Below, piece after piece: positions 1 through 32,686 of a stretch of 32,686 nucleotides of DNA. Under the pieces are notes generated by a model. It did not search any database. It was not told the DNA's origin and saw only the letters and a program-made list of their open reading frames with translations. Positions within the stretch are counted from its first letter, which is position 1. Each line of letters begins with the position of its first letter. Source of the DNA: Roseibacillus sp. (lineage in GTDB: Bacteria > Verrucomicrobiota > Verrucomicrobiia > Verrucomicrobiales > Akkermansiaceae); NCBI GenBank assembly GCA_002686085.1, contig NZAC01000055.1:1-32686 (forward strand), in the 5' to 3' direction. A program made the position numbers and the translations under genes.

Positions 1-98
1 ATCTCCTCAGTATTCATACGAGCACCGCCAACCTGTGCCCCGTTGTCCCCGCACCCAATAAACAGCAGAGAGACAAGAAGGACTGGAGGCATCTTCAT
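1..98 (-). CDS. Lipoprotein, N-terminal part only (gene runs off left edge)
   Basis: Reading leftward from an ATG at 98-96, the frame stays open to the window edge (32 codons). It begins with Met-Lys-Met, a hydrophobic stretch, then a lipobox FIGC with the lipidated cysteine at residue 16, followed by GDNGAQVGG. This is a typical bacterial lipoprotein signal peptide, so the product should be exported and membrane-anchored. Only the leader and about 16 mature residues are visible, so the function cannot be told. It is divergent from the von Willebrand gene starting at 256, and the two share about 157 bases of upstream DNA. Confidence 0.6.
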   Translation of the reverse strand, partial: MKMPPVLLVSLLFIGCGDNGAQVGGARMNTEE

Positions 99-255
99 GA
101 TTCATCAAGAATAGCTCTCCAATACTGGCACACGATGACAAAGTAGACATCCGGTTGCAGGAGGCCCTGACCCTCGCCAGAAAAATTTGCAGAAGATCTC
201 TTCTAAAGAAACTGGTGATTCAGACGTTTTAAGGCATAACGAGGAAACTACCCCG

Positions 256-1305
256 ATGAGCCTGCACATCCAGTCACCCGAGACCGAAGCGGAACTACAA
301 CGCCAGCGAAGGATCGCGACTACCATGAGCATGGTCATCGCTCTGCTCTCAATCACTCTGGCGGGTATCATTCTGGCCTTCATCATCCTTCCCAGCCTCT
401 CGCAGAAAAGCTCCACCCTGGTCACTTACCAGACCGCCATGCCCGAAGAGGAGCAGGTTGACCAGAAGCGGATTGATCCCCAGGTGAAACGGAAACCATC
501 GGCTCCCAGTAGCGCGATGGCAAAAGTCGTTGCCAGCACCGCACCCTCTCCTATCTCGGTTCCAATCCCGGAAATTACGGAGAGTCCATCACTCAACTAC
601 GGGTCTGATGGCGACTTCGGGGCGGGCTGGGGTTCCGGTAACGGGAATGGGGCCGGAGGAACCAGCTTCTTCGGTCAATCCGTCCGCGCTGAGCGTATCT
701 GCTACGTCATCGACTTCTCCAGCTCGATGGGGTCACAGGGCCGAGCCGACCTCATGCGCAGGGAACTCAGCAAGTCGATCAGCCAACTGTCTCACGGCAC
801 ACGCTACGGAATCGTCTTTTTCTCCTGCATCGCGTGGGAGGCTGGGGACCAGGTCAACCTGAACCGCAAGGGCGGAAATGCGACAGTCAAAGCTCCCGGG
901 GGCAAAAACTACCGGTGGAAGAAAGCCGGGGGAGGCTGGGGACCTGACGGGATCGGGCAACGCGCCCGCTGGCTGAATGCCTCGCCCCAGCAGCTGTCCG
1001 ATTCCGGACGCATCGTGAAGAAAGCCCCTCTCTCGTCGGGGACTTCCTGGGACAAGGGAATTGAAATGGCCCTCGGGATGAGCCCGCTTCCACAAATTAT
1101 CTGCTTTATGACCGATGGCGTGGCCAGCGGCTCTGACGCTTGGGCACGGGAACTTGGCGCCAAGGCCAAATCTCAGGGCGTGCAGATCAACTGCATCGCG
1201 CTGATGGAGCCCCGTGCCCACAAGGACCTCGACGAACTTGCCAAGCGCACCGGAGGACACTTCTCCGTTGTCGACAAGAACGGCAAGCACAAGTCCATTC
1301 GCTAG
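256..1305 (+). CDS. Membrane-anchored von Willebrand factor A domain protein
   Basis: Predicted 349-residue protein. I chose the ATG at 256 over an in-frame TTG at 187 because a purine-rich GAGGAAA lies at a suitable distance upstream. Residues about 20-48 form one hydrophobic membrane segment. A low-complexity linker rich in Pro, Ser and Gly follows (about 75-140), then a VWA domain that begins near residue 147. The metal-ion-dependent adhesion site is visible as DFSSS (about 153-157), followed by the later FMTDG strand. The glycine-rich segment just before the domain resembles other verrucomicrobial VWA proteins. Its role is probably extracytoplasmic metal-dependent protein binding; the partner is unknown. 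It converges on the dehydrogenase gene ending at 1350, 44 bases away. Confidence 0.85.
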   Translation: MSLHIQSPETEAELQRQRRIATTMSMVIALLSITLAGIILAFIILPSLSQKSSTLVTYQTAMPEEEQVDQKRIDPQVKRKPSAPSSAMAKVVASTAPSPISVPIPEITESPSLNYGSDGDFGAGWGSGNGNGAGGTSFFGQSVRAERICYVIDFSSSMGSQGRADLMRRELSKSISQLSHGTRYGIVFFSCIAWEAGDQVNLNRKGGNATVKAPGGKNYRWKKAGGGWGPDGIGQRARWLNASPQQLSDSGRIVKKAPLSSGTSWDKGIEMALGMSPLPQIICFMTDGVASGSDAWARELGAKAKSQGVQINCIALMEPRAHKDLDELAKRTGGHFSVVDKNGKHKSIR

Positions 1306-1329
1306 GTCGACCTTTCGCTCAACCTTCCA

Positions 1330-1348
1330 AGCCCACATCTTCCGGGCT
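1330..1348. terminator. Weak hairpin between convergent genes
   Basis: AGCCC at 1330-1334 pairs with GGGCT at 1344-1348 around a nine-base loop, in the 44-base gap between the VWA gene and the convergent dehydrogenase gene. The position suits a two-way terminator, but there is no convincing T-run on either side, so this is only a candidate. Confidence 0.3.
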
Positions 1349-1349
1349 C

Positions 1350-4300
1350 CTACTTGAGAGCCTTGAAGTAAGCAAGAAGGTCAGCCACGTCCTGCGCGCT
1401 CAGGCCCAGCTGATCTGCGGAGAGCATCAGGGAACGCTCCAGAGGTTCGATGGCCTCAAGCCGGTTGGAGGAGATCACCTGCACTATTCCTCCCTGGCTT
1501 TGGACGATAAGTGGATTCTTGGTGCTCAGGGTAAGGCCGTGGATCTCTTTCCCACCCTTCAGCCTGATACGATTACCCGGATAACCGAGGGCAATCTCGG
1601 CAGACGGATCGAGGACTGCCTGCACGAATCTCTCTTCTCCTTGATTGCTGATCCATCCCACCAGAGATGGGCCATAGTTCACACCCTGACCCTCGACACG
1701 ATGACACATCACGCAACGCAGCGCAGCAGTCTTCCCTCGAGTTGCATCTCCCTTCAGCGCAAGAATAGCGCCCAATGAGGGGAGCTTGGACTTTCCCTCC
1801 GGGGCCGGAATGACAGCCTCAGTAATCTCCACTGTCGCTGGATCATAGATCCCCTTCTCTTTCAGGGAGTCGAAGACCCGCAGCTTCCGCCACCGGGTAT
1901 TTCCCAGATGAATCAGCCAGCGGATGGCCTCGCCTCCCACTGGCCCTTGGACGGTCGCTACCTTTAGAAGCGCGGCGAAGGCCCGGGGGTCCTCGTAAAA
2001 CGCAAGAGTCTCGATGGCAAAAAGGCGTTTTTCGAGAGACAGGGTCGTACTCCGGGCACGCATGAGCAATTCATCGATCGCCTCTCCAGGGCGGAGGCGC
2101 CATGTGATGCGGGCAAAAACCTCGGACCACTCCGTGGGATCCTGAATGGAGGCTCCCTGCTTGATATTACGCCACAGAAGGTCGGCGTCAGCCCCTTGAG
2201 CGCCGAGACCACAGGCCTCGAGATAGGTGCGGTCGCCTTCCTTACATTGTTGAAGGAGGTGCGAGAGGTAACGATGCTTTCGCCTCGCTGGAACGTCCCG
2301 CAAAGCAAGAGCAGCTTCCCGGCGGACCGCAGCGCTTGGCTCCTCCCGATAGATCTTGGAAACGAGAACCGAGACGTCCTCTCCTGCATTACGCAGAGCG
2401 CGAAAGGCAACCAGTCGTGTCTGGGAGTCCGGGCTATTTTCCATCAAGGAGCGCGCCATCTCCATTCCCCCGGGGCCGAGCAGAGCAAGAAGCCAGATCG
2501 CGCGGGCCCGAACATAGCTGTTGTCATGGTGGAGAAGTTCCCCCACTGCCGGAATGGCCCGGGACCCCGCAGCCTTGAGACTCTGCAAGCCAGCAAGACG
2601 AACGTTCTGGGCAGGGTTACAAAGAAGGCTGATCGCACCTTTTATGGTTCCCGGTTCGGCCCGGGCGATCCGAGGTTGAAACCCCTTGGGAGCAATACGG
2701 TAGATCGTTCCCGACCAGGACTCGTCATGATCCGCATGACCGCCTACTCCGGAATCAAACCAGTCTGCAACGTAAAGAGCTCCATCCGCGCCCACCATCA
2801 CATCAGAAGGGCGGAACAGATTACTTCCCTTGCTTTTGACGAAGTCAAAACGGTCAAGGATATAGGCAGAATCCTTCAGTTCCGGGTGGTAGCCAAAGAC
2901 GACCTTTCGCCCGGCATCACAGCTCAGGAGCATCCCGGAATATCGGGAAGGCAGGGCACCGTTTTCGTAAAAACAGATCCCGGTGGGCGAACCACCACCA
3001 TAGACATCACCGGCAGGCAGGGTTCCCGGATCCGATTGGCGCCACTGGGCGTCCTGGATAGACTGCCCGGGGCGTTGATCGGCCCGCCAGCCACGCTTGC
3101 CGTCCGGGGAGAAGAATCCGAGGAAGCCTCCTTCCATGAGCCAGGTTGTCCGACAAGCCGGCGGATCATCATTGTCGTTTTGAAACACGTCCCCGAAAGA
3201 GGTCACGGTATGCTCGTAACTATTGCGGAACCCATGGCCGATGATGCGGACCTCACTCCCGTCGGGGTTCATCCGGGCCGCGAAGCCACCCACCCATACA
3301 TTGCCATCGGAGCTCTTTCTCCCTCCGATGGCCTGGGAGTCGGCCACAGGATCTTCGCCTCCCTTGTAGGGCCCCCCGACAAAAAACTCGTCTCCATCTC
3401 GGGTCTTCAGGTGCGCCCCGCAGTTTCCCTGGTTGAAATACCACTTCCCGTCTGGACCTCCTACCACGGCGTGTAGGCTGTGATCATGATTCCGGCCATT
3501 GAATCCGCTGAGTACATTCTTCCGTTTGTCGACCTCAGGATCGAACCTGAGGTCCCCGTCAACATCGGTGTACACGATAAGATGGGGAGGTTGCGCCACT
3601 ACGACCTGATTACCGAACACACTGATCCCCAGTGGAGCAACCAGCTCCGGATCCTGCACGAAGACATGTGAGCTGTCGGCTTTCCCATCCTTATCCTTAT
3701 CCTCAAGAACGACAATCCTGTCTCCCTCCGGGCGCCGGTTCCTGTTCTTCCGATAGTTCACTCCCTCCGCTACCCAGATTCGTCCCTCGGCATCGGTATC
3801 CATGTTGGTAGGATTGTAGAGCATCGGGCTCGTCGCCCAGACAGTCACTTCGAGGTCATCTGGTGCTGCAATCTGGTCAGCCGGTAGGCTTTGGGGAGCT
3901 CGCGAATTGGGATTGAATTTATCGGGCGCCCTCGCGAAGCCGATGGGTTCGCGATCAAAAACAAGAAAACGCACAGAGGCAGGTGTCAATTCAGCACCCC
4001 GGATAGCTCCCCCGTCATCCAGCGCCACCTTGCTACGGAATGTGGTCGCGCCGGCGGGCACCTCAAACCAGATGAACGAATCCGCATGCGTCCCCAAACC
4101 TCTCGTATACTCTTTCCCAGCAACGGTCATCGGGCCTCCACGATACGTTTTTCCCTGCTTGACCGTCCCGACCGTGCTGAAAGCCGCCCGCCAGGACAGA
4201 GTGGTAAGGTCAATGCTGGAGCCATCTTGCATCACAAGCTCGGGCTCGATCCAGTTGGACCAATCATGGCTCCCGTTGCCTTCATTGGAGACTACGAGAT

Positions 4301-4463
4301 AGAGATCCCTCCGCTGGAGCTCGACTTCGATGGGGATCAAGCGCTCCCTGTCACCACTTTTAAGGATCCGACTTTTGTAGAGAGGCTCAGGTCCGACACC
4401 CTGAGCGAGTATTGGTTGCGCCAGAGAGACGACGACCAGCAGAAAGAAGGATGGGAACTTCAT
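1350..4463 (-). CDS. PVC-type dehydrogenase with NPCBM, propeller, HEAT and heme-binding domains
   Basis: Predicted 1037 residues from the ATG at 4463. A longer TTG start at 4523 would bury the signal peptide MKFPSFFLLVVV. Order: signal peptide (1-20); NPCBM-like carbohydrate-binding module (about 25-150, with RGLGTHADS); six-bladed-type propeller of the PVC membrane-bound dehydrogenase family (about 195-600); HEAT-like helical repeats (about 605-870); and a C-terminal PVC heme-binding domain with CVMCH at 917-921. By family it should be an exported oxidoreductase passing electrons from a sugar-like substrate to its own c-type heme; substrate and cofactor are inferred, not seen. It is the last gene of the minus-strand block, 114 bases after the ThuA gene. 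The single-chain layout contrasts with the split version at 18986-22072. Confidence 0.88.
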   Translation of the reverse strand: MKFPSFFLLVVVSLAQPILAQGVGPEPLYKSRILKSGDRERLIPIEVELQRRDLYLVVSNEGNGSHDWSNWIEPELVMQDGSSIDLTTLSWRAAFSTVGTVKQGKTYRGGPMTVAGKEYTRGLGTHADSFIWFEVPAGATTFRSKVALDDGGAIRGAELTPASVRFLVFDREPIGFARAPDKFNPNSRAPQSLPADQIAAPDDLEVTVWATSPMLYNPTNMDTDAEGRIWVAEGVNYRKNRNRRPEGDRIVVLEDKDKDGKADSSHVFVQDPELVAPLGISVFGNQVVVAQPPHLIVYTDVDGDLRFDPEVDKRKNVLSGFNGRNHDHSLHAVVGGPDGKWYFNQGNCGAHLKTRDGDEFFVGGPYKGGEDPVADSQAIGGRKSSDGNVWVGGFAARMNPDGSEVRIIGHGFRNSYEHTVTSFGDVFQNDNDDPPACRTTWLMEGGFLGFFSPDGKRGWRADQRPGQSIQDAQWRQSDPGTLPAGDVYGGGSPTGICFYENGALPSRYSGMLLSCDAGRKVVFGYHPELKDSAYILDRFDFVKSKGSNLFRPSDVMVGADGALYVADWFDSGVGGHADHDESWSGTIYRIAPKGFQPRIARAEPGTIKGAISLLCNPAQNVRLAGLQSLKAAGSRAIPAVGELLHHDNSYVRARAIWLLALLGPGGMEMARSLMENSPDSQTRLVAFRALRNAGEDVSVLVSKIYREEPSAAVRREAALALRDVPARRKHRYLSHLLQQCKEGDRTYLEACGLGAQGADADLLWRNIKQGASIQDPTEWSEVFARITWRLRPGEAIDELLMRARSTTLSLEKRLFAIETLAFYEDPRAFAALLKVATVQGPVGGEAIRWLIHLGNTRWRKLRVFDSLKEKGIYDPATVEITEAVIPAPEGKSKLPSLGAILALKGDATRGKTAALRCVMCHRVEGQGVNYGPSLVGWISNQGEERFVQAVLDPSAEIALGYPGNRIRLKGGKEIHGLTLSTKNPLIVQSQGGIVQVISSNRLEAIEPLERSLMLSADQLGLSAQDVADLLAYFKALK

Positions 4464-4577
4464 AAAAGGCGGGAACTGATACACCGGGACAGCGCATGCC
4501 TTCCAGAAAGAAACGGCAGTCAAGTATGGAGCTGAAAGTGACCCCTGATGAGGTCCAACCGCGCCCTTCGCGCAGGG

Positions 4578-5516
<939 letters not shown>

Positions 5517-5737
5517 CGGTCACAAAAGTTTTGATGCCACCAAGTTCTTGCCGCTGGCTATCCCTGTCGTCAAGGAGGGATCCCGAAGGTTCCTTCCGAT
5601 CACTATGGGGATAGTCTTCCCCAATCTGGCGCGCGATGAACAATGGGTGAAGGATTCAGCAACGGGAATAATGCTTATCGCTTTATCGCCTGAAATTATC
5701 ACCAGGACTTGAAGCTAGCTCAAAGACAATCCCTCTC
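5517..5737. other. Intergenic region between DUF1501 and ThuA genes
   Basis: No credible coding frame. It contains a small inverted repeat GAAGG-TT-CCTTC near 5586-5598, without a T-run. It may hold the promoter of the ThuA gene, but no clear -35/-10 pair stands out. Confidence 0.4.
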
Positions 5738-7126
5738 CTATCCCAGAAGCTCCTCGATCACCTCACCTCCGAACTGGCTCAATTGCTTGAAGCGCCCGGC
5801 ATGGTAGTAGGTCAGACGATTGTCATCGAGACCGAGAAGGTGAAGAAGAGTAACGTGGACATCCCGGATATGATGCACACACTCAACCGCCTCTCCTCCC
5901 AGCTCATCGGTCGCGCCAACTGTGGCGCCGGCCCGGGTTCCCCCACCCGCAAACCACATTGCCATCGCCTTAGCATTGTGATCACGACCGTAGGACTTTC
6001 CACCCCGCATTCCGTTATCAGGAGTCCTGCCGAATTCTCCGCAGAAAAACACGAGGGTATCCTTCAGCATATCCCGCTGCTTGAGATCCTTGAGGAGAGC
6101 CGCGATCGGCTGGTCCACTGACCGGATCAGTGATCCATGGGCCCGTTCAATGTAGTCGTGGCTATCCCAGTTACCGGCATACGCCTGGACGAAGCGTACT
6201 CCACTTTCCACCAGACGGCGGGCAAGAAGACATTTGCGCCCAAACGCATCCGTGTGCGGGTTCCCGATTCCATACATTTCCCGAGTCCCTGCGGTCTCTC
6301 CCTCCAGATCAAGAATGCCGGGAACCTCGGCCTGCATCCGATAAGCGAGTTCGTAGGACGCCATCCGGGCTTCGAGTTCGCCGGTTTCCGCCCGAGTCTC
6401 CTGATGCTTCGCATTGAGCTTGGCGAGCAGGTCGAGGTTGGCTCGCTGCCGGTGCCTCGTCACTCCCTTCGGCGGACTCAAATCGAGAATAGGACTTCCC
6501 TGTGGCCTTAAAGGCGTTCCCTGAAAGTCAGCCGGCAAAAACCCGTTGGACCAGTTCGAGCCCCCACCCTGCGGGTAACTATTACGAGGCAGGACCACAA
6601 ACCCGGGCAGATTCTGATTCGGCGACCCAAGGCCATAAGTCACCCATGAACCCAGCGCCGGGTCTCCTCCAAAACGGTTGCCTGTGTTGACATGATAGCA
6701 GGCAGTCGGGTGATTCACCGATTCCACTTGAGCTCCCCGGAAGAAGCACATGTCATCCACCATCTCCTGCAGGTGGTTCCATTCCGTAGTGATATCAGCT
6801 CCACTCTGACCCGCTTTTACAAATTCGAAGGGGCTTTGCACGAAATAGCGCTTCCCCGAGGACATCGCACTTTCCCGTTCACCCTGCCGGTTGAAAACCT
6901 GCAGATGTCGCTTCGCCAGCTCCGGCTTGGGGTCGAAGGTATCAATGTGAGATGGCCCTCCTTCCATCATGAGGAAGATACAGCGCTTCGCCCTCGCGGG
7001 CAGGTGGCCTTTCCGCGGTTTCAGGTCCACTTCCTCCGCCTGCAGGAGGGAAGTCAGGGCCAGCGACCCTACACTCGATCCAAGTCCATAGAGAAAATCA
7101 CGACGAGGCAGGGAGAATTGATTCAT
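5738..7126 (-). CDS. DUF1501 family protein, Tat-exported
   Basis: 462 residues from the ATG at 7126; a start four codons earlier is possible. The N-terminus carries a twin-arginine motif, PRRDFLYGLGSS, so the folded protein probably leaves through the Tat pathway. DUF1501 proteins share the alkaline-phosphatase/sulfatase fold. Visible family blocks are FLMMEGGPSHIDTFDPKP near the start, a central SWVTYGLGS, QAYAGNWDSHDY, and FCGEFGRTP followed by GRDHN in the C-terminal half, where metal ligands are expected. The family is strongly expanded in Planctomycetes and Verrucomicrobia and is almost always paired with a DUF1549/DUF1553 gene. Here it follows that partner by 25 bases on the same strand. 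The reaction of the family is not established. Confidence 0.92.
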   Translation of the reverse strand: MNQFSLPRRDFLYGLGSSVGSLALTSLLQAEEVDLKPRKGHLPARAKRCIFLMMEGGPSHIDTFDPKPELAKRHLQVFNRQGERESAMSSGKRYFVQSPFEFVKAGQSGADITTEWNHLQEMVDDMCFFRGAQVESVNHPTACYHVNTGNRFGGDPALGSWVTYGLGSPNQNLPGFVVLPRNSYPQGGGSNWSNGFLPADFQGTPLRPQGSPILDLSPPKGVTRHRQRANLDLLAKLNAKHQETRAETGELEARMASYELAYRMQAEVPGILDLEGETAGTREMYGIGNPHTDAFGRKCLLARRLVESGVRFVQAYAGNWDSHDYIERAHGSLIRSVDQPIAALLKDLKQRDMLKDTLVFFCGEFGRTPDNGMRGGKSYGRDHNAKAMAMWFAGGGTRAGATVGATDELGGEAVECVHHIRDVHVTLLHLLGLDDNRLTYYHAGRFKQLSQFGGEVIEELLG

Positions 7127-7151
7127 TTTCAGTTCCAAGACAGGTTATTGG

Positions 7152-9863
7152 CTAGTCCAGGTATGCGAATTCATTAAGGTTGAAGATGACCAGACAGACC
7201 TGTGCCAGGCCCCGGGTCCGGGCATCGACGTCGCTTCGCTGCAGGTCCGGAACATATTCCTCGTAAGCGGGAAGATGCTCCCAGAACTCATAGGGACGGC
7301 CAGTCTTCTCGGCCATCACCGTGCGCTTGATCTTCTCGGGAAAAGCCAAAGGTTCGTAGACCCTTCCCTTTTCTTCCTCCACCGCAGCCTTCCAGTGAAC
7401 AAGGCAGTCCGCAATCTCCCCGACCGAGGCAGTCCGTCCGAGGGCCAATTCGAAGGCGCGCCCCAGTGCCGCCCGGTCGCTCCCAGTTTCCTCAAGAAGG
7501 CGGGCCGCAAAAGCCAGCGCCCGCTCATATACTTCCTCTCCATTGAACAACGTCAGGGCCTGCGGAGCGACCATCGAGGTTTCCCGCAACTCGCACGACT
7601 GATCTGGTCCCGGCTGGTTGAAGGTCTCAAGAAAGGGATCACGCAGCCCTCGCATTTTCTCTGCATAAAGACTCCGACGATTGCGTTGCCGCGGCAGCGG
7701 ATCGGGCTCATAGACCGAGGCGGTGCCTCCCATGATCTGGCGTGGTTGGAAAGCTACCTCACGGTTAATGTCTGGCCGTGAGGGGATTCCCCCAACCTGC
7801 CGGTTGAGCTCCCCACTGACAGCAAGCATCGCGTCGCGTAATTCTTCAGCAGTCAACCGGCGGGGAAGACCCACCGCATACAGCTCACGCTTGAGATCTT
7901 TCGAATTGAGCTGCGCAGAATCGGGATGACGACTGCTTCGCCGATAGGCTGCCGAGCTGACAAGCAATTCATTGAGCCTCTTTACCGACCAACCCTGTTC
8001 CATGAACCACTCTGCAAGGTAGTCAAGAAGCTCCGGATGAGTCGGGGGGGATCCACTCCCCCCGAAGTTGCTTGGGTTACCTGCGATCCCCCGGCCGAAA
8101 TGCCAGCTCCACACCCGGTTGACCATCACTCGGGCGGCGAGGGGATTCTTTTTATCCACAATCCATTCGGCGAGCGCCAGACGCCGCTTGCCCCGGCCCT
8201 TCGGGAAATCCGGAGTGGCCATCTCTCCCAGGGTCACCGCTGCACTCAGCGGCCCGGGCGTTACCGAAGCTCCTCTCGAATAGACATCTCCCCCGGTGAG
8301 GATGCTGTCCTTTTCCATCAACCCCTTGCCCCAAGGATCGCCCGGCATCATGATCCGCGAGCTGACATTCCTTCGTTCGATCGTCTTCCCGTTGTGCACC
8401 GCCAGAGCGATTGGCTTCGTACGATCAAATTCCCACTGATGCCGGGAAATATTCTTCGCCATGCGGGCGAGGGAAGCCTCATCCCCGGGATCCAATCCAT
8501 TGTCCCCTGTTTTTGCCTCACCTTTCTCCTCTTTCCGGTTGTTTCTTACCCTCTCCTCCAGCTCCTTTCGTTGGCCCTGGTAGTAAGCAACCTTCTCTCT
8601 CGCCCACTGATCGGCCTGCGCAAACCCGGTCCGGTTTTCGCCCCTAAGGAAGGGAGCCTCACGGTCCGCGAACTGAGTGGTCGAGAACACCGACAGCATC
8701 CGGTAGTAATCCCGTGTCGGAATCGGGTCGAATTTGTGGTCATGGCACCGGGCACACTGGAGGGCATGGGCGAGGAAAGTCTGCCCCACCGAATCGGTCA
8801 CGTCATCTAACCATTGCTGCCGGGTGACCCGGAATACGCTCATTCCGGTCTGCTCCCATGGACCCATTCGGAGGAATCCCGTCGCCACCAGATTTTCTGC
8901 ATTACTCTCATCGATTTCATCACCCGCAATCTGCTCCCGGACAAATTGGTCGTAGGGCTTGTCGGAATTAAAGGCCCTCACCACGTAATCCCGGTAACGC
9001 CACGCGTTGGGCCGGGTGTAGTCATTGGCAAATCCTGCCGAGTCCGCGTAGCGGGCCACATCCAGCCAATGGCGCCCGAACTGCTCTCCGTAATGGGGGC
9101 TGGCCATAAGTCCTCCGGCGTAGGTCCGCACCGCGGCCTCCGGATTCTTCCCAAACTCCTCCTCAAACTTCTGAACCTCGCTGGGCGTAGGAGGCAGCCC
9201 GGTCAGCCCGAAAGTCATCCGCCGAACCAGTTCTCCCGAACCCGCCGTCGGGGCCGGTTTCAGACCAGCCTCCTCCAGCCTGCGATCAACAAACCAATCC
9301 ACGGGGTGTATTCCCTCCGGGACCTTCTCCACCTCGAGAGGGCGATAGGCCCAGAGTTTCTCCGGTTCATACCGACGATTCGTCCAGTCTTCGCCCAGAC
9401 CGCCCGAGGTCTCAACGATTTCCCCCTTTGCAAAGCGATCCCTTAGCTCCCGGACGCGCCCGGAATCCAGCCATGGCGCTCCGGCATTGATCCAGTCCCG
9501 GATCTGGTCTTGCTGCTCACTGGTTAACCGATCCGCTTCCTTCGGCGGCATCTCGTAATCCTCATCCTCCCAAGTAGTGGCAATATGAAAAAGACTCTCC
9601 GCTGCATTTCCGGGAATCAAAACTATCCCACTGTCACCCCCCTTGAGGAGCAACTCCCGGCTCGTCATCTCGAGACCACCCTTCACCTTCCTTCCCTCTC
9701 CCTGGCTGTGACAGGCGATGCACTTCTCTGTAATAATCTCCCGCACATGGAGCGCGAACAAGACCTCTCCCCTGGCGGGATCATCAGCCGCGCATAGCTG
9801 AACACTCCCTAGCAGAAGAACTGCAAAAGCGCGCCATGGCACTCTGAGGATGGGATGGGGCAT
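7152..9863 (-). CDS. PSCyt1-DUF1549-DUF1553 cytochrome-like protein
   Basis: 903 residues with a signal peptide (1-25, ending near CAADD). A planctomycete cytochrome c domain (PSCyt1) has CIACH at 48-52 and MPPKE near 105. DUF1549 (about 195-400) contains RRMTFGLTGLPPTPSE, FGRHWLDVARYADS and a second heme-like motif CARCHDHKFDP. DUF1553 (about 560-835) contains NPLAARVMVNRVWSWHFGRG and PPTHPELLDYLAEWF. The two CxxCH motifs imply c-type heme. These proteins are predicted to be exported electron-transfer partners of DUF1501 proteins, and the DUF1501 gene follows 25 bases downstream as an operon. At 903 residues it is at the short end of the family; many relatives carry an extra module between DUF1549 and DUF1553 that is absent here. 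Confidence 0.92.
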   Translation of the reverse strand: MPHPILRVPWRAFAVLLLGSVQLCAADDPARGEVLFALHVREIITEKCIACHSQGEGRKVKGGLEMTSRELLLKGGDSGIVLIPGNAAESLFHIATTWEDEDYEMPPKEADRLTSEQQDQIRDWINAGAPWLDSGRVRELRDRFAKGEIVETSGGLGEDWTNRRYEPEKLWAYRPLEVEKVPEGIHPVDWFVDRRLEEAGLKPAPTAGSGELVRRMTFGLTGLPPTPSEVQKFEEEFGKNPEAAVRTYAGGLMASPHYGEQFGRHWLDVARYADSAGFANDYTRPNAWRYRDYVVRAFNSDKPYDQFVREQIAGDEIDESNAENLVATGFLRMGPWEQTGMSVFRVTRQQWLDDVTDSVGQTFLAHALQCARCHDHKFDPIPTRDYYRMLSVFSTTQFADREAPFLRGENRTGFAQADQWAREKVAYYQGQRKELEERVRNNRKEEKGEAKTGDNGLDPGDEASLARMAKNISRHQWEFDRTKPIALAVHNGKTIERRNVSSRIMMPGDPWGKGLMEKDSILTGGDVYSRGASVTPGPLSAAVTLGEMATPDFPKGRGKRRLALAEWIVDKKNPLAARVMVNRVWSWHFGRGIAGNPSNFGGSGSPPTHPELLDYLAEWFMEQGWSVKRLNELLVSSAAYRRSSRHPDSAQLNSKDLKRELYAVGLPRRLTAEELRDAMLAVSGELNRQVGGIPSRPDINREVAFQPRQIMGGTASVYEPDPLPRQRNRRSLYAEKMRGLRDPFLETFNQPGPDQSCELRETSMVAPQALTLFNGEEVYERALAFAARLLEETGSDRAALGRAFELALGRTASVGEIADCLVHWKAAVEEEKGRVYEPLAFPEKIKRTVMAEKTGRPYEFWEHLPAYEEYVPDLQRSDVDARTRGLAQVCLVIFNLNEFAYLD

Positions 9864-10122
9864 CGACTGGCCCAGCTTCTAATACAGACAGAATCTTTCA
9901 ATCCCTGATTACACTACCGGACTAAATTCCGAGAGACATGTGTAAAGCCCCTGATTGTGGGCTCCCTTCTTAGTTCACACCATCTACCTTCTCCTACCTG
10001 CGTATTTCTACGCACCAACATCAGAAACGCCACAGTCCTGTTCTACCCGCCTAGAATCAAAGGATGTAATGCTCACACCTGCCCTCAGGGTGTTTTGGAA
10101 TCCGAGACCCGCTTGGTTCTCC
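9864..10122. other. Intergenic region between G3E GTPase and DUF1549 genes
   Basis: No credible coding frame. Two small hairpins can be drawn: one near 10077-10099 (ACACC pairing with GGTGT), just past the end of the minus-strand GTPase gene, and one near 9954-9972 (AGCCC with GGGCT) followed on the minus strand by a short T-rich stretch. Either could end the metal-related cluster. The stretch next to 9864 should hold the promoter for the DUF1549/DUF1501 operon. Confidence 0.35.
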
Positions 10123-11334
10123 TTAGAATACAATTTCGACTGGATCGCCGTCCATCTCCCACTCTGGAAACGGGTCGACAAACTGGTTTTGCCACTTCTG
10201 TTCGTCGGTGGACAATTCGGCCTCGGTAAGCAGACAATGGTCGAGCATCGAGATAAGTCCTTTCCGATCCATGCCACGACCAATAAGCACAATCTCCTGA
10301 CGGCAGTCACCGTTGCCATCCTCCCAGACCCTTTCAATATGACTACGGTCCTCGGGCCAGTGGTCGCGGGGGACGGCAGCCCAGAAATACCCCGCACATT
10401 GGTGCCTCGCGACAGCACCGGCTTGCGACCAGAATCCGGCAGTCTTCAGACGGGTTGCCAGCCAGAACACTCCTTTCGATCGAATGACACCGGGCCATTC
10501 GCGCTTCAGGCAGTCATAGAACCGCTGCGGATGAAAAGGGATCCGCCGCTCGTAAATAAAGTTACTGATCCCGTATTCCTCGGTCTCGGGTGTATGCTCG
10601 ACAAGTGAATCGAGCCAACCCTGATGCTTTGAAGCACGCTCAGGATCATACCGTCCTGTGCCCAGCACGGCATCAAGAGGCACATCAGAATTCACGGAAT
10701 CGTGGATTACGGCCTGAGGATTGAGCGCTCGGATCATCCCATGAACTTTGTGACGTTCTTTCGGCGAGATGAGGTCGACCTTGTTGACAAGCACCACATC
10801 AGAAAAATCGATTTGGTCAGAAAGCAGGTCCACGATCGTACGCTCATCTTCTTCCCCAACCGCCTGCCCCCGATCCGCGAGCCGCTCGGTTGTCGAGTAA
10901 TCGCGGAGGAAGTTGGGCGCATCCACCACCGTCACCATCGTGTCAATCTCAGCAATATCCCCGAGCGACGCGCCATTCTCATCCTCAAAGGTGAAGGTTT
11001 CGGCGACTGGCATAGGTTCCGAAACACCTGTTGATTCTATGACGAGGTGATCAAAACGCCCTTCCCGAGCCAGCTTCCCAACCTCTTGAAGAAGATCCTC
11101 TCGCAGCGTGCAGCAGATACAGCCGTTGGACATCTCGACCATTTTTTCTTCGGTGTGGGAAAGCGCAGCATCGCCATTGCGAACGAGATCGGCGTCGACG
11201 TTCACCTCGGACATGTCGTTAACAATCACCGCCACCTTGCGGCCGTCGCGGTTGCGCAAGATGTGATTGAGGAGCGTTGTTTTACCTGCGCCGAGAAACC
11301 CGGAAAGGACGGTAACAGGGAGCTTACTTTTCAT
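10123..11334 (-). CDS. COG0523/CobW-type G3E GTPase, canonical metal site
   Basis: 403 residues from the ATG at 11334; upstream in-frame starts fall inside the preceding gene. The P-loop GFLGAGKTT is at 12-20, the NDMSEVNVD switch region at 39-47, the metal-binding CICC at 72-75, ESTG follows in the Walker B region, and NKVD provides guanine specificity. The C-terminal CobW_C domain includes HPQRFYDCL and [12 protein letters not shown]0523 GTPases insert or buffer metals such as zinc; NDMSEVN-type members are often tied to zinc scarcity, but the metal cannot be read from sequence alone. It is the last gene of the seven-gene cluster, 13 bases after a divergent paralogue that lacks CICC. Confidence 0.93.
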
Positions 11335-11347
11335 CTGTTCAGGGAGG

Positions 11348-12541
11348 CTAGTCAATCTGGCGAAGGGTTTGAGGCCAAGGGTCTGGGAAGGTTTCGCCGC
11401 GTTCCCACGCGGCAATCTCGTCATCTGTACACAGCGCCGAACGGAGAGCTTGAGCAAACGTGTTACAAGCATCCGGAAGACCAATAAGAGTAAGTTCGTT
11501 GTGGCGATCCCCGAAAACCGGGTGGGCAGATTCGAGGCGACTCTTGAGCAGTTCGATCTCTTCAGGAAGTAGTCTGCCGTCTACATTGCGCACGATTTCA
11601 GCACGCCAATACCCGGTGAGCTCAAGAGCTATCTGACTCCCGGATTGTTGCCAAAGAAGGACATGCGCCGGCCTCGAGGCGAGCCAGAGGTAGCCTTTAG
11701 TACGATACAGACCCGTGCTGAGCTTGTTGCTGACGGCCTCATAGAGGCGCTCCGGATGAAAAGGCCGCGGGTCGCGGATGACGGTAGCTTCAACCTCAGA
11801 GGCGGTGGCATTACTGTCGGCAAGACCAAGCTGGTCGGCCCGGCTCTTAAGGGCTGCAAGGTTTGGGGCAGGAGTCGCCTCAAACTGAGGCAAAAGCAGA
11901 CCGGCTTGCGCGGAAAGTCCGACGGTGGCATCGGGCTGAAGGGCGCGTAGGATGCGCACCTGAGCGTCAGCAACGGACTGCGGAATGGTGTCGACCTTGG
12001 TAAGGATAATAATGCTCGCAAAGGCAATTTGTTCGGCGAGCACGTGTGCTGCCTGAAGAAGAGCGGGATCGCTCCCCACGGAGGCCTCACCAGTGAGGAC
12101 CCGACCATCAGAAAAATCGCGGTGGAGGTTGAGGGCGTCGACAGTAACAATGAAATGCCTGAGGAAGAAACGAGAGTCTTGGGTGAGGGCCGAAATCAGT
12201 GGCCAAGGCCGGGCAGCTCCAGTGCTTTCGCAGAGCACCTGCGGCGGGGGGGGATCGAGCAGGGCAATCTGTCCAAGGATACGAGCAAGAGATGGCTTGA
12301 GCTGTTCCCGGGCATGAACCCCGTGGAGAGCGGCAACACGATCGCGCAGTTCACCGGGAGCCGTGTCAGCACCCTCGTCGGAGAGTAGCTCAGCATCAAT
12401 CCCAAGCTCGCTAAGGTCATGCACTACAAGGGCGGCCTCTCGGAGGGCCTCTTCCCGCCTCCAGCGCCGGAGCAGCGTGGTTTTTCCCGAACCTAAAAAT
12501 CCAGAGAGAACTGTGACTGGTATTCTTGAATCGCCAGTCAT
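11348..12541 (-). CDS. COG0523-like G3E GTPase paralogue lacking the CxCC metal site
   Basis: 397 residues. The start ATG at 12541 overlaps the stop of the preceding gene as ATGA. GTPase elements are kept: P-loop GFLGSGKTT (14-22), HDLSELGID (41-49, the counterpart of NDMSEVNVD), CESTGAARP, and LTKVD as a slightly altered guanine-specificity motif. The CobW_C half is also kept ([21 protein letters not shown]). Where family members carry CxCC, this protein has GVHAR (74-78), so the usual metal-binding thiols are gone. It is clearly homologous to the next gene along most of its length, consistent with tandem duplication followed by divergence. It may be a regulatory or structural partner of the canonical GTPase. 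The coupling with the 150-residue gene upstream suggests the two products interact. Confidence 0.88.
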
Positions 12542-12990
12542 GATTCCTTCGGTGAACAAAAGATCGCTTCCATAAGATCGAGGCATTCCAGCCAGAACTT
12601 GGCGTTCATCGCATCATAGCGGATCGAATCGGGGCCTGTTTTGGTTGTAAATAGAATGTTACTTGGCTCTTCCACCAGCTCATCGAAAAGACGATTGAGG
12701 CAATACCCATGGATCTCATCGCGGGCGCCGCCTACCGGCGTGCCTGGACGGCCTTGGGCGTGGTCACGAAGCGCACCAAGGACAGAGCTCAGGTCGGACG
12801 CGCCGAGCTTAATATTCAGGGGAATGGCAGCCTGCCGATGATCTTCAACAATTGCAGCAAGTCGCTTGACGACCCGTTTTGCCTCTCCCTTCCTATCGGC
12901 GATATCTTGATCGGCTTCGGGAAGAGAAGGAACCTCCGTTCCCATCTCAAACAGGGGACGGACGGTGTCGGGCCGGGTATCACGTTTCAT
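12538..12990 (-). CDS. Unrecognised 150-residue protein of the metal-related cluster
   Basis: I do not recognise a family. The protein is soluble in appearance, without a signal peptide or membrane segment. The N-terminal third is charged (AEAKR-type, helical), with a middle IKLGASDLSSVLGALRD and a C-terminal part containing GYCLNRLFDELVEE and WLECLDLMEAIFC. Three cysteines are scattered and form no clear metal motif. The gene lies 18 bases after the permease gene and overlaps the next GTPase gene by four bases (ATGA), so it is very likely translated together with that GTPase. A partner or adaptor role is possible but is inference only. Confidence 0.75.
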   Translation of the reverse strand: MKRDTRPDTVRPLFEMGTEVPSLPEADQDIADRKGEAKRVVKRLAAIVEDHRQAAIPLNIKLGASDLSSVLGALRDHAQGRPGTPVGGARDEIHGYCLNRLFDELVEEPSNILFTTKTGPDSIRYDAMNAKFWLECLDLMEAIFCSPKES

Positions 12991-13008
12991 GGTCTGGACA
13001 GCGGATCG

Positions 13009-14001
13009 TCAGGAGCGAGCCTGTTCCGGCAGGGATTGGGGACGGCGTAATCTCGCGCCTTTTCTCAAAAAGAGCTGCGCGAGTGCGATAAGGTGGGGGA
13101 ACTCTACGAGCAACCCGATGATCAGTGCGGCGTGGATCAAGGGCTGATCAGGAATAGCAATCATGGTTAGGCCGAGTATCAAAGGAGCATTTCTTGCAGC
13201 GGTGGTCATCGCTAATAGGACGTGCTGGGGGTGATTCAGGCGAAACCAACGGGCCAGCACTTCACCTAAAGCCCAAGACACGAGGAAAAACAGGGACACC
13301 GCTAACAAGATTTGCACGAGAGCCAGAGGGTTAGCGGTCAGGGTGCTCGTGTGCTGACCGAAGAGACAGAGCGCGACCAGTGCAATCACCCAATAAACGA
13401 GATTGCCACTGAGCGAGGATAACTTTTCAAAGTGATCCTTCCGCAGGAGTCGCGTCAGAACCAGACGCAACACCACGGCGCACAAAAGGGGAAAAAGAAA
13501 CCACTGAGCCAGAGTTGCATTCAGCCCCCCGAGATCTGTGCCACTTTGAGATCCAGTGACCAGACCCAGATAGATGGGAAAGAGAAGGAGTTGACTGATC
13601 AAATTTACCGGCAGCAACACTGCACCCAGCGCCACATCACCCTTCGCCATTCGTGTGAATCCGAGGAACCAATCCGTACATGGAAAGAGAAAGTAGAGCA
13701 GCAGGCCCGCGAATAACGCCGACTCGCGAGGAAAAAAGAGAGAAGCAATTCCCCACCCTGCCAGTGGGATCAATACAAAGTTCGCTACCCACGCCAGACT
13801 GAGAAACGGCAGATGTCGAGTTACCTGGCGAAGCGGATCGAAGCGTACTTCAAAAAAAAGCAGCACCAATAACCCAAAAAGAAGAGCATCTATAAAGGTC
13901 CCTAGAAACTTTCCAGTCTCCGGCAGCAGGCTCCCCAAGACTAATCCGGCCGCTATGGCCATTGGCAAAAGCCATGGCGTGATCTTAGCGGATTGGATCA
14001 T
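13009..14001 (-). CDS. ACR3/bile-acid-symporter superfamily permease (arsenic resistance protein-like)
   Basis: 330 residues, strongly hydrophobic with about nine to ten membrane segments. The start ATG at 14001 overlaps the stop of the flavoprotein gene as ATGA. Segments typical of proteins annotated as arsenic resistance or bile acid:sodium symporter family are visible: FLFPCTDWFLGFTRMAKGD (Cys at 108), LPVNLISQLLLFPIYL, and in the last third TTAARNAPLILG and LLVEFPHLIALAQ. Family members move arsenite, anions or organic acids; the conserved cysteine matches the thiol used by ACR3 proteins. No ArsR or ArsC gene is nearby, and the neighbours are metal-chaperone GTPases, so the cargo here may not be arsenic. 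Confidence 0.85.
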   Translation of the reverse strand: MIQSAKITPWLLPMAIAAGLVLGSLLPETGKFLGTFIDALLFGLLVLLFFEVRFDPLRQVTRHLPFLSLAWVANFVLIPLAGWGIASLFFPRESALFAGLLLYFLFPCTDWFLGFTRMAKGDVALGAVLLPVNLISQLLLFPIYLGLVTGSQSGTDLGGLNATLAQWFLFPLLCAVVLRLVLTRLLRKDHFEKLSSLSGNLVYWVIALVALCLFGQHTSTLTANPLALVQILLAVSLFFLVSWALGEVLARWFRLNHPQHVLLAMTTAARNAPLILGLTMIAIPDQPLIHAALIIGLLVEFPHLIALAQLFLRKGARLRRPQSLPEQARS

Positions 14002-15185
14002 GATGCAAAGGACTCTGGCTCGGGAGCAGAATCCGTGGGGTCGATTGCGCATTCACAGTTCGTGCAGCAATCAAGGTCGGTATTCATAAAGCCCGCCTTG
14101 AGGTAGGGCATGAGCTTTTCGTCCACCTCTGACTTACCAAGACGTGTTGCTATCTCGAGCGCGATCACACCGAAACGAGCCCGGAACTTGTAGATGAAGC
14201 AGAACAGAGCATTCCGGTGAACCAGAGCTGGCCCGGAGTAGAAGAGCCCGGGAACAAGTGTGGATTCGTCAGCCTCTTCACTAAAGACCGGGAGCCCATT
14301 CTTATCATGATCGAAGAGATGCTCAATTGGACCGAGACCAGAGTGAAAACCGTTGGCAAGAATCGGTCGGGTCTTGGATACCGAAGGAATATCATCCTGG
14401 TCACGCAAGGTCCACCAACCTTCGCATTCCTCAATCTGGCGAACATCGGTATTATTGACGAGATCCAGATTCTTCGCCTTGTCCGATGTTCGAAGCAATT
14501 CACGCAGACGGTCGAGGGTACGTGGGCTGAGCGACCGCGACGGATCTGGATGGTCTGACGACCAAGGTTCACCACGTGAAAGGAGGCGCACCGACTTCCC
14601 CAAGGCTACCAAGTTCAGTGCCGCATCCACTCCGCTTTCGTAACCCCCGATGACCGTGAACTGGTCTCCCTCGAGCGCGCTCCAATCCTCCACTTTTGAC
14701 GAGTGCAGCGCATGGTGCGCTCCTGGGAAGGCGTCTTCGCGGGGAGAAAAGAACTGCCCAGCAGCCCAGACCACATAATCAGCAACGATATTTCCCTTGT
14801 TGCTGTCAGCAATGAACTGGCCCTCCTCTTTTCTCAAGGCACTCACGCGGATCCCGGTGCGCACCGGTAGTTGATGATGGGCTGCAACGGCTTGCAGGTA
14901 GTCCGCGTAATGGCGACCCTCCGGGTGCTGGGTCCGCAGAAAATCCGCTGGAGAAGTCTCTGGATCGATCGCATTGAGATCCGTGAGGCCGAAGGAATTG
15001 GAGTGAAACGACGGCGTCAGCAAAGACATCTGACGTGGCCAATTCCGGAAAGCCGCGCCGACTTCTCGCGCATCGATCACCGTCATATCGATAACTCCCG
15101 CCCGTTTAAGAGCCGCGGCCACACCGAGACCCGCCGGTCCCGCCCCGATAATGAGCACCCCTGTATGGAGGATTTCCTCACTCAT
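13998..15185 (-). CDS. CzcO-like FAD/NAD(P)-dependent flavoprotein with cysteine-rich tail
   Basis: 395 residues from the ATG at 15185. The FAD-binding Rossmann motif GAGPAGLG is at 14-21. FRNWPRQMSLLTPSF follows, then a second dinucleotide motif GGYESG (180-185) and ATG-like WAAGQFFSP near 140. The overall layout matches COG2072 (CzcO) putative flavoprotein monooxygenases. The C-terminus carries DLDCCTNCEC, with cysteines at 373, 374, 377 and 379, a possible metal or redox site outside the core fold. It overlaps the permease gene by ATGA, so the two are probably made together. An oxidase acting on a metal-linked small molecule exported by the permease would fit, but the substrate is unknown. 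Confidence 0.87.
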   Translation of the reverse strand: MSEEILHTGVLIIGAGPAGLGVAAALKRAGVIDMTVIDAREVGAAFRNWPRQMSLLTPSFHSNSFGLTDLNAIDPETSPADFLRTQHPEGRHYADYLQAVAAHHQLPVRTGIRVSALRKEEGQFIADSNKGNIVADYVVWAAGQFFSPREDAFPGAHHALHSSKVEDWSALEGDQFTVIGGYESGVDAALNLVALGKSVRLLSRGEPWSSDHPDPSRSLSPRTLDRLRELLRTSDKAKNLDLVNNTDVRQIEECEGWWTLRDQDDIPSVSKTRPILANGFHSGLGPIEHLFDHDKNGLPVFSEEADESTLVPGLFYSGPALVHRNALFCFIYKFRARFGVIALEIATRLGKSEVDEKLMPYLKAGFMNTDLDCCTNCECAIDPTDSAPEPESFAS

Positions 15186-15284
15186 CACAACACAGGGTTC
15201 GTGCAGGTGCACTGATTCCAAGAGCACCACAGGCTTAACCGTGACGAGAGCTCAAGCAAAGGCCCGTAAAATAGTTCGCTCATT

Positions 15285-15494
15285 TTACAACTCTGCGAGT
15301 GTTTGCTCGAACCAACTAAGGACCTGATCCCGATGGGCAGCACCATACGCCTTGAGAAGAGCGCGGGTGGAGGGGTCCCCATCATCAGACAAGGCTTCAA
15401 TACGGCTCTTGCAATACGCCTCATCAAGCGTGAGCTTGGCATTCTCTGTCATTTCAGCCCTCCAGTGGGCATAGCTTTCGTAGGTAAAATCCAT
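15285..15494 (-). CDS. Small unrecognised protein (69 residues)
   Basis: Acidic, Ala/Glu-rich, probably helical and cytoplasmic; it contains DEAYCKSRIEALSDDGD and ends WFEQTLAEL. I do not recognise a family. The gene begins three bases after the stop of the 192-residue gene and precedes the flavoprotein gene by 99 bases, so it fits the operon. Start ATG at 15494. Coding status rests mainly on this tight spacing and the lack of a better candidate in the interval. Confidence 0.65.
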   Translation of the reverse strand: MDFTYESYAHWRAEMTENAKLTLDEAYCKSRIEALSDDGDPSTRALLKAYGAAHRDQVLSWFEQTLAEL

Positions 15495-15497
15495 TGG

Positions 15498-16076
15498 TCA
15501 GCGGGCTTCTTCGAAACGTCGTGCGCGAGGTAACTCTGCCGGACAATCACGAAGTCCGATGACCCAACGGGTTGCCGATTCCGGCCGGAGCCAAGCTCGA
15601 GAACGCGGAAGCTTCTTGAAAAGTCGATGACAGCTTTCCCGGTAAGTTCCGCTCGTTAAACGCTGAACCTCCTTTTCGTGCGCAAGCCACCAATCAAGAA
15701 ATGGTCGCGTCAGCCTTTGCAGTAACTCATCGGTCCGGGCTGAGAAGCAATCCCTCGGATACTTTCCGGGCACTGGCGGCGTAGCACCACACCATCGGAC
15801 GCACCGACGAAGTGGCCGGATGAAGAGCATCCCGCCTTCCTCACTCAGCCAACCGGCATGAGAACCGTGCAATTCAATTGCTCCGTTCCTCCAGGGCAGG
15901 CGATAGCAGGAGGTCCCCTTTAACCCGGTCGAAGGGCGTTTCTGAAACCCCGTACGAAGGAAAAGGTTACCCTCCGAGTGCTCAGCATCCTTGCCCCAAA
16001 AATACATCTGCTGGTGTAATCCTGCCGCGAGATCGCGATACAAAGCTGTGAGCGGAGGGCTCTTAGATGGCGGCAT
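15498..16076 (-). CDS. Unrecognised 192-residue protein, first gene of the metal-related cluster
   Basis: The ATG at 16076 is preferred; an upstream in-frame start at 16151 would read through the palindromic operator-like site. The protein is basic, without signal peptide or membrane segments. It contains six cysteines (57, 92, 96, 110, 149, 178), including a CxxxC at 92-96, and several His and Trp residues (HGSHAGW, FLDWWLAHE). I do not recognise a family. As the first gene behind the operator-like palindrome, followed after three bases by the 69-residue gene, it probably opens the transcript that leads to the flavoprotein, permease and GTPases. The cysteines could bind metal, but there is no canonical zinc-finger spacing. 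Confidence 0.72.
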   Translation of the reverse strand: MPPSKSPPLTALYRDLAAGLHQQMYFWGKDAEHSEGNLFLRTGFQKRPSTGLKGTSCYRLPWRNGAIELHGSHAGWLSEEGGMLFIRPLRRCVRWCGATPPVPGKYPRDCFSARTDELLQRLTRPFLDWWLAHEKEVQRLTSGTYRESCHRLFKKLPRSRAWLRPESATRWVIGLRDCPAELPRARRFEEAR

Positions 16077-16105
16077 ACCGGTCTTTATCGCCAACAAATC
16101 TCTAA

Positions 16106-16120
16106 TGCAACTAATTTGCA
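16106..16120. promoter_or_regulatory. Fur-family-like operator palindrome upstream of metal cluster
   Basis: TGCAACTAATTTGCA: arms TGCAA and TTGCA are perfect inverted repeats around five bases, close to a 7-1-7 arrangement typical of Fur/Zur-family operators. An overlapping repeat AACTA...TAGTT spans 16109-16126. The site lies 30-44 bases before the first ATG of the seven-gene cluster. On the minus strand it overlaps a possible -35 (TTGCAT), with GATAAA about 15 bases further. Regulation by a metal-sensing repressor is inference; no regulator gene is present in the window. Confidence 0.45.
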
Positions 16121-16188
16121 CTAGTTGGGAGCTCGCTGAAACTTGGACCACATGACCTGCAATCTCGACAAATCATCTGAACGTTGAT

Positions 16189-16260
16189 TCCCAAAACGTA
16201 GAAGGCCCCGAAGTCGTTACACTTTGGGGCCTTAGGTCGTTACGGGGACAGAACTTGGAC
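16189..16260 (-). repeat. Degenerate copy of tRNA-fMet 3' end plus hairpin (left copy)
   Basis: This segment aligns with 17363-17435, which contains the 3' end of the intact initiator tRNA and its downstream hairpin. Most bases match, with about ten differences. The tRNA-derived part (16235-16260) covers the 3' acceptor strand and T arm; the rest of a tRNA is absent. Together the copies flank the serine hydrolase gene. It could be a decayed attachment-site duplicate or a small segmental duplication. Confidence 0.7.
16202..16233 (-). terminator. Hairpin terminator after the serine hydrolase gene
   Basis: AAGGCCCC at 16202-16209 pairs with GGGGCCTT at 16226-16233, and the stem extends inward through AAG/CTT for about 12 pairs with one imperfect position. 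On the minus strand a short T-run (CGTTTTGG) follows. It lies 33 bases beyond the serine hydrolase stop. Confidence 0.6.
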
Positions 16261-16265
16261 CCTGC

Positions 16266-17141
16266 TTAGAGCGAATAGCGTGCCTTGATCGCGGTGTAGG
16301 TTAGATTCGAGACCTCCCTGATGACGTTTCCGCGGCTGGCGATCCAGGACCCGTAGGACTTGTTACGCGTGCCACTGTCAATGATCCCGATCACTGCGTA
16401 AGGGTAGGACCGCCCATCATTTCCTTTCGCCACCAGAATCCCCATATCGCCACAGCACCGCGCCGTGCTTCCAGTCTTGTTGTAAACGCGGGTTCCTTGG
16501 GGAACACGCTTGGCATTCGTGTAGAGTCGGTCCCTGCCCGGCAAGCCCATCACTCGTAGAATTTCCTTTGAGTGAGGCAGAGTCCCAGACCACAGCGACT
16601 GAAGAAAACGTCCGTAGTCTCCTGCCGAGCAAAGGTTACGATACGTTCGACCTCCCGCCGGAACATACTCAACGAGATGAAGGTGCCTGCACAGCGATGG
16701 GTAATGCCGCTTGAGCAGGGCCGCGGTCGCGACTGGCCCCCCAGTCTGCCTCATCACCCAGTTGGTGGAAGCGTTGTTACTCTTCTGGATCATCAACTCC
16801 ATGTGCCGCCTGCTCGTGGAGCCATAAATGAGCCTACCGGCCCGCACCTGATGAAAAAACGCCAGGGCGAGATAGGGCTTGATCATACTGGCAGCCTGAA
16901 GTTGCTGGTTTTCGTTGATGCTCACCAGTGTCTTACCGGAGGTGAAGTCGTAGACCAGCCAAGCCGTACGCTCATTGGTCTGAAGCGCTCCCTTGCTCCG
17001 CAGCGATTTGACATAACGCTCTACCTCGCCCTCCAATCTACTCTCCGCTGCCTGACCCAATTGGCCGAACGCCAGCCAGCCAAGAGCAAGAGTGAGAAGA
17101 AAAACAGGGCACTTCACCAGGATTGGATAATCTGTTCGCAT
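16266..17141 (-). CDS. Class A beta-lactamase-like serine hydrolase, exported
   Basis: 291 residues with a long signal peptide or membrane anchor (about 10-31). The active-site motifs of the penicillin-recognising fold are present: SMIK (Ser85, Lys88), SNN (121-123) and KTGS (222-225). The omega-loop Glu-x-x-Leu-Asn of true class A beta-lactamases is not evident; the equivalent region reads EYVPAGGRTYRNL. It may therefore be a transpeptidase/carboxypeptidase-like or other hydrolase acting on cell-wall peptides. The gene is monocistronic, with a hairpin terminator behind it and a possible promoter at about 17168-17198. It sits between two copies of a tRNA-end repeat. Confidence 0.85.
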   Translation of the reverse strand: MRTDYPILVKCPVFLLTLALGWLAFGQLGQAAESRLEGEVERYVKSLRSKGALQTNERTAWLVYDFTSGKTLVSINENQQLQAASMIKPYLALAFFHQVRAGRLIYGSTSRRHMELMIQKSNNASTNWVMRQTGGPVATAALLKRHYPSLCRHLHLVEYVPAGGRTYRNLCSAGDYGRFLQSLWSGTLPHSKEILRVMGLPGRDRLYTNAKRVPQGTRVYNKTGSTARCCGDMGILVAKGNDGRSYPYAVIGIIDSGTRNKSYGSWIASRGNVIREVSNLTYTAIKARYSL

Positions 17142-17167
17142 GCTTCACCGGAATACTACAGAAACCC

Positions 17168-17198
17168 GTAATACTTTCACATCACAAATCTACGTCAA
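17168..17198 (-). promoter_or_regulatory. Possible promoter of serine hydrolase gene
   Basis: On the minus strand, TTGACG (17198-17193) is followed after 19 bases by TATTAC (17173-17168), about 27 bases before the ATG at 17141. The spacing is longer than ideal, so this is a tentative call. Confidence 0.3.
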
Positions 17199-17362
17199 AG
17201 CAGAAAGTGGGGCAAAACATCGACATCTCAGGTGGGGAGTGCGGGTGCAGCGGAGGTTCTATCCCGAACCGTCTGCCCTGAATCCCCTACCCTGAACCGT
17301 TTGCAGGAGGCGTGGTAAGGGATGCGGGAAAAGTGTCCACAGTTGGTGTTCACACCTGCCCG

Positions 17363-17411
17363 TCCCTGAAACGGAGAAGGCCCCGAAGTCGTTACACTTC
17401 AGGGCCTTCGT

Positions 17412-17435
<24 letters not shown>
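17363..17435 (-). repeat. tRNA-fMet 3' end plus hairpin (right, intact copy)
   Basis: Partner of the repeat at 16189-16260. It includes the 3' acceptor strand and T arm of the intact initiator tRNA and the hairpin downstream of it. The two copies are about 1.17 kb apart in direct orientation. Confidence 0.7.
17376..17409 (-). terminator. Hairpin terminator after tRNA-fMet
   Basis: GAAGGCCC at 17376-17383 pairs with GGGCCTTC at 17402-17409, and the stem continues inward through one G-U wobble (minus strand) and GAAG/CTTC, for 13 pairs in all. The T-run behind it is short. It begins two bases past the CCA end of the tRNA. Confidence 0.6.
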
Positions 17436-17488
<53 letters not shown>

Positions 17489-17651
17489 ATTTTTTGGCCT
17501 ACCCTCCCGGGCAGGCTGGGAAGCTAGGTGCGCGGAGAGAACCCTGCAAGGGAAAATCTCCGATCTCGTTCATAGCCCGGCTCCGGGGAATCCAGTGCCC
17601 CCGGAGCTTGCACCCCGACGCTGGATCGCGAACCTTTAGAATCAAGTGCCC

Positions 17652-18863
17652 ATGAAACTTTTCCTGCCTGCTCTACTCACCTCCCTCTTCCTACCACTCA
17701 TACCCGTCTCCCGCGCGCAGGATGACCCCCGGTCAGCGATTGGTGCGGAAAACCCACACCTGCATGTACGGCGTGGGCTTATATCCCTCAAGAAGAGGCT
17801 TGAGGTGGACCGCGAGTGCCATGTCGCCTTCCTGGGAGGATCAATCACCCAGAATACCCGCGGGCACACCGCGATGGTTCCGGCGTGGTTGAGGAAAGCG
17901 TTTCCGGATGCGGAGGTCACCGTCACCAATGCCGGATTGGGGTCGACTTGTTCCACCAGCGGGGCCTTCCGGCTCAAGCCCCACATCTTCGGTAAGGAAA
18001 AGGTGGACCTTCTAGTGGTCGAGTTCGCGGTCAATGACGACCAGGACGCAGGGCACGCCCGGCGCGAATGCATCCGGGGGATGGAAGGCCTCATCCGACA
18101 AACTCAACGGGATTACCCGCAATGTGGAATCATAATGGTGCATTACGTGAATCCCGGAATGCTGGCCAAACTGACCGGGGGTGAGGTGCCAGTCTCCATC
18201 TCCGCTCATGAGGCCGTGGCCGCCCGCCACAAGGTGATTTCTGTTAACGTAGCCGCAGAGGTAGCAGCCGCCACGAAGGAGGGGCGCTACCGGTGGCAGG
18301 ATTACGGAGGCACGCATCCCGGCAGTTTCGGATACCGGGTGGCCTCCAACATGATCATCGCCGCGCTGAAGGCAGGCCTGGCCAAGGAAGAGCACGGCTC
18401 GCCAGACCAGTCCGCCGCCTTGCTGGATCCCGGGAGCTATGACCAAGGTCACTTTATCTCACCTGAGAAAGCGGTATTTTCCGATGGCTGGAAACTGGGT
18501 AAGGTCGGCCGGGAACTCCTGCCTCTGGGAGCAATCCGCCCTCAGTATTCCTCCTATCAACTCCTCCGTGGGATCCGGCCCGGGGCCAGCTTGAAGCTAG
18601 AGTTCAGCGGGCGCACGGTCGGGGCCTTCCTTCTCGCCGGGCCGGATGCTGGAATCTTGGAGGCTCGGATTGATGGGGGATTACCCACCACCCACGATCT
18701 TTTCCATCGTTTCAGTGGCGGTCTGAATTATCCCCGCAGTGTAATTTTCCGCACCGATCTTAAGCCTGGTAAACACACACTGGAGCTTCAGCTGGCAAGA
18801 GAGAAAAGCCCTCGCAGCAAGGGAACTTCCGCCTCGATCCTGTTTTTCGAGGTTAACAGATAG
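17652..18863 (+). CDS. Exported SGNH/GDSL hydrolase with C-terminal beta domain
   Basis: 403 residues. The ATG at 17652 gives a clean signal peptide (1-22, MKLFLPALLTSLFLPLIP); a GTG two codons earlier is possible. SGNH blocks are visible: FLGGSIT with the nucleophile Ser64, the block II glycine in NAGLGSTCS, block III VVEFAVNDD with Asn128, and GGTHPGSFGY with His222. Residues about 265-403 look like a beta-sandwich accessory domain (AFLLAGPDAGILEARIDGG, FRTDLKPGKHTLELQL). The family removes acyl groups from carbohydrates or lipids; an acetyl-sugar esterase role fits the neighbouring dehydrogenase genes. The next plus-strand gene starts 122 bases later. Confidence 0.88.
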   Translation: MKLFLPALLTSLFLPLIPVSRAQDDPRSAIGAENPHLHVRRGLISLKKRLEVDRECHVAFLGGSITQNTRGHTAMVPAWLRKAFPDAEVTVTNAGLGSTCSTSGAFRLKPHIFGKEKVDLLVVEFAVNDDQDAGHARRECIRGMEGLIRQTQRDYPQCGIIMVHYVNPGMLAKLTGGEVPVSISAHEAVAARHKVISVNVAAEVAAATKEGRYRWQDYGGTHPGSFGYRVASNMIIAALKAGLAKEEHGSPDQSAALLDPGSYDQGHFISPEKAVFSDGWKLGKVGRELLPLGAIRPQYSSYQLLRGIRPGASLKLEFSGRTVGAFLLAGPDAGILEARIDGGLPTTHDLFHRFSGGLNYPRSVIFRTDLKPGKHTLELQLAREKSPRSKGTSASILFFEVNR

Positions 18864-18985
18864 GAGCGCAGCCATGGTCTGGGTGTCGCCTGATCATAGG
18901 GGGAGATTCCGGAAAGCTCTACCAAGACTGAACGGAGCGTGTTTTCGCGTTGCTGATCAGGTCCTGCCCGCGCTAATGCTAGGAC

Positions 18986-20944
18986 ATGCACACAAGCATC
19001 CGAAACGCTCTCTCTATTTTCGCCGCACTTGCGGCTCTCGCCTCCTCCGCCCCGGGCAAGCAACCCCCCGAAAAAGCGGTCGCCAATCTCGATATCGGAG
19101 CTGGTCTGGAGACTACACTCTTCGCCTCCGAGCCGATGATGCTCAGCCCCTCCAGCATCGACATCGACCACCTCGGTCGGGTGTGGGTCTGTGAGGTCGT
19201 GAACTACCGGGGACATCGCAACAAGCGCCCCGAGGGGGACCGTATTCTTGTTCTTGAGGACACCACTGGCGACGGCAAGGCTGACAAATCCACCGTCTTC
19301 TATCAGGGGCGCGAAATCGATTCCGTTCATGGAGTATGTGTTCTGGGCAACAAGGTCATCATCTCCGCGGGAGACAACGTCTGGATCATGACTGATGAAG
19401 ATGGCGACCTGAAGGCCGACAAGAAGGAAGCTCTTTTCACCAAGATCGGCGGGGCCCAGCACGATCACGGGATCCATGCCTTTTCGTTCGGCCCCGACGG
19501 GAAGCTCTACTTCAATTTCGGAAACGCCTCACGCCAACTGGCAGATGCTGAGGGTAAGATCATCACCGACAAGGCCGGCAATGAAGTAAAAGCCAGCCGC
19601 CAACCCTACCAGCAGGGAATGGCCTTCCGCTGCGACCTTGATGGGTCCAACGTGGAAACACTGGGGTGGAATTTCCGCAACAACTGGGAGCTGTGCGTCG
19701 ACTCCTTCGGGACCGTCTGGCAGAGCGACAATGACGATGACGGAAACAAGGCAGTGCGAATCAACTTCGTGATGGAGTTCGGCAACTATGGCTTTCGCGA
19801 CGAATTCACCGGAAAGGGATGGCGCGACAAGCGCACTAATATCGAAAAGGAAATTCCCCTGCGCCACTGGCACCTGAATGACCCCGGTGTCATACCCAAT
19901 CTCCTGCAAACCGGACAGGGCTCTCCTACCGGCATTATCGTTTACGAGGGCTCCCTTCTTCCCGAAGGTTTCCAGAATCAGGTTATTCACTGTGATGCCG
20001 GTCCCAATGTCACCCGGGCCTACCCGGTAAAAACCAATGGCGCAGGCTACTCAGCCGAGATGGTAAACATTCTCCAGGGAGCTCGCGACAAATGGTTTCG
20101 CCCCTCTGACGTCTGCGTTGCTCCTGACGGATCCCTGTTCGTTGCCGATTGGTATGATCCAGGCGTTGGAGGCCACGGCATGCGGGACCTTGATGGAGGA
20201 CGAATCTTCCGGGTGGCAACGCCTGGCTCCAAATACAGCGTGCCCAAGTTTGACCTGAGTACTGCTGAAGGAGCTGCCAAAGCTCTGACAAATCCCAACG
20301 GCGAAGTACGCTACCTCGCATGGACCGCTTTACACAAGATGGGGGCCAAGGCCGTTCCCGCACTTGAGAAACTGTGGAAAGGAGAGAACCCCCGTCACCG
20401 TGCGCGCGCTCTCTGGGCGCTCGGCAAGATGGAAGGGAAAGGCCAGGGCGTAGTCAACGCTGCCCTTGCCGACGCGGATCCTGATATCCGTATCACCGGT
20501 ATTCGGCTGGCGCGCCAGCTTGAACTCGACCTGATCGATACGGTTTCGAAAGTCGTCATGGACAAATCCGCGGCAGTCCGCCGGGAAGCCAGTATCGCTC
20601 TTCGCTTCGATGGCTCCGCCGAGGCCAATGCCCTTTGGGCCGATCTGGCTCTGCAACACGACGGCGCGGACCGCTGGTATCTCGAGGCCCTCGGGATCGG
20701 GTCCGACCTGCACGCTGACGCGCGGTTTGCGGCGTGGCTTGCCAAGGCAGGTAAGAAGTGGAACTCCGACGGCGGTCGCGACATCGTATGGCGGGTCCGC
20801 TCCAAGCAAGCGCCGGCGTTTCTTGCTCGAATCATCAAGGATAAATCTCTCAAGGACCATGCCTCCCCACGCTATATGCGGTCTTTCGATTTCCACCAAG
20901 GCGAGGAGAAGAACAAGGCTCTCGAGAGCCTCCTTGACCTTTAG
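18986..20944 (+). CDS. PVC-type dehydrogenase propeller with partial HEAT region (no heme)
   Basis: 652 residues with a signal peptide (1-24). The propeller (about 35-420) carries family blocks such as VWVCEVVNYRGHRNKRPEGD, DHGIHAFSFGPDGKLYFNFG, QGSPTGIIVYEG and RPSDVCVAPDGSLFVADWYD. HEAT-like repeats run from about 430 to the end (LGKMEGKGQ, SAAVRREASIALRFDG). It ends near SFDFHQGEEKNKALESLLDL, where relatives continue without a break into further HEAT repeats and a CxxCH domain. That missing part is encoded by the next gene, in the same reading frame, after one TAG and 18 bases. Expected function: exported oxidoreductase whose electrons go to the separately encoded cytochrome. Confidence 0.88.
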   Translation: MHTSIRNALSIFAALAALASSAPGKQPPEKAVANLDIGAGLETTLFASEPMMLSPSSIDIDHLGRVWVCEVVNYRGHRNKRPEGDRILVLEDTTGDGKADKSTVFYQGREIDSVHGVCVLGNKVIISAGDNVWIMTDEDGDLKADKKEALFTKIGGAQHDHGIHAFSFGPDGKLYFNFGNASRQLADAEGKIITDKAGNEVKASRQPYQQGMAFRCDLDGSNVETLGWNFRNNWELCVDSFGTVWQSDNDDDGNKAVRINFVMEFGNYGFRDEFTGKGWRDKRTNIEKEIPLRHWHLNDPGVIPNLLQTGQGSPTGIIVYEGSLLPEGFQNQVIHCDAGPNVTRAYPVKTNGAGYSAEMVNILQGARDKWFRPSDVCVAPDGSLFVADWYDPGVGGHGMRDLDGGRIFRVATPGSKYSVPKFDLSTAEGAAKALTNPNGEVRYLAWTALHKMGAKAVPALEKLWKGENPRHRARALWALGKMEGKGQGVVNAALADADPDIRITGIRLARQLELDLIDTVSKVVMDKSAAVRREASIALRFDGSAEANALWADLALQHDGADRWYLEALGIGSDLHADARFAAWLAKAGKKWNSDGGRDIVWRVRSKQAPAFLARIIKDKSLKDHASPRYMRSFDFHQGEEKNKALESLLDL

Positions 20945-20962
20945 AAATCCAGCAATCTCCTC

Positions 20963-22072
20963 ATGCGAATCTCCCATCACTATCTTACGGCCCTGGTGAT
21001 GGGAGCCACGGGGTTCGCCCTGCCCACCAACGGGCAGGAGGATCCATCCCGCGACGCCCTGATCGTCGAGACGATCCTGCGGATCGAAGGCTTTGACCTA
21101 TCGGGCTCGACCAAGGCGCAGGGAGCCGTCAAACGCTACCTTAACGACAACTGGGGCGGGGAACGATATCTCGACCTTATCGAGCGTTTCGATCTCAAGG
21201 AGGAAGCTCCCGGACTGCTCCGCCTCGCCCTCAAAAAATCGGAATCTCCAGCAGGAGCCGAGGCCGCAACGCTGCTCGTCAGCCTCGGAAAGGGAGCTCT
21301 TCTCTCAGAAACGCTGGAGACTGGGGATGAGGTGGCCGCCGGACAGGCCGCAAAGGCCATCGCCCACTCCGGTGATACGACCCTGATTGCAGCTCTCCCT
21401 AAGGTCCTCGCCAACCCAGAGCGCTCGCTGCGGGTTCGCTCATCTGCACTTTCAGCCCTTTATGGAAAAGACATCGGGCGTCAAGCCCAGCTCCTGAAGA
21501 TGGTGAAATCCAATGAACTGGCCGAGGACCTTCGTCAGACAGCCTCAGAAATTCTCATGCTTTCCCGGAATCCTGAGATCCGGGAAGAAGCCAAAACCAT
21601 CTTCTCGGTGGCAGGGGGAGATTACCCATCCATCGCCGAGCTTCTCACGCGCAAGGGTGATCCCTCCAGAGGCAAGGAACTTTTCTCCTCCAAGACCTGC
21701 ATGATCTGCCACGAAGCCGGCGGCACAGGTATTAACTTTGGACCAGGGCTTTCCCAGATCGGAGACAAACTGGATGCCAAAGCACTCTACGAGGCAATTC
21801 TCCAGCCCAGCGAGAAAATCAGCATGGGATTTGAGGGTTGGGAGGTAACGCTCAAGAACAAGACTAAGCTCGTTGGCATCATCGAGGAGACGGAGGAAAA
21901 CCTCACTCTGACAATGATTGGCGGCGCGAAGCAAACCATCGAGAAGGATGAGATCACCAGCAAATCAAAAATGAAGCAGTCACTCATGTATCCAGGGCTG
22001 CATCAGCTGATGACTCCGGAGGAGCTGGCAGACCTCGTTGCCTATCTGAGCTCACTCCGGAAGAGTGGCTAG
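20963..22072 (+). CDS. Exported HEAT-repeat c-type cytochrome, detached tail of PVC dehydrogenase
   Basis: 369 residues. It starts with its own signal-like leader (1-25, HHYLTALVMGATGFALPTNG), followed by HEAT-like helices (about 30-215). The PVC heme-binding domain follows, with CMICH at 246-250 and then GTGINFGPGLSQIGD, YEAILQPSEKISMGFEGW and a C-terminal MTPEELADLVAYLSSL helix. The arrangement matches the C-terminal part of the single-chain relative at 1350-4463. It begins 18 bases after the upstream gene and in the same frame. The second leader suggests a genuine two-subunit arrangement rather than a recent nonsense mutation, although a sequencing error at the TAG cannot be excluded. Probable electron acceptor for the upstream propeller. 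Confidence 0.87.
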   Translation: MRISHHYLTALVMGATGFALPTNGQEDPSRDALIVETILRIEGFDLSGSTKAQGAVKRYLNDNWGGERYLDLIERFDLKEEAPGLLRLALKKSESPAGAEAATLLVSLGKGALLSETLETGDEVAAGQAAKAIAHSGDTTLIAALPKVLANPERSLRVRSSALSALYGKDIGRQAQLLKMVKSNELAEDLRQTASEILMLSRNPEIREEAKTIFSVAGGDYPSIAELLTRKGDPSRGKELFSSKTCMICHEAGGTGINFGPGLSQIGDKLDAKALYEAILQPSEKISMGFEGWEVTLKNKTKLVGIIEETEENLTLTMIGGAKQTIEKDEITSKSKMKQSLMYPGLHQLMTPEELADLVAYLSSLRKSG

Positions 22073-22096
22073 AGGCTACAGGGGGATTCTTCAATC

Positions 22097-23314
22097 ATGA
22101 TCCCCACGGCGACTTACCAGCACCAGTGTAAATCGCTGCCTCGAATCCTCTGGGTAACGGCAGCCCTTATGTTTATTCCTCCACTTCCACCTGCCCGTGC
22201 CTGCCTGATATGCCTTCCCGTTCCGACGGTCTCCCCAGTGGACTACCTGCTCGGAGCTCATCTCATCGTAGTTGCACGGGAAGACTCCGGAGCGCCCTAC
22301 TGGCTGACAACTACCGAGATTCTCAGTGGAGATACCACTCGCCTCGGTCGGAGCTTCTTCCTTGAAGCCCCTTTACTGACCGATCCTTCCCTTGGTCGAA
22401 ATCGGGAGGTGATCTGCGCCTACGGCCCTCACGAAGAAATATCGCACCCCGAATGGGCCCGAGTTGGCAACGCGGATGGCGACTTCAGACTTCTTGTCAC
22501 AGAAATCCTTCAGAACCGGGTGCAGTGGCAACTCAACCCTGGTGAGCGTGCCACGTATTTTTCAAGCTACCTCGACCACCAAAATCAGCAGATTCGTGCT
22601 CTTGCCCACCTCGAAGTAGCTCGAGCTCCCTACGACCAGATCCGCGAATTCAAAGGCATTCTCCCGTTTACCCAGTTACGCTCCTCCCTCCAGGATTTTC
22701 GTCTGACTGATTGGCACCCCCTTTACATTCTCCTCCTCGCTCTGAGCGAGGAACCTGAAGATCTTGCGCTCATCTCGAGCAAGGTTCGGTCTGCAGCCAA
22801 CACCGGACTCAGCCTGCACCTTGCGGCCTGGGTGACCGCATGGATTGAAGTTGAACCGGAGACCGCCCTTCAGTTTCTCAATCGGGAATACTTTTCAGGC
22901 TCTCCCAGAGATCACGCGGAGAGTCGGGCGATCTTCCGCGCGCTGTCGGTTCACGGAAATAGGGGTCATCAGCATTTGCGGGAACGCATCACAGAAGCCT
23001 ACCGCCATATCCTGAGCCAGCATCCCCAGATGGCATCCGAGGTGGTAAGGGACCTGATGATGTGGGAACAGTGGGGGCTGGCAGATTCCCTCCGCTCTGT
23101 TACGGCGAACCCCAAATCAGGTTTAGACCAGGCTTCGCTTCTACAGGTTGCTGCCTATCTCCGGAAGGCTGAGGATGCTCTAGGAACCGGGCAGCATGAC
23201 ATCCACCCCAAAGTTCACTGGAACCTGCTTCTCTCCGTGCTACTTCTGCTCGTTGCATTCCCCGCTGGCCTGAGCCTTTACCGCTGGCAGGAAAAACGGG
23301 CGAAGATCCAATAA
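22097..23314 (+). CDS. Unrecognised exported protein with C-terminal membrane anchor
   Basis: 405 residues. An N-terminal leader (about 15-35) ends near PPARACLICLP. A mostly helical body follows with repeated Leu/Ala-rich stretches (QIRALAHLEVARAP, LYILLLALSEEPEDLALI) that resemble degenerate HEAT-type helices. One membrane segment near 373-393 (NLLLSVLLLLVAFPAGLSLY) is followed by a short basic tail, so the bulk should face the periplasm with the tail in the cytoplasm. I do not recognise a family. It begins 24 bases after the cytochrome gene on the same strand and probably shares its transcript, so it may be an accessory or anchoring component of that dehydrogenase. Confidence 0.8.
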   Translation: MIPTATYQHQCKSLPRILWVTAALMFIPPLPPARACLICLPVPTVSPVDYLLGAHLIVVAREDSGAPYWLTTTEILSGDTTRLGRSFFLEAPLLTDPSLGRNREVICAYGPHEEISHPEWARVGNADGDFRLLVTEILQNRVQWQLNPGERATYFSSYLDHQNQQIRALAHLEVARAPYDQIREFKGILPFTQLRSSLQDFRLTDWHPLYILLLALSEEPEDLALISSKVRSAANTGLSLHLAAWVTAWIEVEPETALQFLNREYFSGSPRDHAESRAIFRALSVHGNRGHQHLRERITEAYRHILSQHPQMASEVVRDLMMWEQWGLADSLRSVTANPKSGLDQASLLQVAAYLRKAEDALGTGQHDIHPKVHWNLLLSVLLLLVAFPAGLSLYRWQEKRAKIQ

Positions 23315-23332
23315 CAGGGTGGCCTCGGCGGG

Positions 23333-24619
23333 CTACTTCGAGATACAATACACAAATTTTCCTGAACGCAGGTAGAGCGCATCCTTCGACAGGGCTGGAG
23401 TGCCGCTGAAGTCGGACCGGTCATCAAACCGGTTCTGGGCAATCTGCTTCATCCCCGGATTTGCCTCGAAAACAAAGGTTCCGTTGTAGCGACTCACCGC
23501 ATAGAGCCTCTCCCCTACCCGGACCATGGAAGCGTAGAAACTAAAGCGCTTGGATCGCGCAATTCCTTCCACCGTCTTCTTGGAGAGGACTTTCCCGGTC
23601 GCAATCTCCATGCAGATTGCCTCCGCAGAATCATTGACCCAATAGAGGTTTTTTCCGTAAGCCAGAGGCGTGGGCACATAGGTGGTCACTTTGCTATCCC
23701 ACCGGAGATTGCCGGTGACATCCCCACTTCCCCCACGCTTGAGGCCGATACTCATTTTACGCGGATAACCCCCAAAGGCGCAGATCATGTCATCGGCTAT
23801 GACCACGGAAGGTGACACATTTCCGGGCACACGTGTTCTTGCCAGCCATTTCCGTTTTCCAGTTGCCGGATCGAGAGCGAACAGTTCGTGCGGAATCGAA
23901 AGAACCATCTCATCACTTCCATCCTCAGCAACTGCCAGCTGCGGAGTGGCAAAGGCAAGCTCCAGCTCCTTGGACTGGTAACGCCATTTCTCCTCACCGC
24001 TATCCTTGTCAAAAGCAATTAGCGAACGCGCCTCATCCGCTGCGTTAATAATCACAAGATTCCGGTAGAGTAACGGGCTCGCTGCTGAGCCCCAGCGCCG
24101 GTTACTCGACTGAGCTCCCACCGACTTGCTCCAGAGAGGCTTACCTTCGATCGTATACACGTGTAATCCGGACTTCCCCGCAAACACGAAGACTCTCTCT
24201 CCGTCGGTCGCAGGAGTACTGCTGGCATAACCATGCTCCATCAAGTAGCCCCGGTAAGGATCCTCGGGATTGGCAAGCTCTATAGACTTCTTCCAGAGAA
24301 TCCGCCCGTCCCCTCGGTCGAGGCAGATCAATGTTCTTCCGAGGTCTCCGGCGGAACCTACCTTCTCAGGACTTGTTCCGTAACCCGTGTAGCAAGTCAC
24401 GAACAGACGATTTCCGACGAAAACCGGGCTAGAGGACCCCGGACCGGGCATCGGAGTTTTCCACTTAAGATTTTTCTTTTCTCCCCACTCCAGAGGGATC
24501 GCAGCACCATCCGGAGATGTCGCCAGGCCTCCAGGCCCGCGAAATTGTGGCCAACTTTCGGCCGCCGCGAGAATCCCGGTAAGAACACTCATGCCGATGA
24601 GGGATGCAATCGTCTTCAT
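23333..24619 (-). CDS. Exported PQQ-like beta-propeller repeat protein
   Basis: 428 residues with a signal peptide (1-19). After the typical SWPQFRGPGG start, WKTPMPGPGSSSPVF begins a run of PQQ/YVTN-like beta-propeller blades, each marked by a hydrophobic strand and a D-x-x-[ST]-G-[KE] turn (CLDRGDGRILWKK, AFDKDSGEEKWRY, ALDPATGKRKWLA, CMEIATGKVL). No cytochrome motif is seen. Proteins of this type are abundant in PVC bacteria and usually lack proven enzymatic activity; the propeller may bind a ligand or protein rather than PQQ. It converges on the plus-strand gene ending at 23314, only 18 bases away, and is divergent from the ThuA-dehydrogenase gene at 24728. Confidence 0.9.
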   Translation of the reverse strand: MKTIASLIGMSVLTGILAAAESWPQFRGPGGLATSPDGAAIPLEWGEKKNLKWKTPMPGPGSSSPVFVGNRLFVTCYTGYGTSPEKVGSAGDLGRTLICLDRGDGRILWKKSIELANPEDPYRGYLMEHGYASSTPATDGERVFVFAGKSGLHVYTIEGKPLWSKSVGAQSSNRRWGSAASPLLYRNLVIINAADEARSLIAFDKDSGEEKWRYQSKELELAFATPQLAVAEDGSDEMVLSIPHELFALDPATGKRKWLARTRVPGNVSPSVVIADDMICAFGGYPRKMSIGLKRGGSGDVTGNLRWDSKVTTYVPTPLAYGKNLYWVNDSAEAICMEIATGKVLSKKTVEGIARSKRFSFYASMVRVGERLYAVSRYNGTFVFEANPGMKQIAQNRFDDRSDFSGTPALSKDALYLRSGKFVYCISK

Positions 24620-24727
24620 GAAGGAGTTCTTAGCAGAAGCTCCCGGGAAGTCACCGCATTCCCCACGAGATAGACTGGTCCTCAGATTGAAGGCGGGATA
24701 TAGATAGCGCTCCCCAAAAGTGCGGTC

Positions 24728-27700
24728 ATGACCAATCCCTCCAAAACAGCCCGTTTCGCCCCTCTCGCGCTTCTCGCACTTTGCGCAGGATTCGTGGTTC
24801 AGGCCTTCATCCCTCTCTCCCTCGGGGAGGAGAAGAACCTCGAGGCCTCCCGGCGTATTGAGGTGCTCTTTCTGGGCAGCAAAAATCTATTCAATCATGA
24901 TCCTCCGTCTCGCTTCCGTGTTCTGCGGGAAGCTCTGGGGCCCAAGGCGGTCAACATCACCTACGCGAATACCGTCGAGGCTCTCACCAAAGAGAACCTC
25001 GCTCAATACGACGTGCTCCTGATCTTTGCCAACCTGTATGAACTGGATGTCAAAACCCAGGGACAGGCTCTCCTTGATTTCGCCCGCAAGGGAGGAGGAT
25101 GTGTGCTTCTTCATTGTGCCGCCGCATGCTTCAGGGACTCGGACTTCCCGGAGTATGTCGACCTTCTTGGAGCACAGTTCAAGTCCCATGGCAAAGGAGT
25201 GTTCCGGGCCCGCATCGTGAACCAGGACCATCCGGTTATGAAGGGGTGGAAAGGGTTCGAGTGCTGGGACGAAACCTATGAGCACAAGCGCCACGGGAAG
25301 GACCGGATCATCCTGCAAAAGCGAGATGATGAGCCCTGGAGCTGGGTCAAGACCTACGGCAAGGGCCGGGTGTTTTATACTGCCAGCGGCCATGACCACC
25401 GCTGCTGGAACCTGCCTGAGTATCACGACCTCATCCATCGAGCCATCCGTTGGACAGCCAAGGATGACAAGGTGAGCTGGCTCTCTCCGCACCAACTTCC
25501 CACTCTGCGGTATCGTCGTGCAGCTGCCCCCAAGGATCCCAAGAATCCTGTGGGACCCCTTAATCAGATCCAAAACCCCCTCACTCCTTCCGACTCTCTG
25601 AAGCTTGCACAGGTCCCCCGCGGATTTGAGATACGTCTTTTTGCGGCCGAACCACAGGTGGTCAACCCGATCGCAATCAATTGGGATCACCGGGGTCGGC
25701 TCTGGGTCGTAGAGGCGTTTGACTACCCCCATAAGGTGGGCTCCGAGACTCCCCGGGATCGCATCAAGATTCTTGAGGACCGCGATAACGATGGAGTCGC
25801 TGACAAGGTCACGGTTTTCGCCGAGGGCCTCAACATCTGCACCAGCGTCCTTCCCGTATCTGGAGGAGCTATTGCTACCGATGGCGCAGACATGGTTCTA
25901 TTGAAAGACACAGATGGTGACGATCGGGTCGACCAACGAGAGGTGCTCTGGTCTGGAATCGGCCTCAGAGATACCCATGCTTGCGTCTCGAATCTCAGGC
26001 ATGGATTCGATGGCTGGATCTATGCGACAGTGGGCTATAGCGGTCTCGATGTCACTGTGGGTGGAACGCGGCATCAATCCTCTCAGGCGGTCTTTCGCTT
26101 CCTTCCTGACGGCTCCGATTTTGAGATCGTCCAGAACACCAGCAACAACACCTGGGGCCTGGGCTTCACCGAAGAGGGCGATCTCATAGGATCCACCGCC
26201 AACGGGAACGCCAGCTGGTATCTCTCCATCCCCAATCGCCACTTTGAGCTGGTAGGCCGAAAGGGACAGAAAGTGGCCCAGGCCGACGAGCCTGAAGACC
26301 TTGCTCCCATTACCTCGGATTACTTCCAGAACAGTCCTAAGGGCAAACATTCCTCGGCAGCGGGGCACGCTGTCTACACAAGCCGGCGGTTCCCAAAGTC
26401 GTGGTGGAATCAAAGAGTCCTCGTCTGCGAGCCACCGATGCACCTCGTCTCAGCCCCCACAATTACCCGAAATGGCGATCGCTTCCAGACAACAGGGTTT
26501 GAACATAATCTCTACGCGTCGGCCGATGCTTGGTCTGCTCCGGTCTCTGCAGAAGTCGGTCCGGATGGTGCAGTCTGGATGGCAGACTGGTATAACCCTA
26601 TTTGTAATCACAACCCCTATCGCGACCACTTCGAAAGAGGAGAAGGTAATGCCTTACGCTCCGACGATCGAGATCGGGACCATGGTCGCATCTACCGCAT
26701 TTACCCGACTGGCACGCCAGACGACCCCTACCCAGACCTGACCAGTGAGCAAAGTGCACTGGAAGCACTGGAGCACCCTAATCTCTTCTGGCGTTTAATG
26801 GCCCAACGGGTCCTTGCCCAAAAGCTTGAATCCCGGACGCTTGTCGCCGCAGCAAAAGAGACCTCCTCTGCCCGTGCCCGTTTCCACCTCCTAGCCGCTT
26901 CCGCACACCGCGAAACTGACGCAACTCAGACCGCAGCGATCGCTCATCGCCTCGGGTTCGGAGATGCGGACGAGCCTGCATCTAAATATCCCATCGTTCC
27001 AGTCCGCTCGGAAACCCTCAAACTCAACCTCGAGCGCGCGTGCGACCCCGGAAGAAACCCCATGGATCGCAAGGCTGCCGCCCTTCGATTGGTTGAGGCT
27101 GATCCCGATCCTCAGCTCGGTAAGGACCTCCTCAAACTCGTCATTTCTGAACCCTCTCTCGCCCGGAGCAAGCACCTTGCTGACGCCATCCGCCTGGCCG
27201 TCATCCGTCACCCGGAAGGCTTCCTCCGGGCGCTCCTTGAGAAAAAACAGGATGGAAAGGTTGGGGCACTCCTCAGCAGGATCATCGCAAACACCCTCCA
27301 GAGAGTGCGACAAGACCCGGAAGTAATCTCTGACGGGCTGCGTCTCGTCGCCCTGCAATCCGAATCCACTCTCGCCAGGCAACTCACAGAGGCAACAACC
27401 GCCCCCGCCCCCACTACCCCAAGCCCCTCTCTTTCCTCCAGTGCCCAACGTGGCCAACAGGTATACCTTGCCTGCGTCGCCTGCCATCAGCCCGATGGCA
27501 AGGGTCTGCCCGGGGCGTTCCCTCCTCTCGTTGGATCCAAGAGACTTCTGGGACCGGCGGACCTTCCTACCCGGATTATCCTCAAAGGATTGCAGGGACC
27601 CCTGAAAGCCGGGGGCAAAAACTACAACGGGATGATGCCGGGACACGAAAATCTACTGACAGATCAGGAGGTCGCCGACGTCATGAACTACACGCGGACT

Positions 27701-27826
27701 GTGTGGGGGAATCAGGCTGAGGAGATCTCTAAAGAGACCGTGGCGGCCATCCGGTCTTCCATCGTGCAACGCACCTCACCTTGGACAGAGCCGGAGTTGA
27801 GTCCGAAAGGAAAGCCGCTGAAATGA
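24728..27826 (+). CDS. ThuA-PVC dehydrogenase-cytochrome c fusion protein
   Basis: 1032 residues with a signal peptide or anchor (about 8-35). The ThuA-like domain spans about 42-250 (VLFLGSKNLFNHDPPSRF, GGGCVLLHCAAACF, FYTASGHDHRCW). The PVC dehydrogenase propeller spans about 290-665 (VNPIAINWDHRGRLWVVEAF, HACVSNLRHGFDGWIY, GAVWMADWYNP). A helical HEAT-like part follows (about 675-890), then a Pro/Ser linker and a classical cytochrome c domain with CVACH at 916-920 and a MMPGHENLLTDQEV block that may give the second heme ligand. The heme domain differs from the PVC heme-binding type in the two relatives here. It was presumably built by joining modules that are separate genes at 4578 and 1350. 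Its stop overlaps the next start by ATGA. Confidence 0.9.
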   Translation: MTNPSKTARFAPLALLALCAGFVVQAFIPLSLGEEKNLEASRRIEVLFLGSKNLFNHDPPSRFRVLREALGPKAVNITYANTVEALTKENLAQYDVLLIFANLYELDVKTQGQALLDFARKGGGCVLLHCAAACFRDSDFPEYVDLLGAQFKSHGKGVFRARIVNQDHPVMKGWKGFECWDETYEHKRHGKDRIILQKRDDEPWSWVKTYGKGRVFYTASGHDHRCWNLPEYHDLIHRAIRWTAKDDKVSWLSPHQLPTLRYRRAAAPKDPKNPVGPLNQIQNPLTPSDSLKLAQVPRGFEIRLFAAEPQVVNPIAINWDHRGRLWVVEAFDYPHKVGSETPRDRIKILEDRDNDGVADKVTVFAEGLNICTSVLPVSGGAIATDGADMVLLKDTDGDDRVDQREVLWSGIGLRDTHACVSNLRHGFDGWIYATVGYSGLDVTVGGTRHQSSQAVFRFLPDGSDFEIVQNTSNNTWGLGFTEEGDLIGSTANGNASWYLSIPNRHFELVGRKGQKVAQADEPEDLAPITSDYFQNSPKGKHSSAAGHAVYTSRRFPKSWWNQRVLVCEPPMHLVSAPTITRNGDRFQTTGFEHNLYASADAWSAPVSAEVGPDGAVWMADWYNPICNHNPYRDHFERGEGNALRSDDRDRDHGRIYRIYPTGTPDDPYPDLTSEQSALEALEHPNLFWRLMAQRVLAQKLESRTLVAAAKETSSARARFHLLAASAHRETDATQTAAIAHRLGFGDADEPASKYPIVPVRSETLKLNLERACDPGRNPMDRKAAALRLVEADPDPQLGKDLLKLVISEPSLARSKHLADAIRLAVIRHPEGFLRALLEKKQDGKVGALLSRIIANTLQRVRQDPEVISDGLRLVALQSESTLARQLTEATTAPAPTTPSPSLSSSAQRGQQVYLACVACHQPDGKGLPGAFPPLVGSKRLLGPADLPTRIILKGLQGPLKAGGKNYNGMMPGHENLLTDQEVADVMNYTRTVWGNQAEEISKETVAAIRSSIVQRTSPWTEPELSPKGKPLK

Positions 27827-28272
27827 TCCCATCCGCAGAAATCCCCGCTCCCCTCGCCCTCTACATGGATGGGCTTCGTAGCCACGACCTGGCAAAGATC
27901 AAGGACAGCTTCGCCGGAGACATTCAATTCGTCACTCCCGCCCGGACTATGGAGTCCAGCGAGATCCTGTCCTTTCTGGCAGCTCTCTACCGGGGATTCC
28001 CCGACTGGAAGTATGTCAACGACCCTCCCATTCGTACTGGGCAGGGCGCAATCGGAGTCAGGTGGTACCAGGGTGGCACCCACTCCGAAACCCTCTCCTT
28101 CCCCGGCTTCCCAGCCTACCAGGCCACTGGTAAAACAGTGAAAATCCCACCACACTTTTTTTATTATCTCGTCGACGATCAAGGTCTTCATGAAATTCGA
28201 CCAGACCCAATCCCCGGGGGTGCTCCCCGTGGTATTTTTGAGCAGATTGGCGTCGAGAACCCTCCTCTGTAA
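27823..28272 (+). CDS. NTF2/SnoaL-like fold protein
   Basis: 149 residues. I chose the ATG at 27823, which overlaps the preceding stop as ATGA; the earlier TTG at 27781 lies inside that gene. The layout fits the SnoaL-like ester-cyclase/NTF2 cone fold: an N-terminal helix with LYMDGLRSHDLAKIKDSFA, MESSEILSFLAALYRGFPDWKY, a strand with GVRWYQGGTH, TGKTVKIPPHFFYYLVDDQG and a final IRPDP. There is no export signal. The fold hosts isomerases, cyclases and plain binding proteins, and the key residues do not point to one reaction. Translation is coupled to the ThuA-dehydrogenase fusion. Confidence 0.8.
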   Translation: MIPSAEIPAPLALYMDGLRSHDLAKIKDSFAGDIQFVTPARTMESSEILSFLAALYRGFPDWKYVNDPPIRTGQGAIGVRWYQGGTHSETLSFPGFPAYQATGKTVKIPPHFFYYLVDDQGLHEIRPDPIPGGAPRGIFEQIGVENPPL

Positions 28273-28332
28273 CATCAGCACTCTGGACCGGACAAAGTTC
28301 AAAACGAGCTCTCCCCTCGCCACAATCACCCC

Positions 28333-28635
28333 ATGCCATTTGCCATCATAACCCGGGATAAGCCCGGACACACCGACCTGAGAGATCAGCACCAGAGTGC
28401 CCACAAAGCCTACTTGGATGAGCACAAGGCGATCCTGCTCGCCGCTGGAGCGAAACTGGATGACGACGGAGCACACGCCAACGGTGGAATCCTGATCGTG
28501 GACGTAGAAACCAGGGAGGAAGCAGAAGACTTTGTCCGCAATGATCCTTTCTCGACGGCAGGACTCTTCGCCAATGTCGAAATTACCCGGTGGCGCAAGG
28601 CGTTCTTCCAATACGAAAGACTGGTGGATCTCTGA
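28333..28635 (+). CDS. YciI-like (YCII domain) protein
   Basis: 100 residues, close to the normal length of the family. It begins MPFAIITRDKPGH and carries the RDQHQSAHKAYLDEH helix with the conserved histidine at 24. An acidic cluster DDDG (about 43-46) follows, then GGILIVDVETREEAEDFVRNDPF, typical of the dimeric alpha-beta YCII fold. A His-Asp pair is the proposed active site of the family, but the reaction is unknown for most members. Cytoplasmic. It lies 60 bases after the NTF2-like gene and 58 bases before the SGNH gene. Confidence 0.88.
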   Translation: MPFAIITRDKPGHTDLRDQHQSAHKAYLDEHKAILLAAGAKLDDDGAHANGGILIVDVETREEAEDFVRNDPFSTAGLFANVEITRWRKAFFQYERLVDL

Positions 28636-28693
28636 TCACACACGAACCATTCGCGAGGATCGACAGACGTATTTTGTCTGCTACAGCAAGGTA

Positions 28694-29617
28694 ATGCACA
28701 AACAATTGCTGGCTCTCTTATTGGCTTTCCTCGGGCCGTCGCTGCTCGCTGCTGCAAAGGAATTTCGACTCTACTATCTTGGCGGCCAGTCAAATATGGA
28801 TGGTTATGGAAAAGTCTCCGAACTTCCGGAGAGCCTGAAGAGCGGAGAGGCTTACAAAGACGTCTACATTTTCCATGGGAATATGGGCCTCGACGGCAAG
28901 AAGCCAGATGGTCGCGGTGCCTGGTTGAAGCTCCAACCAGGACACGGAAGAAACTTCAAGTCTGACGGGTCAAAGCATGGCTACTCGGATCGCTTCGGAC
29001 TGGAGCTCACTCTTGCCCGTACACTGAAGAAGCAATATCCCGGTGCCCACATCGCCTTCATCAAATACTCCCGTGGGGGAACCTCTATCGACTCGAAAGC
29101 AGCAGCTCAGAAGCGCTTTGGGGCTTGGGATCCGGAATGGGATGGCGGTGAAGGGGAAGGTAAGGGCATCAACCAGTATGATCACTTCCAAGCCACCTTG
29201 AAGCATGCCTTCGCCGACAAGGATCTTGATAATGATGGGGAGCCCGACACACTGGTTCCCTCCGGTATTCTCTGGATGCAGGGCGAGAGCGATGCGGACA
29301 ATGAGGAAGTTGCCAGGCGCTACGAGTCCAACCTCTCTGAACTCATGAACCTTATCCGCAAGGATCTGGGCAACCCCAAAACGAAGATCCCCGTGGTCAT
29401 CGGGCGTATCACAGACTGGAAAGTCTGGAAATTTGGCGCCATCATCCGGAAGGCTCAGGCCTCCTTTGTGGAAGCAGACCCAAGGGCAGCGCTCGTTACC
29501 TCGACAGACTCCTACGGGAACTCGGACCCCTGGCACTATGACACTGCCGGCTACCTCGATCTCGGCGAACAATTTGCAAAGGCCCTGATCTCGGCTGAAA
29601 AGGGCCATTCAAAATGA
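28694..29617 (+). CDS. Exported sialate O-acetylesterase-like SGNH hydrolase
   Basis: 307 residues. The ATG at 28694 gives a clean signal peptide (1-21, MHKQLLALLLAFLGPSLLAA); longer frames overlap the YciI gene. The family signature GGQSNMDGYG holds the nucleophile Ser33. Further blocks are SRGGTSID, ILWMQGESDAD (oxyanion region), and DPWHYDTAGYLDLGE with the likely Asp278/His281 pair. These match the DUF303/sialate O-acetylesterase branch, which deacetylates sialic acids or plant polysaccharides; for a marine or soil verrucomicrobium the latter is likelier, by inference. The stop overlaps the next start as ATGA. Confidence 0.9.
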   Translation: MHKQLLALLLAFLGPSLLAAAKEFRLYYLGGQSNMDGYGKVSELPESLKSGEAYKDVYIFHGNMGLDGKKPDGRGAWLKLQPGHGRNFKSDGSKHGYSDRFGLELTLARTLKKQYPGAHIAFIKYSRGGTSIDSKAAAQKRFGAWDPEWDGGEGEGKGINQYDHFQATLKHAFADKDLDNDGEPDTLVPSGILWMQGESDADNEEVARRYESNLSELMNLIRKDLGNPKTKIPVVIGRITDWKVWKFGAIIRKAQASFVEADPRAALVTSTDSYGNSDPWHYDTAGYLDLGEQFAKALISAEKGHSK

Positions 29618-30498
29618 GCTCTCTCACTCAGCCACTACTCAAAAAAGAAGACTGGCTACAAAGGTCAGCCAAACACCGGTCCCGAGCCCTGGCATGGACA
29701 CAACCCACCCGGGATCGCAGAGCACGCGGTGAAAAGCACCCGGTTCATGACTTCCTGCATACCTATTACCGACTCTCCCTGGGCCAGCTGGAGCGGTGGC
29801 ACCCGGGAATTGGGGTGAACCTCGAAGATGGCTCGGAAGCTCGTCAGATGTTCCGTCAAACGCACTATCTCTTCAGGGAAGGAACCTGCTCGGTCGATCC
29901 CACCCAGTTGGCTCCCAAAGCACGCACACGCCTGAAATTCTCTCTCCAGATTCTTCTATCAACCACCAAAAGGCCTCCGAACTTCGCCTGTCACGGGCTC
30001 CATGAATGGGCCATGCTCTACGATGGCGCGGAAGTCCGTCATGGCGAAACAGTTCCCCTGCGCCTCCCGCGGAAAGAAATCGACGCCGTCGTTCACTCTC
30101 GTCCGCTCCACTGCAGCCACTTTGATGCCTTCCGTTTTTTTGCCCCCGGGGCCAAGGAGATGAACCGCCTTCAGCCAGATCTCCGGGCCCGTGAGGAAAA
30201 TGAACAACCCGGATGTATTCATGCTAATATGGACCTCTACAAATGGGCTGCCAAGTCACTGCCATGGGTTTCAAGTGACCTTCTCTGGAACTGTTTCCGG
30301 CTCGCAACCAAGGCACGCGAAATTGATATGCGGGCAAGCCCCTACGACCTGACCAGTTTTGGTTATGATCCCATAAAAGTGGAGACCTCCGAGGGGCGTC
30401 GCCTCTATGAAAAGTTGCAACGTCAACTTGCCGACGAAGCTCAGCCTCTCCGCGAGAGCCTCATTCTCCAGCTCACGAAGACCCTGAATGCAGCCTGA
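29614..30498 (+). CDS. Protein of the family annotated as 3-methyladenine DNA glycosylase
   Basis: 294 residues, cytoplasmic, with start ATG overlapping the previous stop. It follows closely a family known mainly from actinobacteria: HRSRALAWTQPTRDRRARGEKHPVHDFLHTYY is split across its first 50 residues, then RWHPGIGV, FACHGLHEWAMLY, PLHCSHFDAFRFFAP, EQPGCIHANMDLYKWA and DMRASPYDL. Databases often name this family 3-methyladenine DNA glycosylase, but I see no helix-hairpin-helix or AAG-type active site, so the name should be treated as unproven. Several conserved His and Cys residues (CHGLHEW, HCSHFDAF) could bind metal. Being coupled to an exported esterase is unusual for a repair enzyme. 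Confidence 0.78.
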   Translation: MSSLTQPLLKKEDWLQRSAKHRSRALAWTQPTRDRRARGEKHPVHDFLHTYYRLSLGQLERWHPGIGVNLEDGSEARQMFRQTHYLFREGTCSVDPTQLAPKARTRLKFSLQILLSTTKRPPNFACHGLHEWAMLYDGAEVRHGETVPLRLPRKEIDAVVHSRPLHCSHFDAFRFFAPGAKEMNRLQPDLRAREENEQPGCIHANMDLYKWAAKSLPWVSSDLLWNCFRLATKAREIDMRASPYDLTSFGYDPIKVETSEGRRLYEKLQRQLADEAQPLRESLILQLTKTLNAA

Positions 30499-30505
30499 CG
30501 ACAGA

Positions 30506-30994
30506 ATGTTACTTCCAAAGCACCTCTCACAGGTTGGTCTCCTCCTAAGCGTGGTTATCGCCTCCATGCACTTTAGCTCATGCAGCACTCCCGGAACAAC
30601 CATGCCCCCAGCCCGCAGGACTGCTCCCATGGATATCGCCCTCGATACAGCAGGCGAAAGGATGTTCTACCGAGGCACCGCCCTGATTCCTCGGGGCTTC
30701 AATTCGGACGAACCTTTTGACTTGGTGATCCAACTCTCCCCTTGGGGAAATCCTCCCTCGAACGAAGCAAGCCAGAAAGCTGCAGTGGTGCTGGCGGATA
30801 AATTCGCGGGAAAAGGCAGATACCAGCTGTGCGACGAGAGGACAGGAGAGATCACCTTCGCCGGCAAGCGCTTTCAACTCCGCGGCCTGATCAACGATGA
30901 CGGGAAAGAGCTCGATGGAGAGTGGTTCTTGGACGGCGTCGAAGGCGGAGGCTTTCGTATCGTGCCCAAGGGCTACCTCTTCGCCGGGGATTGA
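30506..30994 (+). CDS. Small lipoprotein of unknown function
   Basis: 162 residues from the ATG at 30506; an alternative ATG at 30488 overlaps the previous gene. The signal peptide ends in a lipobox FSSC with lipidated Cys26. The mature part is short and beta-rich with AGERMFYRGTALIPRGFNS, FDLVIQLSPWG and KRFQLRGLINDDGKELDGEW. No family is recognised. It follows the glycosylase-like gene closely and is the last plus-strand gene before the palindrome at 31018. Confidence 0.78.
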   Translation: MLLPKHLSQVGLLLSVVIASMHFSSCSTPGTTMPPARRTAPMDIALDTAGERMFYRGTALIPRGFNSDEPFDLVIQLSPWGNPPSNEASQKAAVVLADKFAGKGRYQLCDERTGEITFAGKRFQLRGLINDDGKELDGEWFLDGVEGGGFRIVPKGYLFAGD

Positions 30995-31017
30995 GCACCC
31001 GCACTACCACAAAGGAA

Positions 31018-31032
31018 CCCTAGCAGCTAGGG
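31018..31032. terminator. Perfect 15-base palindrome, possible terminator stem
   Basis: CCCTAGC and GCTAGGG form seven pairs around a single central base, 24 bases after the lipoprotein stop and about 80 bases before adenylosuccinate lyase. There is no T-run, and the loop would have to open to at least three bases. It could be a terminator stem or a protein-binding site. Confidence 0.3.
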
Positions 31033-31110
31033 CGGCCTCCATGCGTTCTAGCTCAAAAGTGTCGTGTGGCTTGCTACCCACGAGACATTCCTTTACCCCT
31101 TCAGTCTGAT

Positions 31111-32529
31111 ATGATCCCGAATGTCCTAGCCGATCGTTACGCTTCCCGTGCCATGAAGGAGATCTGGTCCGCCGAAGGCCGCATCATCCTCGAGCGCGAC
31201 TTCTGGATTGCGGTCATGCGCGCTCAAAGGGAGCTTGGCCTCCCCATCACGGAAGAAGCGATCGCGGCCTATGAAGCCGTTAAGACAGAGGTCAACTTGG
31301 AGTCGATTGAGGAGCGCGAGCGTATTTCCCGTCATGACGTCAAGGCCCGGCTCGAGGAATTCAACGATCTTGCCGGCCATCAGGAAATCCACAAGGGGAT
31401 GACCTCCAGAGATCTCACCGAGAATGTGGAGCAGTTGCAGGTTTTTTCCTCCCTTCGCCTGATTCACGACAAGGCCATTGCCTCCCTTACCACGCTCGCG
31501 AAACGAGCTCATGAATGGAGGGACGTCATTCTGGCGGGCAGAACCCATAACGTTGCGGCCCAACCGACAACCTTCGGCAAGCGCCTCTCCATGTCAGGTG
31601 AGGAGCTTCTCGACGCACGGCAACGTCTCGAGCAGCTCGTGGAAAGCTATCCTGTCCGGGGATTAAAGGGGGCTGTGGGCACGCAGATGGATCAACTGTC
31701 TCTCTTCGATGGCGATGTTGGGAAGGTCAAGAAACTCGAGCAGAAAGTAGCTCTGCACCTTGGGTTACCAGGTGACTGGGTCTGCGTAGGTCAGGTCTAC
31801 CCGAGGTCCATGGATATGAGAACCGTATCAATTCTCACAGACCTCACCGCTGCGCCCTCGTCCATGTGTACCACCCTGCGCCTGATGGCAGGGCATGAGC
31901 TGGCTTCAGAGGGATTTGCCAAGGGACAGACGGGCTCAAGTGCAATGCCTCATAAGATGAACGCAAGGTCGTGCGAAAGGGTCAATGGCTTTCACGTGAT
32001 CTTGAAAGGCTATCTCGCAATGGGAGCAGGCCTGAGTGGCGCGCAGTGGAACGAGGGCGATGTATCCTGCTCGGTCGTGCGCAGAGTCATGCTCCCCGAT
32101 GCGTTCTTCGCCGCAGACGGCCTGCTCGAAACCTTTCTGACCATCCTGAACCAGATGCAGGTCTTTCCCGGGACCATCAGCAGGGAAAACGAGCGTTATA
32201 TGCCGTTCCTGCTAAGCACCTCTTTCCTGATGGCCGCGGTCAAGGCGGGAGCTGGTCGGGAGACCGCCCATGCCGCAATCAAGGAGCACGCACTGGCCGT
32301 GGCCAAAGATCTACGGGAGGCAACCATCACCGAAAATGATCTGCTGGACCGACTTTCTGCTGATGATCGGATCCCCGTCTCGCGCGATGAACTCCAGAGG
32401 GTATTCGAGTCCGGCAAGGGTAATACAGGGGCCGCTACTTGCCAGGTAGACGCCTTTGTTGATGCCGTTGCCGACCTCAAAGAGAGGTATCCAGCAGCTT
32501 CTGCGTATCAGCCCGGGGATATCCTTTAA
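31111..32529 (+). CDS. purB: Adenylosuccinate lyase
   Basis: 472 residues from the ATG at 31111 (MIPNVLADRYAS, the usual family N-terminus). The enzyme cleaves SAICAR and adenylosuccinate to release fumarate in purine synthesis, in the cytoplasm as a homotetramer. The fumarase/aspartase superfamily signature GSSAMPHKMN is at 275-284. Earlier conserved blocks are HKGMTSRDLTENVEQ and GRTHNVAAQPTTFGKR, the latter holding the catalytic histidine. The length matches the longer PurB type. No Shine-Dalgarno sequence is evident before the start. The gene stands alone, downstream of the lipoprotein gene and convergent with the partial gene at the right edge. Confidence 0.95.
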   Translation: MIPNVLADRYASRAMKEIWSAEGRIILERDFWIAVMRAQRELGLPITEEAIAAYEAVKTEVNLESIEERERISRHDVKARLEEFNDLAGHQEIHKGMTSRDLTENVEQLQVFSSLRLIHDKAIASLTTLAKRAHEWRDVILAGRTHNVAAQPTTFGKRLSMSGEELLDARQRLEQLVESYPVRGLKGAVGTQMDQLSLFDGDVGKVKKLEQKVALHLGLPGDWVCVGQVYPRSMDMRTVSILTDLTAAPSSMCTTLRLMAGHELASEGFAKGQTGSSAMPHKMNARSCERVNGFHVILKGYLAMGAGLSGAQWNEGDVSCSVVRRVMLPDAFFAADGLLETFLTILNQMQVFPGTISRENERYMPFLLSTSFLMAAVKAGAGRETAHAAIKEHALAVAKDLREATITENDLLDRLSADDRIPVSRDELQRVFESGKGNTGAATCQVDAFVDAVADLKERYPAASAYQPGDIL

Positions 32530-32592
32530 ACAAAGCACCTGCAGAACACCGGGCCCCGGGATCTCAGCGCATCTGAGCGCCTCAGAGAAGTC

Positions 32593-32686
32593 CTACTGCT
32601 CCTCTTCCTTTTTCTTCAACAATTCGCGATGCATTTTTTTGGCATCACGAAACACCTTACTTCCCTCCTGATAAATATCGTTGCCA
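32593..32686 (-). CDS. C-terminal end of an unidentified gene (runs off right edge)
   Basis: From the right edge a minus-strand frame stays open for 30 codons to a TAG at 32595-32593. It reads GNDIYQEGSKVFRDAKKMH and ends in a highly charged KKKEEEQ tail. Too little is visible to assign a family. It converges on adenylosuccinate lyase with about 63 bases between them, containing small overlapping inverted repeats (CTCAG/CTGAG, 32564-32578). Confidence 0.45.
   Translation of the reverse strand, partial: GNDIYQEGSKVFRDAKKMHRELLKKKEEEQ

Follow-up and report, generated by a model that had tools for sequence, protein, structure and literature searches.

The CobW/COG0523 proteins are GTPases in which a CxCC motif is stated for all members in the passages of the two accounts that we draw on (PMC2770081; PMC7895991), and this motif has been regarded both as the hallmark of COG0523 and as the basis on which GTP binding creates the metal site. 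In CobW, according to sections of one of these studies, a tight metal site is formed with Mg and GTP, its thiols probably being provided by CxCC, and [ST]KxD is reported there for some COG0523 proteins (PMC7895991). The mycobacterial Mrf protein Rv0106 is described, in the relevant passages of Haas et al. 2009, as having a CXSC sequence and no GTPase motifs (PMC2770081). An excerpt from another paper describes Mrf as zinc-regulated and its zinc-bound form as degraded (PMC13418864). The passages of Haas et al. also name PyrC, HemB2, and DksA as C-minus paralogues in Zur regulons and describe a Zur-regulated gene cluster on the Klebsiella plasmid pLVPK; in these passages, the account of the cluster makes no mention of a COG0523 copy without CxCC (PMC2770081). 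For the PVC superphylum, a palindrome resembling a zinc-regulator site has been reported in Luteolibacter, in a study of the zinc protein ZepA (PMC10957091). In the titles, abstract openings, and passages covered by a literature search, no COG0523 clade that lacks CxCC but retains its GTPase motifs is described.

The DNA analyzed here, referred to as the window, is a contig of 32,686 nucleotides taken whole from a host genome of 3.95 Mb in 73 contigs, assigned to Verrucomicrobiota by its gene content. It encodes a G3E/COG0523-like GTPase of 397 amino acids with a P-loop, ESTG, TKVD, and a CobW_C domain (11348-12541, minus strand). The gene is read from 12541 down to 11348, and the plus strand of the same stretch contains stops. 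The original prediction held that this protein had lost the CxCC segment of the neighboring GTPase while keeping the P-loop, ESTG, and TKVD, and both halves of this claim are borne out. In a BLASTP alignment with the neighbor (27% identity over 403 columns, 1e-36), the 10 residues opposite its CxCC segment (residues 74-83; 12293-12322, minus strand) include no cysteine, and the three GTPase motifs are present in the translation and the alignment. The MAFFT register is shifted by one residue from that of BLASTP, placing H76 opposite the first cysteine, and there is no nearby cysteine in either.

Both Pfam domains of the CobW/COG0523 family are recognized above their curated cut-offs, cobW with an E value of 5e-23 (82 bits; cut-off 20.7) and CobW_C with 2.5e-16 (59.7 bits; cut-off 22), and the protein carries GxxGxGKT, ExxG, and [NST]KxD. 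It falls far below the NCBIfam equivalog for ZigA (NF038288; 164.5 bits, cut-off 600) and lower still on the MRF model (NF047431), which matches residues 132-391 with an E value of 1.3e-25 and 90.2 bits against a cut-off of 375. An AlphaFold2 model built from 63 sequences (mean pLDDT 81, pTM 0.81) comprises a G domain followed by a C-terminal domain; its pLDDT falls below 50 at residues 57-66 and is near 56 in the motif stretch, which leaves the replaced loop poorly defined. The best Foldseek matches were YjiA entries (E value of 7e-15 over 400 columns but with an rmsd of 20), and the structure-library matches were mostly G3E and SRP-type GTPases. Structural realignment put Shulin, a member of the ciliate dynein complex, at the top (Z 18 over 308 residues spanning both domains, 11% identity), followed by UreG, HypB, and YjiA, the last with a Z of 14.4 over 180 residues.

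A GTPase clade without the CxCC motif

Relatives were searched for in 387 genomes of the phylum, where the close ones share 65-67% identity and the more distant ones 35-39%. A profile built from seven sequences was then run on 288 genomes of the order, giving 433-652 bits for full-length relatives, 297-384 bits for three fragments, and at most 247 bits for everything else. The gene is patchily distributed, being carried by 39 of these 288 genomes; two more carriers from elsewhere in the phylum bring the collection to 42 loci in 41 genomes. Three same-genus genomes searched at an E value of 1e-40 had neither the CxCC-less gene nor ZigA. Three clade fragments (L193, L194, and L195) miss the CxCC site and are excluded from the 39 sequences discussed below. 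In one of these loci, a CxCC-bearing N-terminal piece resembling ZigA lies directly 5′ of a clade-type C-terminal piece (L195:9336-10156), possibly as a hybrid or a broken gene.

The motif by which membership of the CobW/COG0523 family is judged is absent from the window protein and from each of the 39 family members whose sequence spans the site, while the ZigA-range proteins from the clade loci all have CICC (19/19). A local error had been left open by the original prediction, to be indicated by close homologues with an intact motif; none was found among the 39, and this explanation is dismissed. The proposed family alignment and phylogeny gave the same answer, since the loss is common to the whole clade, which forms a single branch with a support of 100. 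In 14 members, including the window protein, ALH[G/D]xHA occupies the place of CxCC (the H subclade), and in the 25 members of the larger subclade G[ST]xS does. Threonine replaces the asparagine of NKxD in 39/39 sequences, and nine members, all of the larger group, have TKxE instead of TKxD. The clade sequences, 39 of 39, have a cysteine at position 371 (C371), which the 19 aligned ZigA neighbors uniformly lack. In a wider genome scan using generic P-loop and KG patterns, the Mrf-like protein of L092 was the only one without C.CC among the best 80 loci.

In a maximum-likelihood tree (quick mode; 38 of 76 background rows), the 39 sequences form one branch with an SH-aLRT support of 100 and a stem of 1.73 changes per site. 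The H subclade had first been picked by its ALH[G/D]xHA pattern, and the tree recovered exactly those 14 sequences with a support of 100; the 25 members of the larger group received 83. When the motif and NKxD columns were removed, the 39 still formed one branch (support 100). This tree and the one to which E. coli proteins were added used 26 of the 76 background rows, and the latter took 11 of the 19 ZigA neighbors; a further set, A2, held 61 of the 76 background rows and the two window proteins. The ZigA neighbors group with CxCC proteins of other bacteria to the exclusion of the clade (96 in the tree without the motif columns; 100/97 in the E. coli tree). The Mrf-like protein of L092 falls outside the clade, although its own branch is so long (4.44) that its position says little. 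As read from these sequences, the loss of CxCC is old and clade-wide, and the clade is deep. The tandem arrangement had suggested subfunctionalization to the original prediction; as a recent event, this is at odds with the depth of the clade and with the grouping of the ZigA neighbors. Pairwise comparisons of the coding sequences support purifying selection on the clade, with a dN/dS of 0.04-0.16 in eight of nine pairs, two of these with a dS near 2; the ninth pair, window versus L034, was saturated. Both a local sequencing error and decay are thus dismissed by the clade-wide loss together with the dN/dS values.

Zinc-starvation genes and the upstream palindrome

The GTPase gene lies in an operon whose genes run in one direction. 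The first gene (15498-16076, minus strand, ATG at 16076) encodes a conserved protein without a Pfam match and is followed by small open reading frames; a Pyr_redox_3 FAD oxidoreductase (13998-15185, minus strand); an SBF/ACR3-like permease, here inside a zinc operon (13009-14001, minus strand); a 150-amino-acid protein without a Pfam match (12538-12990, minus strand); the CxCC-less GTPase; and ZigA. ATGA overlaps are found at 14001-13998 and at 12541-12538, the latter joining the 150-amino-acid protein to the GTPase. The intact neighbor has CICC and exceeds the ZigA cut-off (10123-11334, minus strand; 612.9 bits against 600), and its ATG at 11334 is 13 bp downstream of the CxCC-less gene. Just upstream of the operon, at 16266-17141, the window also encodes a beta-lactamase-fold protein (Beta-lactamase2).

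The neighborhoods of the 42 loci, each at most 19.5 kb long (32.7 kb for the window), were compared with 20 control stretches from 12 carrier genomes, using seven families hand-picked from the recurrent ones; families antisense to the GTPase or its neighbors, an ABC ATPase (seven loci), and sulfatases (six) were left out of this comparison. The family of the first gene occurred in 16 of the 42 clade loci, that of the 150-amino-acid protein in 12, the FAD oxidoreductase and a dual-specificity-type phosphatase in 10 each, HisI and a cysteine-poor FmdB-like protein in 9 each, and a FeoB-like Gate protein in 7; each was found in 0/20 controls. At least one of the seven was present in 30/42 clade loci (0/20 controls) and none in the remaining 12/42. 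Individual loci also carry other zinc-related genes: the L037 cluster begins with type B L31, scoring above its cut-off, and L035 encodes a beta-carbonic anhydrase and three CxCC COG0523 proteins. Type B L31 was found in 1 of the 42 loci with one BLAST query. The FmdB-like protein (L164:8757-8975 and eight other loci) is small, seems to be without the ribbon cysteines, and often has a cysteine-rich tail. Its name (16.6 bits, cut-off 31.3), like MerC-like, UreG-like, and HisI-like on contig C11, was given by eye, with no model above its cut-off. The FeoB-like protein combines a G domain with Gate domains and is 47% identical between L037:11791-13476 and L267:2125-3774, the latter in E. coli; found near zinc genes, it is possibly a zinc rather than an iron transporter.

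The two families without a Pfam match also occur where the CxCC-less gene is missing, and several of these genomes have them within 2 kb of a ZigA-range gene, which indicates that they belong to the zinc set and not to the CxCC-less GTPase alone. Ignoring relatedness, one occurs in 29/39 carriers compared to 55/249 other genomes and the other in 22/39 compared to 27/249.

The window operon is headed by GTGCAAATTAGTTGCAT, a Zur-box-like palindrome at 16105-16121, 28 bp before the first gene. A de novo count of spaced dyads upstream of the clade genes gave TGCAA-N5-TTGCA as the top pattern, present at 17 loci as compared to 4 in random stretches of the same loci. In five random halvings, this dyad was the best in the first half each time and occurred in 7-12 of the 21 loci of the other half. 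Sites with up to two mismatches to the consensus ATGCAATNNNATTGCAT were found in 25/42 clade loci versus 1/20 controls, and with up to three in 32/42 versus 5/20; the consensus was learned from the same loci, making this enrichment partly circular, and the checks on it are the held-out halves, the host genome beyond the window, and the E. coli locus L267. When the last Met before the P-loop is taken as the gene start, 16 of 39 genes, all of the larger group, have a box with up to three mismatches no more than 50 bp from it, where about 0.03 would be expected from the control density. None of the 14 H-subclade genes, including that of the window, has such a box in the 260 bp upstream. Seven H loci (L034, L161, L162, L164, L165, L167, and L169) have no such site in the whole fetched stretch, and L036 and L170 have three-mismatch sites only; L161, L164, and L165 have a variant palindrome in common.

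In the host genome, RTGCAAN5TTGCAY occurs at two places and the reversed control pattern at none. The first is the palindrome heading the window operon, and the second precedes a cluster of MerC-like, HisI-like, and COG0523 (CACC) genes. With one mismatch allowed, the pattern is found at seven places compared to one for the reversed control. The additional sites include one that falls within the first gene of the window operon, two on contig C12 with adjacent genes that have no evident zinc role, and two placed 51 bp apart before a gene on contig C24. The protein behind these paired sites is a histidine-rich secreted protein of the choice-of-anchor-M/PEP-CTERM type (L260:7473-8279) and a candidate zinc scavenger. 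Three Fur-family genes are present in the host genome, one of which was chosen as the candidate Zur because four loci have a relative of it within 1 kb of the clade gene; the models used do not assign it this name. Collectively, the neighborhoods and the palindrome suggest that the CxCC-less clade very probably has a role in zinc starvation.

Family members in E. coli and Klebsiella

When plasmids were searched by tblastn, matches in E. coli scored 193-215 bits as compared to 124-133 bits for the rows named ZigA among the matches listed. Four E. coli proteins, from two plasmids and two chromosomes, are all without CxCC and have DSISS in its place; they join the clade when added to the tree (100/100). 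With the clade profile, the three that were tested scored 355-367 bits versus 236 bits for the ZigA of locus L267. With the E. coli plasmid protein as the query, 1263 plasmid records matched at 1e-60 or better, 663 of them from Klebsiella and 562 from Escherichia, and at least 80% of the gene was covered by blastn in 884 of 5426 complete E. coli genomes. The blastn records with a match numbered 1212, 559 of which were at 60-80% identity, and the motif was read in four sequences. A family member is also found on NC_005249.1 of K. pneumoniae CG43, which we take to be plasmid pLVPK. The annotations given to such genes are "GTP-binding protein," "CobW family GTP-binding protein," and in places "cobalamin biosynthesis protein CobW," so that carrying over the function of ZigA or CobW would be an error on the central point.

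In the chromosomal island L267, genes for Fur, hisI (with an annotated internal stop), zigA, the FeoB-like protein, the FAD oxidoreductase, cysS, a second Fur, the CxCC-less GTPase, dksA, and folE2 are followed by those for an LbetaH protein, a tunnelling-fold protein, a metal ABC transporter (one gene incomplete), and thrS. The GTPase gene and that of the second Fur are divergent, and the 97 bp between them contain TTGCAACTTGATTGCAT, which differs from the consensus at two positions. The oxidoreductase and the FeoB-like protein of this island are related, at 35-47%, to their counterparts in the Verrucomicrobiota loci. A cysteine-rich tail of the oxidoreductase is seen in the zinc clusters of the two phyla, as CCTNCEC in the window and CCADEDCAC in E. 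coli, and also in L037. The second Fur of L267 resembles the candidate Zur weakly (33% over 78 residues) and is equally similar to another Fur of the window genome, for which reason it does not identify the repressor. On the chromosome of L266, the GTPase is preceded by a TonB receptor and a DUF4198 gene, and the site before the receptor has four mismatches to the E. coli Zur consensus, with shuffles reaching seven. The ColV-type plasmid stretch L263 contains neither a box-like nor an E. coli Zur-type site. Its GTPase (L263:5986-7179) has TRND in place of the TKx[D/E] of the clade; together with TKxE in 9 of the 39 clade members, this substitution suggests that guanine binding may be altered in some.

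Possible functions and related systems

We favor, at a probability of about 60%, the reading that the window protein is a C-minus COG0523 paralogue of zinc starvation whose GTP cycle would no longer use the metal of CxCC. With the cysteines gone, a metal site of the CobW type cannot form in the same way. A Zur-type repressor would switch the operon on at zinc scarcity, and the CxCC-less GTPase would bind and hydrolyze GTP and, like ZigA, use its C-terminal domain to dock on clients. Its GTP cycle would not wait for a zinc ion in the CxCC site, and the protein could thus serve as a metal-free adaptor for clients or hold them, with the FAD oxidoreductase and the FeoB-like protein as possible partners in their place. 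This role would arise in conditions that leave ZigA without its metal or in which ZigA would sequester zinc, and the CxCC-less GTPase would then replace or assist ZigA on its clients without the zinc cost, in parallel to the cysteine-poor DksA, the product of the adjacent gene in the E. coli island. The adaptor step is the more tentative part of this reading, and that step we consider less likely than not.

Two other readings would keep a metal in the picture. The protein could be a metallochaperone with other ligands, in which the HxxH of the H subclade (H73 and H76) carries a harder metal, for instance Fe(II) or Mn(II), or zinc at lower affinity; the well-supported ALH[G/D]xHA group and the conservation of C371 across the clade fit such a role. 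However, the G[ST]xS of the larger subclade offers no conserved metal ligand at this place, the four E. coli members have DSISS there, and the single C371, distant in sequence, makes no site by itself, so that this reading is unlikely. The protein could instead pair with metal-loaded ZigA as a regulatory or heterodimer subunit and tune it, as the original prediction proposed, along with a check of whether the loss always occurs beside a CxCC copy. Disregarding relatedness, ZigA-range proteins are indeed found in 34/39 carrier genomes of the order compared to 52/249 others (the range being set by score, with G545, G520, and G394 counted as having one, two of them from fragments), and one lies within the same fetched stretch in 19/42 loci. 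Direct adjacency, as in the window, is confined to 11/42 loci and same-strand tandems to 6/42, and orientation and order vary. Furthermore, five of the 39 carriers have no ZigA-range protein. The genomes concerned are drafts in four cases, but the fifth, G254, is a single contig at 98% completeness with no CxCC copy, and its one other G3E protein reads as UreG. Obligate pairing with ZigA is therefore rejected as a rule, and the invariable association fails with it. Common zinc regulation accounts equally well for the co-occurrence, and we consider a ZigA subunit slightly less probable than the alternative ligands.

In a further reading, the protein would be an Mrf-like factor that at zinc starvation brings a hibernation factor to ribosomes with C-minus proteins, in the manner of the mycobacterial COG0523-like Mrf. 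The MRF model does match the C-terminal two thirds of the protein, type B L31 begins the L037 cluster, and Mrf is zinc-regulated, with degradation of its zinc-bound form (PMC13418864). On the other hand, the ZigA model scores higher, Mrf has lost the Walker A motif that the clade kept, L31B is found at that one locus, and the Mrf-like L092 is not grouped with the clade, for what its long branch allows. An identity with Mrf is not supported, and a ribosomal role of this kind seems improbable, a shade more so than the ZigA subunit. A decaying copy without function, to which the lost motif and the patchy distribution might point, is hardly credible given the low dN/dS, the motifs kept across two phyla, and the lack of internal stop codons in the clade places listed. 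To return to the C-minus paralogue, a broader version of it would make the metal-free COG0523 GTPase a standing part of a mobile zinc-starvation module found in Verrucomicrobiota and on E. coli and Klebsiella islands and plasmids, comprising ZigA, the cysteine-tailed FAD oxidoreductase, the FeoB-like permease, the cysteine-less GTPase, and its own Fur-type repressor, in which the GTPase gates the release or import of zinc by GTP hydrolysis without carrying zinc. This extension is doubtful; if it were true, the COG0523 GTPase cycle would be a switch separable from metal delivery. A selected and conserved CxCC-less clade provides a natural mutant for asking what the GTPase does apart from metal.

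Compared to ZigA, ZagA, and YciC (NF038288), the clade has the same two-domain fold, P-loop, ExxG, [NT]KxD, CobW_C domain, and zinc-starvation context, but it is without CxCC, has TKx[D/E] in place of NKxD, and forms a separate branch. Mrf/Rv0106 (NF047431) is similar in being COG0523-like, in its zinc-starvation regulon, a putative one in the case of the clade, and in its altered cysteine motif; in contrast to Mrf, as far as the published passages describe it, the clade keeps the GTPase motifs and loses all three cysteines. The resemblance to the Zur-regulated cluster of pLVPK lies in the family member on NC_005249.1. With PyrC, HemB2, DksA, and L31B, the last of which is also a C-minus paralogue of Zur regulons, the window protein has in common that it is a paralogue of a zinc protein with the ligands gone, encoded among zinc-starvation genes. 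These four are paralogues of zinc users, whereas here the zinc-handling GTPase itself would be the C-minus case.
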